Assembly (NCBI GenBank): GCA_011526085.1
Contig: WYBC01000038.1
Span: 310,001-374,000, forward strand
Direction of reading: 5' to 3'
Length of the DNA stretch: 64,000 nt
Origin: Lysobacter sp.
GTDB taxonomy: Bacteria; Pseudomonadota; Gammaproteobacteria; Xanthomonadales; Xanthomonadaceae
Part shown: positions 1 through 64,000 of the stretch, in pieces
How positions within the stretch are numbered: the first letter of the stretch is position 1
Layout of the letters: each line of letters opens with the position of its first letter
The notes under the pieces: model-generated
Told to the model about the DNA's origin: nothing
The model's input: the letters and a program-made list of their open reading frames with translations, nothing else
Databases searched by the model: none
Translations under genes and position numbers: made by a program

Positions 1-234
1 GACATCGACATCCTCGTCACCGCCGGCGCGGGGCCGGGCCTGCGCTCCAGACTGGCGCGGCACGGCGTGCAGGTGATCATCACCGACATCCTGCTTCCGG
101 ACCAGGCGCTCGCCGCATGGATGGCCGGCGCGCTGCGCGCCACGCCCGTGGAACCCGTCGCCCCCGCGGCGACGGTCCCGCATTGCACCGAAGCGCACGC
201 ATGCGGTTGCCACGGCGGCAGGCATTCACACTGA
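1..234 (+). CDS. NifX/NafY-type (dinitrogenase FeMo-cofactor) domain protein, 3' end only
   Basis: The reading frame is open from base 1 and stops at 232-234, so only the last 77 residues are visible. The fragment opens with ILVTAGAGPGLRSRLARHG and continues to a hydrophobic VIITD strand. That pattern is typical of the RNase H-like fold of small NifB/NifX/NafY metallocluster-binding proteins. The C-terminus is rich in Cys and His (CTEAHACGCHGGRHSH), as in stand-alone members of this family thought to bind a metal or cluster. It ends 15 bases before cydX on the same strand and may be co-transcribed with the cyd genes. Nothing suggests nitrogen fixation. The family call rests on a short fragment and is tentative. 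Confidence 0.5.
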   Translation, partial: DIDILVTAGAGPGLRSRLARHGVQVIITDILLPDQALAAWMAGALRATPVEPVAPAATVPHCTEAHACGCHGGRHSH

Positions 235-249
235 TCGGAGACACGAAAC

Positions 250-375
250 ATGTGGTACTTCAGCTGGATTCTGGGCGTCGGATTCGCAGTGCTGCTGTCG
301 ATCCTCAATGCGATGTGGGGCGAGAACGAAGAAAACCGCCGGCACTCGGAGGCCCATGATGACGATGTCCCCTGA
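250..375 (+). CDS. cydX: Cytochrome bd oxidase small subunit CydX
   Basis: This 41-residue protein begins MWYFSWILGVGFAVLLSILN and then AMWGENEE. That is the hallmark of CydX, a single-helix subunit that stabilises the heme centres of cytochrome bd ubiquinol oxidase in the inner membrane. One membrane segment (about residues 4-23) is followed by an acidic cytoplasmic tail. Its length is close to the usual 35-45 residues. It overlaps the next gene, a YbgE-like protein, as in cydABX-ybgE operons. cydA and cydB are not in the window and would be expected upstream. The immediate upstream neighbour is a NifX-like protein rather than cydB, which is unusual. Confidence 0.9.
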   Translation: MWYFSWILGVGFAVLLSILNAMWGENEENRRHSEAHDDDVP

Positions 376-655
376 GCCCCGGGCCGCGACGACGCCCGCT
401 GCCGCGCTGCACGTGCCGGCGCTGTTCGTCGGCATCGCGATAATGGTCGTCGGCACCGCTTTTCCGTTCGTGATGTCGGATGCCGGCGGCCGCGCCGACC
501 ATGGCCTGGCGATGGCGCTGTTGTGGGCGATGGCGGCCGGGTTCGTTCGCGGCGTGGGATTCATTCCGCGTCATCGGATCTGGCGCTGGCTGTTCTCCGC
601 CTGGGCCTGCGTCGCCGCGCTGAGCCTGTTCGCCGCGCTGCGCTGGGCCGGGTGA
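356..655 (+). CDS. ybgE: YbgE-family cyd operon membrane protein
   Basis: A 99-residue membrane protein with about three hydrophobic segments (residues ~18-38, ~50-62, ~72-95). The central HGLAMALLWAMAAGFVRGVG followed by FIPRH resembles the conserved core of YbgE (HG...WA...GVIHGVGF.P), an accessory protein of unknown function encoded after cydABX. The start at 356 lies inside cydX and overlaps it by 20 bases. Two further ATG codons (359, 365) are possible starts. Position and motif agree, so the family call is fairly secure. The molecular role is not known for the family. Confidence 0.75.
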   Translation: MMTMSPEPRAATTPAAALHVPALFVGIAIMVVGTAFPFVMSDAGGRADHGLAMALLWAMAAGFVRGVGFIPRHRIWRWLFSAWACVAALSLFAALRWAG

Positions 656-740
656 ATCCGGCGTCTTTCCTGTCGTCGCCACACCCTCGTCGTCACGCCC
701 GGTCTCGCGCGCCCTTCGCCTTCACGCACTGTCAACACGG

Positions 741-1784
741 ATGCCTCACATGCGCACACCTCTTCTGCCTCCTCTCGTTCTGGTCTGTCTCGTAACGGCC
801 GCATTCGCCGCCGCGACGACGCCCGCCCAGCCTTCCGAACTGCCCACCGCCGAGACTGCGCGGGCGATCAAGCGCGCGGAGGCGGCGACCGCCGATCTCG
901 GGCGCAGCCTGCGCAAAGCGCTGATGGCCGAGATGGCGGCCGGCGGCCCGGTCGGCGCGATCGATTTCTGTCACGACAAGGCGCCCGGCATCGCCGATGC
1001 GGTGGCGGCGCGACACGGCGTGAAGATCGGGCGCGTCGGCGTGCGCGTGCGCAATCCCGCCAATGCCGCAGGCGACTGGCAGGGCGCCATGCTGGAGGAT
1101 TTCTCGCGGCGCGCCGCCGCGGGAGAGGCACCGCAGGCGCTGCAGCAGTCGCGGACCGATACCCGGACGAACGTCCTGCGCCATGCCCGCGGCATCCGCA
1201 CCGAACCCGCATGCCTGCTGTGCCATGGTCCCGCGGTCGCGGCGCCGGTGCAGTCGGCGATTCGCGCGCGCTATCCGCAGGATGCGGCCACGGGTTTCGA
1301 GGAAGGTTCGCTGCGCGGTGCCTTCTGGGTGGAAGTGCCGATGTCGCCGACGGCGTCGGCGGCTGCGACGGCAACGCCAGCGACTGCACCACCCGTGACG
1401 GCAGCGCCTGTCGATCACCGCGTCGCCATCGCGCTGTCGCCGGCGCATGCCGCGGCGCTCCGCGAGGAAATGCGCGGACAACTGATGACCTTGCAGGGCA
1501 TCATCGGCGGTCTGGCGACACGGGACTGGAAGGCCGTCGAAACGCTGGCGGATGCGCGGGGCCCCGGCACGGGCGGCGGTCGCGGCCAAGGCTTCCGGGC
1601 GCAGTTGCCTGCCGCATGGTTCGACGTCGCCCGTCCGATGCACATGGAATACGCGGCGATCGCCGAAGAGGCCCGCAACGGCAAGCGCGTCGATGCGGCG
1701 CTGCAGACGCTCGAAGCCGTGGTCGCGCAATGCACGGCCTGCCATGCGACGTATCGCATCGAGGAGCGTACGAACGCGCCGTGA
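741..1784 (+). CDS. Secreted Tll0287-like / cytochrome c'-like two-domain heme protein
   Basis: A 347-residue protein with an N-terminal signal peptide (hydrophobic core PLVLVCLVTAAFAAA), so probably periplasmic. Residues ~45-195 match the DUF3365/Tll0287-like heme domain: IDFCHDKAP, GRVGVRVRNPANA, and a heme-binding CLLCH, then RGAFWVEV. An Ala/Thr/Pro linker (~198-225) leads to a helical C-terminal domain ending CTACH close to the C-terminus, the layout of cytochrome c'/c556 proteins. Two CXXCH motifs predict two covalently bound hemes. It lies 85 bases after ybgE, so a link with respiration or redox sensing is reasonable but inferred. The alternative start at ATG 750 would shorten the signal peptide by three residues. 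Confidence 0.75.
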   Translation: MPHMRTPLLPPLVLVCLVTAAFAAATTPAQPSELPTAETARAIKRAEAATADLGRSLRKALMAEMAAGGPVGAIDFCHDKAPGIADAVAARHGVKIGRVGVRVRNPANAAGDWQGAMLEDFSRRAAAGEAPQALQQSRTDTRTNVLRHARGIRTEPACLLCHGPAVAAPVQSAIRARYPQDAATGFEEGSLRGAFWVEVPMSPTASAAATATPATAPPVTAAPVDHRVAIALSPAHAAALREEMRGQLMTLQGIIGGLATRDWKAVETLADARGPGTGGGRGQGFRAQLPAAWFDVARPMHMEYAAIAEEARNGKRVDAALQTLEAVVAQCTACHATYRIEERTNAP

Positions 1785-1964
1785 CGCGATCCGTCCGCGG
1801 AGGCGTGCGCTCCGCGTGGATCCGATAACGGCCAGGCACGCGCCCGCCGATGCGGAACTGCGGACTATACTGCCGCCTTCCTCGGGCGCGGCCCGCCTTC
1901 GCCATCGCAATGGCGACCGTCTCGCGTACCGGCCTCCATCTCGTCGTCACTTCGTTGAATTCCC

Positions 1965-3086
1965 ATGCCGCAACGCGCCTGGACCGCTTCCGCCATCCGC
2001 CGGATCGAGGCCGACTACAACCGGTCGGCTGATACCCACCTGATCCCGCTGCCGTTGCCCGGTTTCCCGGGCATCGACGTGTATCTCAAGGACGAATCCA
2101 GCCATCCCACCGGCAGTCTGAAACATCGTCTGGCGCGGTCGCTGTTCCTGTATGCGCTGGCCAACGGCTGGCTGCGCGCGGGCGCGCCGGTGATCGAGGC
2201 GTCGAGCGGTTCGACCGCGGTCTCGGAAGCGTATTTCGCGCGCCTGCTCGGCTTGCCGTTCATCGCGGTGATGCCGGCCTGCACCTCGCCGGACAAGATC
2301 CGCGCGATCGAATTCCACGGCGGCCGCTGTCATCTCGTCGACGATCCCGCGTCGATCAACGACGAATCCGAGCGGCTCGCGCGCGAGACCGGCGGTCATT
2401 TCCTCGACCAGTTCACCTACGCCGAGCGCGCCACCGACTGGCGCGCGAACAACAACATCGCCGAATCGATCTTCGTGCAGATGGCGCAGGAACCGCATCC
2501 GGTGCCGGCATGGATCGTGTGCAGTCCCGGCACCGGCGGCACCGGCGCGACTTTGGGGCGCTACGTACGCTATCGCCGCCACGACACCCGCGTGCTTTGC
2601 GCCGACCCCGAGCATTCGGTGTTCTACGATCATTTCGCCGGCGCCCTGCGCGGACATCCACGGCACGACCTCACGCATCCCTGCGGCTCGGGCATCGAAG
2701 GCATCGGCCGGCCGAAGGTCGAACGCAGTTTCATCGCCGCCTGCATCGACGCGATGGTGAAGGTGCCGGATGCCCTCAGCCTCGCGGCGATGCGCCACGT
2801 CAGCGACGCCCTCGACCGCCGCGTCGGCGGTTCCACCGGCACCAATGTCGTCGGCGTGCTCGCCGCCGCCGAACGCATGCGCCGCGAAGGCCGCACCGGC
2901 TCCATCGTCAGCATCCTCTGCGACGGCGGCGAACGTTATTCGCACAGCTACTACAACCCGGCCTGGTACGTGGAGCAGGGCATCGACACGCTCGGATCCG
3001 ACGCGATCATCGCCCGCGCGGTCTCCGGCGATGCGGGGCCGGCACTCGATGTGCGGTGGCTGGAGCGGGCGCCGGAATCCTGCTGA
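1965..3086 (+). CDS. PLP-dependent cysteine synthase-family enzyme, Cds1/L-cysteine desulfhydrase-like
   Basis: A 373-residue fold-type II PLP enzyme. The Schiff-base lysine lies in [10 protein letters not shown] (Lys53). [11 protein letters not shown] is the substrate-binding loop, and [14 protein letters not shown] is the phosphate-binding glycine loop. The central and C-terminal parts ([31 protein letters not shown]) match the subgroup containing mycobacterial Cds1, which releases sulfide, ammonia and pyruvate from cysteine, rather than CysK or CysM. No cys regulon gene is adjacent. It probably acts in cysteine catabolism or sulfide homeostasis in the cytoplasm. The upstream region 1785-1964 carries a TATACT hexamer near 1865 that could be a -10 box. 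O-acetylserine sulfhydrylase activity cannot be excluded from sequence. Confidence 0.8.
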
Positions 3087-3162
3087 CATCCCCTGACGGG
3101 AATCCGTCGGCCGCCGCCGTGCGGCGGCGTCCCGCGGTGCGGCGATGCGCGACAATGGCCGC

Positions 3163-4239
3163 ATGTCGCCCGCGCCGCGCAAGATCATCCACATCGACAT
3201 GGACGCGTTCTACGCGTCGGTGGAGCAGCGCGACGATCCGTCGCTGCGCGGGCGGCCGGTGGTGGTGGCGTGGCGCGGGGCGCGATCGGTGGTGTGCGCG
3301 GCGTCGTACGAGGCGCGCAGGTTTGGCGTGCGTTCGGCGATGCCGGCGGTGCGCGCGGAGCGGTTGTGCCCGGAGGCGGTGTTCGTGCCGCCGGATTTCG
3401 CGCGCTACAAGGCGGTGTCGCGGCAGGTGCGCGGGATCTTCGCCCGCCACACCGATCTGATCGAGCCGCTGTCGCTCGATGAAGCCTATCTGGATGTGAC
3501 CACGCCGAAGGTCGCGCTGCCCAGCGCGACCGCGATCGCGGAGATCATCCGCGCGCAGATCCGCGAAGAGACGCAGCTGACCGCGTCGGCCGGCATCGCG
3601 CCGAACAAGTTCCTCGCCAAGATCGCATCGGACTGGAACAAGCCCGACGGGCAATTCGTGATCCGCCCGCAGCACGCGTTCGATTTCCTCACGCCGCTGC
3701 CGGTGGGCCGCATCCCCGGCGTCGGCAAAGTGATGCAGGAGAAACTCGCGGCGCTGGGCGTCGGCACGGTCGGCGAACTGCGCATGCTCGGCGCCGAGCG
3801 GCTGCAGCGCGAATTCGGCAGTTTCGGTCTACGTCTCCACGCCCGCGCGCAGGGCATCGACGAGCGTCCGGTCGAACCCGATCAGCCGGTGCAGTCGATC
3901 TCGTCCGAGGACACGTTCGAGCGCGACGTGCCGATCGATGAGATCGAACCGACGATCCTCCGCCTCGCCGGAAAAACCTGGGAGGCGTCGCGGAAAACCG
4001 AGCGCGTGGGCCGCACCGTGGTGTTGAAGCTCAAGACCGCGCAGTTCCGCATCCTCACCCGCAGCCACACGCCGGAAACGCCGCCGGCGTCGCTGCAACA
4101 GTTCACGGACATCGCGCTCGCGCTGCGCGACCGCGTCGATCTGCCGGCGCGCACGCGTTATCGGCTGGTCGGCGTGGGCCTCGGCGGGTTTCGGGACCGG
4201 GATGTGCTGCCGCCGCAGCCGGCGTTGTTCGATCCCTGA
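3163..4239 (+). CDS. dinB: DNA polymerase IV (Y-family translesion polymerase)
   Basis: A 358-residue Y-family polymerase. The palm begins KIIHIDMDAFYASVEQ, with the first catalytic Asp. SLDEAYLDVT supplies the Asp-Glu pair, SAGIAPNKFLAKIASD is the finger/palm core, and GRIPGVGK is the helix-hairpin-helix. The little-finger domain follows. No C-terminal beta-clamp motif longer than the final QPALF was identified; QPALF itself resembles a clamp-binding QxxLF peptide. It performs error-prone bypass synthesis. An in-frame ATG at 3145 would add six residues (MRDNGR). I prefer 3163 because it fits the conserved N-terminus and follows a GACAATGGCCGC stretch typical of short-leader promoters here. 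No LexA box was recognised. Confidence 0.95.
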   Translation: MSPAPRKIIHIDMDAFYASVEQRDDPSLRGRPVVVAWRGARSVVCAASYEARRFGVRSAMPAVRAERLCPEAVFVPPDFARYKAVSRQVRGIFARHTDLIEPLSLDEAYLDVTTPKVALPSATAIAEIIRAQIREETQLTASAGIAPNKFLAKIASDWNKPDGQFVIRPQHAFDFLTPLPVGRIPGVGKVMQEKLAALGVGTVGELRMLGAERLQREFGSFGLRLHARAQGIDERPVEPDQPVQSISSEDTFERDVPIDEIEPTILRLAGKTWEASRKTERVGRTVVLKLKTAQFRILTRSHTPETPPASLQQFTDIALALRDRVDLPARTRYRLVGVGLGGFRDRDVLPPQPALFDP

Positions 4240-4245
4240 AGCGGG

Positions 4246-6090
4246 TCAGGTCTTTTTCGGCGCCGTGCGCGCCTTCGCCGGTTGTTTCTTCGCCGGCGTT
4301 TTCGCCGCCGGCACCCACGCCTGCGTCGCGGCCACGGCCTTCGCGGCGTCGATGCGGCCGTGGCCGTAGCGGTTCGAATGTCCGTTCGCCTTGTACGCCG
4401 AGGCCGGCCCGATCTTCTTCGCGGTCGAGGTCAGCACCGCGCGCACGTCGTCGGGCGTCATCGCCGGCTTCAGCGACAGCAGCAGGCCGCAGAGACCGGC
4501 GACCAGCGCGGTCGACGAAGAGGTGCCGCTGAAGTTGTTGCAGAACAATCCGTCGGCGCCGCCCCTGGCGTCGTCGCCGGGGTTGTAGCCGCGTCCGGGG
4601 ATGGACACGTCGGTGGTGAAGATCGCGCGCTTGCCGCCGTCGGAAGGTGCGACCACGCACAGTTCCGGCCCAGTGTTGGAATAGCGGGCCAGCGCGTCGG
4701 CGTCGGTGGAGGCGCCGACCGCGATCGCACTGTCGTCGGAGGCGGGATAGGCGACCCGCTTCTGCGCATGGTTGCCCGCCGCGCAGACCACGATGGTCCC
4801 GCGCCCGCCGCGGCCCTCCCGGCGCGCGTCGCGGAAGGCGGGCGCCAGCGCCCGTGCGAGGCGATCGGGCCCGGCCCACGCGCACGACAGGATGTCGGCG
4901 CCGGCAGCGAGCGCGGCGTAACGGATCGCGGCCGCGACATCGCTGTCGCGCGCCATGGCGTGCTCGCCGTGCGGATCGACGGCGCTGGGCAGCGCACGGA
5001 AGATCTTCACCGGCAGCAGGCGGCACTGCGGCGCGATGCCATAGGCCCGCGGCCCGGTCCCGGCGGCGACCCCTGCGCAGGCGGTGCCGTGGATGTCGTT
5101 CCAGAGCGTGTCGTTGTTGGCGTCGTCGAAGGCTTTCGGACGCGGATCGTAATGGCCGGCCGCCCGCGGCCCGAGGGTGAAGTCGCGGCCGCAGAGGTCG
5201 CGCTTGTCGCCACGCACCGGACGGTGGCGGATGTTCGGCGACAGCTCGGGATGGTCGATGTCGACGCCGTCGTCGAGGATCGCGATGGTGATGGCGTGCG
5301 TGCCGCGGGTCTGCGTCCACGCCTCGGCGGCGCCGATCAGCGTCAGATGCCACTGTGCGTCGGAAGGCCGGTCGGCGGCGGTCCGGCGCGCGCTGCGGGA
5401 AAACTGCGAGACGAAGTCCGGCGCCGCGAACACCAGCTGCGGATCCCGGTTCAATGCATCGGCGAAGGCGATCAGCGCGTCGCCGCGACAGCCGGGATCG
5501 CGCGGCGAGACGACGACCTGGGCGGCGCCGAGCCGGGCATTGTATTTCGGCAGCAGATCGTGCCGATCGAGGAAACGCCGGCGCGCGGCGAGATCCAGCG
5601 TCGGCACGAATTGCAGCAGGATGTCGTGATGCAGCACCTGCAGCAGGCCGCTGCTGCGTTCGCGATAGATCGCCACGCCGTCCATCGCGCTGCCGTCCAA
5701 CGCCACGTTGTTCGTCGCGGCCGGAGGTGCCCCGGGAACGGTCCAGACGGCGCCGGCTTCGGCGACTGCGACGCTCTCCCACGCTTTTTCGCGCTCGCGC
5801 GGACCCGCCGCGCGCTGCGGCGCGGCTTCCGCTGCAGGGCAGGGCAGACGGAAAAAGATCCGGCGGACGTAGTCGGCGATCGCGGCCTCGCCCGTTTCGC
5901 GCAGTTCCTGCGCGCAGACCGGTTCGAGTGCGGCGGCCGTCGGCGTGGTCGACGGCGATTCGATCGTCCTGTCGATGGCTTCGATGGTCGCGACCGGCTG
6001 CCGCGTCGCCGCGGCAGCCGGTGTCGCGCTCCGCGTCGCGCCGCGCGCGACGGACGTCGCGGCGCCGCGTCGGGGTCCCTGTCGTTTCAT
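4246..6090 (-). CDS. Subtilisin-like (S8) serine protease with fervidolysin-type prodomain and basic tail
   Basis: A 614-residue protease. Asp (AILDDGVDIDHPE, about residue 273), His (DIHGTACAGVAAG, ~334), oxyanion Asn (VCAAGNH, ~440) and Ser (NNFSGTSSSTALVAG, ~524) are all present. The Ser block reads GTSSSTA instead of the usual GTSMATP. Residues ~155-232 form a prodomain-like module (HDILLQF...ALNRDPQLVFAAPDFVSQF). No signal peptide is visible; the first ~110 residues are low-complexity Ala/Thr/Arg with a short helical segment. The last ~21 residues are Lys/Pro/Ala-rich (PAKKQPAKARTAPKKT), like histone-H1-type nucleic-acid-binding tails. Start 6090 is preceded by AGGGA. A longer start at 6177 would overlap the upstream gene. 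Probably cytoplasmic; substrate unknown. Confidence 0.85.
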   Translation of the reverse strand: MKRQGPRRGAATSVARGATRSATPAAAATRQPVATIEAIDRTIESPSTTPTAAALEPVCAQELRETGEAAIADYVRRIFFRLPCPAAEAAPQRAAGPREREKAWESVAVAEAGAVWTVPGAPPAATNNVALDGSAMDGVAIYRERSSGLLQVLHHDILLQFVPTLDLAARRRFLDRHDLLPKYNARLGAAQVVVSPRDPGCRGDALIAFADALNRDPQLVFAAPDFVSQFSRSARRTAADRPSDAQWHLTLIGAAEAWTQTRGTHAITIAILDDGVDIDHPELSPNIRHRPVRGDKRDLCGRDFTLGPRAAGHYDPRPKAFDDANNDTLWNDIHGTACAGVAAGTGPRAYGIAPQCRLLPVKIFRALPSAVDPHGEHAMARDSDVAAAIRYAALAAGADILSCAWAGPDRLARALAPAFRDARREGRGGRGTIVVCAAGNHAQKRVAYPASDDSAIAVGASTDADALARYSNTGPELCVVAPSDGGKRAIFTTDVSIPGRGYNPGDDARGGADGLFCNNFSGTSSSTALVAGLCGLLLSLKPAMTPDDVRAVLTSTAKKIGPASAYKANGHSNRYGHGRIDAAKAVAATQAWVPAAKTPAKKQPAKARTAPKKT

Positions 6091-6136
6091 GCGCTCGTCC
6101 CTGCGTGTCGATGCCGGGCGATGGTCCGGCGCGGGG

Positions 6137-6655
6137 TCATCCTCGCTGGTAGACGCTTTCCGCGTCCAGCCAGACATCGTCGACCGTCTTGTCCTTGGCG
6201 ATCCTGTCGATCAGCGACGGCAGGAACGCCTCGGCCGCGTTTTCCGGCTTGAACAGCGCCTGCTTCTGCGTGAACTGTTCGCGGCGGACCAGTTTGAGAT
6301 TGTGGTGGCGCGCGACATCCTGCAATTGCTCGCGCGTCGCCCCGTCTTCGAAGCGCAGCGACAGGTAACCGGTGGGATAGCTGTAGCCGCCGTCGGCGTC
6401 GCCCAGCGCGGGGATCACGCTGAACTTGTCGCCGAGTTCCTTGCTCAGGGCTTCCCAGGTCCGCCGCTGGTTCTTCGCATTGCCGGCCACGCGAACCACC
6501 CAGCCGCGCCGGCCGCCCTTGAGCGGCGCGGCGTCGAGCAGCCGCGCCTCTTCCTTCAGGCGCGACAGGCGCGCCATCGGGGAGGGGGCGGAAGCGGAAG
6601 CGGGCCTCACGACGAAGAGCGTCGATCGGTTCGCGGATGGACTGGTCGTGGGCAT
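6137..6655 (-). CDS. Stand-alone S8-prodomain-like protein, upstream partner of the protease
   Basis: A 172-residue protein without signal peptide or membrane segment. Its C-terminal half (GYLSLRF, then HHNLKLVRRE, ALFKPEN, LIDRIAKDKTVDDVWLD, ESVYQR) aligns block by block with the prodomain of the protease encoded 46 bases downstream (DILLQF, RHDLLPKYNARL, VVVSPRD, FADALNRDPQLVFAAPD, FVSQF). The family resembles fervidolysin N-terminal prodomains, which fold and inhibit subtilases. I infer that this is a separately encoded, intramolecular-chaperone-like or inhibitory partner, translated before the protease in the same operon. There is no direct evidence of inhibition. The N-terminal ~40 residues are low complexity, so the true start could be the internal Met at residue 27. 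Confidence 0.6.
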   Translation of the reverse strand: MPTTSPSANRSTLFVVRPASASAPSPMARLSRLKEEARLLDAAPLKGGRRGWVVRVAGNAKNQRRTWEALSKELGDKFSVIPALGDADGGYSYPTGYLSLRFEDGATREQLQDVARHHNLKLVRREQFTQKQALFKPENAAEAFLPSLIDRIAKDKTVDDVWLDAESVYQRG

Positions 6656-6920
6656 GAGGCGTGCGAAACGGAGGGAGCCTGCGTGTCCCGGCCCGTGGCC
6701 GGGGCGACCCTGGGCCGGAACGGGATCCGGGCAGGGGCCGGCGTGCGGCCCGCGGGATGGAATCGGTGACCTGTTTTATCACGCGGCGAGAATCGCCCAC
6801 AAGCGCGATTCGGGCCGACTCCGGCGGCCGGCAGGGCCGCGGGTTGCCGGGGCCGGGCCCTCGTTCAGGTCGAGACGCCACCGGCGACCGGCGCATGGCC
6901 GATCGCCGGTGGCGCGCGGA

Positions 6921-8786
6921 TCAGCGCGCCGGCGCGAACCGCAGCATCAGCGACCACTCGCGGCCGGGCTGGTTGTAGAACGCCGCGGTCTCGTAGGCCT
7001 TGTCGAAGACGTTGGCGACCCGCGCCTGCAGGGTCCAGTCGTCGGCGAAGCGGTATTCGCCGCGCACGTCCAGGGTGGCGAACCCGCCGAGGCGGCGGCT
7101 GTTGGCGACGTCGTCGTAGCGGTCGCCCTCGGCCACGCCGGTGAAGCCGAGGCGGAAGGTGCCGAAGCCTCGGTCCAGTTCCAGTCGTGCGGTCTCGCGG
7201 GCGCGACGCGGCAGGTCGTTGCCGTGGTTCAGGCCCGGCGCGCGGTTCTCGGAGTCCAGCCAGCTCGCGCTGCCGGCCACGGTCCAGCCGAAGACTTCGC
7301 TGTCCACCCGCAGCTCCGCGCCGCGCAGGCGCGCGCGCTCGATGTTGTTCGGCAGGAACAGCGAAGCGTCGTAGGCGATGAGATCGTCGACATCGGTGGC
7401 GAACGCGTCCAAACGCACACCGGTACGCTCTCCGCGCCAGGCGATGCCCGCTTCGACGGTCTTCGAGGATTCTGGGCGCAGCGACGGATTGCCGAAGAAC
7501 GGGTAGTACAGCTCGTTGAAGGTTGGCGCCTTGAACGCGGTGCCGTAGCTCGCGGTGATCCGCCAGCGTTCGGCGAAGCTCAGGCCCCAGGCCGCGGTGC
7601 CGGTGGTTTCGCCGCCGAACTGGTCGTTGTCGTCGCGACGCAGCGCGAGCTGCACATCGTGGCCACCGAAGCGGCCCTGGTACTGCGCGAACGCGGCGCG
7701 GTTGCCGCGACGGGTCTCATCGTAGGGGGTGTCGCTGTCGATGCGGTCGCGCAGCCAGTCGAGGCCGAGCGTGAGCAACTGGCCTTCGGCGAGCGTCCAG
7801 TCGCCCTGCACCGAGGCGCTGTCGCGACGGCTGGCGAAATCGCCGTTGGCGGTGCTGCCGAGGAAGTTGTCGGACGCATCCTCGTTGCTGCCGACCGAGA
7901 CCTTCAGGTCGAACGCTTCGCTGGCCTTCCAGCGCAGCTGCGCGCCGATCGCCTGCTGCACGATGTCGGAATTGTCGACGAAACTGCCGTCGTAGTCGTT
8001 GTGGCCGCTGACGTGCAGCGCGTTGCCCTGCAGTTCGACGGAATCGCCGATCTTCAGGCCGCCGCGCAGCGAGAAGGCATGCTGTTCGTAACCGTCGCGA
8101 TCGGTCTGACCATCGACGAAACAGCCGGCGAAGACCGGAAAGCCCGCGCCGCGGCAGGCGTCGATGCCGTCGGTGCGCTGCAGGCCGGCGTCGATGCCGA
8201 ACCAGCCACGTTCGCTGCCGCCGCCCACGCCCAGCCCACCCTCGCGACGGCCATGGCTGCCGGCGCCGAGGTGGAAACGGAAGGTGGCGTCGCCGCGGTC
8301 GCGGCGGGTGAAGATCTGGATCACGCCGCCGATGGCGTCGGAGCCGTAGAGGCTGGAGCGCGGACCGCGCACGATTTCGATGCGATCGATCAACGCGATC
8401 GGCAGGTCCTGGAACGAGGCCAGGCCCGACGTGGCCGAACCGATGCGCACACCGTCGACCAGCACCAGCACGTGATCGGACTCGGCGCCCCGTACGAACA
8501 GCGTGCTGAGCTTGCCCATGCCGCCCTGGTTGCTGAGATTGATGCCGGCGCGGCCGCGCAACAGTTCGCCGAGCGAACCGGCCTGGCTGCGCTGGATGGC
8601 GTCGCGATCGATCACCTCGACCGGGGCCAGGGCGGCGTCGGTGGTGACGGCGGTCCGGGTCGCGGTGACGACGATCTCGTCGAGCGCGTCGGCGTCGTCA
8701 TCGGCCTGCGCGGCGGTGGAGAAGGACGCGGTGGTCGCGAGCGCAGTGGTCACGGCAAGCGCCAGCGGAAATTTTCGGAAAGACAT
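6921..8786 (-). CDS. btuB: TonB-dependent vitamin B12 receptor
   Basis: A 621-residue outer-membrane receptor. A signal peptide (MSFRKFPLALAVTTALA, then TTASFSTAAQA) is followed by the TonB box DALDEIVVTATR. The plug domain has RGAESDHVLVLVDGVRI, RIEIVRGPRSSLYG and AIGGVIQI. The 22-stranded barrel ends with WSLMLRFAPAR. Length and plug motifs match BtuB, which imports cobalamin with TonB energy. The B12 riboswitch in its leader (8925-9106) supports cobalamin as substrate. The start at 8786 is preceded by GGAGTT. A longer upstream frame exists but reads through the riboswitch and is rejected. No btuCDF or cob genes are adjacent. Confidence 0.93.
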   Translation of the reverse strand: MSFRKFPLALAVTTALATTASFSTAAQADDDADALDEIVVTATRTAVTTDAALAPVEVIDRDAIQRSQAGSLGELLRGRAGINLSNQGGMGKLSTLFVRGAESDHVLVLVDGVRIGSATSGLASFQDLPIALIDRIEIVRGPRSSLYGSDAIGGVIQIFTRRDRGDATFRFHLGAGSHGRREGGLGVGGGSERGWFGIDAGLQRTDGIDACRGAGFPVFAGCFVDGQTDRDGYEQHAFSLRGGLKIGDSVELQGNALHVSGHNDYDGSFVDNSDIVQQAIGAQLRWKASEAFDLKVSVGSNEDASDNFLGSTANGDFASRRDSASVQGDWTLAEGQLLTLGLDWLRDRIDSDTPYDETRRGNRAAFAQYQGRFGGHDVQLALRRDDNDQFGGETTGTAAWGLSFAERWRITASYGTAFKAPTFNELYYPFFGNPSLRPESSKTVEAGIAWRGERTGVRLDAFATDVDDLIAYDASLFLPNNIERARLRGAELRVDSEVFGWTVAGSASWLDSENRAPGLNHGNDLPRRARETARLELDRGFGTFRLGFTGVAEGDRYDDVANSRRLGGFATLDVRGEYRFADDWTLQARVANVFDKAYETAAFYNQPGREWSLMLRFAPAR

Positions 8787-8924
8787 TCGGGAACTCCATC
8801 GCGCGCACCCGCGCGGTGAGAAAGTGCGGAGGAGTCGCGAACGGAGGAAACAGGCAGCGAGCGGCCGGCGGGCATGCAGGGCATGGCGAACGACGTGATC
8901 GCCGCGACGCCCTCCGCATCGCAA

Positions 8925-9106
8925 CCATGGACTTCCTGGCCGGTCTCCGGGCTCGTGCGCGAACGGTCGGAAACCATTCGGGCCAGCGCGCCTTCCCGCG
9001 GACGACGTCCACAGTGGCGGATGCGATGGCTTGACGCACTTACCGTTGCGGGGGCAGCGCCGGCCTTGCGTCGTGTCGAAAACGACGCGCACCGGCTTCC
9101 CGTTTC
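8925..9106 (-). promoter_or_regulatory. Cobalamin (B12) riboswitch upstream of btuB
   Basis: Read on the minus strand, the leader contains in order GGAAGCCGGTGC (9090-9101), GCTGCCCCCGCAACGGTAAG (9039-9058), GCCACTGTGG, GGGAAGGCGC, and the B12 box AGCCCGGAGACCGGCC (8938-8953). These are the conserved core elements of AdoCbl riboswitches. The aptamer ends about 140 bases before the btuB start. The intervening leader contains the ribosome-binding region, so repression is probably by blocked translation, but no platform was folded. A TACACT hexamer near 9151-9156 is a plausible -10 box. This element explains the gene-free stretch 8787-9192. Confidence 0.93.
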
Positions 9107-9192
9107 AACCCTGGGGCGAATGCCCGCGGGTCACCATGAAGCGCGCGCAGTGTACCCGATCCCGGGCGGACGGCCGGCATCGGGGCGCCGGC

Positions 9193-9564
9193 TCAGTCGC
9201 CGCTGTCGGGCTCGTCGAAGAGGCTGAACACCGGCGCCGCGTCTTCGCGGGCGTGGTGGGTGGTCGTCACCGGGGCGGCGGCGGGGCGGCCGCGCGGCGG
9301 CGGCAGCAGGGCGATGGCGGCGTCCGCGGCGACCAGCAGTTCGCTGCGGCGCTCGGCCGGGACTTCCTGCCAATGACAGCCCATCAGCGCGCCTTCCAGC
9401 GCGTACAGCAGATTGAGGCTGGGTTTGAACCCCGCGCGCTTGACGCGCATGAAGGCTTCGAGCGCGCCGATCGCACGCAGATCCTCTTCCGTGCGCAGTC
9501 CGACCTGGCGCAACCATGCCGCGCTTTTCGGACCGATGTTGCGGAGTTTCAGCGGAGCGCTCAT
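9193..9564 (-). CDS. TfoX/Sxy C-terminal domain-like protein
   Basis: A 123-residue protein whose first ~80 residues (KLRNIGPKSAAWLRQVGLRT, EEDLRAIGALEAF, SLNLLYALEGAL, GCHWQEVP) match the TfoX C-terminal domain, a helix-hairpin-helix-like fold. In Sxy/TfoX the full protein co-activates competence genes with CRP. Here only the C-terminal domain is present, followed by a variable Ala/Pro/Asp-rich tail. Such short versions are common in xanthomonads and their role is not established. It is co-directional with msrC upstream (gap 40 bases) and may share its transcript. A role in competence is only a possibility. Confidence 0.75.
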   Translation of the reverse strand: MSAPLKLRNIGPKSAAWLRQVGLRTEEDLRAIGALEAFMRVKRAGFKPSLNLLYALEGALMGCHWQEVPAERRSELLVAADAAIALLPPPRGRPAAAPVTTTHHAREDAAPVFSLFDEPDSGD

Positions 9565-9604
9565 GCGTTCGTGTCTTCGGTGAAGGGAGGGGGCAAGCCG
9601 TCCA

Positions 9605-10099
9605 TCAGCCGTCCGCGCGCAGACTGCGCACGAACAACGCCGCGATGGCCTCGATACCCGCCTGATCATCAACGTCGAAACGGTCCGGGACCGGACTGTC
9701 CAGGTCGAGTACGCCGACCAGAGCGCCGTCGCGCACCAGCGGCACCACCAGTTCGGAACGCGACGCCGCGTCGCAGGCGATGTGCCCGGGGAAGGCATGG
9801 ACGTCGGCGATGCGCTGGGTTGTGCGCGTGCGCGCCGCGGCACCGCAGACGCCCTTGTCCAGCGCGATCCGCACGCAGGCCGGCAGGCCCTGGAACGGAC
9901 CGACCACCAGTTCGGTGCCATCGAAGAAATAGAACCCGGCCCAGTTGAGTTCCGGCAGTGCGCGGTACACCAGCGCCGACAGATTCGCGGCATTTGCGAT
10001 GCGATCGTGCTCGCCCGCGAGCAGGGCTTCGGCCTGGGCCGCGAGCTGGGCGTACTGTTCCGGCTTGCTGCCGGTAAGCGGAATGGCGGCGAAACTCAT
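9605..10099 (-). CDS. msrC: Free methionine-(R)-sulfoxide reductase (GAF-type)
   Basis: A 164-residue GAF-domain enzyme that reduces free Met-R-sulfoxide in the cytoplasm. NWAGFYFFDG, VGPFQGLPAC, KGVCGAA, VHAFPGHIACD and SELVVPLV are the conserved blocks. The three cysteines in PAC, GVC and IAC correspond to the three redox cysteines of fRMsr. The chosen start (MSFAAIPL) follows the family N-terminus. An upstream extension of 27 basic residues reads into the divergent bioD promoter and is unlikely. It is divergent from bioD, with about 65 bases between starts. Confidence 0.9.
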   Translation of the reverse strand: MSFAAIPLTGSKPEQYAQLAAQAEALLAGEHDRIANAANLSALVYRALPELNWAGFYFFDGTELVVGPFQGLPACVRIALDKGVCGAAARTRTTQRIADVHAFPGHIACDAASRSELVVPLVRDGALVGVLDLDSPVPDRFDVDDQAGIEAIAALFVRSLRADG

Positions 10100-10164
10100 G
10101 CGGCCAGTGTAGCAGCGCCGCCGCCCGGCATTACCATGCCGCCTCCCGTTCCCGGAGCCCGACG

Positions 10165-10851
10165 ATGTCCCCGCCCGCACGCAGCCTCTACGTCACCGGC
10201 ACCGATACCGGCGTCGGCAAGACCGTCGCCGCGACCGCCCTGGTGCACCGGTTGCGCATGGCCGGTCTGCGCGCGGTCGGCATGAAACCGGTCGCCAGCG
10301 GTTGCGACCCCACGCCGGAAGGCTTGCGCAACGAGGACGCGCTGGCGCTGCAGGCCGCCAGCGATCCCTCGCCGGCCTACGACGACGTGAACCCGTACGC
10401 GCTGGCGCTCGCGACGGCGCCGCAGCTGGCTGCACGCGCGATGGACGTGCGCGTGGATCTCGAACGACTGCACGATGCGCATCGACGGCTTGCGACGCAG
10501 GCCGATGCGGTGGTCGTCGAAGGCGTGGGCGGTTGGGCCGCACCGCTGGACGACGGGCTGGATCAGGTCGATCTGGTTCGCAGGTTCGAGCTGCCGGTCG
10601 TGATGGTGGTGGGCCTGCGCCTGGGCTGTCTCAATCACGCGCGCCTGACCGCGCGCGCGATCGAAGCCGATGGCGTGCGGTTGATCGGCTGGATCGGCAG
10701 CAGCGTCGATCCGGCATTCGCCGAGCGCGATGCCTACATCGGTCTGTTGAACGATGTGCTGCCGGCGCACTGCCTCGGCATATTGCCGCATGCGCCCGGC
10801 GCGGACGCGCGGGCGATGGCGCGGCATTTGGGATTGCCGCAGGGATTCTGA
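10165..10851 (+). CDS. bioD: Dethiobiotin synthetase
   Basis: A 228-residue ATP-dependent carboxylase that closes the ureido ring of dethiobiotin in biotin synthesis. P-loop GTDTGVGKT lies at residues ~11-19. VGMKPVASGC carries the substrate lysine, VEGVGGWAAPL the conserved gly-rich Mg-binding block, and GLRLGCLNHARLT the nucleotide-binding C-terminal part. GGAG precedes the ATG at 10165. Length is normal. Other bio genes are not in the window, and the gene stands alone between msrC and the RND efflux operon. A hairpin terminator follows. Confidence 0.95.
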   Translation: MSPPARSLYVTGTDTGVGKTVAATALVHRLRMAGLRAVGMKPVASGCDPTPEGLRNEDALALQAASDPSPAYDDVNPYALALATAPQLAARAMDVRVDLERLHDAHRRLATQADAVVVEGVGGWAAPLDDGLDQVDLVRRFELPVVMVVGLRLGCLNHARLTARAIEADGVRLIGWIGSSVDPAFAERDAYIGLLNDVLPAHCLGILPHAPGADARAMARHLGLPQGF

Positions 10852-10868
10852 TCGCGGTGTCGCAAAAA

Positions 10869-10893
10869 GAAAGGCGCGCCGAAGCGCGCCTTT
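10869..10893. terminator. Bidirectional hairpin between bioD and the RND gene
   Basis: AAAGGCGCGC (10870-10879), loop CGAA, GCGCGCCTTT (10884-10893). It is a perfect 10-bp stem flanked by A-rich sequence on the left and T residues on the right. It lies between the convergent ends of bioD (+) and the efflux permease (-), so it can end transcription from both sides. Confidence 0.8.
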
Positions 10894-10915
10894 CCGGATC
10901 GCATGCGCGAAGGGA

Positions 10916-13900
10916 TCAGCCGTGTTGCGGCTGGGCCTCCGGCACTGGCGCATCGCCGGCCGCAGCGTGCGCGTTGTCGTGCGCATGGTCGCGGGCGAGA
11001 TACAGATAGAACGCCGGCAGCACGAACAGCGTGAACGCGGTGCCGATGGTCATGCCCGAGGCGATCACCATGCCCATCGAGAAACGCGCGGCTGCGCCGG
11101 GGCCGCTGGCCATCAGCAGCGGGATCATCGCGAAGACCAATGCCGCGGTCGTCATCAACACCGGACGCAGTCGGATCGCCGTGGCTTCCTCGATCGCTTC
11201 GCGCTTGCCGAGGCCCTTTTCGATCTGCAGCTTGTTGGCGAACTCCACGATCAGGATGCCGTGCTTGGAGATCACGCCGACCAGCGTCACCAGACCGACC
11301 TGGGTGTAGATGTTGATGCTCATCCCGGGGAAGGCCTCGATGCCGCTGATGCCGAGGATGCCGCTGGCGATCGCCAGCACGTTCAACACCAGCAGCGCGC
11401 CGCAGATCGCCATCGGCACGGTGATCAGCATGATCAACGCGTCGCGGAAGCTCTCGAACTGCGCCGAGAGCACCAGGAAGATGATGATCAGCGCGAACAG
11501 CAGGGTCACCAGCATCGTCGTGCCTTCCTGCTTGAACTGCCGCGACTCGCCGGCGTAGTCGACGCTGTAGCCCTGCGGCAGGACTTCCTTCGCCGCCTGC
11601 TCCAGCACCGCCAGCGCCTCGCCCTTGCTCACGCCGGGACGCGGGGCGAAGATGATCGACACCGCGTTCAGCTGCTGGAAACGGTTCAACACCTGGGGTT
11701 GCGCGCTTTCCTTGAGGGTGACGATGGTGGACAGCGGGATCAGTTCGCCGGTGCGCGTGCGCGTGTAGTAATTGGTGAGCTGTTCCGCATTGAGCCGGTC
11801 GCTGCGCTGCACCTGGGCGATGACCCGGTACGAGCGGTTCTGCATCGCGAACCGGTTCGCGTAGCCGCCCGACAGCATCGCCGACATGTCCGCCGACAGC
11901 GTGCGCATGTCGATGCCGAGCGCCGCCGCCTTGTCGCGGTCGATCTGTACCTCGATCCGCGGCTTGTCGATCTTCAGATCCTTGTCGAGGAAGATGAAGC
12001 GCTTGCTCGCGTAGCCTTTGGCGAGGATCGCGTCGGACAATTCCTGCAACTGCTCCAGCGAGCCGATGCCGCCGATCACGAACTCGCCGCCGGTGCCGCC
12101 GCCGCCGGCGGTGGGCAACGCCGGGGGAATGAGCGCGAACACGTTGAGGCCGGTGACTTCGGAAATCTTCGGCTGCAGCGACTGTTCAAGCACCTGCTTG
12201 GTCGAACGGCTGCGCTCGCTCCATGGTTTGAGCACGAAGCCCGCGATGGCGGTATTGGAAGCGCCGCCGCCGCCGAAGCCGCCGTTGAACAGGAAGTAGT
12301 TCTCGACTTCAGGGACTTCCTTGGTGATCGCGTTCACTTCCTCGGTATAGCGTTCGACATAATCCAGCGTCGATGACGGATCCGCGACGCCGATGGAGAA
12401 GATGAAGCCCTGGTCTTCCTGCGGCGCCGGTTCCTTCGGCGACTGCATGTACAGGAAGATGCACGAAGCGAAGACGATGGCGCCGAACACGGCGATCACG
12501 TGCTTGGTATCGAGCGCGCCATGCAGCTTGCGCTGGTAGCCGTGGCGCAGCCAGTCGAAACGCGCGTCGAGCCAGCGTTCGAACCGGCCCTTGCCGCCCT
12601 CGTCGTGCGGCTTGAGCATCTTCGCGCTCATCATCGGCGACAGGGTCAGCGCGATCACGCCCGACAGCAGCACCGAGCCGGCCAGGGTGAACGCGAACTC
12701 GGTGAACAGCACGCCGGTGAGGCCTCCCTGGAAGCCGATCGGGAGGTACACGGCGACCAGGGTCGTGGTCATCGCCACCACCGGCCAGGCGAGTTCGCGC
12801 GCGCCGCGCAGCGCCGCTTCGTGGGGCTTCATGCCCTCCTCGATGTGGCGATGGATGTTCTCCAGCACGATGATGGCGTCGTCGACCACGATGCCGATGG
12901 CCAGCACCATCGCCAGCAGGGTCAGCAGGTTGATGGTGAAGCCCATGATCAGCATCAGGAACAGGGTGCCGACCAGCGACAGCGGCACGGTCACCGCGGG
13001 GATCAGCACGCTGCGGAACGAGCCCAGGAACAAATAGATCACCACGATCACGATGATCACCGCTTCGATGATCGTCGAGATCACTTCCTGGATGGCGTCC
13101 TGGATCGCCTCGGTGCTGTCGTAGGGAATCGTGCCGACCATGCCTTCGGGCAACTGCGGGATGATCTCCGCATCCCACACCTTGCGCACGGCGGTGATGA
13201 CGTCCAGCGCGTTGGCGTCCGGCGAGACGTAGATGGCCATGAATGTCGCCGCTTGGCCATTGATCCGCACCGAGGTGCCGTAATTCTCCGACCCGAGGAC
13301 CACGTCGGCCACATCGCCCAGGCGGACGATGGCGCCGTCCTGCTCGCGGATGACCAGTTCGCGGAATTCCTCCGCCGTGCGCAGGTCGGTGCGCGCGGTG
13401 AGGTCGATCGACACCATCTGGCCCTTGGTCGAACCCAGCGCGGACAGCACGTTGTTGTTGCGCAGCGCGGCGTCGACGTCGCTGGCGGTGACCTGCAGTG
13501 CGGTCATCCGGTCCGGCTTCAGCCACACCCGCATCGCGAACGAGCCGGCGCCGAGGATGTCGGCGCGCTGCACGCCGGGCACGGTGACCAGCTTGGGTTG
13601 GATCGCCCGGGTGAGATAGTCGGTGATCTGGTTGTTGTCCAGCCGTTCGCTGGCGAAGGACACGTACATCGCCGCGATCTGCTGGCCCTGCTGCAGATCG
13701 ATGACCGGATCCTCGGACTCCTGCGGCAGCTGGCCGCGGAGTTTGTTGATCTTCGCGGAGATCTGGGTCAGTGCTTCGTTCGGATCCTGGTCCAGGCGGA
13801 TGTAGGCCTGGATCGTGCTGACCCCGGCCGCGCTGGACGAAGTCAGGTACTCGATGCCCTCGGCGCTCGCGATCTCGCGTTCCAGCGGCGTGGTGATGAA

Positions 13901-14083
13901 GCCCTGGATCAGGTCCGCGTCGGCGCCGAAGTACGTGGTGCTGACGTTGATGACCGCGTTCTGCAGTTCCGGATACTCGCGCACGTTGAGCGAGTCGAAC
14001 GCGCGCAGGCCGAACAGCATGATGAACAGGCTGACGACGACCGCGAGCACGGGCTTGTTGATGAAGATGTCGGTGAATTTCAT
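10916..14083 (-). CDS. RND efflux pump inner-membrane permease (HAE1 type)
   Basis: A 1055-residue AcrB/MexB-like proton antiporter. It starts MKFTDIFINKPVLAVVVSLF. Twelve membrane segments are expected, with the TM4 proton-relay pair in AIGIVVDDAIIVLENIHRH and a second-half duplication (YAGESRQFKQEG, LVLSAQFESF, GVISKHGILIVEFANK). Large periplasmic loops lie after TM1 and TM7. The protein exports drugs or other amphiphiles through a tripartite complex. It is the last gene of a TetR-MFP-RND operon. No outer-membrane factor gene is present, so a TolC-like protein from elsewhere must be used. Substrate cannot be read from sequence. Confidence 0.93.
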   Translation of the reverse strand: MKFTDIFINKPVLAVVVSLFIMLFGLRAFDSLNVREYPELQNAVINVSTTYFGADADLIQGFITTPLEREIASAEGIEYLTSSSAAGVSTIQAYIRLDQDPNEALTQISAKINKLRGQLPQESEDPVIDLQQGQQIAAMYVSFASERLDNNQITDYLTRAIQPKLVTVPGVQRADILGAGSFAMRVWLKPDRMTALQVTASDVDAALRNNNVLSALGSTKGQMVSIDLTARTDLRTAEEFRELVIREQDGAIVRLGDVADVVLGSENYGTSVRINGQAATFMAIYVSPDANALDVITAVRKVWDAEIIPQLPEGMVGTIPYDSTEAIQDAIQEVISTIIEAVIIVIVVIYLFLGSFRSVLIPAVTVPLSLVGTLFLMLIMGFTINLLTLLAMVLAIGIVVDDAIIVLENIHRHIEEGMKPHEAALRGARELAWPVVAMTTTLVAVYLPIGFQGGLTGVLFTEFAFTLAGSVLLSGVIALTLSPMMSAKMLKPHDEGGKGRFERWLDARFDWLRHGYQRKLHGALDTKHVIAVFGAIVFASCIFLYMQSPKEPAPQEDQGFIFSIGVADPSSTLDYVERYTEEVNAITKEVPEVENYFLFNGGFGGGGASNTAIAGFVLKPWSERSRSTKQVLEQSLQPKISEVTGLNVFALIPPALPTAGGGGTGGEFVIGGIGSLEQLQELSDAILAKGYASKRFIFLDKDLKIDKPRIEVQIDRDKAAALGIDMRTLSADMSAMLSGGYANRFAMQNRSYRVIAQVQRSDRLNAEQLTNYYTRTRTGELIPLSTIVTLKESAQPQVLNRFQQLNAVSIIFAPRPGVSKGEALAVLEQAAKEVLPQGYSVDYAGESRQFKQEGTTMLVTLLFALIIIFLVLSAQFESFRDALIMLITVPMAICGALLVLNVLAIASGILGISGIEAFPGMSINIYTQVGLVTLVGVISKHGILIVEFANKLQIEKGLGKREAIEEATAIRLRPVLMTTAALVFAMIPLLMASGPGAAARFSMGMVIASGMTIGTAFTLFVLPAFYLYLARDHAHDNAHAAAGDAPVPEAQPQHG

Positions 14084-14187
14084 CGCGTTCTCCCGTGCGT
14101 CGCGGACGACGCAGGGTGGGTGGGGGCGGGCGGAGCGGCGGACATCACCCGGATGTCATCCGGATCTCGTCGGATGTCGTCCGTGCG

Positions 14188-15408
14188 TCAACTGTTGCCG
14201 GGTTTCGGCGCGGCTTCGGCGGCCGGCTGCACCTTGTTGTTGATCGTGACTTCGGCGTCGTTGCGCAGTTTCAGCAGGCCGCTGGTCACCACGCGCTCGC
14301 CCGGCTTGAGGCCTTCGGTCACCGCGACGAGGTCGCCGCGGGTGGCGCCAGTCTTCACGAAGCGCTGCCGCACGACCGTCTTCTTGCCGGTGATCGGCTT
14401 GCCCTCGGCATCCTTCTCGCCCTCCGCGCGCTCGACTTCCTCGATCACGTACACCGCGTTGCCGTAGGGGTTGAAGCTGACCGCGGTCTGCGGCACCACG
14501 ACCACCGAGCGTTCGCCGCCGAGCGCGAAGGCGACCTTGGCGAACACGCCCGGGCGCAGGGCGCCGTCGTCGTTCACGAAGCTGGCCTGGACGGTGAAGT
14601 TGCGGGTCTGCGCGTCGACCTGCGGTTCGATCGCGGTGATCCGGCCGTCGAAGACCTGACCCGACAGCGAATCGAGGGTCGCGCGGATCGCCGTGCCTTC
14701 CTGCACATCGCCCATGCGCTGCTGCGGCAGGGTGAAATCGAGCAGGATGGGATTGAGCGACTGCAGGTTCACCAGCGGGTCGCCCGGATTCACGAACTGG
14801 CCGAGGTTGATCTTGCGGATGCCGAGCACGCCGTCGAACGGTGCCCGGATGGTCTTCAGGGCGATCACCGCACGCTGCGCCTCGACCTGTGCGAGCTTCG
14901 CGGCGGCATCGGCCGCGCGCTGCTCGACTTCATCCTGCGAGACCAGCTTCTGCGCGCCGAGCGTGCGCCAGCGATCGCGCTGCGCCACCGCCAGCTTGGC
15001 CGCGGCTTCAAGTGCGCGCAGCGTGGCTTCTTCGTTGGTGGTGTTGAGGCGGACCAGGACGGTCCCGGCGCGGACCTGCTGTCCGGGTTTGAACAGGATC
15101 TCGCGGATCACGCCGCCGGCCTCGGTGGTTACGTCGGTGCCGTTCACCGCGACGAACGTGCCGACCGCTTCCGCGTCGTCGCGCCAGCGTTCGGCCTTCG
15201 CCACATAGGCCGACACTGCCACCGCAGGCTGCGACTGGTTGTCGAAGAAATCGTTCATGCCCTTGTCCATCATCGCTTTCACCGCGAACACGCCGCCGAA
15301 AACGACGCCGGCGGCGATAAGCATGAACGCCATGCGCCGCACGGTGGAGGGTTTGCGTGCGATCGGCTTCGGCGCCTCGACGGCAGGACTCGGTCTGGGG
15401 TCATTCAT
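14188..15408 (-). CDS. RND efflux periplasmic membrane-fusion (adaptor) protein
   Basis: A 406-residue adaptor. An N-terminal membrane anchor (MAFMLIAAGVVFGGVFAVKA, ~26-45) precedes a barrel-sandwich domain (GGVIREILFKPGQQVRAGTV, then IRAPFDGVLGIRKINLGQFV). Between them is a short alpha-hairpin (~residues 120-165). Beta-barrel and membrane-proximal domains follow (AIEPQVDAQTRNF, LRPGVFAKV, VTEGLKPGERVVTSGLLKLR). It bridges the RND permease to an outer-membrane channel. The start ATG overlaps the stop of the upstream TetR gene by 3 bases within an ATGA, implying translational coupling. The downstream gap to the permease is 104 bases. Confidence 0.92.
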   Translation of the reverse strand: MNDPRPSPAVEAPKPIARKPSTVRRMAFMLIAAGVVFGGVFAVKAMMDKGMNDFFDNQSQPAVAVSAYVAKAERWRDDAEAVGTFVAVNGTDVTTEAGGVIREILFKPGQQVRAGTVLVRLNTTNEEATLRALEAAAKLAVAQRDRWRTLGAQKLVSQDEVEQRAADAAAKLAQVEAQRAVIALKTIRAPFDGVLGIRKINLGQFVNPGDPLVNLQSLNPILLDFTLPQQRMGDVQEGTAIRATLDSLSGQVFDGRITAIEPQVDAQTRNFTVQASFVNDDGALRPGVFAKVAFALGGERSVVVVPQTAVSFNPYGNAVYVIEEVERAEGEKDAEGKPITGKKTVVRQRFVKTGATRGDLVAVTEGLKPGERVVTSGLLKLRNDAEVTINNKVQPAAEAAPKPGNS

Positions 15409-16190
15409 GGGCGGATACCTGGGCAGGGCGCGCGATGCGGGACGTGGGCAGGGGAAGATTCGAGTTGCGGACAAACGCTTCCGAAGATGTCGCGGCAAAG
15501 TCGCGCATTCAGCGCATCCAGCGCGTCGTCGTCGGTCGGGTCGAAGAACGGTCGCCAGCCGTAGCCGTTGAGAAGGTAGTGCAGGTGCTTCATCAGCAGC
15601 CGGTACGGATCGCCCAGCGCATGCGCTTCGAACAATCCGTCGGTGTGGCTCAGGATATGCATGCCGAGGGTCAGGGTCCAAGGGCCGATGGTCAGGGCCT
15701 TGGCGGGCAAGCCTAGGTCGGACGGGAGGTCGCCTGCGGCCATGGCCGCTTGCGCGATGCCGTCGATGAGCGCGCCGAGTGGCGCGCTCGCCTCCAGGGA
15801 GCGCTGCCGGCTGGCGGCCGAGGCGGCGCCCCAGACCATGTCGGTCCAGACGAACTGCGCCAGACGGAAATGCTCCGGCTGGGTGCGGATCACCATCAGG
15901 TCGGCCAGCGCGATCGCCACCATCCGTTCCCGGGTGGGGCCTTCCCAGCGCGCGGCGCGTTCGAACAGATCGACCCGGCTGAGGCTGTTGCGGGTCGCGA
16001 GGGCCACCAGGAGGTCTTCCTTGCTGGCGAAGTGCTGGTAGAGGGTGCCGATGGCGTAGTCGCATTCTTCCGCGATCCGCGACATCTGCAGCGACAGCAG
16101 CCCGTCGCGCTGGATCAGCGCCTGGGCCTTGTCGAGGAAGCGCTGTTCGCGCTCGGCGCGTTCGCGCTGGCGGCGATCCTTGGTACTCAT
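15405..16190 (-). CDS. TetR-family regulator of the efflux operon
   Basis: A 261-residue TetR protein. The N-terminal HTH (LSLQMSRIAEECDYAIGTLY, then QHFASKEDLLVALA, residues ~35-68) is canonical. The C-terminal ligand domain is long and variable, with FVWTDMVWGAAS and LTIGPWTLTLGMHILSHT. It is the first gene of the operon with the MFP and RND genes and overlaps the MFP start in an ATGA. It most likely represses its own operon through the palindrome at 16221-16241. The start MSTKDRRQRER is chosen because the longer frame (16238) would run through that palindrome. Confidence 0.9.
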   Translation of the reverse strand: MSTKDRRQRERAEREQRFLDKAQALIQRDGLLSLQMSRIAEECDYAIGTLYQHFASKEDLLVALATRNSLSRVDLFERAARWEGPTRERMVAIALADLMVIRTQPEHFRLAQFVWTDMVWGAASAASRQRSLEASAPLGALIDGIAQAAMAAGDLPSDLGLPAKALTIGPWTLTLGMHILSHTDGLFEAHALGDPYRLLMKHLHYLLNGYGWRPFFDPTDDDALDALNARLCRDIFGSVCPQLESSPAHVPHRAPCPGIRP

Positions 16191-16220
16191 GGCGCATGGC
16201 CGGAGTCGGTGAGGGAGGAA

Positions 16221-16260
16221 ATTTTGAACTAGATTCAAAATTTGATCAAGAATGATTATC
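16221..16260 (-). promoter_or_regulatory. Candidate TetR operator and promoter of the efflux operon
   Basis: A perfect inverted repeat with arms ATTTTGAA (16221-16228) and TTCAAAAT (16234-16241), separated by CTAGA, lies about 30 bases before the tetR start. On the minus strand a TTGATC (16244-16249) is 17 bases from CAAAAT (16221-16226), a reasonable sigma-70 pair with the operator across the -10 and spacer. The AT-rich block stands out from the GC-rich surroundings. Autoregulation is inferred. Confidence 0.6.
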
Positions 16261-16317
16261 GCTGGATTTCATGTCGCGTTTGGCGGCAGACGCCCCTCGG
16301 TTGCCTTGGGCCGGGCA

Positions 16318-16347
16318 CAAAAAAACCCGGCAGCTGGGCTGCCGGGT
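16318..16347 (-). terminator. Rho-independent terminator of the phasin gene
   Basis: On the minus strand ACCCGGCAG, loop CCCAG-like, CTGCCGGGT is followed by seven T residues (plus-strand A-run 16318-16325). It lies about 60 bases after the phasin stop and before the TetR promoter region. Confidence 0.88.
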
Positions 16348-16404
16348 GGGAGAGAGCGCCGGCGCGCGCCGGGGAGGGACGGCGCGACCGGTGTCTTGCC
16401 TGTT

Positions 16405-16806
16405 TCAGCGGGCGGTCTTGCGACCGGCAGCCTTGACCACCTTCTCGGCGTCGGCCTGCACGGTGGCGGCGACGGTTTCGAACTGGCCCTTGGCGATCTG
16501 GGCGATGGCTTCGTTGGTCTTCAGCGTGCGGCCGAAGACTTCCTGGCCGGTGCCGATGCTGCGCTCGACGTTCTCGCGGGCGATCTGCACGCCCTTCGGC
16601 CAGACGGCCTTCAGACCGTCGAAATCGCGGACGTCGGCCAGCTCGCCCCAGAAGGCGAAGGTGGCGTTCATGCTTTCTTCGATGGCGGCGAGCTGCAGGC
16701 CGAGGACGGCTTCGGTGTTTTCGAGGGTGAGGCGGCCGACCTGCGCGGTGGTATCGGCGAACTGGCGGGTCGACTTGGCGAACTGGTCGTTGAACTGCTG
16801 GTACAT
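16405..16806 (-). CDS. Phasin family protein
   Basis: A 133-residue amphipathic helical protein, MYQQFNDQFAKSTRQF at the start and QIAKGQFETVAATVQADAEK near the end, matching the Phasin_2 family. Phasins coat polyhydroxyalkanoate granules. No Cys and few aromatic residues are seen, and the C-terminus is Lys/Arg-rich (VVKAAGRKTAR). GGAG precedes the ATG. A TGTTGC-ACC-GCAACA palindrome lies 70 bases upstream and could bind a PhaR-type repressor. No PHA synthase is nearby. In xanthomonads phasin-like proteins may have roles other than PHA coating. Confidence 0.88.
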   Translation of the reverse strand: MYQQFNDQFAKSTRQFADTTAQVGRLTLENTEAVLGLQLAAIEESMNATFAFWGELADVRDFDGLKAVWPKGVQIARENVERSIGTGQEVFGRTLKTNEAIAQIAKGQFETVAATVQADAEKVVKAAGRKTAR

Positions 16807-16843
16807 GGCGGACTCCTGAGGCTGGGGTGCCGGCAGGGAATGC

Positions 16844-16890
16844 CGGTTTTGTGCGGTGCAACATAATCCGGTTTTTGTTGCACCGCAACA
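16844..16890 (-). promoter_or_regulatory. Inverted repeats upstream of the phasin gene, candidate PhaR-type operator
   Basis: TGTTGCACCGCAACA (16876-16890) is a perfect 6-bp inverted repeat with a 3-base spacer. A second copy of the half-site, TGCGGTGCAACATAA, lies just to its left around 16852-16866. Together they also form a longer inverted pair (TGCGGTGCAAC / GTTGCACCGCA). Phasin genes of other proteobacteria are repressed by PhaR at TGC/GCA-rich palindromes; the link here is by analogy. Confidence 0.45.
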
Positions 16891-16962
16891 TAACGCCGAC
16901 GAACGGCATCCCCGGGAAACGATCCCGTTCAGAATCAACCGGTTGTTGCGGGCTGGCGCGGC

Positions 16963-17316
16963 TCAGCCCCGATGGCGGCAGCCGGAGGTGCAGGTCTCGT
17001 GGACCACGATCTCGCTCAGCAGGGGCAGGGCCGGCTTCAGCCGGTCCCAGATCCAGGCCGCCAGCCGCTCGCTGGTCGGATTCTCCAGACCTTTGATGTC
17101 GTTGAGATAGTGGTGATCCAACTGGTCGTACAGCGGCTTGAACGCGGCCTTGATGTCGGCGAAATCCATGACCCAGCCGGTCTGCGGGTCGAGGTCGCCG
17201 GAGACGTGGATCTCGATGCGGAAGGAATGGCCATGGAGGCGCGCGCACTTGTGGCCCGGCGGCACGTTGGGCAGCCGGTGGGCGGCTTCGAGGGTGAAGA
17301 CCTTGAAGATATCCAT
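16963..17316 (-). CDS. queD: 6-carboxytetrahydropterin synthase (queuosine pathway)
   Basis: A 117-residue QueD/PTPS-fold enzyme that converts dihydroneopterin triphosphate to 6-carboxytetrahydropterin. Zinc-binding histidines are in EAAHRLPN and LHGHSF, and the catalytic Cys is in [21 protein letters not shown] and [15 protein letters not shown] complete the family pattern. Length is normal for the QueD-I group. No queC, queE or queF gene is adjacent. It is transcribed in the same direction as the phasin gene downstream and the tRNA upstream. Confidence 0.93.
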
Positions 17317-17396
17317 GGGGAAAAATTCCGGGGACGACGGGTTCCGGATCGCGCCGGGCTGCGTTTGCGCCCTGCGTACGGCCGTGGTCGGAAGGA

Positions 17397-17473
17397 TGGT
17401 GGCTATGGGTGGACTCGAACCACCGACCCCAGCATTATGAGTGCTGTGCTCTAACCGGCTGAGCTACATAGCC
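17397..17473 (-). tRNA. tRNA-Met (CAU), elongator type
   Basis: The minus strand gives a 77-nt cloverleaf: acceptor GGCTATG pairing with CATAGCC, D-arm GTAGCTCAGCCGGTTAGAGC, anticodon loop CTCATAA (anticodon CAT), T-arm GGTGGTTCGAGTCCACC, discriminator A, and an encoded CCA. The 1-72 pair is a normal G-C and the sequence closely follows E. coli elongator tRNA-Met, so it is neither initiator nor tRNA-Ile2. Confidence 0.96.
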
Positions 17474-17669
17474 ACGAGGGGCGGGAATTGTCCACGCAGC
17501 GCCGTCCGCCGTCAACCGCGGCCAATGGACGATGCCGCCGAGGATGACGCTGCGGCGGCCGCTCCCGGATAATGGCCGCTCCCTCGCCTGATCGCGCTGC
17601 GCCTGCCGGCGTCATTCCTTCGCCCGTCAACGGGCCGGTTGCGCGATCGCTCCGCCCCGGACGACCCGC

Positions 17670-20282
17670 ATGAATACCGCATACCGCAAGCCGCTGCCCG
17701 GCACCCGCCTCGACTGGTTCGATGCCCGCGAAGCCGTCGATGCGCTCCAGCCCGGCGCGTGGGCGCGCCTGCCCTATACCTCGCGCGTGCTCGCCGAGAA
17801 TCTGGTGCGCCGCGCCGATCCGGCCCGCCTCGAAGACTTTCTCGGCCAGCTGATCGGGCGCAGGCGGGACCTCGACTTCCCGTGGTTCCCGGCGCGCGTC
17901 GTGTGTCACGACATCCTCGGCCAGACCGCGCTGGTGGATCTGGCGGGCCTGCGCGACGCCATCGCCGACCAGGGCGGCGATCCGGCGCAGGTCAATCCGG
18001 TCGTTCCCGTGCAGTTGATCGTCGATCACTCGCTCGCCGTCGAATGCGGCGGCTACGACCCGGATGCGTTCGCGAAGAACCGCGCGATCGAGGATCGACG
18101 CAACGAGGATCGTTTCCATTTCATCGACTGGACGAAGAAAGCGTTCCGCAACGTCGACGTGATCCCGCCGGGCAACGGGATCATGCATCAGATCAATCTG
18201 GAGCGGATGTCGCCGGTGATCGGTGTGCAGGACGGTATCGCCTATCCCGACACCTGCGTCGGCACCGACAGCCACACGCCGCACGTCGACGCGCTGGGCG
18301 TGATCGCCATCGGCGTCGGCGGTCTGGAAGCGGAAAACGTGATGCTCGGCCGCGCCTCGTGGATGCGCCTGCCCGACATCATCGGCGTCGAACTGGGCGG
18401 CAGGCCGCAGCCCGGCATCACCGCGACCGACATCGTGCTTGCGCTGACCGAATTCCTGCGCAAGCAGAAGGTCGTCGGCGCCTACCTCGAATTCAGCGGC
18501 GAAGGTGCTGCCGCGCTCACGTTGGGCGATCGCGCGACGATCTCGAACATGGCGCCCGAATACGGCGCGACCGCGGCGATGTTCTTCATCGACGGCAATA
18601 CCATCGATTATCTGCGCCTCACCGGTCGCAGCGACGAACAGGTGGCGCTGGTCGAAACCTATGCGAAGGCGGCCGGCCTGTGGGCCGACGCGCTCGCCAC
18701 CGCCGAATACGAGCGCACGCTGCATTTCGATCTTTCGACCGTCGGCCGCAACATGGCCGGCCCGTCGAATCCGCATGCGCGGGTCGCTGTCGCCGATCTC
18801 GCGGCGAAGGGCATCGCCGGCAATCTCGATGCCGCCCGGGCGCAGGAAGCGGCCGGCCTGATGCCCGATGGCGCGGTGATCATCGCCGCGATCACCAGTT
18901 GTACCAATACGTCGAACCCCCGCAACGTCATCGCCGCCGGCCTGCTGGCGCGCAACGCCAATCGCGCGGGTCTGGTGCGCAAGCCGTGGGTGAAAAGCTC
19001 GCTGGCCCCCGGCTCGAAAACGGTGGCCTTGTATCTGGAAGAAGCCGGCCTCAAGGCCGAACTGGAACGGCTCGGTTTCGGCATCGTCGCTTTCGCCTGC
19101 ACCACCTGCAACGGCATGAGCGGCGCGCTCGACCCGAAGATCCAGCAGGAGATCGTCGAGCGCGACCTGTACGCGACCGCCGTGCTTTCCGGCAACCGCA
19201 ATTTCGACGGCCGCATCCATCCCTACGCGAAGCAGGCGTTCCTCGCCTCGCCGCCGCTGGTGGTGGCCTATGCCATCGCCGGCACCATCCGTTTCGACAT
19301 CGAGAAGGATGCGCTGGGCCATGACGCCGCGGGCAATCCGATCACGCTGAAGGACCTGTGGCCGAGCGACGCCGAGATCGATGCGATCGTGAAGTCGAGC
19401 GTGAAGCCGGAACAGTTCCGCAGGGTCTACGAACCGATGTTCAAGGTGACGGTGGAGCATGGCGAGCGCGTCAGCCCGTTGTACGACTGGCGCCCGATGA
19501 GCACCTACATCCGTCGTCCGCCGTACTGGGAAGGCGCGTTGGCCCGACCGCGGACGCTGCATGGGCTGCGGCCGCTGGCGGTGCTGGGCGACAACATCAC
19601 CACCGATCATCTGTCGCCGTCGAACGCGATCCTGCTCGACAGCGCGGCCGGTGCCTACCTCGCGAAGATGGGCCTGCCGGAAGAGGACTTCAATTCCTAC
19701 GCCACGCATCGCGGCGATCACCTCACCGCGCAGCGCGCGACCTTCGCCAACCCGACTCTGCTCAACGAAATGGTGCGCAATGCCGATGGCACGGTGAAGA
19801 AGGGCTCGCTGGCGCGCGTCGAGCCCGAAGGGCAGGTGATGCGCATGTGGGAAGCGATCGAGACCTACATGGCGCGCGCCCAGCCGCTGATCATCGTCGC
19901 CGGGGCCGACTACGGCCAGGGCAGCTCCCGCGACTGGGCGGCCAAGGGCGTGCGTCTCGCCGGCGTCGAAGTCATCGTCGCCGAAGGTTTCGAACGCATC
20001 CATCGCACGAACCTGATCGGCATGGGCGTGTTGCCGCTGGAGTTCAAGCCGGGCACCACGCGCCTGACCCTGGGCCTCGACGGTACCGAAACCTACGACG
20101 TGACCGGCGCGCGCACGCCGCGTGCCGATCTCACCCTCGTCGTGCACCGTCGCGATGGCGAACGCGTCGAGGTGCCGGTGACCTGCCGCCTCGATACCGC
20201 CGAGGAAGTCTCGATCTACGACGCCGGCGGGGTGCTGCAGCGTTTCGCGCAGGATTTCCTGGAGATGTCGAAAACCGCGTAA
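17670..20282 (+). CDS. acnD: Fe/S-dependent 2-methylcitrate dehydratase AcnD
   Basis: An 870-residue aconitase-family enzyme. Its [4Fe-4S] cysteines lie in TSCTNTSNP and FACTTCNGMSG. TDSHTPHVDALGVIAIGVGG and GADYGQGSSRDWAAKGVRL are aconitase signatures. The N-terminus (YRKPLPGTRLDWFDAREAVD) and the presence of prpF nearby distinguish it from AcnA. AcnD dehydrates 2-methylcitrate in propionate breakdown, working with PrpF. prpB, prpC and a prpR regulator are absent here. A GGATAATGG stretch near 17567 may be a -10 box. The C-terminus DFLEMSKTA is complete. Confidence 0.92.
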   Translation: MNTAYRKPLPGTRLDWFDAREAVDALQPGAWARLPYTSRVLAENLVRRADPARLEDFLGQLIGRRRDLDFPWFPARVVCHDILGQTALVDLAGLRDAIADQGGDPAQVNPVVPVQLIVDHSLAVECGGYDPDAFAKNRAIEDRRNEDRFHFIDWTKKAFRNVDVIPPGNGIMHQINLERMSPVIGVQDGIAYPDTCVGTDSHTPHVDALGVIAIGVGGLEAENVMLGRASWMRLPDIIGVELGGRPQPGITATDIVLALTEFLRKQKVVGAYLEFSGEGAAALTLGDRATISNMAPEYGATAAMFFIDGNTIDYLRLTGRSDEQVALVETYAKAAGLWADALATAEYERTLHFDLSTVGRNMAGPSNPHARVAVADLAAKGIAGNLDAARAQEAAGLMPDGAVIIAAITSCTNTSNPRNVIAAGLLARNANRAGLVRKPWVKSSLAPGSKTVALYLEEAGLKAELERLGFGIVAFACTTCNGMSGALDPKIQQEIVERDLYATAVLSGNRNFDGRIHPYAKQAFLASPPLVVAYAIAGTIRFDIEKDALGHDAAGNPITLKDLWPSDAEIDAIVKSSVKPEQFRRVYEPMFKVTVEHGERVSPLYDWRPMSTYIRRPPYWEGALARPRTLHGLRPLAVLGDNITTDHLSPSNAILLDSAAGAYLAKMGLPEEDFNSYATHRGDHLTAQRATFANPTLLNEMVRNADGTVKKGSLARVEPEGQVMRMWEAIETYMARAQPLIIVAGADYGQGSSRDWAAKGVRLAGVEVIVAEGFERIHRTNLIGMGVLPLEFKPGTTRLTLGLDGTETYDVTGARTPRADLTLVVHRRDGERVEVPVTCRLDTAEEVSIYDAGGVLQRFAQDFLEMSKTA

Positions 20283-20327
20283 GTCGTTCGTCGTTCCTGT
20301 GTCCATCCGACAAGAAGGAGATCGATC

Positions 20328-20789
20328 ATGTCCGACCCCGGCACCGGCACCGTTCGCTTGCACCGCGTCCTGCGCGCTCCGCCCGAGCGCGTCTATCGCG
20401 CCTTCCTGGATGCCGCAGCGCTCGAAAAATGGCTGCCGCCGCACGGGTTCACCGGCAGGATCCACGCGATGGATGCGCGGGTGGGCGGCGGCTATCGCAT
20501 GTCGTTCACCAACTTCGGCACCGGCGCCAGCCACGGTTTCGCCGCGACCTACGTCGAACTGGTGCCGAACGCGCGGATCGTCCACACCGACCGTTTCGAC
20601 GACCCGAATCTGCCCGGCGAAATGCGGGTCGAGATCGTGCTGACGCCGGTCCTGTGCGGCACCGACCTGAGCATCGTGCAGGCAGGCATTCCCGCGGCGA
20701 TTCCCGTCGAATTCTGTCATCTCGGCTGGCAGGAGTCGCTGACCCTGTTGGCCCACCTCGTCGATCCGGAGATTCCGGACAACCCCTGA
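20328..20789 (+). CDS. SRPBCC (AHSA1/CalC-like) protein
   Basis: A 153-residue START/Bet v1-like protein. TVRLHRVLRAPPERVYRAFL and KWLPPHGFTGRIHAMD, then GGGYRMSFTNF, are typical of the AHSA1 SRPBCC group, which binds hydrophobic ligands in a deep pocket. It is preceded by AAGGAG at an ideal distance. It sits between acnD and prpF, 45 and 19 bases from them, and so is probably in the same transcript. This position is not part of the standard prp operon. Function unknown; a metabolite-binding role in methylcitrate metabolism is a guess. Confidence 0.82.
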   Translation: MSDPGTGTVRLHRVLRAPPERVYRAFLDAAALEKWLPPHGFTGRIHAMDARVGGGYRMSFTNFGTGASHGFAATYVELVPNARIVHTDRFDDPNLPGEMRVEIVLTPVLCGTDLSIVQAGIPAAIPVEFCHLGWQESLTLLAHLVDPEIPDNP

Positions 20790-20808
20790 GCCACGGAACA
20801 CGTCCGCC

Positions 20809-22011
20809 ATGACCGCACAGCCACAACTTCGCATCCCCGCCACCTACATGCGTGGAGGCACGTCGAAAGGCGTCTTTTTTCGTCTGGACGATCTGCCGCC
20901 CGCTGCGCAGGTGCCTGGCCCGGCGCGCGATGCGCTGCTGATGCGCGTCATCGGCAGTCCCGACCCGTACGCCAAGCACACCGACGGCATGGGCGGGGCG
21001 ACGTCCAGCACCAGCAAGTGCGTGATCATCGCGAAGAGCGCGCGCCCCGGGCACGACGTGGACTATCTCTACGGCCAGGTGTCGATCGACACCGCGTTCG
21101 TCGACTGGAGCGGCAACTGCGGCAATCTGTCGACGGCGGTCGGTCCGTTCGCGATCGCCAACGGCTTCATCGATCCCGCGCGGCTGCCGCGCGACGGCGT
21201 GTTCGCGGTGCGGGTATGGCAGGCCAATATCGGCAAGACCATCGTGGTGCATGTGCCGATCGCGAACGGCGAGGTGCGGGAAACCGGCGATTTCGAGCTG
21301 GACGGCGTCACCTTTCCTGCGGCGGAGATCGTGCTGGAATTCATCGATCCCGCGGATGAGGGCGAAGGCGAGGGCGGCGGTAGCAGCATGTTCCCCACCG
21401 GCAATCTCGTCGACGATCTCGACGTGCCGGGTGTCGGCACGTTGAAGGCGACGATGATCAACGCCGGCATTCCGACCGTGTTCGTGCGTGCGGCCGACAT
21501 CGGCTACACCGGCGCCGAACTGCAGGACGCGATCAACGGCGACCCGAAGGCCCTGGCGATGTTCGAAACCATCCGCGCCCACGGCGCGGTGCGCATGGGA
21601 CTGATCGCGGACGTGTCCGGCGCGGCGAAGCGGCAGCACACGCCGAAGGTGGCGTTCGTGGCGCCGGCGACCGATTACACCGCCTCCAGCGGCAAGCGGA
21701 TCGCTGCTGGCGATATCGATCTGCTGGTGCGCGCGCTGTCGATGGGCAAACTGCACCACGCGATGATGGGCACCGCCGCGGTCGCCATCGGCACGGCGGC
21801 GGCGATCCCAGGCACCCTGGTCAGCGATGCCGCGGGCGGTGGCGCCAGGACCGCGGTGCGTTTCGGACATCCGTCCGGCACGCTGCGGGTCGGTGCCGAA
21901 GCGGTAGAGGTCGACGGCCAGTGGGTGGTGCGCAAGGCGGTGATGAGCCGCAGCGCCCGCGTGCTGATGGACGGCGCGGTCCGGGTGCCGGCGGACACGC
22001 TCGGCAGCTGA
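20809..22011 (+). CDS. prpF: 2-methylaconitate cis-trans isomerase PrpF
   Basis: A 400-residue DAP-epimerase-fold protein. It opens with [20 protein letters not shown], the PrpF signature, and has [42 protein letters not shown] and [12 protein letters not shown]. PrpF isomerises the AcnD product so that AcnA or AcnB can complete methylisocitrate formation. It is the third gene in acnD-SRPBCC-prpF. Length is normal for the family. Confidence 0.94.
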
Positions 22012-22111
22012 ACCGCACGGCAGGAATTCCGGGCCGGCTTGTCGTCGTCGGCCGCCCGTGGCAGAGTCGGTCACAGCGGCCAACTGGCCAAAGATTTCAG
22101 GAGTCCGCATC

Positions 22112-22708
22112 GTGATCGATCCGGACGGTTACCGACCGAATGTCGCGATTGTCCTGATGCACCCGGATGGCCGGGTGTTCTGGGCCCGGCGCGTCCGCAG
22201 GGACGGCTGGCAGTTCCCGCAGGGCGGAATGAACAGCGACGAGACGCCCACCGAGGCGATGTACCGCGAGCTGCGGGAAGAGACCGGGCTGCTGCCCGAA
22301 CATGTCGACGTGCTCGGCAGTACCCCGGGCTGGTTGCGCTACCGGCTTCCGCCGCGCGCGATCCGCCGGCACGACCGGCTGGTCTGCATCGGCCAGAAGC
22401 AGGTCTGGTTCCTGCTCCGCTTCACCGGCGACGAAACCGACCTCAAGCTGGATCTGACCGATTCCCCGGAATTCGACCACTGGCGTTGGGTCGATTTCTG
22501 GTATCCCCTGGAGCACGTGGTCAACTTCAAGCGCATGGTCTACACCCATGCGCTGCATCATCTGGCGCCGTTCGCACGGCAGGTGGCGGGCGTCCAGGCG
22601 ATCCCGGCGCCCAGTTTCGAGCCGCGGCGGTGGTCCCGGCCGCGCACCCGCCGGCGTCCGCCGGCATCGTATGGCGGGCAGGGGTCCGACGGGTCCGAAC
22701 CCGGCTAG
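22112..22708 (+). CDS. rppH: RNA pyrophosphohydrolase
   Basis: A 198-residue Nudix hydrolase that removes pyrophosphate from mRNA 5' ends and triggers decay. [20 protein letters not shown] is the conserved N-terminus. The Nudix box is [20 protein letters not shown] followed by TGL, and GWQFPQGG and [15 protein letters not shown] are RppH-specific. The start is a GTG at 22112, preceded by AGGAG (22099-22103). An upstream ATG at 22058 would add 18 residues not found in the family. The C-terminal ~40 residues are basic and low-complexity, longer than in E. coli. Confidence 0.92.
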
Positions 22709-22748
22709 TGCCGGGCCCGCGTCCGCGGCGTTCGCGGTCTCTGGTTGG

Positions 22749-22787
22749 AATTGACAATCATTCTCACCCGTGGCCCAATGAGAACGG
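22749..22787 (+). promoter_or_regulatory. Candidate Fur box upstream of bfd
   Basis: AATTGACAATCATTCTCACC (22749-22768) resembles a Fur site (GATAAT-GATAAT-CATTATC class). It forms an outer inverted pair with TGAGAACGG (TTCTCA / TGAGAA, the latter near 22780). It lies 40-60 bases before bfd, where Fur would overlap the promoter. Iron-dependent control of bfd is well known in other proteobacteria; here it is inferred. Confidence 0.5.
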
Positions 22788-22809
22788 TTCCCAACACCTG
22801 CCCACCGCC

Positions 22810-23001
22810 ATGTACGTCTGCCTCTGCAATGGAGTCACCGAGCGCGAAATCCGCCAGACCGCGGCCGCTGGCTGCCGGACCATGGCGGAACTGACGATGC
22901 GCACGGGGTGTGGCGCCGGCTGCGGCAGTTGCGTCTGCATGGCCACCGAGATCATCGAGGACGTGCACCGCAACGACGACGGGATCGCGCACGCGGCCTG
23001 A
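22810..23001 (+). CDS. bfd: Bacterioferritin-associated ferredoxin
   Basis: A 63-residue [2Fe-2S] protein. Cluster ligands are CLC (Cys4, Cys6) and CGAGCGSC. Its BFD-like fold has the helical region TEREIRQTAAAGCRTMAEL. Bfd docks on bacterioferritin and delivers electrons to release stored iron. It is followed by bfr on the same strand (gap 114 bases), the usual functional pairing. An upstream Fur-like site suggests iron repression. Confidence 0.9.
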   Translation: MYVCLCNGVTEREIRQTAAAGCRTMAELTMRTGCGAGCGSCVCMATEIIEDVHRNDDGIAHAA

Positions 23002-23115
23002 TCCTCGCGCGTCCGGCCGTCGCATCGAAGCCGTGCGCAGTTGAGCCGTCGCGCATTTCTTTCCCGATCGCCCGACTGCGGATAGAGTGTCGCCACCGCA
23101 ACGCAGGAGCCGGCC

Positions 23116-23586
23116 ATGAAGGGCGACCCCAAGACCATCGAATTCCTCAATCGCGCGCTCTACAACGAGCTCACCGCGATCAACCAGTACTTCCTGCACG
23201 CCAAGATGCTGAAGAACTGGGGGCTGAAGGAACTGGCCGAACACGAGTACCACGAGTCCATCGACGAGATGAAGCACGCCGACAAGCTGGCGGAGCGCAT
23301 TCTCTTCCTCGACGGTCTGCCGAATTTCCAGGCGCTGGGCAAACTGCGCATCGGCGAGAACCCGAAAGAGTTGCTGGAATGCGATCTGGCGCTGGAACTC
23401 GAAGCGTTGCCGCTGTTGCGCGAGGCGATCGCGCATTGCGAGAACGTCGCGGATTACATCAGCCGTCAGTTGTTCGCGGACATCCTCGATTCCGAGGAGG
23501 AACACATCGACTGGATCGAGACCCAGCTTTCGCTGATCGCGCGCCTCGGCGAGCAGAACTACCTGCTGACCAAGCTCGAAAGCTGA
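23116..23586 (+). CDS. bfr: Bacterioferritin
   Basis: A 156-residue ferritin-like four-helix protein, [20 protein letters not shown] at the start. Ferroxidase ligands Glu18, Glu51 and His54 are visible in [13 protein letters not shown] and [11 protein letters not shown]. Met52 is the heme-binding residue that distinguishes Bfr from ferritin. It stores iron as a 24-mer shell. AGGAG precedes the ATG. The short intergenic region from bfd contains GATAGAGTGTC, a possible -10 region of its own. A strong terminator follows. Confidence 0.95.
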
Positions 23587-23607
23587 ATCCGCGTCGCCCT
23601 CACGAAC

Positions 23608-23643
23608 GAACGCCCGGAGGCGGAAGCCCCCGGGCGTTTTTCG
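23608..23643 (+). terminator. Rho-independent terminator of bfr
   Basis: AACGCCCGG (23609-23617) pairs with CCGGGCGTT (23630-23638) around a GC-rich loop, followed by TTTT. It lies about 22 bases after the bfr stop. Confidence 0.85.
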
Positions 23644-23695
23644 TTCGGGCGGAGCGTCGGGCGCGGGCGGCTGACCTGCTGTTCCGGGAACAGCG

Positions 23696-26182
<2,487 letters not shown>

Positions 26183-26332
26183 ATCGGAATACCTGCGTTG
26201 GCGACGTCGACCCGCATCGCGTCCATTGCCGGACGGCGGTGCGCCCGCCCGGCCGCGGGTCTGGTGCCGATGATGCCCCAGCCCGAGCCGGCTTGACCAG
26301 CGCGGCGACAGGGCCGCGTCGGCGTGGTGCCG

Positions 26333-28207
26333 TCAGAGCAGCGCGTGCTGGAAGTCGAAATCCATCGCGCCGGCGGCGCTCTGGACCAGATCGCCCTGGA
26401 TGTAATCGATTCCGCTGAGCCACAGCTTCGCGGCGGTCTGCGGGTCTTCGACGTGCTGGCCGATGACCTGCAGGCCCAGCAGATGGGCGCGTTCGATCAC
26501 CAGGCGCATTTCGTCGTGCACCGCCTGCTGGTCGATCTTGCCGGCGTAGTGGGGCGACAGGCGCACGTAGCTCAGCGGCAGCTGCGCGAGCAGCGCATCG
26601 GCTTCCGGGTTGGTCTGGAACTGGCTCAGGCACAGGCGCACGCCGGCGGTCATCATCCGCTGGCAGAACTCGCGCAGCAGCACCGAATGCACCAGCGCGT
26701 CGCCGAGACGCACGTCCACCACCAGCAGTTTGCCCTCGACGCCGAGATCGGTCAGCGATTCCAGCAGCCATTGGCCGTAGCTGTCCTGGCCGAGCGTGCG
26801 TGCGGCCTGCGGTACGAACAGGCGGGCGCGCTTGCTGCCCCGCAGCTGGTCGCCCAGGATCGCCAGGGCGCGGCTCATCACCCGGCGGTCGATCTCGTGC
26901 ATCAGTCCCGCGCGCTCCGCCACCGGCACGACCTCCGCCGCGGTGTGCAGCAGGCCGGCGGCATCGCGCAGGCGGACCAGGGTCTGGTACTGCTCCTGGT
27001 CGCCGCCGACCACCGAAACGATCGGCTGGAACGCCAGTTCGAGGCGTTCGTTGGCCAATGCGTCCTGCAACTGCTCCAGCAATTGGGCGGCCTGTTCGGA
27101 CACCGCATCCGCCTGCGGACGATACGCGGCGATGGCGGTCGGCTCGGCGCGCGCCAGGCGCAGCGCTTCCTCGGCGGCGGCGAGGGCCGCGCCGGCGTCG
27201 CGGAACCCGTGCGCGAGATCGACATAGCCGACGCAGGCGCGCAGGCGGAGGCTGTCGCCGTTGGCCTGCAGCGCGTGACCGATGAAGACATCGCGCAGTT
27301 GTCGCGCCCATACCGCGTGCCGGTCCGGCGGCAGCCCGGGCCAGTAGACGATGAAGGTGTTGTCGTTGAGCCGCGATGCCGGGCGGTCGCCGGCGACGCC
27401 GGCGATCAGTTTGCCGGCGTCGGTGAGGATGGCGTCGAGCGCGGCATACCCGTAGTGGTCGCGCAGCGCAGAGGTGCCTTCGATCACCACGAAATGCACC
27501 GCGCCGAGCGTCTGCTGCGGGAACGCCAGCGACAGCTGCTGCAGCATGTAATTGCGGGTGAGCAGGCCGGTGGCCGGATGCCGGCGCACTTCCTGTTCGC
27601 GCTGCAGTTTGAGCGCGCGGGCTCGGCGCACGCGGTTCTGGACCGCGGCGATGAGATGCCGCGGCCTCACCGGCTTGCTGAGGTAATCGTCGGCGCCGCT
27701 GTCGAGCACTTCGAGGTGTCGCTCGGGATCGGTATCGCCGGTGAGGAAGACCACCGGAATGTGCGCATGCGCGGGGTTGCTGCGGATCTGCGCGGTGAGC
27801 TCGGTTCCGCTCATGCCGGGCATGTGCAGGTCCATCAGCATCAGGTCGGGCTGGAAGCGGTCCATGGCGGCCATCGTTTCGCCGGCCACGGCCACCACTT
27901 CGACGTCCATGCCCGCGCCCTTGAGCACGCCCTGCGCGAACAGCGCCTGGCTGCGGTCGTCTTCGACGATGAGGACGCGATAGGCGGGTTCACCCTGTTC
28001 GACCGGGACCACCTGCGGCGTGGCTTCGACTTCGACGTTCTCGGTGGTCGCGGGATCCCCGACCGGTGGCGCTTCCGGCGGCGCTGCGTCCGCGCACCAG
28101 CGGCGCCAATAGCCGACCGGCGGGGACTCGGCGCGCACGGCCGCGCCCGGGCCGCCCGGACGGATGGGGGATGCGGAGGAATTGCGCTCGTGCGGAACGA
28201 AGGACAT
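26333..28207 (-). CDS. Response regulator with degenerate GGDEF and EAL domains, probable c-di-GMP effector
   Basis: A 624-residue cytoplasmic protein. The receiver (~77-195) is intact: VLIVEDDRSQALF and phospho-acceptor Asp126 in LMLMDLHMPGMSG. The GGDEF-like region (~205-360) has RLNDNTFIVYW where GGDEF is expected. The EAL-like region (~375-620) has ELAFQPIVSVVG but QTLVRLRD in place of EALLR, and lacks the metal-binding NXXE/DDXXXG sets. Catalysis is therefore unlikely; binding of c-di-GMP or a partner is more plausible, as in FimX-like proteins. It precedes the hybrid kinase in the same direction, so phosphorelay from that HPt domain is inferred. Confidence 0.85.
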   Translation of the reverse strand: MSFVPHERNSSASPIRPGGPGAAVRAESPPVGYWRRWCADAAPPEAPPVGDPATTENVEVEATPQVVPVEQGEPAYRVLIVEDDRSQALFAQGVLKGAGMDVEVVAVAGETMAAMDRFQPDLMLMDLHMPGMSGTELTAQIRSNPAHAHIPVVFLTGDTDPERHLEVLDSGADDYLSKPVRPRHLIAAVQNRVRRARALKLQREQEVRRHPATGLLTRNYMLQQLSLAFPQQTLGAVHFVVIEGTSALRDHYGYAALDAILTDAGKLIAGVAGDRPASRLNDNTFIVYWPGLPPDRHAVWARQLRDVFIGHALQANGDSLRLRACVGYVDLAHGFRDAGAALAAAEEALRLARAEPTAIAAYRPQADAVSEQAAQLLEQLQDALANERLELAFQPIVSVVGGDQEQYQTLVRLRDAAGLLHTAAEVVPVAERAGLMHEIDRRVMSRALAILGDQLRGSKRARLFVPQAARTLGQDSYGQWLLESLTDLGVEGKLLVVDVRLGDALVHSVLLREFCQRMMTAGVRLCLSQFQTNPEADALLAQLPLSYVRLSPHYAGKIDQQAVHDEMRLVIERAHLLGLQVIGQHVEDPQTAAKLWLSGIDYIQGDLVQSAAGAMDFDFQHALL

Positions 28208-28221
28208 CGCGGCTCCCGGCT

Positions 28222-28244
28222 CGAACCCGCATTATGCGGGTTCG
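28222..28244 (-). promoter_or_regulatory. Palindrome in the promoter of the degenerate EAL regulator
   Basis: CGAACCCGCA (28222-28231) and TGCGGGTTCG (28235-28244) form a perfect 10-bp inverted repeat around TTA, 14 bases before the start codon of the response regulator. The minus-strand centre reads GCATAATGC, which includes a CATAAT hexamer usable as a -10 box. It may be an operator or a 5' mRNA hairpin. Confidence 0.45.
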
Positions 28245-28311
28245 TTCCACGTTGGGAAGCGTCCGGCGGCGATGCCGGACGCGGAAGCCGCCGACCTCCG
28301 GAATGCGGGGT

Positions 28312-28926
28312 TCAGGCGGCGGCGCCGGGGCCGCCGGCATTCGAGCCGGTGGACAGCAATCGCGACACGCCACGGAAGACTTTCCGCCACAGCCACCACA
28401 CGATGAGCGCGATGCTCAGCCCGGTGCCGACGGCCACCGTCAGCGCGATCCACGGGTGCGACCAGACCAGCGCGAGACCGCCGATGACGATGGTGTCCTC
28501 GGCAACCGACGCGGTCCAGTTGCTCACCGGTTCGGGAGAGGTGTTGAGCAGGGCGCGGGTGCCGGCCTTGAGCGTGTGGCTCGCCAGCGCGGCGCCGGCG
28601 CCGGCGGCCATCATCCCGGTGCCGAGGTCGCCGTCCGGCGACATGGCCGCGGCGGCGAGGAAGGCGCCGGCCGGTACGCGCAGCAGGGTCTGCAGCAGAT
28701 CCCAGCCCGAATCGACGCCGGGAATCTTGTCGGCGAAGAACTCCGCCGCGGCCAGCGCGCCGGAGACGCCCAGCACCCAGGGCGAGGTGGTGGCTTCGAG
28801 CGCGGGCGGCAGGTCCAGCCAGCCGAAATAGCCGGCGATGCCGACCCCGAACACGGTGAGGTACGCACGCACCCCGGCCAGCCAGGCCAGCAGGATGCCG
28901 ATGGCGAACACATGGGCTTCGGACAT
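28312..28926 (-). CDS. DUF4126 integral membrane protein
   Basis: A 204-residue protein with about five hydrophobic segments (residues ~5-30, ~48-62, ~85-115, ~140-160, ~165-185). SEAHVFAIGILLAWLAGVRA, LAAAEFFADKIPGVDSGWD and ASHTLKAGTRALLNTSPEP are characteristic of DUF4126. No biochemical function is assigned to the family. The C-terminus is a short Gly/Ala tail. It is transcribed towards the response regulator but separated by about 100 bases. It is divergent from the DUF6776 gene. Confidence 0.85.
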   Translation of the reverse strand: MSEAHVFAIGILLAWLAGVRAYLTVFGVGIAGYFGWLDLPPALEATTSPWVLGVSGALAAAEFFADKIPGVDSGWDLLQTLLRVPAGAFLAAAAMSPDGDLGTGMMAAGAGAALASHTLKAGTRALLNTSPEPVSNWTASVAEDTIVIGGLALVWSHPWIALTVAVGTGLSIALIVWWLWRKVFRGVSRLLSTGSNAGGPGAAA

Positions 28927-29109
28927 GAGGTTTTCCCCGGCGAAGCGCCCGGCAGGCCGGACGCCGACGCGGCCGGTCGGGCCGCACGGCCGCAGAGTAT
29001 CAGCAAGCCGGCTGGATGCAGGCTTAAGGTCGGACCCGCACCGGTCGAGTCGCCGAACCGCCGGCGGGCATCACTTCCGCATCGCCTCCGCCCGGGTAGG
29101 ATGTGGGCC

Positions 29110-30345
29110 ATGAACGACACCCCCGAGATCCTGCGCGGACGTCGTCGCGCCGGCCGCAAGGGCGCGAAGGATGCGCGCGCACCCTCCGAGCCCGCGGTGC
29201 GGGCGCTGATCGAGCAGGCGCTGCATCCGGAGGCCGCGCCGGCGGACGGCGTCATCGCCGAAGACGACGCGACGGGTGACGCACCTGCCGACGCCCGTGC
29301 CCCCGGCAAACGCAATCGCAAACGCCGCCGTGCCCGCGACGCGCGTGAAGCCGTGCACGCCACGGCCCCCGTTGTCGAGGCGATGGCCGAGGAATCGTCG
29401 TCGCCCCCGCCCGACGTGCCCGCCGCCGGGGAGCCCGCCGCGGACGTGCCCGTCGCCGAAACGCGATCACAGGGTGGATCCGGGGAACCGTCCTCCTCCG
29501 GTCTGTCCATTTACGATCGCTGGCGGGTCGTCGGTCAGGCGTCCGGCGACGATCCGCAGGGCGGTTGGGCTTCGCACGATGCCCACGGCGCGCCCGCTCC
29601 GGGCGATGCGTCCGGCGACCCCCGCGACGGCAGGGGTTCGCCCCCGCCGGGCGGCGGATCGCATGGCGCCGGACTGCATCCCGGCGGTCATCGCTGGGTC
29701 TATCTCGCGGTGGCGATATTCCTGGCCGCCATCGGGTTCGGGCTGTGGGGCGTGTGGACGACGTTCTTCGCCGGCGCCGACCTCGACGACCGCAGCGCCA
29801 CCGCGCTGCGCGCGCGCAGCGAGAAACTCAGTCAGGAAGTGTCGACCCTGCGCCGCTCGGATCAGATCAGCCGCGATGCCAATCGCGATCTGGAACGCAC
29901 CCTGGCCGAGCGCGACGAGGAAATCGCCGGCCTGCGTGCGGACATCGCCTTCTACGAACGCTTCGTCGGCGCCACCGGACAGCGCCGCGGCCTCAGCGTG
30001 CACGACCTCGAAATGCGCCTGCAGAGCGGCGATGCCTGGCACTTCGTCGCCACCCTCACCCAGAACGTGAATCGCGGCGCGGTCAACAGCGGGCGGATCA
30101 CGCTGGCGCTGGAGGGCACCCGCAACGACAAGCTCGAACGGCTGTCGTGGTCGACCCTGCGCAAACAGACCAATGCCCCGGGCCTGGGCTATTCGTTCAA
30201 GTATTTCCAGCAGGTGGAAGGCGAAGTGATGCTGCCGGCGGGGTTCAAGCCGTTGCGGGTCACGGTGCGGCTGGTGCCGGAAGGCGGCAGCGCCGTGGAA
30301 CAGTCCTTTCCCTGGCCCGAGACCATCGGCAGCGCCGGCGGGTGA
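29110..30345 (+). CDS. DUF6776-type membrane-anchored coiled-coil protein
   Basis: A 411-residue protein. The first ~190 residues are disordered and charged (basic block [12 protein letters not shown], then acidic/Pro/Gly repeats). One membrane helix ([18 protein letters not shown], ~196-215) follows. Next comes a coiled coil (~225-285, [17 protein letters not shown]) and a beta-rich C-terminal domain ([20 protein letters not shown]). The C-terminal part matches DUF6776, a family often encoded beside erpA in gammaproteobacteria. The predicted topology puts the N-terminal disordered part in the cytoplasm and the C-terminal domain in the periplasm. Start 29110 is preferred over 29101. Function unknown. 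Confidence 0.7.
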
Positions 30346-30389
30346 ACGCCGCGCTTGAACCCCCGCCGCCGGCACCCCATCCTGTGCGC

Positions 30390-30767
30390 ATGGATACCCA
30401 AGCCTCCACGCCGTCCGCGCCCGCGGCCGATGCGCCCGCATCGCTGCTCGACTTCACGCCCGCCGCCGCGGCCAAGGTCCGCGAACTGATCCGCGAGGAA
30501 GGCAATCCCGCGCTGAAGCTGCGGGTCTACATCCAGGGCGGCGGCTGTTCGGGCTTCCAGTACGGGTTCGAATTCGACGAACAGCAGAACGAGGACGACT
30601 TCGCGGTCGCCACCGACGACGTGACCCTGCTGGTCGATCCGTTGAGCCTGCAGTACCTCGTCGGCGCCCAGGTCGATTACACCGAGAGCCTGCACGGCGC
30701 GCAGTTCGTGATCCGCAATCCGAACGCGAAGACCACCTGCGGCTGCGGCAGCAGTTTCTCGGCCTGA
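30390..30767 (+). CDS. erpA: Iron-sulfur cluster insertion protein ErpA (A-type carrier)
   Basis: A 125-residue HesB/IscA-family carrier. The three cluster-ligand cysteines are in GGGCSGFQY and [30 protein letters not shown] and the acidic C-terminal half match ErpA, which delivers [4Fe-4S] clusters to enzymes such as IspG. The first ~17 residues are Ala/Pro-rich and not conserved. It is 44 bases after the DUF6776 gene and 10 bases before nudC, so an operon is likely. Confidence 0.93.
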
Positions 30768-30777
30768 GTTTCCGCGC

Positions 30778-31710
30778 ATGACGTTGCCCGCACCGCGCTT
30801 CGCTTTCGTCGATGGCGCACTGGACCGCGCCGATGCGCTTCGCGACAACCGCGACGCGCTGCAGGCGTATTGGCCGAACGCGCGGGTGGTCCTGATAGAT
30901 GCCGACGGGCGCACCCGTGCGGACGCGCAGGGCAGGATGGCGGTGATCCGCGGCGCCGAGCTGTCGTCGGTCCCCGGCGATGCGATCTTCCTCGGCATCC
31001 AGGGCGACGATGCATGGTTCGCCCGCACCGAAGCCGGCGTCGATGCCGTGGTCGGCGTCGAAGTCGCCTTCGGCACCGAGGGCGCGGTCGCCGGACGGGT
31101 CGATCTGCGCACCGCCGCCGCGCAGTGGTCGGCGCTGGAATCGACCGTCTTCGCCCAGGCCCGCGCGGTCGTGCATTGGCGCCAGCGTCATCGTCATTGC
31201 GGCGCCTGCGGCGGCGCGCTGGTGTTCCAGCGCGGCGGCTGGCAGGGGCATTGCGATGCCTGCGGTCTCGATCATTACCCCCGCACCGATCCGGCCGTGA
31301 TCGTTGCCGTCACCGACGGCGACCGCCTGCTGCTCGGCCGCCAGGCCAGTTGGCCGCCGCGCCGCTATTCAACCCTCGCCGGTTTCGTCGAACCCGGCGA
31401 AACCCTCGAGCAGACCGTCGCCCGCGAGGTGATGGAGGAATCCGGCGTGCGCGTGCGCGCCAGCCGCTATCTCGCCTCGCAGCCGTGGCCGTTCCCGTCG
31501 TCGCTGATGCTCGGTTTCATCGCCGAAGCCGAGCCGGACCTGCCGCAGGCGAACGAGGAACTGGAAGACGCGCGCTGGTTCTCCCGCGACGAAGTCGGTG
31601 CCGCGCTGCGCGGCGAGACCCGCGAGGCAGGCCTGCTGCTCTCGCCATCGGTGTCGATCTCGCGCTGGCTGATCGAGTGCTGGCATGCCGGCGCTGCCGG
31701 CGCGCACTGA
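30778..31710 (+). CDS. nudC: NAD(+) diphosphatase / NAD-decapping Nudix enzyme
   Basis: A 310-residue NudC. A zinc ribbon is formed by HCGACGGA and HCDACG. The Nudix box is GFVEPGETLEQTVAREVMEE followed by SGV, and the specificity motif SQPWPFPSS lies just after it. The N-terminal domain (~1-125) is the usual NUDIX-like module. It cleaves NAD(H) to NMN(H) and AMP and can remove NAD caps from RNA. The second Nudix RNA-processing enzyme in the window is RppH. Length is somewhat above E. coli NudC. Confidence 0.93.
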   Translation: MTLPAPRFAFVDGALDRADALRDNRDALQAYWPNARVVLIDADGRTRADAQGRMAVIRGAELSSVPGDAIFLGIQGDDAWFARTEAGVDAVVGVEVAFGTEGAVAGRVDLRTAAAQWSALESTVFAQARAVVHWRQRHRHCGACGGALVFQRGGWQGHCDACGLDHYPRTDPAVIVAVTDGDRLLLGRQASWPPRRYSTLAGFVEPGETLEQTVAREVMEESGVRVRASRYLASQPWPFPSSLMLGFIAEAEPDLPQANEELEDARWFSRDEVGAALRGETREAGLLLSPSVSISRWLIECWHAGAAGAH

Positions 31711-31732
31711 CGCCGGCGGCAACGCGCACGCT

Positions 31733-31790
31733 GCGAATGCGTCTCAGGTCGTGGCCCCGCAGATGCCGGGGTTCCTCTCTGCGCATTCGC
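31733..31790. repeat. Long-range inverted repeat after nudC (REP-like or terminator)
   Basis: GCGAATGCG (31733-31741) pairs with CGCATTCGC (31782-31790). The interior holds a second stem (CCCCG ... CGGGG). No T-tract follows. It may be a folded element ending the erpA-nudC transcript or a degenerate REP unit. Confidence 0.4.
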
Positions 31791-31864
31791 GCCGTTCGCT
31801 TCGGCATTCGTCGCCGGCCATGGCGCCGACAGGCCGCGATTCGGCAGCCTGCTAAACTCCGACC

Positions 31865-32776
31865 ATGTCCGCGACCCTCATCGCCGTGATCTTCGCCCTG
31901 GCGCTGGGCCACCTCGCGCCGGGCTTCGCTGCGGCAGTGCGCCGCCACGATGGTTTCGATCTCTGGCTGCAGTGGCTGAATGCCCGCGCGAACGCGGGTT
32001 CGCGATTCTGGCGCGGTCGTTACGGTCTTCTGCTCGCGTTGTCGCCGCCGCTGCTGCTGGTCGGTCTGTTGCAGTACGTGCTGCACACGCCGCTGGCCGG
32101 TGCGCTGGGCCTGGTGTTCGCGGTGGTGGCGTTGTTCTGGGCCTGGGGGCCGCGCGATCTCGATGCCGACGTGTCCGAAGTCGTCGCTGCCGAGGATGCC
32201 GATGCGCGTCGCATCGCCGCCGGCCGGCTGGGACCGGCCTCGTCGGATGCGATCGGCGAATCCGCGGTGATGGTCGAGGGTGTGTTCGCCAGCGCGCTGC
32301 GCCGCTGGTTCGGCGTGTTGCTGTGGTTTCTCGCGCTGGGCGCGTTCGGCGCGGTGTTCTACCGGCTGGCGGCGCTGGCGGCGGAAGGCGAATACGCCGA
32401 CAGACTGCCCGAAGGGACCCGCGACGGCGCCCGCCGCCTGTTCGGTGCGATGAACTGGCCGGTGGCGCAGGCGATGACGCTCTCGCTCGCGCTGGTCGGC
32501 AACTTCGACACCGTGCTCGGCGTCTGGCGCGAGAACGGCGGTTTCTCGCTGCGTCTCGATCAGGGTTATCTCGGTGCTGCGGCCCGCGCCAGCGTGCGCT
32601 GCGAAATCGCCGAGGAAACGCAGGAATTCATCGAAGAAGGCGCGACCCCCGGCAACGCCTGGGTGCAACTCGGCGAACTGCCGGAGCTGCGCGATGCGAT
32701 GAGTCTGGTCTGGCGCATCCTGCTGCTGTGGCTCGCGATCGTCGCCCTGTTCGTCGTGGCGGGTTGGGTGAGCTGA
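31865..32776 (+). CDS. ampE: AmpE/CobD-like regulatory signalling membrane protein
   Basis: A 303-residue inner-membrane protein with four main hydrophobic segments (~2-20, ~55-95, ~155-180, ~280-302). SDAIGESAVMVEGVFASALR and RWFGVLLWFLALGAFGAVFY match the AmpE/CobD-like family. In enterobacteria AmpE is encoded with AmpD and has been linked to beta-lactamase induction, but its biochemical activity is unclear. ampD is not adjacent here. The family call is moderately firm and the symbol should be read as AmpE-like. Confidence 0.72.
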   Translation: MSATLIAVIFALALGHLAPGFAAAVRRHDGFDLWLQWLNARANAGSRFWRGRYGLLLALSPPLLLVGLLQYVLHTPLAGALGLVFAVVALFWAWGPRDLDADVSEVVAAEDADARRIAAGRLGPASSDAIGESAVMVEGVFASALRRWFGVLLWFLALGAFGAVFYRLAALAAEGEYADRLPEGTRDGARRLFGAMNWPVAQAMTLSLALVGNFDTVLGVWRENGGFSLRLDQGYLGAAARASVRCEIAEETQEFIEEGATPGNAWVQLGELPELRDAMSLVWRILLLWLAIVALFVVAGWVS

Positions 32777-32783
32777 GGCCGTT

Positions 32784-32911
32784 TGCACGGCACTGCCGTG
32801 CGGCCTCGGCGAACGCCCGGCGCGCTGCGCCGGGCCGGATGAGCTGACTCAACTGCACGGCACTGCCGCGCGGCCTCGGCGAACGCCCGGCGCGCTGAGC
32901 CGGGCCGGATG
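32784..32911. repeat. Two-copy 70-bp tandem duplication after ampE
   Basis: A ~58-base block beginning TGCACGGCACTGCCG and ending GCCGGGCCGGATG occurs at 32784-32841 and again at 32854-32911 with very few differences (unit offset 70). The first copy begins directly after the ampE stop codon. The blocks contain internal palindromic pieces (CCCGGCGCGCTG...). Only two copies exist and there is no CRISPR character. Confidence 0.75.
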
Positions 32912-32937
32912 CGCGGATGCGTCATGCGTGGCGTCGC

Positions 32938-33007
32938 AGGAGGGCCTTCAGGCCCGAGCTTTTCGGTGCGTAATCTCAAAAAAGCTCGGGCCTGAAGGCC
33001 CTCCTAC
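32938..33007. repeat. Inverted pair of GTAG-type REP elements (BIME)
   Basis: Two 26-base arms, 32938-32963 and 32980-33005, are exact reverse complements. Each contains GGGCCTTCAGGCCC, and the right one is headed by GTAGGAGG on the minus strand. GTAG-headed REPs of this form are dispersed in xanthomonad and Stenotrophomonas genomes. It lies between the convergent ampE and metF genes, where it can also act as a bidirectional terminator (T- and A-runs at the inner ends). Confidence 0.85.
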
Positions 33008-33042
33008 AAACTCTCGGGCGCTTGTGCCTGCCTTCCTTCGCC

Positions 33043-33864
33043 TCACAGACGCGACAGCACCGCCTGCGTCGGCTTCGCCAGATTCAACGTGTAGAAGTGC
33101 AGCGATGGCGCGCCGCCGGCGAGCAGTTTGCGGCACATGTCGGCGACCACGTCCGCGGCGAATTCGCGGATGCCTTCGGCATCGTCGCCCAGGGCCTGCA
33201 TGCGCTTGGCGATCCAGCGCGGAATCTCGGCGCCGCAGGCGTCCGAGAAGCGCTTGAGCTGGCTGAAATTCGAGATCGGCATGATCCCCGGCACGATCGG
33301 AATCTGCACGCCGAGCCGGCGCACATCGTCGACGAAGCGGAAATACGCGTCCGGATTGTAGAAATACTGGGTGATCGCGGCGTTGGCCCCGGCCTCGACC
33401 TTGGTCCTGAAATTGCGCAGATCGGTGAAGGCGTCGTCGGCCTGCGGATGCGTTTCGGGATAGGCGCCGACTTCGATGTGGAAGTGGTCGCCGTGCTCGG
33501 CGCGGATGAAGGCGATGAGATCGGAGGCGTAGCGCAGGTCGCCCATGCGCGCCATGCCCGACGGCAGATCGCCGCGCAGCGCGACCAGGCGCTTGCAGCC
33601 CAGCGCGCGATACAGCAACAACAGTTCGCGGATTTCTTCGCGGCTGCCGCCCATGCAGGAGATGTGCGGTGCCGCGTCCAGGCCGTGCGTCTGCTTGAGA
33701 TGGCGCACGGTCTCGGAGGTGTAGCTCAGCGTGGAGCCGCCGGCGCCGAACGTGCATGAGACGTAATGCGGGTCGTGTGCTTTCAGTCTGGCGGCGGTCC
33801 GATCGAGCAGCGTCCGTTGCTCGTCGGTCTTGGGCGGGTAGAACTCGAAGGAAAGGTGGGTCAT
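33043..33864 (-). CDS. metF: Methylenetetrahydrofolate reductase
   Basis: A 273-residue FAD-dependent TIM-barrel enzyme making 5-methyl-THF for methionine synthesis. SFEFYPPKT contains the catalytic Glu. HISCMGGSREEI, LVALRGDLPSG, FHIEVGAYPETHPQA and AAITQYFYNPDAYFRFVDD are the substrate and flavin motifs. The start (CAT at 33862-33864) gives the family N-terminus MTHLSFEFYPP. A 21-base promoter motif shared with ahcY lies 30 bases upstream, so both genes of the methyl cycle are probably co-regulated although three genes lie between them. Confidence 0.95.
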   Translation of the reverse strand: MTHLSFEFYPPKTDEQRTLLDRTAARLKAHDPHYVSCTFGAGGSTLSYTSETVRHLKQTHGLDAAPHISCMGGSREEIRELLLLYRALGCKRLVALRGDLPSGMARMGDLRYASDLIAFIRAEHGDHFHIEVGAYPETHPQADDAFTDLRNFRTKVEAGANAAITQYFYNPDAYFRFVDDVRRLGVQIPIVPGIMPISNFSQLKRFSDACGAEIPRWIAKRMQALGDDAEGIREFAADVVADMCRKLLAGGAPSLHFYTLNLAKPTQAVLSRL

Positions 33865-33893
33865 GGCCGGCGTCCCAGGGCGTCCGAGGCATG

Positions 33894-33914
33894 ATATCTC
33901 TTTATCGCGATGGA
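33894..33914 (-). promoter_or_regulatory. Methyl-cycle promoter motif, metF copy
   Basis: The plus strand reads ATATCTCTTTATCGCGATGG plus A. The ahcY copy at 37567-37587 differs at only two of 21 positions. On the minus strand it ends in a TATCAT hexamer usable as -10, so it spans the -10/-35 spacer. No riboswitch fits in the ~30-base leader. Confidence 0.6.
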
Positions 33915-33993
33915 TGCATATAGGATTGCCGCTGTCCTCCCGCCCACCGCCGGGACGGTACCCTGTGCGCCGGTTCCGATCCGATCCCGCCCG

Positions 33994-34551
33994 ATGTCCA
34001 TCGTTCTCACCGAATTCGCCCGCCCGCGCCTGTTCCCCGCCGAACCGCGCCGCAACACCATCCAGGACTGCACGCCAGAAGACTTCGAGCGGCATCTCAA
34101 CGCCACGCCGCCGCTGGCCGTGCTCGATGGCTACGCGCCGTTCTGCAAGCTGCACGTGCACCGCAACTGGACCTCGACCCGCTGCATGGCCATCGCTATC
34201 GACGACGACAACCGCCACAAACTGCGCTCGGGCTACGAAGCGCGCACGAAGGCGGAATTGCCGGTGCTGGTGCGCTGGTTCGAAGGCGTCGAACCGCCGG
34301 TCGCGCAGTATCTGATCCCGATCCTCTACAGCCGCGAGCAGATGGCGAAGGAAGGCACGCCCATCGACGCGGACTGGGGCGTGGTCGGCTGCCTGTACAC
34401 GATGATGCCCGAGGAAACCCCGCTCGCGCCGATCACCATCCTGCGCAATGCGCTGGGCGTGGAGGAGGGCGGCTCCGGCGTGCCCATCGATCGCGAGGCG
34501 TATCTGCGCAGCGTGGCGTTCTGGGAACGGCATGCGGGGTGGCGGGGATAG
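33994..34551 (+). CDS. DUF3228 family protein
   Basis: A 185-residue soluble protein. MSIVLTEFARPRLFP, then VLDGYAPFCKLHVHRNWTST, YLIPILYSREQMAKEG and DWGVVGCLYTMMPEETP fit the DUF3228 family, a conserved but uncharacterised group. No signal peptide or membrane helix is visible. The start at 33994 gives the conserved N-terminus; a longer frame (33910) begins in the metF promoter. It is divergent from metF. Function unknown. Confidence 0.78.
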   Translation: MSIVLTEFARPRLFPAEPRRNTIQDCTPEDFERHLNATPPLAVLDGYAPFCKLHVHRNWTSTRCMAIAIDDDNRHKLRSGYEARTKAELPVLVRWFEGVEPPVAQYLIPILYSREQMAKEGTPIDADWGVVGCLYTMMPEETPLAPITILRNALGVEEGGSGVPIDREAYLRSVAFWERHAGWRG

Positions 34552-34755
34552 CAGATCCGTCGAGTCGTGGCCGCGCCGATCGTTTTCGACCGGATCGATC
34601 GAATGTTCTCGATGGGTTCGCCGTATTGATCGGGACACGGCGGAACGGTCGATGCGCGCCCTCGGGTCCGCTGAACGGACTGCGGCGAGGACTGCGACTC
34701 CGTGCCTTGACCCCGTGTAACCCTTGTCGCATGGTGCTGTCAGGGGGAAGGGCGG

Positions 34756-35895
34756 ATGCACCAGATGACGAATCCCGATTCGGCCGCGGGTATCGCCGCG
34801 CCACGGCTGTTGCAGGAACTCGGCGAGACCCTGCAACGCCTGCGCCTCGGCGGGCCGTTCTATGTCCTGCTGTGGTTGCTGGCCGGCACCGCCAGTGGCG
34901 CCTGGCAGCACGCGCGCGGGTTGTTCTTGCTGGTCGCGCTGGTTTTCGTATTGCTGACGGTCGTGCGTTTCCGTATTCGCGGCCTGCCGGACGGCGCCAG
35001 TGAAGCTGCGGTGCGTGCGCGCCTCAACGGGATCTGGGCGCTGCTGTTGACCAATGCCGCGCTGTGGGGCGTGGCGATCGCCTGGTTGCTGATGACCGCG
35101 CCGAACGAAAGCGCGCGCACCGTCGCCGCGATCAGTTCCTACGCGTTCGCCACCGCCTTCGCGCACAACTTCCCGATGCGCCTGCGCTCCGCGTTCCTCG
35201 CGCTCGCACTGTTGTATCTGTCCACGCTCGGCGCATTCGTCGCCACCGGTGCGCGCTTCGAGCTGATCGCGGTCGGCGCCCTGTATCTGCTCTACGTCTC
35301 GCTGACCCTGCGCCGCAGTCACGCCGAATATCTCCAGCGCCTTGATCTGCAGGACGAACTGCGCCGTCAGCGCGATCTGTTCGAGCAGCAGAGCCGTCGC
35401 GACGGGTTGACCGGCCTGGCGAACCGGCGCCGCTTCTCCGCCATGCTGGACACATGGTTGTCCGAAGTCTCGGAGGAGGGATCGAGGATGGCGCTTCTGA
35501 TCCTCGATCTCGATCATTTCAAGACGATCAACGACCGGTACGGGCATGCCGCCGGCGACGCCTGTCTGCGCACGTTCGCCGAACAGTTGCAGCAGGCGTT
35601 TCCGGCGCAGACGGAACTGGTGGCGCGGCTGGGCGGCGAAGAGTTCGGCGTGCTGTTGCGCGACGCGTCGCTGGATGAGGCGATCCGGCGTGCCGAGGCT
35701 TTCCGCCGTCGGTTCGCCGAGCACGCATTGCCGCTGGGCGACGGCATCTTCCATTCCAGCGTCAGCATCGGCGTGGCGGAGTTCGATCCACGTCGCGATG
35801 CCCGCGGCGACACGCTCTATCATTCCGCCGATGCCGCGCTGTATCGCGCCAAGGCGGCGGGCCGCAATGCCGTGCGTGCCGCCGAGCAGGGCTGA
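34756..35895 (+). CDS. Membrane-bound diguanylate cyclase (GGDEF)
   Basis: A 379-residue inner-membrane protein with about six helices in residues ~32-180, a short coiled coil (~190-215) and a GGDEF domain (~215-375). RDGLTGLANRRRF, LDLDHFKTINDRYGHAAGD and the intact active site RLGGEEFGVL support c-di-GMP synthesis. The RxxD inhibitory site normally five residues before GGEEF is absent (QTELVARLGGEEF), so product inhibition through it is not expected. An alternative start at 34765 (MTNPDS) is possible. The preceding region 34552-34755 shows no gene. Confidence 0.93.
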   Translation: MHQMTNPDSAAGIAAPRLLQELGETLQRLRLGGPFYVLLWLLAGTASGAWQHARGLFLLVALVFVLLTVVRFRIRGLPDGASEAAVRARLNGIWALLLTNAALWGVAIAWLLMTAPNESARTVAAISSYAFATAFAHNFPMRLRSAFLALALLYLSTLGAFVATGARFELIAVGALYLLYVSLTLRRSHAEYLQRLDLQDELRRQRDLFEQQSRRDGLTGLANRRRFSAMLDTWLSEVSEEGSRMALLILDLDHFKTINDRYGHAAGDACLRTFAEQLQQAFPAQTELVARLGGEEFGVLLRDASLDEAIRRAEAFRRRFAEHALPLGDGIFHSSVSIGVAEFDPRRDARGDTLYHSADAALYRAKAAGRNAVRAAEQG

Positions 35896-35943
35896 GCCGC
35901 GACTCCGTACGGAATCGGCCGCGATTCGCGCAATCCCGAAACG

Positions 35944-35969
35944 ACGACGGGCGCCGAAGCGCCCGTCGT
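35944..35969. terminator. Hairpin between convergent dgc and ahcY
   Basis: ACGACGGGCGC (35944-35954), loop CGAA, GCGCCCGTCGT (35959-35969): a perfect 11-bp stem. No T-run follows on either strand, so efficiency as a terminator is uncertain. Confidence 0.6.
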
Positions 35970-35998
35970 GGTGAAGCTTCGCGAATGGAACTCCGCGA

Positions 35999-37426
35999 TC
36001 AGTAGCGGTAATGCTCCGGCTTGTACGGGCCGTCCTTCGAGACGCCGAGATACTCGGCCTGCTCGGTGGTCAGCTCGGTCAGCACCACGCCGATCTTTTC
36101 CAGATGCAGGCGGGCGACTTCCTCGTCCAGCTTCTTCGGCAGGATGTAGACCTTGGCCTCGTACTTGTCCTTGTTGGTCCAGAGGTCGATCTGCGCGAGC
36201 GTCTGGTTGGCGAAGGAGTTCGACATCACGAAGCTCGGGTGGCCGGTGGCGCAGCCGAGGTTGACCAGGCGGCCTTCGGCCAGCAGGTAGATGCTGTTGC
36301 CGGTCTTGAAGGTGTACTTGTCGACCTGCGGCTTGATGTTCAGGCGCACGGCGTCGGACGCGTTGAGCCTGTCGACCTGGATCTCGTTGTCGAAGTGGCC
36401 GATGTTGCAGACGATGGCCTGATCCTTCATCGCCGCCATGTGCTCGAGCGTCAGCACGTCCTTGTTGCCGGTGGTGGTGACGTAGATGTCGCCGCGGCCG
36501 AGGGTGGATTCGACGGTGTTGACCTCGAAGCCTTCCATCGACGCCTGCAGGGCGTTGATCGGATCGATCTCGGTGACCACGACGCGGGCGCCGTAGGCGC
36601 GCAGCGAGTGCGCCGAACCCTTGCCGACATCGCCGTAACCGCAGACCACGGCGACCTTGCCGGCCAGCATCACGTCCATCGCGCGCTTCAGGCCGTCGGC
36701 CAGCGATTCGCGGCAGCCGTAGAGATTGTCGAACTTCGACTTGGTGACCGAGTCGTTGACGTTGATCGCCGGGACCAGCAGCTTGCCGGCTTCCGCGATC
36801 TGGTACAGGCGGTGCACGCCGGTGGTGGTTTCCTCGGAGACGCCCTTCCAGTCCTTGACCACGTTGGTCCAGAAGCCGGGACGCTCCCTGGCGACGCGCT
36901 TGAGCAGGTTCTTGATGACGCCTTCCTCGTGCGAGGAGGCCGGCTCGTTGACCCAGTTCGAGCCCTGTTCCAGCTCGTAGCCCTTGTGGATCAGCAGGGT
37001 CACGTCGCCGCCGTCGTCGACGACCAGTTCCGGGCCCTTGCCGCCCGGGAAGGTCACGGCGTCCAGGGTGCAGTCCCAATACTCTTCCAGCGTCTCGCCC
37101 TTCCACGCGAACACCGGGGTGCCGGTGGCGGCGATCGCCTGCGCGGCGTGGTTCTGGGTCGAGAAGATGTTGCACGAGGCCCAGCGCACGTCGGCGCCGA
37201 TGTCCTTGAGGGTTTCGATCAGGACCGCGGTCTGGATGGTCATGTGCAGCGAGCCGGTCACGCGGACGCCCTTCAGCGGCTTGGCGGCGGCGTGCTTCTT
37301 GCGGATCGACATCAGGCCCGGCATTTCCTGCTCGGCGATGTCGATCTCCTTGCGGCCCCACTCGGCTTCGCCGAGCTGCATGTCGGAGACTTTGTAATCG
37401 GGGTGGGTTTTGACTTGTGCGTTCAT
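35999..37426 (-). CDS. ahcY: S-adenosylhomocysteinase
   Basis: A 475-residue NAD-dependent hydrolase that splits SAH to adenosine and homocysteine and keeps methylation reactions running. [33 protein letters not shown], the NAD-binding [10 protein letters not shown] and the C-terminal KPEHYRY are all present. The insertion between residues ~180-220 is typical of bacterial forms. The leader carries an SAH riboswitch, and the promoter shares a motif with metF. It is convergent with the diguanylate cyclase gene. Confidence 0.97.
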
Positions 37427-37470
37427 GGCGATGATCTTCCGTTGAGTGCCCCGCGCGATGGGGGCAGTGA

Positions 37471-37552
37471 ACGAGCGCCGTTGCAGGTGAAGATGCAACC
37501 CCTGCCGAGCCTGATTCCGGACCTTCGCCGGACTTGCAGCGCCCCTCGGCGG
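37471..37552 (-). promoter_or_regulatory. S-adenosylhomocysteine (SAH) riboswitch upstream of ahcY
   Basis: On the minus strand the leader reads CGCCGAGGGGCGCTGCAAG (37534-37552), then a GTCCGGCGAAGGTCCGG hairpin, CAGGCTCGGCAGG (~37501-37513), a GTTGCA/TGCAAC stem, and CAACGGCGCTCGTT (37470-37482). This order is the conserved SAH aptamer. A further stem, TGCCCC / GGGGCA, lies between the aptamer and the ahcY start and may be the switch. SAH riboswitches turn on ahcY when SAH accumulates. Confidence 0.88.
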
Positions 37553-37566
37553 GGAGGGCGCGCAGT

Positions 37567-37587
37567 ATATCGCTTTCTCGCGATGGA
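37567..37587 (-). promoter_or_regulatory. Methyl-cycle promoter motif, ahcY copy
   Basis: The plus strand reads ATATCGCTTTCTCGCGATGG plus A, two mismatches from the metF copy. The minus strand contains the inverted repeat ATCGC-GAGAAA-GCGAT and ends in TATACT (37564-37569), a good -10 box. Binding by a dedicated regulator (for example an ArsR-type SahR) is inferred. Confidence 0.6.
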
Positions 37588-37708
37588 ACGATGAATGCGG
37601 CCGGCCCGCGCCGGGCAGGCGCGCCACCTGGCCCATGACCTGTGGCGCATGGCGGCAGGCAGGGCGGGGGCGAAGATGCGGGATTGTCCTCGCAGGAGCA
37701 CCGTCGTC

Positions 37709-40225
37709 ATGCCTCTCCGCCGTCCCGTTCTCCGTCCGCTGCTGTTGCCGGCGCTGCTGGCCCTCGCCCTGGCCGCGCCGCCCGTCGTGTTCGCGCAGCA
37801 ACCGGCCGCCGCGCCGGCGCAGGCCCAGCCGGCCGGCGGTTATCGCGAGCCCGCGGCCGAGCTGAAGGCGATCGTCGATGCGCCGCGCGCGCCGCAGGTC
37901 ATGCTCAGTCCGCGCCGCGATCTGATCGCGCTGCAGCAGGTGCCGCCGCTGCCGTCGATCGCGCTGGTCGCGCAGCCCGAGTTGAAGCTCGCTGGCCTGC
38001 GCCTCAATCCGCGCAGCTATTCGCCCAGCCGCTTCTCCTTCGCCACCGATCTGTGGCTGATGGACGTGGCCACCGGCAAGGAGATGCGCATCGAGGGCCT
38101 GCCGCAGCCGCTGTCGCTGGCCGCGGTGTCGTGGTCGCCGGACCAGAAATACCTCGCGCTGAACCAGCAGGATCCCTACACCGGCGGCAACGCGCTGTGG
38201 CTGGTGGACGTGGGCGCGCGCAAGGCGCGCAGGCTGCTGGATCAGCCCTTGAACACGGTGAGCGGCGGTCTGCGCTGGATGCCCGACAGCAAACATCTGC
38301 TGGTGAACCTGCGCGTGGGCCAGGGCGGCGCGCCGCAGGCCGACATCGTGCCCACCGGGCCGAACGTGCAGGAAGTCCGCGGCGGCGGCGCCGTGCGCCA
38401 GCTGCGCACCTATCCCGACATGCTGCGCAACCCCGGCGACGAGCGCACCTTCGAGCATTACCTGCGCGTGCAGCCCGCGCTGGTCGGCGTGGACGGCAAG
38501 GTCCGCAACGTCGGCAAGCCGGATCTCTACGTGGGCCTGTCGCCGTCGCCGGACGGCAAGCACCTGCTGTCGCAGCGCATCGAGCGTCCGTTCTCGTACG
38601 TGGTGCCGATGAATTTCTTCCCGCGCCGCATCGAAGTGCGCGATCTCGACGGCAAGGTGCTGCATGAGGTCGCGAAGCTGCCGCTGTTCGAGGGTCTGCC
38701 CAGCGGCAACGACGCCACCACCACCGGCGTGCGTTCGATCGGCTGGCGCAGCGATGCCCCCGCCACCCTGGTCTGGGCCGAGGCGCAGGACGGCGGCGAC
38801 CCGTCGAAACAGGTCGAATTCCGCGATCACGTGTTCATGCAGGCGGCGCCGTTCGACCAATCGCCGGTGGTGCTGGCGAAACTCGCGACCCGCTACGCCG
38901 GTGCCGAGTGGGGGCGCGGCGATGTTGCGCTGCTCAGCGAATACTGGTGGAAGACGCGCAAGGTGAAGACCTGGAAGGTCGCGCCCGATGCGCCGGCCAG
39001 CGCGCCGAAACTGGTGTTCGACGGCTCCAGCGAAGACCGCTACAACGATCCGGGCAATCCGGTCACCGAGCGCGACACGAACGGTTTCTCGCGGCTGATG
39101 TTCGGCGCCGACGGCAAGAGCGTGTACCTGGTCGGCGACGGCGCGTCGTCCGAAGGCGACCGTCCGTTCCTCGACCGCTGGAATCTCGACGACCTGAGCA
39201 AACAGCGCCTGTTCCGCTCCGAGGCGCCGACCTATTCGACGGTGGCCGCGGTGCTCGATCGCGATGCGTCGAAGATCCTGATCACCCGCGAATCCCCGAC
39301 CGAGCCGGTGAATTTCTATCGCCTCGATCTCGCCGGCAAGGGCGCGCCGGTCGCGCTGACGGCGTTCGAACACCCGACGCCGCAGCTGAAGGACGTGAAG
39401 AAGGAGCAGATCCGCTACAAGCGCAAGGACGGCGTGGAACTCACCGCGACGCTGTATCTGCCGCCGGGGTTCGAGCCGGGCCGCGACAAGCCGCTGCCGC
39501 TGCTGATGTGGGCCTATCCGGCCGAGTTCAAATCGGCCAGCGCCGCGTCGCAGGTCACCGACTCCCCGTACCGTTTCAACGCCATCAGCTACTGGGGCCC
39601 GCATCCGTTCCTGGCCCGCGGCTACGCGGTGCTCGACGATCCGTCGATGCCGATCATCGGCGAAGGCGACAAGGAACCGAACGACACCTATCTGCCGCAG
39701 CTCATCAGCAGCGCCGAGGCCGCGATCGATGAAGTGGTCCGCCGCGGCGTGGCCGACCGCGACCGCATCGCCATCGGCGGCCATTCCTACGGTGCGTTCA
39801 TGACCGCCAACCTGCTCGCGCACACGCGTCTGTTCAAGGCCGGCATCGCCCGCAGCGGCGCCTACAACCGCACGCTCACGCCGTTCGGATTCCAGGCCGA
39901 GGAGCGCAACTTCTGGGCCGCGCCCGAGACCTACCAGACCATGTCGCCGTTCAACTACGCCGACAGGATCAAGGACGCGCTGCTGATGATCCACGGCGAG
40001 GAAGACAACAACTCCGGCACCTTCCCGATCCAGAGCGAGCGCATGTTCGCCGCGGTCAAGGGCCTCGGCGGCACCTCGCGCCTGGTGATGCTGCCGAAGG
40101 AAAGCCACGGTTACCGCGCCCGCGAATCGATCCTGCACATGCTGGCCGAGACCGACGCATGGCTCGACGAATTCGTGAAGAACGCCAGGCCCGCGGCACC
40201 GGTGGCGACCGCGCCGGCGCGTTGA
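37709..40225 (+). CDS. Secreted S9 (prolyl oligopeptidase-type) peptidase, glutamyl endopeptidase-like
   Basis: An 838-residue protein. The signal peptide ([20 protein letters not shown]) is followed by a Gln/Pro/Ala linker, a seven-bladed propeller (~60-560) and a C-terminal alpha/beta-hydrolase domain. Catalytic residues: Ser in [15 protein letters not shown], Asp in [12 protein letters not shown], His in [12 protein letters not shown]. The [17 protein letters not shown] segment and the overall length resemble plant chloroplast and bacterial glutamyl endopeptidases. It is probably periplasmic or secreted and degrades peptides. AGGAG precedes the ATG (37709). The gene is divergent from ahcY, with the riboswitch between them. 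Confidence 0.88.
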
Positions 40226-40469
40226 TGTCCAGCGTCCGATCGCATCGTCGTCGCATGCCCGTGCGGCGACGATGACGATCGCCGTCGACTATCGTTTTCT
40301 GGCGAGTGATCGTTCTCATCAACGGCACATTCAGCGTCGATCGGGGCGGGCAGTGACGCGATGCGTCCACTGCCGACGCGCACCTGCGCAGAGCATCGTG
40401 ATCGCGACGCGATCCGCGATGGATGTCTCATAAAAAATCGCGGTTTGCCCCGTCTTTCATGTTCCGGAA
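40226..40469. other. Gene-free region between the S9 peptidase and the fibre cluster
   Basis: No coding frame with family support was found. ATCGTCGTCGCA (40244-40255) and TGCGGCGACGAT (40262-40273) form a 12-bp stem with one mismatch that may end the peptidase transcript. The rest is rich in CGATG/CATCG words and contains an AT-rich spot (CATAAAAAATCG, ~40430). The candidate sigma-54 promoter follows. Confidence 0.5.
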
Positions 40470-40485
40470 TGGCATGTTTCCTGCT
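40470..40485 (+). promoter_or_regulatory. Candidate sigma-54 (RpoN) promoter of the fibre cluster
   Basis: TGGCATGTTTCCTGCT matches the RpoN pattern TGGCAC-N5-TTGCA, with GG at 40471-40472 and GC at 40483-40484, exactly 10 bases between them. The predicted start of transcription is near 40496, 44 bases before the first gene. In xanthomonads pilin and flagellin genes are often sigma-54 dependent. No activator site was identified. Confidence 0.5.
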
Positions 40486-40539
40486 TGGTCCGTCGTCGCA
40501 GTACTCCATCGACACCATCAACCAGGGGAAATCGAACAC

Positions 40540-41136
40540 ATGAAGGACTCTATCAAGGCCCGCATTCTCGTCTCCGTCGGAACCCTCGCCCTCGGTCTGG
40601 CCGCCGCGTTGCCGGCCGCCGCCGAATCTGACTTCCAGACCGGTGCGGGTGCGCTGAACGCGAATGCGCGTCTGGACTTCCGCGTCGTCATTCCGAAATT
40701 CATCCGCTTCCAGGTCGGCAGCGCCGGCGCCACCGTCGATCTGGTCGAATTCGCGGTTCCGGCGGCCAACGTCGGCGACGGCACCGACATCGCCCGCACC
40801 AACGGCGGCGCGGTTCCGGTGCAGTTGCAGAGCAACAACGGCAACGTGTCGCTCACCGCCACCACGCTCGGCCAGTTGAACAACGGCGCCGGCGAGAACA
40901 TCTCGTTCGCCGAGATCCTGTCGACCAGCTCCGATCCGAACCTGAACGTGCCGACCCTGATCGACGGCGGCACCAGCGCCGCGATCACGGTGACGCCGAA
41001 CGTGGGTACGCGCGTGGTCAATCGCACCGCCAACTGGTCGTTCGCGTACAGCAACACCAACTTCGTCGGCGCCGGCAGCTACGGCGGCGTCAACGTGAAC
41101 AACGGTCGCGTCACCTACACCGCCGCGCTGCCGTAA
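40540..41136 (+). CDS. Secreted pilin-like major subunit candidate
   Basis: A 198-residue protein with a clear signal peptide (ARILVSVGTLALGLAAALPA, then AAAESDF). The mature part is small-residue-rich, lacks cysteine and is predicted to be all beta. It begins LDFRVVIPKFIRFQVG and ends NNGRVTYTAALP. The C-terminal strand recurs in the next gene (NARVTYTLATP), as expected for fibre subunits with a conserved terminal beta-strand. GGGGA precedes the ATG. It is the first gene of a cluster with a chaperone-like and an outer-membrane protein, and a stem-loop directly after the stop codon could raise its yield. I do not recognise a named family. Confidence 0.6.
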   Translation: MKDSIKARILVSVGTLALGLAAALPAAAESDFQTGAGALNANARLDFRVVIPKFIRFQVGSAGATVDLVEFAVPAANVGDGTDIARTNGGAVPVQLQSNNGNVSLTATTLGQLNNGAGENISFAEILSTSSDPNLNVPTLIDGGTSAAITVTPNVGTRVVNRTANWSFAYSNTNFVGAGSYGGVNVNNGRVTYTAALP

Positions 41137-41156
41137 GGCGGTGTCGCGACGCCGCC
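41137..41156 (+). other. Intercistronic stem-loop after the first subunit gene
   Basis: GGCGGTGTCGCGACGCCGCC forms a near-perfect hairpin (one mismatch) starting right after the stop codon at 41134-41136, followed by more GC-rich inverted sequence to ~41180. There is no T-tract, so partial termination or 3' end protection is more likely than full termination. This arrangement commonly sets high expression of a major subunit. Confidence 0.5.
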
Positions 41157-41270
41157 GCCGGCACCCGCCGTGCGGCGGCCTGGACTTCGGGGCGCTGCCG
41201 CACGCACGCGGCCGCCCCGGGCAGAATGCGGGAGCCGCATCGTGCCGGCTCCGACTCCGAGAGGTTGCGC

Positions 41271-41939
41271 ATGGCCATCCGTACATCGTCCACGACGCGT
41301 CGCCGCATGGCGCGCCCGACATCGATCGCGATATCGATGACGATCCTGCTGCTGTCGCTGTTCGCGGCCGCACAGGCGTCCGCCTATACCGTCACCATCG
41401 GCACCGGCCCCAAGGCCGCTTACCTGCGCGTCGGCGACGGCAGCATCACCGGCGGCAACTACAACGCGGGCGGTACGCCAGCGGCCAACACCACGGTGAA
41501 TCTCGTCAGCGTCACCGTGCCGGCGAACGTCGTCGGCAACACCGTCAATCAGGCGATGACCGGCACCGGCCGGACCACCAGCGACTGGGATGGTTTCGCG
41601 TTCTGCAATGCCGGGCAGGTCTACATCGGCGCGTTTTTCCGCCTGCCGACCAATCCCAACCAGAGCGCGACCCTGCGCGCCACCGCGCCCACCGCGCTCA
41701 CCAGCGCCGGCGGCGACACCATTCCGATCACCCAGATCACCTGGACCAGCAGCGGCAACGGCGATGCCGGCGCCCAGCCTTTTCCGGCCGGCGCGTTCGC
41801 CGGCGGCACCCAGACGCTGGCCACGCTGCTGCGCAATACCTGGGCCGAAAGCTGCCACACCTTTTCCTACGGCAACGATGCCATCGTGGCCGCAGGCACC
41901 TACAACGCCCGCGTGACCTACACGCTGGCCACGCCATGA
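41271..41939 (+). CDS. Secreted pilin-like second subunit
   Basis: A 222-residue protein with a long signal region (IAISMTILLLSLFAAAQASA). The mature part starts YTVTIGTGPKAAYLRVGDG and contains two cysteines (FAFCNAG and AESCHTF), which could form a disulfide as in fimbrial subunits. It ends TYNARVTYTLATP, sharing the terminal-strand pattern RVTYTxAxP with the first subunit. The stop codon overlaps the next start (ATGA). It could be a minor or tip subunit. The first ~25 residues are basic and unusual, so a start at 41307 (MARPTS) is possible. Confidence 0.6.
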   Translation: MAIRTSSTTRRRMARPTSIAISMTILLLSLFAAAQASAYTVTIGTGPKAAYLRVGDGSITGGNYNAGGTPAANTTVNLVSVTVPANVVGNTVNQAMTGTGRTTSDWDGFAFCNAGQVYIGAFFRLPTNPNQSATLRATAPTALTSAGGDTIPITQITWTSSGNGDAGAQPFPAGAFAGGTQTLATLLRNTWAESCHTFSYGNDAIVAAGTYNARVTYTLATP

Positions 41940-42424
41940 GCGCCGCCCGCAGCCGTCGCGCGATCGCCATCGCGCTGTTCTGCGCCGGCCTGCTGTCGTG
42001 CGCGTCCGCGGTCGCGCAGACCTTCCGCATCGACGACAGCGCCAGCCAGGTGTTGTCGCCGGGCGAAGTGAAGATGCGCTGGGAGTCGCTGGTACCGCGT
42101 CCCGGTCAGCCGTCCACGATCACCGGTCAGGTCGCGGTGCGCGTGGTACTCGACGTCTCGCCCTGGCGCGGCCGTCGTGGCCGCATCTACCACACGCTGC
42201 CGCCCAGCCCGACCGGGCCGGTGACGGTGCGCTGGACCGCGGACGGTCCGCTGTCGTCCGGCGTGCTGCGCGACGGCGAACGCGCGCTGGTCTACACCGG
42301 CCCGATCGACAGCGACCGTCTGGTCGACACCTTTCGCCTCACGCTCCAGGCCGATGGCGACCGCGTGCTGCGGCCGCAGTCGCTGGCCTTCGGATTCGAG
42401 ATCGAACTGGAGCCCGCACGATGA
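41936..42424 (+). CDS. Small secreted beta-rich protein, possible third subunit
   Basis: A 162-residue protein with a signal peptide (IAIALFCAGLLSCASAVAQ) and a beta-rich mature part: TFRIDDSASQVLSPGEVKMR, RVVLDVSPWRGRRGRIYHTL, and a C-terminal strand LAFGFEIELEPAR. No known family was recognised. It overlaps both neighbours by four bases (ATGA at 41936 and 42421), so it is translated as part of the cluster. The Cys in the signal region (LLSCASA) also fits a lipobox-like sequence, so lipoprotein processing is conceivable. Confidence 0.6.
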   Translation: MSAARSRRAIAIALFCAGLLSCASAVAQTFRIDDSASQVLSPGEVKMRWESLVPRPGQPSTITGQVAVRVVLDVSPWRGRRGRIYHTLPPSPTGPVTVRWTADGPLSSGVLRDGERALVYTGPIDSDRLVDTFRLTLQADGDRVLRPQSLAFGFEIELEPAR

Positions 42425-43236
42425 ACACGCCTTCGCGCATGCGCCATGCCACTGCCGCCGTTCTGCTCGCACTGACCACACTCGCCGCGCCGACCGGCGC
42501 GCAGGCGCAGGAATTCTCCGCGGTGATCTCGCCGCCGCGGTTCGAGGATCGCGCCAAACCCGGCGCGACCTACCGCAACGTCATCGAGATCGCCAACGCG
42601 TCGACGAAACCCGGCCGCTTCACCGTCGAGACCGCCGACTGGACGCTGGACGCGCAGGGCGCGCCCGTCTTCACCCAGGCGCTCGCCCCCGGCAGTTGCC
42701 GGCCGTGGGTCGGCATCGAAGCCGCCGCGATCCAGATCGAAGGCAGCGGCAAGCGCCGTTTCCGTTTCGAAGCGAAGGTGCCGGCCGACGCGCATCGCGG
42801 CGAATGCCGCTTCGCGATCATGATCGAAGGCGAACCGCAGATCGCGCGCGGCAACGTGCCGCTGCCGGTCAGCGGCCGCATCGGCGTGATCGTCTATCTC
42901 GCCATCGGCGACGCAGCCCCCGCGCTCACCGTGCTGGAGACCGTCGGCATCGATGCCCAGGGGCAGCGCGTGCCGGCGCTGCGGGTGCGCAACGACGGCG
43001 ACATGCATGCCCGCCTCGAAGGCTATCTCGGCGCGATCGACGCCGCCGGCGAACGCATCGTGCTGGTGCCCGACAACAGCCCGATCCTGCCCGGCGCCAC
43101 CCGCACGATCGCACTGTATCCGCAGGCCGACGATCGCACGGCCGCGGCCCCGACGATCGATTATCCCGTGCGCATCCGCGGCCGTCTCGACGCCGAGCGA
43201 CAGCGGCTGGATATCGACACCGCGCTGGAGCGATGA
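42421..43236 (+). CDS. Periplasmic fimbrial-chaperone-like protein
   Basis: A 271-residue secreted protein with a signal peptide (AAVLLALTTLAAPTGAQA). The first domain (~30-150) has an Ig-like layout: FSAVISPPRFEDRAKPGATY, then RNVIEIANASTKPGRFTVET and FRFEAKVPADAHRGECRFAI. This resembles PapD/CfaA-type chaperone N-domains. A second beta domain (~160-265, LRVRNDGDMHARLEGYLGAI) follows. Two Cys (SCRPW, GECRF) are present. The chaperone role is inferred from fold-like pattern and position between subunit genes and an outer-membrane protein gene. Four-base overlaps occur on both sides. Confidence 0.65.
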   Translation: MNTPSRMRHATAAVLLALTTLAAPTGAQAQEFSAVISPPRFEDRAKPGATYRNVIEIANASTKPGRFTVETADWTLDAQGAPVFTQALAPGSCRPWVGIEAAAIQIEGSGKRRFRFEAKVPADAHRGECRFAIMIEGEPQIARGNVPLPVSGRIGVIVYLAIGDAAPALTVLETVGIDAQGQRVPALRVRNDGDMHARLEGYLGAIDAAGERIVLVPDNSPILPGATRTIALYPQADDRTAAAPTIDYPVRIRGRLDAERQRLDIDTALER

Positions 43237-45302
43237 GTCCGCGCCGTCCCATGGTCCGACGTTCCCGACGCTTCGCCCGGTGCGCGCTGACGCTGGCGCT
43301 CGCGGCGTGCGTCGTGTCGACCCACGCGGGCGCGGCCTCGCCCGCGGACGCCGAGGACGCGTACGACCCGTTCGCCGCGTTCGATCCGCCGCCGCCGTCC
43401 GCGGGCGCGCAGGCCTATCGCGATCGCATCATCGCGCCCGAGTCGCTGGAACCGCTGCCGGACGAAGAAAACGACGAAAACGCCGACGGCCCGCGCCGCG
43501 CGCTGCATGTCGAAGCCATCGCCCACCGCAGCCGTTTCGGCGGCGAGGACACGCTCGAATTCGGCGCCGCGTTCGGCGGCTACTGGGACACCGCGGATCT
43601 CGGCACGCTGTCGCTGGATGCGCTGGCGTTCCGCGTCGACCGCGACCGCGCGGCCTACGGGGGCGACGACGGCGCGCGCTGGCGCGGCACCGCGACGCTG
43701 TGGCAGCGCGGCCTCGATCTGCCCGGCGGCTGGCGCGTCGACAACGGTCTGGGCGTGCTCAACACGCCGATGCCCGCGCTGTTGCGCGACCAGTACCGCT
43801 TCCTGTTGCCCAGCGTGCCGATGCTCGGCGTGTCCAGCGAATGGCGCCAGCGCGCGCGCGGCCTTTCGCTGCACGGCGCCGTGGGTCGCGGCGGCGTCTA
43901 CAGCGGCGCGCGGCTCAGCGGTTTCGAATCCGGCGACGGTGCGGTCGGCACCGTCGGCGCCGAATGGCGCTGGAATGCGCAGTGGAGCGGCGCGGCCACG
44001 CTGCTCGCCACCGACGGTCGCATCGTGCCCGACAGCCAGGGCCTGCCCGCGTTCCAGAACGTCGCCACGCGCGCGCTGTTGATCGGTCAGCGCTGGCAGG
44101 GTGCGCGCGATCAGATCACCCTGAATCTGCAGGCCAGCGACGGCGATGGCGACCTCGGCGGCGCCACGGGCGCATGGCTCGACGGCCGCAGCGCGCGCGG
44201 CGCATACGTGCATCGCTACGGCCTGTTCAATCTCCAGCCCGGGCTCGCCTGGGGCGCGTGGCCCATCGCCAACGACGCCCGCGGCGGTTATTACCGCGTC
44301 GATTACCAGCGCGCACGCTGGACCTGGAACGCGGGCGTCGACCGCATCGGTTCGATCACCGGCGACGGTTTCGACGGCTGGTACGGCAGCGCGCATGCGC
44401 GGTATCAGTCCAGCCCGCGCCTGAGTTACGGCGGCAACCTCTCCGCGCGTCGCGGCCGCGGCGATGCCGATGCCGAGGCGCTGCAGGCCTTCGTCGATCT
44501 GCGCACGCACGCCGGCGACACCCGGCTGCAGTTCGATACGGCGCAGGACGCCGCGGGCGGCGACAGCTGGCAGGTGCTGGCCGATCACGCGCTGCGCCTG
44601 CGCGAAGGTTGGCGGCTGTCGCTGTCGGCCGGTATCGGCGAACTCGCCAACGGCGGCTTCCGCCCCGCGCGCACCACCACGCTCGCGGCCTACGGCGGTT
44701 TCGATATCGGCACCGATCTCACCATCGACGGCACCGCGCGCTGGACCCGCAGCGACGGCGATGCCGGCGCGCGCGGTCTCGATCTGAGCCTCGGCTGGCG
44801 CTGGCGGATCGCGCCGCGCTGGTCGCTGCTCGGCAATCTCACCGAGAACCGCGGGTCGCGGCGTTCGCCGTTCGCGCTCGATCCGCTGACCAACCAGCCG
44901 GTGTTCGAAACCCTGCCGCACGATCGCAGCCTGCAGCTCAGCCTGCGCTACGACCACGCCGCCGGCCGCGCCGCGCAGGTGCTGGGCGGCGCGCCCGACG
45001 CCGCCACCGGCCGCGTCGCCGGCAGCGTGTTCCTCGACGACAACGACGACGGCGTGCGCAACGCCGCCGAGCGTCCTGTCGCCGGCATCACCCTCGTGCT
45101 CGATGGCCGCTACACGCTTCGCACCGACGACCAGGGCCGCTTCGCCTTCGATCGCGTCGCGGTCGGCACGCACACCCTGGAAGTCCTCGCCGACAACCTG
45201 CCGCTGCCATGGTCGCTCGATCCCGCGCAGGCCCGCCGCAGCGTGCAGGTCGAAGTGCGCGATCGCAACGACATCGATATTCCGGCGCAGCGACCGCGTT
45301 GA
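43233..45302 (+). CDS. Outer-membrane beta-barrel protein with C-terminal SdrD-B/CarboxypepD-like domain, usher-like
   Basis: A 689-residue protein. The signal peptide is CALTLALAACVVSTHAGAA. A short N-terminal linker (YDPFAAFDPPPPSAGAQAYR) precedes ~500 residues of alternating beta-strands with many Trp/Tyr/Arg-Gly turns (GAAFGGYWDTADLGTLSLDA, RYQSSPRLSYGGNLSARRG). This pattern fits an outer-membrane barrel. Residues ~590-670 form an Ig-like domain (GSVFLDDNDDGVRNAAERPV, then DQGRFAFDRVAVGTHTLEV), as found at the C-terminus of ushers and adhesins. No PapC/CfaC usher core was recognised. I infer a pore or platform for export of the subunits encoded upstream. The start overlaps the chaperone-like gene by four bases. 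Confidence 0.62.
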   Translation: MSPRRPMVRRSRRFARCALTLALAACVVSTHAGAASPADAEDAYDPFAAFDPPPPSAGAQAYRDRIIAPESLEPLPDEENDENADGPRRALHVEAIAHRSRFGGEDTLEFGAAFGGYWDTADLGTLSLDALAFRVDRDRAAYGGDDGARWRGTATLWQRGLDLPGGWRVDNGLGVLNTPMPALLRDQYRFLLPSVPMLGVSSEWRQRARGLSLHGAVGRGGVYSGARLSGFESGDGAVGTVGAEWRWNAQWSGAATLLATDGRIVPDSQGLPAFQNVATRALLIGQRWQGARDQITLNLQASDGDGDLGGATGAWLDGRSARGAYVHRYGLFNLQPGLAWGAWPIANDARGGYYRVDYQRARWTWNAGVDRIGSITGDGFDGWYGSAHARYQSSPRLSYGGNLSARRGRGDADAEALQAFVDLRTHAGDTRLQFDTAQDAAGGDSWQVLADHALRLREGWRLSLSAGIGELANGGFRPARTTTLAAYGGFDIGTDLTIDGTARWTRSDGDAGARGLDLSLGWRWRIAPRWSLLGNLTENRGSRRSPFALDPLTNQPVFETLPHDRSLQLSLRYDHAAGRAAQVLGGAPDAATGRVAGSVFLDDNDDGVRNAAERPVAGITLVLDGRYTLRTDDQGRFAFDRVAVGTHTLEVLADNLPLPWSLDPAQARRSVQVEVRDRNDIDIPAQRPR

Positions 45303-45471
45303 GATCGCACTGAGACCACATCGAGACCGACATGTCATCGGCGTCATCGATGACGACGCGGAATCCCATCGATCGCATATTCATTTCGACCGATGCGCAC
45401 GACGTTTTCGGCTTGTTTCATGCGGATATCTCTGCGATGACGCACTCCGGACACGCCGGCCGGGCGATGCC

Positions 45472-45500
45472 TTGACGTCGACACAGGCAAGGCGTATCAC
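45472..45500 (+). promoter_or_regulatory. Sigma-70 promoter of the GAF-EAL gene
   Basis: TTGACG (45472-45477), 17-base spacer, TATCAC (45495-45500). Transcription would start near 45507, 47 bases before the GAF-EAL start codon. The rest of the region 45303-45553 shows no gene. Confidence 0.6.
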
Positions 45501-45553
45501 TCGAACACGGATGCCGAAGCCGGCGCGGTCGTAGCGGACAGGGTGGGCAGAAC

Positions 45554-46900
45554 ATGGCCAGGGAATCTCCGCGCGAAGGAGAGATGCCGATCGCGCGCAG
45601 CGGTACGGTCGTCGCACGGCCTGCGGGCAACAGCGCAAGCCTCTACGCGCGCATCATCGCGGCGCAGAACGAAATCGTCCTGCTCGCGCACGACCCGAAC
45701 AAGGTCGTCGACGCGGTCATCCGCCGCGCGCAGGAACTCACCCGTTCCACCGGCGCCGTCGTCGAGATCCTCGATGGCGAAGACTTCGTGTACTGGGCGG
45801 CGAGCGGTACGGCGCATGCGCAGATCGGCCTGCGCATGCACGCGGCGGGCAGCCTGTCGGGACTGTGCGTCGCCCGCAACCGGGTGCTGCGCTGCGACGA
45901 TTCCGAAGAGGATCCGCGCGTGAACCGCGACGCCTGCAGGCGCGTGGGCCTGCGCTCGATGCTGGTCACGCCGCTGTTGTACGAAGGCAGGCCGTTCGCG
46001 GTGCTGAAAGTGTTGTCGCCGTATCCCGGCGCCTACCGCGAGTCCGACATCCAGGTCATGGGCATGATGGCGACGCTGGTCGGCGCCGTGCTCGGGCACG
46101 CGATCGAATATTCGGACCTGCTCAGCGACTATCGCGGGCGGGTCGAGGCCGATCGCATGGTCGAGCGCCACCGCGACGATCTCGTCGGCGGCATCGAATC
46201 CCTGATCCGCAGCCGCCAACTGGACATCGTGTTCCAGCCGATGGTCTCGCTGAGCGACGGCAAGATGTTCGCGCTCGAAGCGCTGTCGCGCTTTCCGGAA
46301 GGCACGCCGTCGCCCGATGTCTGGTTCGCGCAGGCCGCGGAAGTCGGCCTCGGCCTGATGCTGGAACTGGAAGCGGCGCGCCTCGCGCTCGGCCGCCTTG
46401 CCGACGTGCCGCAACCGTACCGGTTGTCGATCAACGTCTCGCCGGAGACGATCGTCACCGGCGCCTTCGAAGCGCTGCTGTCCGCGCACGACATGGCGCG
46501 CGTGATCGTGGAAATCACCGAACACACCACTGTTCCCGATTACGACCGCTTGCGCACCAGCCTGCGCGGAATGCAGTCGCGCGGCGTGCTGGTGGCCATC
46601 GACGACACCGGCGCCGGCTTCGCGTCGCTGCGCCACATCCTCCAGCTGTCGCCCGACATCATCAAGCTCGACATCTCGCTGACCCGCGGCATCGACATCG
46701 ACGCCCGGCGCCAGACCATGGTCGCGGCGATCCAGACCTTCGCCAGCGGCACCAACGCGACCATCGTCGTGGAAGGCGTCGAAAACGAAAGCGAACTCGG
46801 CACGCTCATCGGCCTCGGCATCGAATACGGCCAGGGCTTCCACCTCGGCCGTCCCGGCCCGCTGGACGCGGTGCTTGGCGGCGTAGGCGTCACATGCTGA
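45554..46900 (+). CDS. GAF-EAL cyclic-di-GMP phosphodiesterase
   Basis: A 448-residue cytoplasmic protein. A GAF domain (~45-180; LVTPLLYEGRPFAVLKVLSP) is followed by a coiled-coil linker and an EAL domain (~210-440). Catalytic motifs are intact: FALEALSRF (EAL), SINVSPE, VEITEHT, IDDTGAGFASL (DD pair), IKLDISL, VEGVENESEL and YGQGFHLGRP. It should hydrolyse c-di-GMP to pGpG under control of a GAF ligand. Start 45554 has GGGTGGG six bases upstream. A TTGACG-17-TATCAC promoter precedes it. Together with the cyclase at 34756 it gives opposing c-di-GMP activities in the window. Confidence 0.93.
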   Translation: MARESPREGEMPIARSGTVVARPAGNSASLYARIIAAQNEIVLLAHDPNKVVDAVIRRAQELTRSTGAVVEILDGEDFVYWAASGTAHAQIGLRMHAAGSLSGLCVARNRVLRCDDSEEDPRVNRDACRRVGLRSMLVTPLLYEGRPFAVLKVLSPYPGAYRESDIQVMGMMATLVGAVLGHAIEYSDLLSDYRGRVEADRMVERHRDDLVGGIESLIRSRQLDIVFQPMVSLSDGKMFALEALSRFPEGTPSPDVWFAQAAEVGLGLMLELEAARLALGRLADVPQPYRLSINVSPETIVTGAFEALLSAHDMARVIVEITEHTTVPDYDRLRTSLRGMQSRGVLVAIDDTGAGFASLRHILQLSPDIIKLDISLTRGIDIDARRQTMVAAIQTFASGTNATIVVEGVENESELGTLIGLGIEYGQGFHLGRPGPLDAVLGGVGVTC

Positions 46901-46964
46901 GACGCCAATGCCGCGCCCGCTTGGCAGGTGGGCCGGAACCGCTGGTGTGCCCTCGCCGGTTTTT

Positions 46965-46990
46965 GTAGGAGCGCCGGCAGGCGCGACGGG
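46965..46990 (+). repeat. GTAG-type REP element
   Basis: GTAGGAGCGCCGGCAGGCGC followed by GACGGG: a GTAG head, then a GCGCC-GGCA-GGCGC stem. It is a single unit related to the inverted pair at 32938-33007. Confidence 0.7.
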
Positions 46991-47052
46991 AGGCGCGATG
47001 CGTTCGCCGAAGCACACGCTTCCGGAGCACGGAACTGGTCAGGGAAGAGGGC

Positions 47053-47092
47053 TTGCACCAAGCCCCGGCGTTGAATATGATATGCATCATAT
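47053..47092 (+). promoter_or_regulatory. tetR promoter with ATATGA-N6-TCATAT operator, possible leaderless start
   Basis: TTGCAC (47053-47058), 17-base spacer, TATGAT (47076-47081). The operator ATATGATATGCATCATAT (47075-47092) covers the -10 box and the predicted start point. Transcription from this promoter would begin at or next to the ATG at 47091, suggesting a leaderless mRNA. Confidence 0.65.
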
Positions 47093-47672
47093 GAAACGAG
47101 GCGGCACACGATCCAAAGACGCGACGCACGACCGCATCGTCGACGCGGCCGCGCGCGCCATTCGGCGCAGCGGCTACAACGGCGCGGGCGTCGCCGAGAT
47201 CATGAGGGACGCCGGCCTGACCCACGGCGGCTTCTATGCCCATTTCGGCTCGCGCGAGGCGATGCTTGCCGAGGCGGCCGACCGTGCAGGCGGCGAGAGC
47301 GTGGCGATGATGCAGCAGATCGCCGCCAGCTTGCCGCCGCATCAGGCCCTTGCGGCCATGATGCAGGCGTATCTGTCGGATGCGCACGTCGAAGCGATAG
47401 AAACCGGCTGCGCAACGGCCGCGCTCTGTTCCGAGATGCCTCGCCAGGCGCCGGAGATCAGACGCATTGCCACCCGGCGCATCAAGGAAATGATCGACCT
47501 CGTTTCCCGGCAATCGCCCGACTGGGGGCAGCCCGAGGCGCACGAGCGCGCGCTGGTCACCATCGCGACGATGGTCGGCACCTTGGCGCTGGCGCGTGCC
47601 GTCGATGATTCCCGACTTTCCCGGGCGCTGCGTGAAGCGGCGTTGAAACACCTGTCCCCCTCTGATTCCTGA
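47091..47672 (+). CDS. TetR-family regulator of the SDR-MDR operon
   Basis: A 193-residue TetR protein. HTH: GAGVAEIMRDAGLTHGGFYA, then HFGSREAMLAEA (residues ~28-58). The C-terminal ligand domain contains GCATAALCSEMPRQAP, a pattern seen in TetR proteins controlling SDR and reductase operons. It lies directly upstream of, and in the same direction as, the SDR gene. The same palindrome occurs at both promoters, so it most likely represses itself and the SDR-MDR pair until a reactive substrate binds. No Shine-Dalgarno is visible. A terminator overlaps its stop codon. Confidence 0.88.
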   Translation: MKRGGTRSKDATHDRIVDAAARAIRRSGYNGAGVAEIMRDAGLTHGGFYAHFGSREAMLAEAADRAGGESVAMMQQIAASLPPHQALAAMMQAYLSDAHVEAIETGCATAALCSEMPRQAPEIRRIATRRIKEMIDLVSRQSPDWGQPEAHERALVTIATMVGTLALARAVDDSRLSRALREAALKHLSPSDS

Positions 47673-47698
47673 CCGCTGCCGATGGCAGCGGTCTTTTT
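47671..47698 (+). terminator. Rho-independent terminator of tetR
   Basis: GACCGCTGCC-GAT-GGCAGCGGTC followed by TTTTT. The stem starts inside the tetR stop codon and separates tetR from the SDR promoter. Confidence 0.9.
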
Positions 47699-47701
47699 GC
47701 T

Positions 47702-47729
47702 TTGCAACTGAATATGACGACTATCATAT
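47702..47729 (+). promoter_or_regulatory. SDR-MDR operon promoter with TetR operator
   Basis: The operator ATATGACGACTATCATAT (47712-47729) has the same ATATGA and TCATAT arms and 6-base spacer as the tetR promoter site. A TTGCAA (47702-47707) and ATATAA (47726-47731) could be -35 and -10 boxes with the operator between them. An AAAGAGG ribosome-binding site follows. Confidence 0.65.
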
Positions 47730-47743
47730 AAAAGAGGTTTCCA

Positions 47744-48577
47744 ATGCAGTTCAACGGCTCCATCGCGCTGGTCACCGGCGCTTCTTCAGGGATCGGCGAA
47801 GCCACTGCGCAGCGGCTCGCGCTGGCAGGCTACAAGGTCTACGGTACGAGTCGGCGCGGCACGCCCTCGGCCCAGCGCAATTTCGAGATGCTGTCGCTCG
47901 ACGTGACCAGCGACGCGTCCGTCGATGCCGCCGTCAGCGAACTCATTCGCCTGGAGGGTCGCATCGATCTGCTGGTCAACAACGCAGGCTTCGGTGTCGC
48001 GCCCGCAGGCGCCGAGGAAAGCTCGATCGAACAGGCGAAAGCGATCTTCGACACCAACTTCTTCGGAATACATCGCATGACCCGCGCCGTCGTGCCGCAC
48101 ATGCGCCGTCAGGCACAAGGGCGGATCCTCAACATCGGCTCGGTTCTCGGCTTCCTGCCGATGCCTTACGGGGCCCTCTATGCCGCGACCAAGCACGCCA
48201 TCGAAGGCTACTCGGAATCGCTCGATCACGAATTGCGCACAAGCGGAATTCGGGTTTCGGTGATCGAGCCCGCATACACCAGGACACGGTTCGACGCGAA
48301 CTTCCTCGCGCCCGATGCGAAGCTCGAAGCGTATCGCGACGTTCGCGCGAGCCTGGACAAGGTGCTCACCAAGGTGATGGCGAATGCCGACGAACCGGCC
48401 GTCGTGGCGGAAGTCGTTCTGCGAGCGGCCAATGCCGTGCAGCCCAAACTTCGTTACACCGCAGGCGGCCTCGCGAACCGGCTGCGATTGCTGCGCAGGT
48501 TCGCGCCGGCAGGACTGGTGGATGCAGGCATCCGAAAGGATTTGCGGCTCGACGATCCCAAGGAGATGAGGTCATGA
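47744..48577 (+). CDS. SDR-family NAD(P)-dependent oxidoreductase
   Basis: A 277-residue classical short-chain dehydrogenase. TGASSGIG (residues ~11-18) binds the cofactor. DVTSD, NNAGFGV, the catalytic Ser in NIGSVLGF and YAATK (Tyr/Lys) are present. The Arg pair after the first strand (GTSRRGTP) favours NADPH. The C-terminal ~70 residues are typical of SDRs acting on lipophilic or ketone substrates. It overlaps the downstream MDR gene by four bases and is controlled by the TetR operator. Substrate unknown. Confidence 0.92.
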   Translation: MQFNGSIALVTGASSGIGEATAQRLALAGYKVYGTSRRGTPSAQRNFEMLSLDVTSDASVDAAVSELIRLEGRIDLLVNNAGFGVAPAGAEESSIEQAKAIFDTNFFGIHRMTRAVVPHMRRQAQGRILNIGSVLGFLPMPYGALYAATKHAIEGYSESLDHELRTSGIRVSVIEPAYTRTRFDANFLAPDAKLEAYRDVRASLDKVLTKVMANADEPAVVAEVVLRAANAVQPKLRYTAGGLANRLRLLRRFAPAGLVDAGIRKDLRLDDPKEMRS

Positions 48578-49575
48578 AGGCGTTCATCCTCGACCGCTAC
48601 AGGAAAAAGGGTGCCTTGCGTCTCGGCGACATGCCGGAACCGGAAATTCGCGACCATGATGTTCTGGTCGAGATCCGTGCGGCAGCCCTGAACATGCTGG
48701 ATGCCAAGATCCGCGACGGCGAATTCAAGCTCATCCTGCCCAATCGTTTTCCCCTGATCCTGGGGCACGATGTGGCGGGCGTCGTGGTCCGGGTCGGATC
48801 CGCGGTCATGGGGTTCAAGCCCGGCGACGAGGTCTATGCGCGGCCGCGCGATGGCCGGGTCGGGACGTTTGCCAGGCTGATCGCCATGGACGAAACCGAC
48901 GTGGCATTGAAGCCCGGGAATCTGAGCATGGAAGAGGCCGCCTCCATTCCCCTGGTCGGTCTGACCGCGTGGCAGGTGTTGATCGAGCGGGCCAATCTGA
49001 AGAAAGGTCAGAAGGTATTGATTCACGCGGGGTCCGGTGGCGTCGGCACCTTCGCCATTCAATTGGCCAAGCACCTCGGTGCAGTGGTGGCGACCACGAC
49101 CAGCACGAGCAATGTCGATCTGGTCAAGCGTCTCGGCGCCGATATCGTCATCGACTACAAGCAGGACGATTTTTCGAAAGCGCTCAGCGGCTACGATGTC
49201 GTACTGAACAGCCTCGACCAGACGACGCTCGAGAAGTCCGTCAGGGTGCTGCGACCCGGAGGCAAACTGATTTCCATTTCCGGGCCGCCGGATGTCGCAT
49301 TCGCCAAGTCCATCGGCTTGAACGCGCTCCTCCAGCAGGTCATGCGCTTGCTGAGTATGGGGATCCGCAGCAGGGCCAGGCGCCGTGGCGTCGACTATTC
49401 GTTCGTCTTCATGCGTGCGAACGGAGAGCAGCTGGAGAAGATCGGTGCGCTGATCGAGTCCGGTGTGATCAAGCCTGTCGTGGATTGCGTGTTCCCGTTC
49501 TCTGCGCTCAACGAGGCGATCGACTACCTGGAAACGGGGCGTGCCAGGGGCAAGATCGTCATCAGCATGACATGA
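48574..49575 (+). CDS. MDR-family NADP-dependent oxidoreductase (quinone reductase-like)
   Basis: A 333-residue medium-chain reductase. An N-terminal GroES-like domain (LGHDVAGVVVRVGSAVMGFK, then PGDEVYAR) precedes a Rossmann domain with HAGSGGVGTFAIQLAKHLGA. No zinc-ligand cysteines are seen, so it belongs to the zinc-independent QOR/enoyl-reductase-like group. It is coupled to the SDR gene by an ATGA overlap, and the pair probably detoxifies reactive carbonyl or quinone compounds. The codon use (more A/T in third positions) looks slightly less GC-rich than the neighbours. Confidence 0.9.
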   Translation: MKAFILDRYRKKGALRLGDMPEPEIRDHDVLVEIRAAALNMLDAKIRDGEFKLILPNRFPLILGHDVAGVVVRVGSAVMGFKPGDEVYARPRDGRVGTFARLIAMDETDVALKPGNLSMEEAASIPLVGLTAWQVLIERANLKKGQKVLIHAGSGGVGTFAIQLAKHLGAVVATTTSTSNVDLVKRLGADIVIDYKQDDFSKALSGYDVVLNSLDQTTLEKSVRVLRPGGKLISISGPPDVAFAKSIGLNALLQQVMRLLSMGIRSRARRRGVDYSFVFMRANGEQLEKIGALIESGVIKPVVDCVFPFSALNEAIDYLETGRARGKIVISMT

Positions 49576-49690
49576 TCCGCGAACCGACGGGGAATCGACA
49601 CGAGTTTGATCGCGGATGTCATGGGGCAAGCCGATGAGGGGGGCTGTCCGGGCTCGAACAGGGTCGTTGACCGGATGATTGTCCAAGCAT

Positions 49691-49728
49691 GAAAAGCCCC
49701 GGGTATCGCTGCGCTCGACCCGGGCTAC
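49691..49728 (-). repeat. GTAG-type REP element
   Basis: The minus strand starts GTAGCCCGGGTCGAGCGCAG and ends CGATACCCGGGG then CTTTTC. CCCGGGT pairs with ACCCGGG. This form of REP is widely dispersed in xanthomonads and pseudomonads. It lies after the MDR gene, where it may also terminate transcription. Confidence 0.8.
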
Positions 49729-49833
49729 GAGTCCTCTGGCTTTCGCGTGCTGCGTGACGCGGTCGCTCTGTCGCGGTCGCGATGCCGGTTCGAGGCCTAT
49801 ACTCTGGGTTCGATCGGTCGGGAGGCGTGTGTC

Positions 49834-50184
49834 ATGACACAGCATGTGGTGTGCGAGGTGGACGAGTTGCCGGTCGGCAAAATGAAGGCCTTCACCGTGG
49901 CCGGCGAGAAGCTGGTGGTCTATCACCTGGACGACGGGTTCTTCGCGACGCAGGCGTCTTGCACGCATCTGTTCGGGCCGCTGGCGAAGGGCAAGATCGT
50001 GGACGGGTGCAAGGTGCAGTGTCCGTTGCATCGCGCGCGGTTCGACATCCGGACCGGCGAGGTGATCGACTGGGCGAATTTCCCGCCGGGCATCCAGTTG
50101 CTCAATGCCGTGCGCGCCCAGAAGGCACTGAAAACCTACAAGGCCAGCGTGAAGGGCAATCAGGTGCGGGTGAAGATCGACTGA
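49834..50184 (+). CDS. Rieske [2Fe-2S] ferredoxin-like protein
   Basis: A 116-residue soluble Rieske protein. Cluster ligands are in CTHLFGPL and CPLHRARF (CxH ... CxxH). The fold is similar to biphenyl-dioxygenase ferredoxins and NirD. VCEVDELPVGKMKAFTVAGE is the conserved N-terminal strand set. GGAGG precedes the ATG at 49834. No oxygenase or reductase gene is adjacent, so its partner is unknown. Confidence 0.9.
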   Translation: MTQHVVCEVDELPVGKMKAFTVAGEKLVVYHLDDGFFATQASCTHLFGPLAKGKIVDGCKVQCPLHRARFDIRTGEVIDWANFPPGIQLLNAVRAQKALKTYKASVKGNQVRVKID

Positions 50185-50518
50185 TGAGGATCGACTGATC
50201 CCGCCGCGACGATGCGCGTCGTCGCACGCGTCCGTGGCGGCGTGCGCAGGCAGGTCATGCATGACTTCCAGCAGGACCTGCAGCCAATGTCGATCATTGT
50301 GCGGCGGAGGCCTGCGATGGTCCGATGATGACGCCGATGCATGATCGCAGGCGTGTCGCGAAAGCGCCGACGCAGCGATCTTCCGACGATGGCGACGATG
50401 AATCCACGGCCGCCATCGCGCGCATCGGCATGGCCGGGACCTGCGCGTCGTCCGTTCGACGGCGAGCGCATCGGCCCCGTTCGATGGTGTCATCGCTCGC
50501 CGAAGCATCGGAGGTCTC
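50185..50518. other. Gene-free region before the glycoside hydrolase
   Basis: No supported coding sequence. The stretch is rich in CGATG, GATGATG and GCATCG words, as in 40226-40469 and 55692-56405. A GCGTCGTCGCACGCG block near 50216 can fold locally. A GGAGG ribosome-binding site (50510-50514) for the hydrolase is at its end. Confidence 0.5.
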
Positions 50519-52219
50519 ATGAACATCGCCACAGGTCGTGCGCGCGGCATCGCCGCGGCCGCGCTCGCCGGAATGCTGTCCAACACGCTCGCGCAGGCCG
50601 CGCCGCTGTGCATCGACGCGGTCAATCCGCAGTATTTCCACTACGGCGGCAAGACCACGCCGCTGGTCGGCTACAGCCCCGAATACATCTGCCATCTGGA
50701 GCAGCGTGCGGGGACGCCGGAAGTGACCCAGCTGTGCAATTACAACCTCGATGCCGCGAGCGGCAAGCGGAATTTCCAGCGGGTGATCGATGAGCTGGCG
50801 CTGCGCCACCTCAACGTGTTGCGCGTCTGGGCCGGTCTCGGTCACAGCCCCGGCGGTGCGGCGGGGCCGCTGCCGAACGAGCAGCCGTTCGTCTACAACG
50901 CCGGCAACGGCACCTGGGATCTCTACAGCTGGAACCAGACCTACTTCGATCGGCTGGAAGAGGTGGTGGCGTACGCGCAGGGCAAGGGCGTGATCGTCGA
51001 GGTGACGCTGTTCGATGCGTTCAGCGGCGATTTCCGCACCAGCCCGTGGTATTCCGGCAAGAACAGCAACGGTTACCTGGGGCTCGCCGACGAGTGGACG
51101 CTGACCGCGACGCCCGGCGCGACCTGCGCGCCGTTCAACACCGCGACCAACATCTACAGCCGCCAGAAGGCGTTCGTCGAAAAGCTCGTCGCCGAATTGA
51201 ACGCCTACGACAATCTCTACTGGGAACTGGCGAACGAGCCGGATCTGTCGATCGTCAAGGCCGGATACAATTCCAGCGGCGCCGTCGTCGCCGATTCGGT
51301 CAGCGTGCCGCGCATCGTCAAGTGGCACGAATGCATGACCGACATCGTGCGCAACGCCGAGGGGACGGCGGCTTCGCCGAAGCGTCATCTCATCGCCGCG
51401 AACTACCACACCCAGGCCGCGCTGGCGCCGTTCCGCAGCATCGTCAGCCCGACCTATGCGCCGGACGTGAAGATCCTCACCGGGCATTACATCCAGGTCC
51501 GCGATGCCGGGCGCCTGTCCGCCACCGAGAAGCAGAGGACGTATCTGATCCCCGGCCTGCAGGGCATTCCGCGGGTCTACGGCTTCAACGAGGGCCGGCC
51601 GACGCCGTCGTATCGCTCCTCCGGTTCGTTCGACTACATCACGCCGGACGAAGCGCGCGCGGAGGCCTGGGAATTCATGCTCGGCGAAGGCGGCATCTAC
51701 AACCACTACACCACCGACTGGAGCGCGTCCGGCGGCAGCGAGCCGCAGCAGACCCGCGTGCAGTTGGGCAGGCTGGCGGATTTTCTCGCCGGACTGGGCC
51801 CCTACCTGCGCCAGATGAGCCGTGCGACGAACGATCCGCCGACCTGGGCGCCTAACCTGCCGGCGTTCGGCACGCCGCGCGGCGGCAGCAATGTCTACTG
51901 GGGCGCGATGCAGCAGAACGGCAGCACCTATGCGCTCTATCTCCATCACAGCAATCCGTCGACGGATGCGTTCAAGGCCTATGCGAAACCGGCCAGCATC
52001 ACCCGGTTGACCACGCTGGACCTGCAGCCCGCCGCGGCGGCGGTGAATTACACCGGCGAATGGATCAACCCGTCGACGGGCGCGCGCATCGGCGCCACGT
52101 TCGTCGTGCCCGCCGATGGCGTGCGCCGTTCGTACGTCGTGCCCGCGTACAGCTACGACATCGCGCTGAAGATCAGCAATGGCGTGGTGGTGGCGAGCAC
52201 GGGCACCTGCGCGCCGTGA
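50519..52219 (+). CDS. Secreted TIM-barrel glycoside hydrolase (GH-A clan, GH5-like)
   Basis: A 566-residue secreted enzyme. Signal peptide: IAAAALAGMLSNTLAQAAPL. The catalytic (beta/alpha)8 domain shows VLRVWAGLGHSPGG, YWELANEPD with the acid/base Glu240, and VYGFNEGRP with Glu358 as candidate nucleophile. The ~190-residue C-terminal part (SNVYWGAMQQNGSTYALYLH, then EWINPSTGARIGA) looks like a beta-sandwich accessory domain. Substrate is not evident; cellulose-like or other beta-glycans are possible. GGAGG precedes the ATG. It stands alone between the Rieske gene and the Anbu cluster. Confidence 0.75.
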   Translation: MNIATGRARGIAAAALAGMLSNTLAQAAPLCIDAVNPQYFHYGGKTTPLVGYSPEYICHLEQRAGTPEVTQLCNYNLDAASGKRNFQRVIDELALRHLNVLRVWAGLGHSPGGAAGPLPNEQPFVYNAGNGTWDLYSWNQTYFDRLEEVVAYAQGKGVIVEVTLFDAFSGDFRTSPWYSGKNSNGYLGLADEWTLTATPGATCAPFNTATNIYSRQKAFVEKLVAELNAYDNLYWELANEPDLSIVKAGYNSSGAVVADSVSVPRIVKWHECMTDIVRNAEGTAASPKRHLIAANYHTQAALAPFRSIVSPTYAPDVKILTGHYIQVRDAGRLSATEKQRTYLIPGLQGIPRVYGFNEGRPTPSYRSSGSFDYITPDEARAEAWEFMLGEGGIYNHYTTDWSASGGSEPQQTRVQLGRLADFLAGLGPYLRQMSRATNDPPTWAPNLPAFGTPRGGSNVYWGAMQQNGSTYALYLHHSNPSTDAFKAYAKPASITRLTTLDLQPAAAAVNYTGEWINPSTGARIGATFVVPADGVRRSYVVPAYSYDIALKISNGVVVASTGTCAP

Positions 52220-52337
52220 GCGATCGCCATGGAGATGGTGCGGGTATCCGGACCGGAAGCCGCGCGATCCGCGCGGCTTCCGTCAGGTTCGACAGGTTCT
52301 GTCGGCTACGCTCGGTCGGCCTGGTCAGCCGGCTTGG

Positions 52338-53084
52338 TCAGTCGGCAGCGTCGCGCAGCCACTCCGGGCCGGGCAGTTCGCGCACGCCGCGGCGCAGGGT
52401 TTCGTTCCATTCGCGACGGATCGTCTGCAGGTACGGATCGTCTTCGACCAGGCGCTGGCGCAGCGCGACCGAGAAGCTGTCGCGGCGGTACAGCAGCAGG
52501 TCCAGCGGCGGGCCGACCGAGAGGTTGGAGCGCATGGTCGAATCGAACGACACCAGCACGCACTTGCAGGCTTCGGTCATCGAGGTCTGCGGAGTGATGA
52601 CGCGATCGAGGATGGGCTTGCCGAACTTGCTTTCGCCGGTCTGGAAATACGGCATTTCCGGCGAGCTTTCGATGAAGTTGCCTTCCGAGTAGACCAGGAA
52701 CAGCCGCGGCGCTTCGCCGCGGATCTGGCCGCCGACGATGAAGCTGCCGGTGGGGTCGATGCCGCTGTCGCGCAGATAGGCTTCGTCGCGCTTGCGGATC
52801 TCGCGCAGGGCGTCGCCGACCATCTGCGCCACGTCGAACATCGAGTTGGCCTTGCCGATACCGGGCCGCCCGCCGTCCAGCGTGGAGCGCTGATCGATCA
52901 GGTTCAGCGCGTTCTGGGTCAGGGACAGGTTTCCGGCCGAGAGCGCCGCGACCACGTATTCGCCTTCGGAGACGAACAGCCGCATCTTGCCGGTGCGGCG
53001 GATATCGTCGACGCCGGCATTGGTACGCGAGTCGGAGGCCAGGATCAGGCCGTGTTCGAGATTCAACCCGATGCAGTAAGTCAT
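52338..53084 (-). CDS. Anbu-type proteasome-like peptidase subunit
   Basis: A 248-residue Ntn-hydrolase-fold protein, MTYCIGLNLEHGLILASDSR then TNAGVDDI. That is the signature of Anbu/bacterial proteasome homologues, with Thr2 expected as the nucleophile after Met removal. SFIVGGQIRGEAPRLFLVYS and MSVT-like core segments are kept. It is the last gene of a cluster with an alpha-E protein and a circularly permuted ATP-grasp protein, the usual Anbu neighbours. The usual transglutaminase gene is missing. Its substrate is unknown in all bacteria. Confidence 0.9.
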   Translation of the reverse strand: MTYCIGLNLEHGLILASDSRTNAGVDDIRRTGKMRLFVSEGEYVVAALSAGNLSLTQNALNLIDQRSTLDGGRPGIGKANSMFDVAQMVGDALREIRKRDEAYLRDSGIDPTGSFIVGGQIRGEAPRLFLVYSEGNFIESSPEMPYFQTGESKFGKPILDRVITPQTSMTEACKCVLVSFDSTMRSNLSVGPPLDLLLYRRDSFSVALRQRLVEDDPYLQTIRREWNETLRRGVRELPGPEWLRDAAD

Positions 53085-53151
53085 GGTGAAGCGGTGCCCG
53101 CAGAAATGCAGCGTCGATTTTGCCCGTAACGGCGCTGCGGTGTGAAGCGGA

Positions 53152-54186
53152 TCAGGCGGGTGTCTGCGCCTGGAATTGGAGTTGCGACGGCGAGTGGGAC
53201 GGCGCCTTGAGCTGCGGGCGTGTGTCCGTGGCATCGGCGGCGGTCATGAATTCCTGATGGATGGCGTTGCCCAGGCGATCAAGACGCGCCATCGCGTTCT
53301 GCAGCCAGGGCTCCAGGCCCTCGGCCAGGATTTCGTCGATGCGCGCGTAGCGGGTATGCGCGGAGAGCGCGCCGGCCTGGCGCACCACTTCCAGCGTCTG
53401 CCCGCCGGACAGCGCGGTCAGCACCTGATGCAGGTTGTGGGCGCAGGTCTGCAGCGACCGCGGGTTGGCGTCGTGCAGCAGCATCAGTTCGGCGACGCCG
53501 GCGGGACTGACCGCCTGGCGGTGCAGGCGCCGGTAGGTCTCGAAGGCGGACAGCGACTGCAGCAGCGCGCTCCACTGGAAATAATCGGCGGCGTCGCGCG
53601 CGGCGCCGCCCTCGCGCGGTTCGGCGTCGCTGCCCACCACATCGAGCAGCCTGACCGCCCAGTCGGCGCGCTCGATGAACACGCCGAGCTGCATGAACTG
53701 ATAGCCCTCGCCGCGGCCCAGGGTGCCGATGGTGACGCCGCGGAACGAGGCCGAGCGGCTCTTGACCCGTTCGAGGATGCTGCTGAGCCCGTCGCGGTCG
53801 ATGCTGCCGCGGTCGAGGCCGCGCATCTCCAGCCACGAGGTGTTGAGGTCTTCGTACATCTCCGAGGTGATCGCGACGCGCTGCGCGCGCGCGGCTTCGC
53901 GCGCGGCGCGCAGGCAGCTGTAGATCGACGACGGATTCTCCGGCGACAGCAGCAGATGATCGATCACGGTGCCGGCGTCGATCGCGCCGTAGCGCTGCAG
54001 GCAGGTGTCGGCCGCGCCCAGCGCATCCAGCGCGCGCCGCCACGGCGCGGCCTGCGCCTTGCCGCGGTCGAGGCGTTCGGGAAGCATCGCGATGCGCGTG
54101 GTCACGTCGATCAGGCGCGCGGTGTTCTCCGCGCGTTCCATGTGACGCGAGGCCCAGTAGAGATCGTCGGCGGTGCGGCAGAGCAT
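53152..54186 (-). CDS. Alpha-E domain protein (DUF403)
   Basis: A 344-residue all-helical protein. MLCRTADDLYWASRHMERAE, then NTARLIDV, is the alpha-E signature. GRGEGYQFMQLGVFIERADW and LMLLHDANPRSLQTCAHNLH follow. The family co-occurs with ATP-grasp, transglutaminase and Anbu genes; its role is not known but a peptide-synthesis or degradation pathway has been proposed. The start codon overlaps the stop of the ATP-grasp gene by one base (TGATG), so translation is coupled. The gap to anbu is 67 bases. Confidence 0.9.
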   Translation of the reverse strand: MLCRTADDLYWASRHMERAENTARLIDVTTRIAMLPERLDRGKAQAAPWRRALDALGAADTCLQRYGAIDAGTVIDHLLLSPENPSSIYSCLRAAREAARAQRVAITSEMYEDLNTSWLEMRGLDRGSIDRDGLSSILERVKSRSASFRGVTIGTLGRGEGYQFMQLGVFIERADWAVRLLDVVGSDAEPREGGAARDAADYFQWSALLQSLSAFETYRRLHRQAVSPAGVAELMLLHDANPRSLQTCAHNLHQVLTALSGGQTLEVVRQAGALSAHTRYARIDEILAEGLEPWLQNAMARLDRLGNAIHQEFMTAADATDTRPQLKAPSHSPSQLQFQAQTPA

Positions 54187-55664
54187 CAGGCCTCCAATAC
54201 CCAGGTGTCCTTGGTGCCGCCGCCCTGCGACGAGTTCACCACCAGCGAGCCTTCGCGCAGCGCCACCCGGGTCAGCCCGCCGGGCATCGCGACGATGCGC
54301 TTGCCCGACAGCACGTACGGGCGCAGATCGATGTGACGCGGCGCGAGGCCGCTGTCGACGAAGGTGGGGCAGGTGGACAGCGACAGCGTCGGCTGTGCGA
54401 TGTAGTTCGCGGGTGCGGCGAGGATGCGTTGGCGGAAATCCTCGATCTCGGCCTTCGTCGAGGCCGGGCCGACCAGCATGCCGTAGCCGCCGGCGCCGTG
54501 GACTTCCTTCACCACCAGTTCGTGCAGATGCTCCAGCGTGTAGCGCAGATCGTCCTGGCGCCGCAGCTGGTAGGTCGGGACGTTGTGCAGGATCGGTTCT
54601 TCGCTGAGGTAGAAGCGGATCATGTCCGGCACGTAGGGGTAGACCGACTTGTCGTCGGCCACGCCGGTGCCCGGCGCGTTCGCCAGCGTCACCCGGCCCG
54701 CGCGATACGCGGAGAACAGCCCGGGCACGCCCAGCACCGATTCCGGGCGGAACACGTTCGGATCCAGGTAATCGTCGTTGATCCGGCGGTAGATCACGTG
54801 CACCCGCTGCGGCCCGCGGGTGGTGCGCGCGTAGACGGTGTCGTCGCGCACGAACAGATCGGCGCCTTCCACAAGTTCCACGCCCATCTGCTGGGCGAGG
54901 AACGCGTGTTCGAAATACGCCGAATTCGCCGAGCCTGGCGTCAGCACCGCGACCACGGGGTCGTCGATGCCCTCGGGCGCGGCCTCGCGCAGCGCGCGCA
55001 GCAGGGCGTCGGGATAGTGTTCGACCGGCGCGATCTGCTGGCGCGCGAACAGCTCGGGCATCAATCGCGCCATCATCCGCCGGTTTTCGAGCATGTAGGA
55101 CACGCCCGACGGCACCCGCAGATTGTCTTCCAGCACGTAGTACTCGCCGTCGCCCGCGCGCACCAGGTCGATGCCGGAGATGTGCGAATAGATGTCGCCG
55201 GGCACGCGCAGATCGCGCATTTCCTTGCGGAATTCGTGGTTGTCCAGCACCAGGTCGGCAGGCACGCGGCCGTCGTGGAGGATGCGCTGTTCGCCGTAGA
55301 CGTCGCCGAGGAACAGATTGAGCGCATGCACCCGCTGCCGCAGCCCGGCTTCGAGCATCCGCCACTCGGCGGCGGGCACGATGCGCGGCACCATGTCGAA
55401 GGGGATCAGGCGTTCGTTGCCGGCGGCTTCGCCGTAGACCGAGAAGGTGATGCCCACGCGGTGGAAGGCGATTTCGGCCTCGCGGCGCTTCGCCTGCAGG
55501 GCCTGATCGGGAACGCTGTGCAGCCAGTCCTCGAACGCGCGGTAGTGCGGGCGCGCGGCGCCGCTGCCGTCGTGCATTTCGTCGAAGCGCGCCGCGGTGT
55601 CCGCGGTGGTCGTCGCGCCGGTCTTCGCGGTGTCTTCCTTCCCCATGGTTCCGTCAGCCGTCAT
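54186..55664 (-). CDS. Circularly permuted ATP-grasp type 2 family protein
   Basis: A 492-residue protein. ISGIDLVRAGDGEYYVLEDN, then LRVPSGVSYMLENRR, and AVLTPGSANSAYFEHAFLAQ are hallmarks of the permuted ATP-grasp enzymes (DUF404/DUF407) found with Anbu. VVKEVHGAGGYGMLVGP gives the nucleotide-binding strand set. These enzymes are predicted to form peptide-like bonds. First gene of the Anbu cluster. Starts at 55691, 55664 and 55646 are all possible; none has a strong ribosome-binding site. Confidence 0.88.
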   Translation of the reverse strand: MTADGTMGKEDTAKTGATTTADTAARFDEMHDGSGAARPHYRAFEDWLHSVPDQALQAKRREAEIAFHRVGITFSVYGEAAGNERLIPFDMVPRIVPAAEWRMLEAGLRQRVHALNLFLGDVYGEQRILHDGRVPADLVLDNHEFRKEMRDLRVPGDIYSHISGIDLVRAGDGEYYVLEDNLRVPSGVSYMLENRRMMARLMPELFARQQIAPVEHYPDALLRALREAAPEGIDDPVVAVLTPGSANSAYFEHAFLAQQMGVELVEGADLFVRDDTVYARTTRGPQRVHVIYRRINDDYLDPNVFRPESVLGVPGLFSAYRAGRVTLANAPGTGVADDKSVYPYVPDMIRFYLSEEPILHNVPTYQLRRQDDLRYTLEHLHELVVKEVHGAGGYGMLVGPASTKAEIEDFRQRILAAPANYIAQPTLSLSTCPTFVDSGLAPRHIDLRPYVLSGKRIVAMPGGLTRVALREGSLVVNSSQGGGTKDTWVLEA

Positions 55665-55691
55665 CCAGTCCCAGCGCCCCGTGCGGATCAT

Positions 55692-56405
55692 TCACCCGAT
55701 CAATAGCACGGGCCGGGCGGCTTGCCTAGATGTTGCGGTGCATCAATCGCTGCCCGGCCGCATGCCGCGCCCGCCGCCACGGTCGACGGGTCCGGCGAGC
55801 CGGGCAGGCGGTCGGATGGATCGCCGCGGTCGCAGCGTTTCGGTCGCCGGTCCGGGTCGCGATCGCGCAGGTCGATTGCGCAGGTCGATGGCGCGCCGGG
55901 ATTCGATCCAGAAAAACATCAGGGCGCGGGTGGCGACGACGGTATGCGGGCCCGGTCGGCAGGTCGTCGAGCGATCGATGCGTGCATGCGTCCGTTCGCA
56001 TTGCGTCGCCGGTCACATCGTTCCGCGCCTGGATCGCGCGCATCGATGATGCGATCCGATTCGATCGATGCCGACATCCGCAAGGCGCGATGATGCGCAT
56101 GCCGCTGCAGGCAGTCGTCGTGCCGTCGTCTCGGGCAAGCGACGCCGCGTTCTGCGGCATCGATCACATCATGCCGATCGCGCATCGCGCGAGTCGATGA
56201 TGCGCACGGATTCGATCGAAAAAAACATCCGGCGGGACGGGGTTGGATCAATGGAAAATTCCGCGCGCAAACCCATGCTGTGATCGCGACATCGCCGACG
56301 ACATCGAAGGTGCATCGCGATGCGCGCATGTGCGGCGGACGTGGACCTCGCCGCGGTGCAGGGGGCAATCCGGTCTCTCGAAACGACACGCTTGGAGTTC
56401 AACGT
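55692..56405. repeat. Gene-free region with three degenerate ~150-bp repeat units
   Basis: The 714-base stretch contains no supported gene. The block GATTCGATC followed by an A-rich or GCC-rich 6-mer and ACATC occurs near 55900-55925, 56058-56080 and 56209-56235, spaced 158 and 151 bases. Two copies are preceded by TCGATGATGCG. Flanks align loosely (CGGTCACATCGTT / CGATCACATCATG). Divergence is too high for recent duplication. Two A-runs (GAAAAACATC, GAAAAAAACATCC) lie in copies 1 and 3. Confidence 0.6.
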
Positions 56406-56648
56406 ATGCGGAATACCGTGAAATCAGCGCTTGCATCTGCCTTCGTCATGTTCGTCGCCGGCCTCGGCCAGGCGCCTGCCGCGGGTGCGCCGCGCGCCGC
56501 CGACCCGCCGCGGGATCTCTTCTACGAATGCACGCCGGAATTCGACGGCTTCGTCATCCGCTATGCAGTCGGCGATCGGCCCAGCCAGATCGTCTATGTG
56601 TATCTCTGCGACGGCAGCACGTGGACGTTGATCGACGTCGAAACCTGA
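56406..56648 (+). CDS. Small secreted protein, function unknown
   Basis: An 80-residue protein. The signal peptide covers about residues 1-27 (ALASAFVMFVAGLGQAPAAG). The mature part has two cysteines (YECTPEF and YLCDGST), probably one disulfide, and beta-like stretches (FVIRYAVG, IVYVYLCDG, TWTLIDVE). GGAG precedes the ATG. I did not recognise a family. It stands alone between the repeat-rich region and the BNR-repeat gene. The size and single disulfide would fit a small periplasmic inhibitor or binding protein, but nothing supports a specific role. Confidence 0.65.
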   Translation: MRNTVKSALASAFVMFVAGLGQAPAAGAPRAADPPRDLFYECTPEFDGFVIRYAVGDRPSQIVYVYLCDGSTWTLIDVET

Positions 56649-56705
56649 CCGTGGCATCGCCTGGCGCCATGCGTTGCACATCCGTGTGCAACGCGGGCGT
56701 GTTCC

Positions 56706-59700
56706 TCACTTCTTGGGTTTGCCCGGGCGACGATGACCCTGTCGGGTCAGCGCATCCGGCGTGCCGGAGGATTGCCAGGCGAGCGGCGCCTTCTCGGGCA
56801 CTTCGATCTCCGGCAGGCCGCGGGCCTTGAGCGCGGCATTGGCCTTGGCCAGATCGCCGTCGCGGATGGCCGCGAAGTCGGTTTCCAGCGTCTTCAGCCG
56901 GCGATCGAGCACGCCGATGTACGCGACCAGCGTATCGGCCGGTTTGCCTTCATAACCGATCAGGCCGCCGTAGAGGCTGTCCATGTGTTCGCGCAGGCGC
57001 TCCTCGCCGGTGATCGCGCCGCCTTCCTTCGTCGCCACGATCTCCTTGCGCAGGGTTTCCACGCGCGCGGACAGCGCGGTCAGCGATGCGCGCAGGGCGT
57101 CGTCGGCGGGCAGTTTGCCGCCGACGCCCTCGGCGCCGCCGCGCACGGCCTGGATCTTCGCCACGAGATCGCTCATGCGGCCGAACATCGCGTGCACCCG
57201 CATGCTGGCGTCGTAATTGGCCTGGCGATCGGCGACGCTGAACTGCGCGCGTCGATCCAGTCCCACGGTGATGCGATCCTCCAACACCTGATCGCCCTTG
57301 GTCAGGCGCAGGGTGTAGGTGCCGGGCGGCACGCGCGGACCCTGCAGGCTGTTGCCGGCGACCGACGCGGCCGGCGGCACCGTCGGCGGCTTGCGGCTCA
57401 TCGACCAGTACACGCGGTTGATGCCGCGGCGTTTGCTGGTGGGCAGGGTGTCGATGAGGTGGCCGTCGGCGTCGAACACTTCGAGCTTGAGCTTGCCGAA
57501 CAGGTGGCGGGTCTTCTGGTAGTAGGTGATGACCATGTCGTTCGATGCGCTCTGGCCGGCGTAACCGGCATCGCCTTCGGACCAGCCGCCGAACGCGCGG
57601 ATGCGCTGCTGCTGCGGACGGCCCGGCAGGAACGCCGCGTCGCGGGTCAGCACGGCACCGTCCAGCGCGCGCAGCGGGGTGAGGTCGTCGACGATCCAGA
57701 TGCCGCGGCCGTGGGTGGCCAGCACCAGATCGTGGTCGCGCGGCTGCACCACCAGATCGCGCACCGCCACCGCCGGGAAGTCGCCGCCCTTGAACTGCGC
57801 CCAGTGCGCGCCGTCGTCCAGCGAGATCCACAGGCCCAGCTCGGTGCCCGCGTAGAGCAGGCCGCGCTTCACCGGGTCCTCGCGCAGCACGTGGGCGTAA
57901 CCGCGCACGCTCTTCGGGTCCTTCGGCGTGGCCAGCGCGGTCCAGGTCGCGCCGTAATCGCTCACCTTGTACAGCAGCGGGTCCATCTCGCCGTAGGTGT
58001 GGCGATCGAACGCGACGTAGGCGGTGCCGGCCTCGTGCGGGCTGGCGTCGATGTACGCCACCCACGAGCCGGCGGGCACCTTTGCGCCGGACACCACGTT
58101 GCGCCACGACTTGCCGCCGTCGCGCGTCACCTGCACGTTGCCGTCGTCGGTACCCACCCAGATCACGCGGCCGTCCTTCGGTGATTCGCTGATGGTGTAG
58201 ATGGTGGTGTGCATCTCGGCCGCGGAATTGTCCACGGTGATGCCGCCCGAGAGTTCCTGCTGCTGCTTCTTCGGATCGTTGGTGGTCAGGTCGGGCGAGA
58301 TGCGTTCCCAGGTCTGGCCCTGGTTGCGGGTGCGGAACAGGAACTGCGCGCCCATGTACAGCGTGCCCTTCTCGTTGGGCGACAGATGCAGCGGCGTGTT
58401 CCAGTTCCAGCGCAGTTTCTCGCCGTCGTTGGCGCGCGGCTGGATGTCGCGGGAATCCAGCGTGCGACGGTTGATGCGCGCGAGATTGCCGCCCTGGTAT
58501 TCGGCGTAGACGTAATTGCGGTCGGTGGGGTCGGAGAACACCCAGAAGCCGTCGCCGCCGTAGAGGTTCTCCCATCGCGAATTGGTGATGCCGCCGGGAT
58601 AGGACGAATCGCCCACCCACGAGCTGTTGTCCTGCAGGCCGCCGTAGACCTGATACGGATCCTGGTCGTCGATGCTGACGTGGTAGAACTGCGAGATCGG
58701 CAGATTGTGGCCTTTCCACCAGCTCTCGGCGCCATCCTTCGAATACCAGATGCCGCCGTCGTCGCCGGCGATCACGTTCTTCGGGTCGTTCGGATCGATC
58801 CACACGTCGTGGAAATCGGCATGCGTGTTGCCCGTGCCGGAGAAGGTCTTGCCGCCGTCGGTGCTCTGGATCAGGTTGAGGTTGGTCTTGAACAGGCGAT
58901 CGGGATTGTTGGGGTCGACGATGAGATTGGCGAAATAGAACGGGCGCCAGACCATCATCTGGCTGTCGTCGCGACGCTCCCACGTGCCGCCGCCGTCGGC
59001 CGAGCGGTACAGCGCGCTCTTCACGCCTTCCACGAAGGCGTAGACCACCTTCGAATCGGACGGCGCCACCGCCACCGCGATGCGGCCGTACGGTTTCGCG
59101 GGCAGGCCGCCGCCGGTGACTTCCTTCCAGGTGCGTCCGCCGTCGGCGGAGCGGTACAGGCCGCTGCCCGACGGTGCGTCCGGACCTTCGCCGCCGGAAC
59201 GGAAGGTCCAGCCCTTGCGGCGGAAGTCCCACAGCGACGCGTACACCACGTCGGGATTCTTCGCGTCCACGCTCATGCCGCCGCAACCGGTCGACAGGTT
59301 GCCGCCCTTGAGCACCTGCGACCAGGTCTTGCCGCCGTCGGTGGTGCGATACACGCCGCGCTCGGCGGAATCGCTCCACAGCTTGCCGGTGACGCAGGCC
59401 AGCACGGTCTCGCCGTTGCGCGGGTCCACGCTCAGTTTGACGATGCGCTCGGACTGCGGAAGGCCGACGTTCTTCCACGATTCGCCGCCGTCGGTGGAGC
59501 GGTAGACGCCGTCGCCGATCGACACCGAGTTGCGGGTCCAGGCTTCGCCGGTGCCCACCCAGACGTCGTTCTGGTCGTTGGGGTTCAGCGCGATCGCGCC
59601 GATCGACTGGACCGGCTGCTTGTCGAACTTCGGACGATAGGTCGTGCCGCCGTCGGTGGATTTCCACACGCCGCCGCTGGCCGCGCCGACCCAGATGGTC

Positions 59701-59903
59701 AGCGCGCCATCCTTGCGGCGCACCGCGGTGAGCGCGGAGATGCGGCCGCTCATGGTGGCCGAACCGATGTTGCGGATGCCGAGGCCCGAGATCACGCCCT
59801 GGTCGGGCACCGGTGCCTGCTGTGCGGTGGCGAATCCGGTCGAGAGCCCGGTGGCCAGCAGGAGGGCCGCGACCCGAGGTGGTCGCTTGATCGAAACTTG
59901 CAT
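56706..59903 (-). CDS. Secreted BNR/sortilin-like beta-propeller repeat protein
   Basis: A 1065-residue protein with a signal peptide (RVAALLLATGLSTGFATAQQ). Residues ~35-760 contain at least six BNR/Asp-box motifs (KSTDGGTTYRP, RSTDGGESWKN, RTTDGGKTWSQ, RSADGGRTWKE, RSADGGGTWER, QSTDGGKTFSG), which build two propellers as in the VPS10/sialidase-like proteins usually labelled glycosyl hydrolase. Catalytic sialidase arginines are not obvious. The C-terminal ~300 residues have GPRVPPGTYTLRL and a helical end. It follows a LolA-like gene by 12 bases. Probably periplasmic or exported; substrate unknown. Confidence 0.85.
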   Translation of the reverse strand: MQVSIKRPPRVAALLLATGLSTGFATAQQAPVPDQGVISGLGIRNIGSATMSGRISALTAVRRKDGALTIWVGAASGGVWKSTDGGTTYRPKFDKQPVQSIGAIALNPNDQNDVWVGTGEAWTRNSVSIGDGVYRSTDGGESWKNVGLPQSERIVKLSVDPRNGETVLACVTGKLWSDSAERGVYRTTDGGKTWSQVLKGGNLSTGCGGMSVDAKNPDVVYASLWDFRRKGWTFRSGGEGPDAPSGSGLYRSADGGRTWKEVTGGGLPAKPYGRIAVAVAPSDSKVVYAFVEGVKSALYRSADGGGTWERRDDSQMMVWRPFYFANLIVDPNNPDRLFKTNLNLIQSTDGGKTFSGTGNTHADFHDVWIDPNDPKNVIAGDDGGIWYSKDGAESWWKGHNLPISQFYHVSIDDQDPYQVYGGLQDNSSWVGDSSYPGGITNSRWENLYGGDGFWVFSDPTDRNYVYAEYQGGNLARINRRTLDSRDIQPRANDGEKLRWNWNTPLHLSPNEKGTLYMGAQFLFRTRNQGQTWERISPDLTTNDPKKQQQELSGGITVDNSAAEMHTTIYTISESPKDGRVIWVGTDDGNVQVTRDGGKSWRNVVSGAKVPAGSWVAYIDASPHEAGTAYVAFDRHTYGEMDPLLYKVSDYGATWTALATPKDPKSVRGYAHVLREDPVKRGLLYAGTELGLWISLDDGAHWAQFKGGDFPAVAVRDLVVQPRDHDLVLATHGRGIWIVDDLTPLRALDGAVLTRDAAFLPGRPQQQRIRAFGGWSEGDAGYAGQSASNDMVITYYQKTRHLFGKLKLEVFDADGHLIDTLPTSKRRGINRVYWSMSRKPPTVPPAASVAGNSLQGPRVPPGTYTLRLTKGDQVLEDRITVGLDRRAQFSVADRQANYDASMRVHAMFGRMSDLVAKIQAVRGGAEGVGGKLPADDALRASLTALSARVETLRKEIVATKEGGAITGEERLREHMDSLYGGLIGYEGKPADTLVAYIGVLDRRLKTLETDFAAIRDGDLAKANAALKARGLPEIEVPEKAPLAWQSSGTPDALTRQGHRRPGKPKK

Positions 59904-59915
59904 GGTCGTCTCCTG

Positions 59916-60647
59916 CTACGGGTTGGCGGTGGGCTTGGCGGCGGGGAAGGCGAAGATCGTGGCGTCGACCGGCGTGTTCAGCTTGATCGCATCCACCTGC
60001 ATCTGGCCCTGCTCGAACGGGAAGTACACGCCGTCCACCTGCGCGTATTCGCCGAGGTCGGTGGTGTTCACCTGTTCCTGACCGCGCACGAAGCTGTGGT
60101 CTTCCACGCGGATTTCGAGGAAGTGGTCGGGATCGAGGAACAGCACCTGGCTGTCGCCGTCCTTGAAGGTCACGCGCAGCTTGTGCGCCGCGGTGCCGTC
60201 GATGTCCTCGGTGCCGAGATATTCGAGGCGGCTGCCCTTCGCCTTCCAGTCCAGCAGCGGTCCGCCGATGTCGGCGGCGCGGATGAGACCCTTGGAATCG
60301 TCGCGGCTGGTTTTCTGCGGATCGCGGCGGCCCTGGAAGGGCTCGATCGCCCAGCCTTCGCTGCCGTCCCACGCGTTCACCGCGGTCAGTCCCTGCAGCG
60401 AGAATTCGAAGCGCGCCTTGTCGGGCGCCATCGTCACGCTGCGCACCTGTGCTTCCATGCCGCCGCCGAAGCGCATTTTCCCGCTGGCGCGCATGCTGCG
60501 CACGGCGCGCAGTTTGTCGGCGCCGCCGCGCGCTTCCAGGTTCCTGGCGACGAGTTCGTCCGCGGTGTAGGTGGGGCCGGCCGCGATCGCGGCGGTCGGC
60601 AGCGACAGGCCGGCGAGGCCGGCCATCAAGATCAATCGAATCAACAT
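59916..60647 (-). CDS. LolA-like outer-membrane lipoprotein-sorting-type protein
   Basis: A 243-residue secreted protein. Signal peptide: ILMAGLAGLSLPTAAIAAG. TADELVARNLEARGGADKLR matches the start of LolA/LolB-like proteins, followed by an 11-stranded half-barrel pattern (KLRVTFKDGDSQVLFLDPDH). Such proteins bind acyl chains or other hydrophobic ligands in the periplasm. GGAGGACG precedes the ATG. It is 12 bases upstream of the BNR-repeat gene, so the two are co-transcribed and may act together. It is not the main LolA (longer and lacks the sorting-protein context). Confidence 0.8.
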   Translation of the reverse strand: MLIRLILMAGLAGLSLPTAAIAAGPTYTADELVARNLEARGGADKLRAVRSMRASGKMRFGGGMEAQVRSVTMAPDKARFEFSLQGLTAVNAWDGSEGWAIEPFQGRRDPQKTSRDDSKGLIRAADIGGPLLDWKAKGSRLEYLGTEDIDGTAAHKLRVTFKDGDSQVLFLDPDHFLEIRVEDHSFVRGQEQVNTTDLGEYAQVDGVYFPFEQGQMQVDAIKLNTPVDATIFAFPAAKPTANP

Positions 60648-60823
60648 CGAACGTCCTCCTGCGCCGGCTGGCGAGCCTGCGCAACGTAGACCCGCGGCGC
60701 ACGGCCGGCAAGGCCGAAAGTCACGGTCGGGCCGACGATGGGTGTGCGGCCGTTGGCCGCATCGCCGCGATCGCCGCGTTGCATGGAAGGGGCGGGATCC
60801 GATGACGCGAAGGAGTGTGTGCC

Positions 60824-61351
60824 GTGACCCGAGCCATGACCGATGCCATGTCCCATGCCATGCCCCGTGCGATCCGCCTTGCCTGTGCCGTGCTGTGCCT
60901 CGCCGCGATGCCGCTGGCGGCCCGGGCCGGCAACGAGATCATGGTGGATCGCTGCAGCCACGAAGTCTCGATCGTTTCCGCCTACGGCGACAAGCCGGGA
61001 TCGAACGACGCGATCCTGCTCAAACGCTCGAACGGCAAGACGAACTGGACCGCACCGTTCCGGGTGCGCACGAGCGAGGACGGTTTCATCCGCTGGTGGT
61101 GCCATTCGACCACCGGCAACCAGTTCGATGCCGGCACCTGGCGGATCGAGGAAATCTACATCGGCAGCAAATGCAAACTCTATGCCGACGGTTCGACCAC
61201 GGACTGCGGCCCCGATGTCGATCTCAAGCTCGGTTCGTCGGCGTGGAACGGCTGGACGCCCGAGCGATCGCGCTGCAAGAACCGCTCGCGCAACCTGCGC
61301 GCGCGCCTCGACGGCAACCGGAAACTGCTGATCGAATGCCTGCCGCCGTGA
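60824..61351 (+). CDS. Secreted six-cysteine protein, function unknown
   Basis: A 175-residue protein starting at a GTG (60824) eight bases after AGGAG (60811-60815). The signal peptide centres on LACAVLCLAAMPLAARAG. The mature region has six cysteines (DRCSHE, WWCHST, SKCKLY, TDCGPD, SRCKNR, IECLPP), probably three disulfides, and several aromatic-rich strands (FIRWWCHSTT, GTWRIEEIYI). The Met-rich N-terminus offers other starts (60836, 60860). No family recognised. It is divergent from the LolA-like gene. Confidence 0.65.
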   Translation: MTRAMTDAMSHAMPRAIRLACAVLCLAAMPLAARAGNEIMVDRCSHEVSIVSAYGDKPGSNDAILLKRSNGKTNWTAPFRVRTSEDGFIRWWCHSTTGNQFDAGTWRIEEIYIGSKCKLYADGSTTDCGPDVDLKLGSSAWNGWTPERSRCKNRSRNLRARLDGNRKLLIECLPP

Positions 61352-61487
61352 TCGCCGCGGACGCATGCCCGCACGCCGCATGCGTGCGGGTATGCTGTCG
61401 CGCCCGGCCACGCGCGACGCCCATGACGCTTCCCCCGATGCTTCTGGTCCACGCTGTTCCGCACGCCCCGCCGCCGGCGCATCCGCG

Positions 61488-62279
61488 ATGTGCCTGATCG
61501 CGCTCGCCTGGCGCATGCACCCGCGCTATCGCCTCGTGCTCGCGACCAATCGCGACGAATTCCACGCGCGGCCGACGCTGCCGCTGGCGCCCTGGCACGA
61601 CGCGCCGGAGGTCGTCGGCGGTCGCGACGGCCAGCACGGCGGCAGTTGGCTGGCGCTGCGCGGTCGCCGGTTTGCGGCGGTGACCAACGTGCGCCGGCCG
61701 CCGGAGCGCGAAGGACATTCGCGCGGCGCGCTGGTCGCCGATTTCGTGCGCGCCGATGCGGGCACGCACGAAGCGCTCGCCGCGCTCGCGGCCGAAGCGC
61801 CGCGCTATCGGCCGTTCAATCTGCTGGCGCACGACGGCGACGATCTCGGCTTCGCCACCAATCTGTCGACGATTCCCGCCGACGGCGAGGACGGCCGCGA
61901 TTTCGCGATGCGCCCGCTCGTGCCCGGCCTGCACGGCATCTCCAACGGCGCGCTCGATGCGCCGTGGCCGAAGACCGAAACGCTGACGGCGCGTCTCGAC
62001 GACTGGCTGTCGTCGCCCGCCGCGACGGAGGCGACGCCCGATCTCGAACCGCTGTTCGCGGCGCTCGCCGACACCACCCTCGCCGACGACGCGCGACTGC
62101 CCGACACCGGCATCGGCCTGGAGCTCGAACGCTTCCTCTCGCCGGCCTTCATCCGCCACGAAAATTACGGCACCCGCGCCAGCTCCATCGTCCTCATCGC
62201 CGACGATCACGCGCTGATCGTCGAACGCCGTTTCGGCCCCGGCGGCGCGTTCGAGGGCGAAACGCGGCTGGTGGTCTAG
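61488..62279 (+). CDS. NRDE (TANGO2-like) family protein
   Basis: A 263-residue protein. It begins MCLIALAW, with Cys2 in the position of an Ntn-type nucleophile, and has the name-giving ATNRDEFHARPT motif (residues ~23-33). GGRDGQHGGSWLALRGRRFA, VTNVR and HGISNGALDAPWPK are conserved blocks. TANGO2-family proteins have been linked to heme and membrane traffic in eukaryotes; bacterial function is not known. No operon partner. The ATG at 61488 is chosen because Cys must follow Met. Confidence 0.88.
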   Translation: MCLIALAWRMHPRYRLVLATNRDEFHARPTLPLAPWHDAPEVVGGRDGQHGGSWLALRGRRFAAVTNVRRPPEREGHSRGALVADFVRADAGTHEALAALAAEAPRYRPFNLLAHDGDDLGFATNLSTIPADGEDGRDFAMRPLVPGLHGISNGALDAPWPKTETLTARLDDWLSSPAATEATPDLEPLFAALADTTLADDARLPDTGIGLELERFLSPAFIRHENYGTRASSIVLIADDHALIVERRFGPGGAFEGETRLVV

Positions 62280-62394
62280 ACAGAGCGGTCGTCATCCCGA
62301 AGCGCGCGGGCAATGCAGGAAGCACTTGCGCTTGCCGTGGCGTCCCGTCGTCACGGCGAGGGCCGGGACCCGGCTTCGCGAGCGGCGACCTCGT

Positions 62395-63138
62395 TCACTG
62401 CGGACCAGCAAGGGCGATCGCATCGGCACCGGCCGGAAAGTGCAACTGGTCGGAAACGTCGTGGGCCGCGCGCCACACGGCTTCTGCCACGTCCTGCGGG
62501 CAAGTGACGGCCTGCGGCTGCGCGAAGGCCGCGAAGATCGGCCGGGCGATATCCGCATAGGCCTCGGGAATCAGCCCCTGCATGCGCTCGGTACCGTTTT
62601 CGGTGAAGCGCGTGGACGGGCCGTACCCCGGCTCGACGAGTTTCACGCGCACGCCGAACGCACCGAGTTCCAGCGCCAGCGAGCCGGAGAAGCCTTCCAC
62701 CGCGGTCTTGCTGCCGGTGTAGGCGGCGGCGAACGGCATGCTCGCCAATGTCACGCTCGATGTGACATTCACGATCACGCCCGCTTGGCGCTCGCGCATC
62801 TGCGGGATCACGGCCTGGCACATGGCCAGCGTGCCGAAGGTGTTGGTGTCGAACACTTCGCGGACGGTCGGCATTCCCGTCGCCTCGAACGCGCCGACCA
62901 CGCCGATACCGGCGTTGTTGACCAGCACGTCGATGGGGCCGGCATCGCGCACGACCCGGGTGATGCTCTCCGGCAGGGTCACGTCGAGTGGCAGCACGCG
63001 GATGCGGTCGGACACGGGCAGGATGCCCGTACGGGGAGTACGCATGGTGGCGATCACGTTCCAGCCTTGCTGGTGGAAGTAGAGCGCAGTTTCCAGGCCG
63101 TAGCCCGAGGAGCAGCCGGTGATCAGGACGGTTTTCAT
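62395..63138 (-). CDS. SDR-family oxidoreductase
   Basis: A 247-residue short-chain dehydrogenase, MKTVLITGCSSGYGLETALY. The cofactor loop is TGCSSGYG, then NNAGIGVVG, VTSSV and YTGSK (Tyr/Lys dyad). The Arg-rich strand after the loop (ATMRTPRTG) favours NADP. It is divergent from the AraC-type gene (94 bases between starts), which is its likely regulator. A second, only distantly similar SDR sits at 47744. Substrate unknown. Confidence 0.9.
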   Translation of the reverse strand: MKTVLITGCSSGYGLETALYFHQQGWNVIATMRTPRTGILPVSDRIRVLPLDVTLPESITRVVRDAGPIDVLVNNAGIGVVGAFEATGMPTVREVFDTNTFGTLAMCQAVIPQMRERQAGVIVNVTSSVTLASMPFAAAYTGSKTAVEGFSGSLALELGAFGVRVKLVEPGYGPSTRFTENGTERMQGLIPEAYADIARPIFAAFAQPQAVTCPQDVAEAVWRAAHDVSDQLHFPAGADAIALAGPQ

Positions 63139-63232
63139 GAGGGGATTCCAGATTGGGGTGGAGCCACTGTAGTCAGTCGAAGCAGGACGATCTATGCTCA
63201 AAGATCCACGAAATGTTGGTGAGCGTCCTGAA

Positions 63233-64000
63233 ATGGTCGATCCCCTGTCCGAAGTCATTTCCCTGCTGCGACCGGCCGACGTGCGGGCAAAGACCATCAG
63301 CGGCGCCGGGCGCTGGGGCGTGCGCTACGCCGCCTACGGGCATCCAAGCTTCTGCGTCGTGACCGACGGCGCCTGCATGCTGCAGATCGAAGACGCCGCG
63401 CCACTGCGACTGGAAGCGGGCGACTTCGTCTTCCTGCCCGCCACGCCTGCCTTCGTGTTGACCGGATTCGAAGCCGTCGAGCCCGAGCCGATCGATCCGG
63501 CCATCGCCGCAGGCCAGATGGATGCGGTCCATCATGGAACGAGGGAAGGCGCGCCCGACGTGCGACTGCTGGGCGGCTACTTCCTGTTCGACTCGCCCGA
63601 CACGGCGCTGCTGGTCGACTTCCTGCCCAAGCGCATCCATGTCCGTGGCGCGCAGCGCCTGTCCGTGCTGGTGGGTCTGGTACGGGACGAGACTTCGCAA
63701 AGCCTGCCAGGGCGCGAGCTGATCCTGGCGCGCCTCGTCGAAGTCCTGCTGATCGAAGCATTGCGCGCCGCACCTGGCGACGACGCGCCGGCGGGATTGC
63801 TGCGCGGACTTGCCGACCCGCGGCTGGCCGCGTCGATCCGCGAAATGCATCGCGAGCCGGCGCGCCTCTGGACGGTGGAACAATTGGCGAGAACCGCAGC
63901 GCTCTCGCGATCGGCCTACTTCCAGCGTTTCACGCGTGCGGTTGGACTGCCGCCGATGGAATACCTGCTCGCCTGGCGGATGGCCCTCGCCAAGGACCTG
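63233..64000 (+). CDS. AraC-family transcriptional regulator with cupin-like N-domain, 3' end missing
   Basis: The frame is open to base 64000 (256 codons shown). The N-terminal domain (~1-175; GVRYAAYGHPSFCVVTDGAC, LEAGDFVFLPATPAFVL) is the AraC-binding/cupin_6 type. The C-terminal AraC HTH has begun (LWTVEQLARTAALSRSAYFQ, then RFTRAVGLPPMEYL). The second HTH helix pair lies beyond the edge. The start MVDPLSEVISLLRP is typical for this subgroup; ATG 63194 would be an alternative. A TATGCT hexamer (63193-63198) may be the -10 box. It probably controls the divergent SDR gene. Confidence 0.88.
   Translation, partial: MVDPLSEVISLLRPADVRAKTISGAGRWGVRYAAYGHPSFCVVTDGACMLQIEDAAPLRLEAGDFVFLPATPAFVLTGFEAVEPEPIDPAIAAGQMDAVHHGTREGAPDVRLLGGYFLFDSPDTALLVDFLPKRIHVRGAQRLSVLVGLVRDETSQSLPGRELILARLVEVLLIEALRAAPGDDAPAGLLRGLADPRLAASIREMHREPARLWTVEQLARTAALSRSAYFQRFTRAVGLPPMEYLLAWRMALAKDL

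What the first reader, a model, noticed from the sequence alone, without database searches (positions are those of the whole stretch)
40540..45302. Five-gene coupled cluster that looks like a divergent surface-fibre assembly system
Two secreted beta-rich subunits share the C-terminal strand RVTYTxAxP. They are followed by a small secreted beta protein, a two-domain Ig-like chaperone candidate and a 689-residue outer-membrane barrel with a C-terminal Ig-like domain. The last four genes overlap by ATGA (41936, 42421, 43233), so their products are made together. Known chaperone-usher systems have a recognisable PapC or CfaC usher; I do not see one, and the barrel here is shorter. I infer a chaperone/secretin-like pathway that polymerises the two subunits.
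Basis: partly seen in the sequence, partly recalled or inferred. Interest (0 to 1): 0.75.

Follow-up and report, generated by a model that had tools for sequence, protein, structure and literature searches.

The report
Stripped-down chaperone–usher fibre cluster
Five co-translated genes appear to encode a much reduced relative of the machinery that builds hair-like fibres on bacterial surfaces, with an outer-membrane pore that lacks the gate and the docking domain of known pores of that kind.

Summary
In detail: five genes for apparently secreted proteins, three exact ATGA overlaps, two paralogous subunits ending RVTYTxAxP. The order A-B-small-chaperone-barrel is kept in 28 of 28 family loci examined and in 71 of 80 loci from Lysobacter, Arenimonas, Hydrogenophaga, Variovorax and others (the sets overlap); in other Gammaproteobacteria the barrel gene mostly lies tail to tail on the other strand. 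The fourth protein is a PapD-superfamily two-domain chaperone (profile match 98%, both domains; both presumed anchor arginines invariant; best fold hits WxLIP, YadV, CfaA, CsuC). The fifth is modelled as a 26-strand outer-membrane barrel whose top fold hits are FimD and PapC, though with low TM-scores. Its C-terminal domain is related to usher CTD1, most clearly through a bridging locus with a larger, plugged usher, and also to SdrD_B repeats. It has no usher NTD, plug or CTD2, and 0 of 72 relatives match Pfam Usher (E up to 0.2). The barrel itself is not shown to be usher-derived by sequence. SubA begins with an alternating 13-residue strand, as a donor strand should; subB lacks most of it. 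Best reading: a minimal, apparently undescribed chaperone–usher-type pathway. 'Secretin-like' is not supported. No fibre has been seen.

The parts
40540..41136 (+). subA (P0001): secreted beta-rich subunit, proposed main fibre subunit
   Evidence: 85-89% identical to its counterparts in L104, L105 and L106
40654..40692 (+). subA residues 39-51: proposed donor strand LNANARLDFRVVI, directly before P52
   Evidence: hydrophobic fraction 0.70-1.00 at odd positions 39-51 and 0.00-0.13 at 40-48 (0.54 at 50) in 68 sequences; residues 38-39 are gaps in 17-18 of them
41107..41133 (+). subA C-terminal strand RVTYTAALP
41271..41939 (+). subB (P0002): paralogue of subA without most of the N-terminal strand, with an insertion and two invariant cysteines; proposed tip subunit
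41910..41936 (+). subB C-terminal strand RVTYTLATP
41936..42424 (+). small secreted protein P0003, no relative of known function found; role open (minor subunit, anchor or terminator)
42421..43236 (+). P0004: two-domain PapD-superfamily periplasmic chaperone
   Evidence: AlphaFold2 pLDDT 92.9; Foldseek; profile-profile with 26 PapD_N chaperones 98.0%, P 2e-13
42538..42540 (+). P0004 Arg40, invariant; aligns to a column of PapD-type chaperones whose commonest residue is Arg
   Evidence: 74 of 74; R in 9 of 26 PapD-type chaperones; its equation with PapD R8 is recalled
42877..42879 (+). P0004 Arg153, invariant, at the start of the proposed G1 donor strand RIGVIVYLAI
   Evidence: 74 of 74; R or K in 15 of 26 PapD-type chaperones; its equation with PapD K112 is recalled
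43233..45302 (+). P0005: outer-membrane barrel platform, reduced usher-like protein
43416..43448 (+). P0005 residues 62-72: conserved peptide YRDRIIAPESL in a low-confidence region before the barrel
   Evidence: Y62 69 of 72, D64 72 of 72, R65 57 of 72, I67 64 of 72; block pLDDT 54-55 over residues 61-80
43497..44963 (+). P0005 residues 89-577: beta-barrel, 26 long strands in the model
   Evidence: DSSP on the AlphaFold2 model
45006..45290 (+). P0005 residues 592-686: C-terminal domain with a DxNxDG...E loop, related to SdrD_B repeats and to usher CTD1

Best explanation
A minimal chaperone–usher-type pathway. All five proteins go to the periplasm by Sec (inferred). P0004 caps subA and subB by lending them a strand (donor-strand complementation; inferred from homology, the invariant arginines and the hydrophobic RIGVIVYLAI strand). 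P0005 is the outer-membrane platform: its even number of strands puts both ends in the periplasm, so the CTD1-like domain and the Y-x-D-R peptide face the incoming chaperone–subunit complexes (inferred). SubB, lacking most of the alternating N-terminal strand, is exported first as the tip; subA subunits then join by donor-strand exchange. P0003 is an accessory part (minor subunit, terminator or anchor). Supported by computation here: gene set, overlapping genes, PapD-superfamily membership of P0004, usher-CTD1-related C-terminal domain of P0005, subA/subB paralogy, strand pattern. Inferred: export, exchange, order of assembly, and that a fibre exists.
For: P0004 family against 26 PapD_N chaperones: hhalign 98.0%, P 2e-13, 215 columns over both domains; controls LptD 1.6%, subB 5.0%, subA 12.9%, small 25.4% (short stretches). 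Foldseek: WxLIP E 7.6e-10, then YadV 2.1e-9, CfaA 7.3e-9, CsuC 1.0e-8. R40 and R153 invariant in 74 of 74, aligned to columns where Arg is commonest. P0005: the top 14 Foldseek hits are FimD or PapC chains, E 4e-13 to 2e-8; the whole family profile against ushers 92.1%, TonB receptors 50.3%, LptD 22.0%. C-terminal domain against bridge-usher CTD1 97.1%, P 6e-11; bridge against usher CTD1 95.3%; direct 88.5%. The bridge locus L337 carries, on one strand, two secreted subunits, a chaperone matching both families (97.6% and 98.3%), a small protein and an 872-aa usher-like protein with a plug-region match and two C-terminal domains. SubA strand alternation in 68 sequences. Gene order and overlaps.
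Against: The barrel alone is no closer to ushers than to TonB receptors by profile (27.3% against 37.5%). The segment before the plug does not align (0.3%). Foldseek TM-scores for the top 14 are only 0.28-0.40 with rmsd 14-25 A. No NTD, plug or CTD2. The subunits match no known pilin: SCPU 2.0% and 3.8%, no pilin family in Pfam scans of 68 subA and 48 subB sequences. The C-terminal domain matches SdrD_B-type repeats even better than usher CTD1 (98.8%; those repeats were picked by their likeness to it). P0004 relatives also have sub-threshold hits to other Ig-like families, most often NPCBM_assoc (20 of 74, best E 0.0006). P0003 is unexplained. No complex was modelled and no fibre has been seen.
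Confidence: 0.7

Rival explanations
1. A Gram-negative counterpart of the WxL/WxLIP system: P0004 is a stabilising partner that holds WxL-like subA and subB at the surface rather than a transient chaperone, and P0005 exports or anchors them without polymerisation.
For: Foldseek rank 1 and 2 for P0004 are WxLIP; WxLIP_PGBD matches 18 of 74 P0004 relatives below cut-off, best E 0.012; EfmWxLIP1 is the best PDB profile hit, E 0.21, not significant; one WxLIP plus two WxL proteins is the most common WxL cluster (PMC10599100, part 1 of the results).
Against: No WxL family hit among 68 subA and 48 subB sequences and no dual W-x-L motif in P0001 or P0002; PapD-type chaperones match P0004 strongly by profile and fit its fold with higher TM (0.47 against 0.40); no C-terminal membrane helix in the model. 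No profile-profile test against a WxLIP or WxL alignment was made.
Confidence: 0.13
2. P0005 is an outer-membrane export channel or receptor unrelated to ushers; it secretes or anchors single subunits (adhesins or matrix proteins), and no polymer is made.
For: The barrel sequence is no nearer to ushers than to TonB receptors; MtrB is a comparable structural match (TM 0.40/0.42); the C-terminal domain also belongs to the broad SdrD_B/CarboxypepD_reg class (72 of 72 relatives).
Against: Conserved linkage to a PapD-type chaperone and paired subunits; C-terminal domain tied to usher CTD1 through L337; alternating subA strand.
Confidence: 0.12
3. An ordinary chaperone–usher operon whose usher merely escapes the Pfam cut-off.
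For: Chaperone homology and usher fold hits.
Against: No NTD, plug or CTD2 in the model; 0 of 72 relatives match PF00577 at E up to 0.2. The same genome holds a separate locus with Usher, PapD_N and SCPU hits.
Confidence: 0.05

Closest known systems
Archaic/classical chaperone–usher pathway (FimD, PapC, CsuC, YadV)
   Same: PapD-superfamily chaperone with both arginines; outer-membrane barrel with a CTD1-related domain; paralogous subunits, one with an alternating N-terminal strand; compact operon
   Different: Platform has 26 modelled strands instead of 24 and no NTD, plug or CTD2; subunits match no known pilin family in our searches; an extra small protein
Class 5 (alternative) CFA/I fimbriae
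   Same: Two-subunit logic: one tip subunit and one main subunit (PMC7531860, passages); CfaA is among the best fold matches
   Different: CfaC is treated there as an usher with a plug domain; our subunits give no pilin hit in Pfam
WxL/WxLIP clusters of Gram-positive bacteria
   Same: Two-domain Ig partner protein plus two related beta-rich surface proteins; best Foldseek hit for P0004
   Different: No WxL family hit, no transmembrane anchor on P0004, an outer-membrane barrel present
   Same: Two subunits, chaperone, small protein and outer-membrane platform on one strand; chaperone matches both families
   Different: Its 872-aa platform aligns to ushers over 612 columns and has two C-terminal domains; its subunits and small protein do not align to ours

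Membership tests
Chaperone–usher pathway: chaperone | PapD-superfamily two-domain fold | tested here: met
   AlphaFold2 pLDDT 92.9, Foldseek, hhalign 98.0% over both domains
Chaperone–usher pathway: chaperone | Passes the Pfam PapD_N cut-off | tested here: not met
   2 of 74 relatives match PapD_N at E up to 1, best E 0.015; P0004 itself does not
Chaperone–usher pathway: chaperone | Conserved basic pair that anchors the subunit C-terminus | tested here: met
   R40 and R153 74 of 74, aligned to columns with R in 9 of 26 and R/K in 15 of 26; the functional role is recalled
Chaperone–usher pathway: usher | Large outer-membrane barrel (24 strands in known ushers, PMC8410936 passages) | tested here: inconclusive
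   26 strands in the model; best folds FimD/PapC but TM 0.28-0.40
Chaperone–usher pathway: usher | Periplasmic N-terminal recruiting domain | tested here: not met
   residues 1-88 contain no folded domain in the model; only a short conserved peptide
Chaperone–usher pathway: usher | Plug domain inside the barrel | tested here: not met
   longest stretch between modelled barrel strands is 23 residues (541-563)
Chaperone–usher pathway: usher | Two C-terminal domains | tested here: not met
   one only, CTD1-related
Chaperone–usher pathway: usher | Pfam PF00577 match | tested here: not met
   0 of 72 relatives at E up to 0.2; at E up to 1 three families were not shown
Chaperone–usher pathway: subunits | N-terminal donor strand with alternating hydrophobic residues | tested here: met
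   subA residues 39-51 in 68 sequences; subB only in part
Chaperone–usher pathway: subunits | Donor-strand exchange into a fibre | not testable with these tools
   no complex prediction or microscopy available
WxL/WxLIP | Dual W-x-L motif / Pfam WxL domain in the subunits | tested here: not met
   no WxL family among the Pfam hits of 68 subA and 48 subB sequences; motif absent from P0001 and P0002 by eye
WxL/WxLIP | DUF916 (WxLIP_PGBD) in the partner protein | tested here: inconclusive
   18 of 74 sub-threshold, best E 0.012; top Foldseek hits
Secretin | Secretin domain | tested here: not met
   no secretin among the 24 Pfam families at E up to 0.2 for 72 relatives nor among the 50 Foldseek hits shown

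The most novel reading that the evidence does not exclude
A distinct branch of fibre assembly in which a 26-strand platform without NTD, plug or CTD2 recruits, gates and polymerises donor-strand subunits using only its CTD1-like domain and a short Y-x-D-R peptide, and whose chaperone stands between PapD chaperones and Gram-positive WxLIP, hinting that both surface systems share an ancestor.
Probability: 0.35. Interest if true: 0.78.

Novelty: new variant of a known kind. Interest (0 to 1): 0.6.

Why it matters
In known ushers the NTD recruits chaperone–subunit complexes and the plug closes the pore (PMC8410936, passages). A natural platform that keeps only the barrel and one C-terminal domain would show which parts are essential and would make the gating and recruitment questions directly testable. 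It would also mean that surveys based on Pfam Usher miss a whole group: 43 of 297 family genomes carry the chaperone with E below 1e-90. The chaperone's fold match to WxLIP makes a link between Gram-negative pili and Gram-positive WxL systems testable.

Tried and rejected
Secretin-like pathway: no support.

Homology of the P0005 barrel to usher barrels by sequence: not shown. Barrel-only profile 27.3% against ushers, 37.5% against TonB receptors, 10.6% against LptD. A resemblance I saw by eye between P0005 residues 187-199 and the stretch before the usher plug gave 0.3%, so I dropped it.

Known pilin families for the subunits: SCPU 2.0% (subA) and 3.8% (subB); Pfam scans of 68 subA and 48 subB sequences gave no pilin family; PDB profile searches gave only a pectate lyase at E 0.04 for subA and nothing for subB. 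The 'small' protein has only chance-level hits.

A link to the GAF-EAL gene downstream or the S9 peptidase upstream: tblastn relatives (E up to 1e-10) of the EAL protein in 5 of 122 loci, of the S9 peptidase in 0 (some genomes occur twice among the 122), so I do not count them as parts.

Counting mature N-terminal lengths with a simple A-x-A rule failed because subA has an internal A-x-A; I replaced it by column statistics.

Rows left out before alignment: A7 used 71 of 73 listed barrels (L112 and L152 dropped for unusual length), A8 73 of 78 chaperones, A9 67 of 82 subA entries, A10 56 of 76, A11 47 of 75, each plus the window protein (lists, already thinned for near-identical sequences; alignments). 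Reference sets: usher alignment of 13 rows that are only 9 distinct ushers, 26 PapD-type chaperones, 36 SCPU domains, 29 LptD and 19 TonB receptors. Of 16 class matches outside the window's genome 15 were fetched; G556 was not. Of 43 strong family genomes 28 loci were examined.
Full report
The observation. SubA (198 aa) and subB (222 aa) end RVTYTAALP and RVTYTLATP. A 162-aa small protein, a 271-aa protein and a 689-aa protein follow. None passes a Pfam or NCBIfam cut-off and PHROGs gave nothing below E 0.04; only the C-terminus of the 689-aa protein has notable sub-threshold hits, to CarboxypepD_reg and SdrD_B.

Conservation. The window lies in a 4.2-Mb genome of 48 contigs. Of 59 genomes searched, the window's own included, 13 had a match to P0005, 8 of them over most of its length and 5 only in its C-terminal domain. 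All eight carry the five genes in order with a start codon at the -4 position of the three junctions. The chaperone profile A1 matched 48 of 297 family genomes, 43 with E below 1e-90 and five only weakly, and 16 of 369 class genomes, the window's own included. In 28 of 28 family loci examined (8 plus 20) all five genes lie in the same order on one strand. Of 15 class loci fetched, 13 have the barrel: once downstream on the same strand, four times upstream on the same strand, eight times on the opposite strand, tail to tail with the chaperone gene; the small gene was found in 11 of those 13. The scan of GTDB contigs returned 197 stretches of which 176 encode relatives; the best 80 were kept. 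Of these, 71 of 80 have A-B-small-chaperone-barrel in order on one strand, 6 start at a contig end and lack subA or subA and subB, 2 have the barrel on the other strand and 1 has no barrel within 5.9 kb. They include Lysobacter, Pseudoxanthomonas, Arenimonas, Vulcaniibacterium, Hydrogenophaga, Variovorax, Polaromonas and Ideonella. Some of the same genomes are in the family set. Overlapping start and stop codons are frequent: 71 of 78, 57 of 80 and 64 of 77.

The chaperone. AlphaFold2 with 74 sequences gave pLDDT 92.9 and an all-beta mature protein that I read as two sandwich domains. Foldseek ranks WxLIP of Enterococcus faecium first (E 7.6e-10, TM 0.40), then YadV, CfaA and CsuC (E 2e-9 to 1e-8, TM 0.45-0.47). 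By profile the family matches 26 PapD_N chaperones at 98.0%, P 2e-13, over 215 columns covering both domains; controls gave 1.6% (LptD), 5.0% (subB), 12.9% (subA) and 25.4% (small), each over short stretches. R40 and R153 are invariant in 74 of 74 and align to columns where PapD-type chaperones have R in 9 of 26 and R or K in 15 of 26; that these are the PapD pair R8/K112 is recalled. R153 begins the strand RIGVIVYLAI, the expected position of the donor strand. No Pfam cut-off is passed by P0004; among 74 relatives the sub-threshold hits are NPCBM_assoc (20), WxLIP_PGBD (18), fn3_5 (11), PapD_N (2) and others.

The barrel. AlphaFold2 with 72 sequences gave pLDDT 86.6: a low-confidence start (1-88), 26 long strands (89-577) and one beta domain (592-686). 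The even number puts both ends in the periplasm (inference). Foldseek ranks 1-14 are all FimD or PapC (E 4e-13 to 2e-8, TM 0.28-0.40, rmsd 14-25 A), followed by MtrB and TonB receptors. By sequence 0 of 72 relatives match Pfam Usher at E up to 0.2. The whole family profile scores 92.1% against ushers, 50.3% against TonB receptors and 22.0% against LptD, but the barrel alone is no nearer to ushers (27.3%) than to TonB receptors (37.5%), so the difference comes from the C-terminal domain. That domain matches SdrD_B-type repeats of giant proteins (98.8%; chosen by their likeness to it), bridge-usher CTD1 (97.1%, P 6e-11) and usher CTD1 (88.5%, 79 columns, through the LP motif to the end). The SdrD_B-type repeats match usher CTD1 over 29 columns only (64.8%) and bridge-usher CTD1 at 63.1%. 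Its D602, N604 and E613 are kept in 72, 70 and 72 of 72, and L658, P659 and W660 in 72, 72 and 70 of 72. Y62 and D64 (69 and 72 of 72) mark a conserved peptide just before the barrel.

The bridge. The chaperone matches P0004 relatives (97.6%) and PapD chaperones (98.3%). The 872-aa protein aligns to ushers over 612 columns (94.1%), including the plug region, and its CTD1 is hit by the P0005 C-terminal profile (c-Evalue 4e-8); a second C-terminal domain passes the CarboxypepD_reg cut-off, while Pfam Usher does not appear at E up to 0.01. An N-terminal domain is my reading by eye. The subunits and small protein do not align to ours. A second such locus is L338 (86.0% to ushers over 164 columns; 80.3% to P0005 relatives, in the C-terminal domain). 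L083 has a P0004-type chaperone (98.3%) beside an 881-aa protein that aligns only weakly to the usher plug region (25.8%). These loci tie the P0004 kind of chaperone to usher-type platforms and suggest that P0005 is a reduced form; whether by domain loss is not shown.

The subunits. SubA and subB are paralogues (99.8%, P 4e-29). In 68 subA sequences, residues 39-51 before the conserved P52 alternate: hydrophobic fractions 0.70, 0.94, 0.97, 1.00, 1.00, 1.00, 1.00 at 39, 41, 43, 45, 47, 49, 51 and 0.03, 0.13, 0.01, 0.00, 0.03, 0.54 between them. SubB starts, by its likely cleavage site, about 15 residues further in and has only three alternating positions (39, 41, 43), an insertion and invariant C112 and C195. 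This fits a polymerising subunit and a tip subunit, as in two-subunit class 5 fimbriae (PMC7531860, passages). They match no known pilin family.

Wider reach. A plasmid of Deinococcus sp. NW-56 carries a chaperone relative (98.5% to A8, 96.0% to PapD) next to a 292-aa protein with a TLTYTLTS stretch near its end, a 190-aa protein whose gene overlaps by 4 bases, and a 1013-aa protein with an SdrD_B domain whose C-terminal part matches P0005 (92.7%); the 292-aa and 190-aa proteins do not align to our subunits or small protein. That the middle of the 1013-aa protein is a barrel is my reading. Across the phylum, A8 matched 9 of 378 genomes, the window's own included.

What is known. Ushers have five domains: 24-strand barrel, plug, NTD, CTD1, CTD2 (PMC8410936, passages). 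WxLIP is described as two Ig-like domains that bind WxL, in clusters of Gram-positive bacteria with most often two WxL proteins (PMC10599100, outline and part 1 of the results). I found no paper describing this cluster in searches; apart from the three papers named I saw listings only. The library lacks most subscription papers and bioRxiv.

Verdict. It works, most likely, like a chaperone–usher pathway; strict membership fails on the platform (no NTD, plug, CTD2), so I file it as a new variant.

Noticed in passing
G000:C31:49918-54438 (loci L184, L259): The same genome also has a classical-looking chaperone–usher locus: one Pfam Usher, one PapD_N and three SCPU hits, so the two kinds coexist.
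   Followed up: partly
window 45554-46900: A GAF-EAL protein (possible c-di-GMP phosphodiesterase) lies directly downstream, followed by a TetR-type regulator at 46908-47672. The EAL neighbour is not conserved (relatives in 5 of 122 loci).
   Followed up: yes
window 37595-40225: An S9 prolyl-oligopeptidase-type peptidase lies upstream; no relative next to the cluster elsewhere (0 of 122).
   Followed up: yes
L337:2294-7906 and L338: Bridge loci: usher-type proteins without a Pfam Usher hit at E up to 0.01, beside chaperones matching both P0004 and PapD families.
   Followed up: partly
L197:6902-12475 (NZ_CP026517.1, Deinococcus sp. NW-56 plasmid): A similar-looking set in Deinococcus: secreted protein, chaperone, small protein, large protein with SdrD_B domain.
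   Followed up: partly
L078:3837-5948 and L079:8895-11039: Barrel relatives with an N-terminal stretch that looks to me like a LysM/FimV-type domain (recalled motif, not tested).
   Followed up: no
L152, L169, L174, L176, L180: An extra subA-type gene after the barrel in five loci, all five from Hydrogenophaga by record title; 14 other loci have two A-type genes before B.
   Followed up: no
L333-L336 (genomes G985, G971, G885, G748): P0004-type chaperone relatives in four more distant genomes of the phylum, with no barrel or subunit relative detected at E up to 0.01 within about 6 kb.
   Followed up: no
genus g1: The cluster is patchy even within the genus: 6 of 11 genomes have it, 5 do not, though three of those five are under 90% complete.
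   Followed up: no
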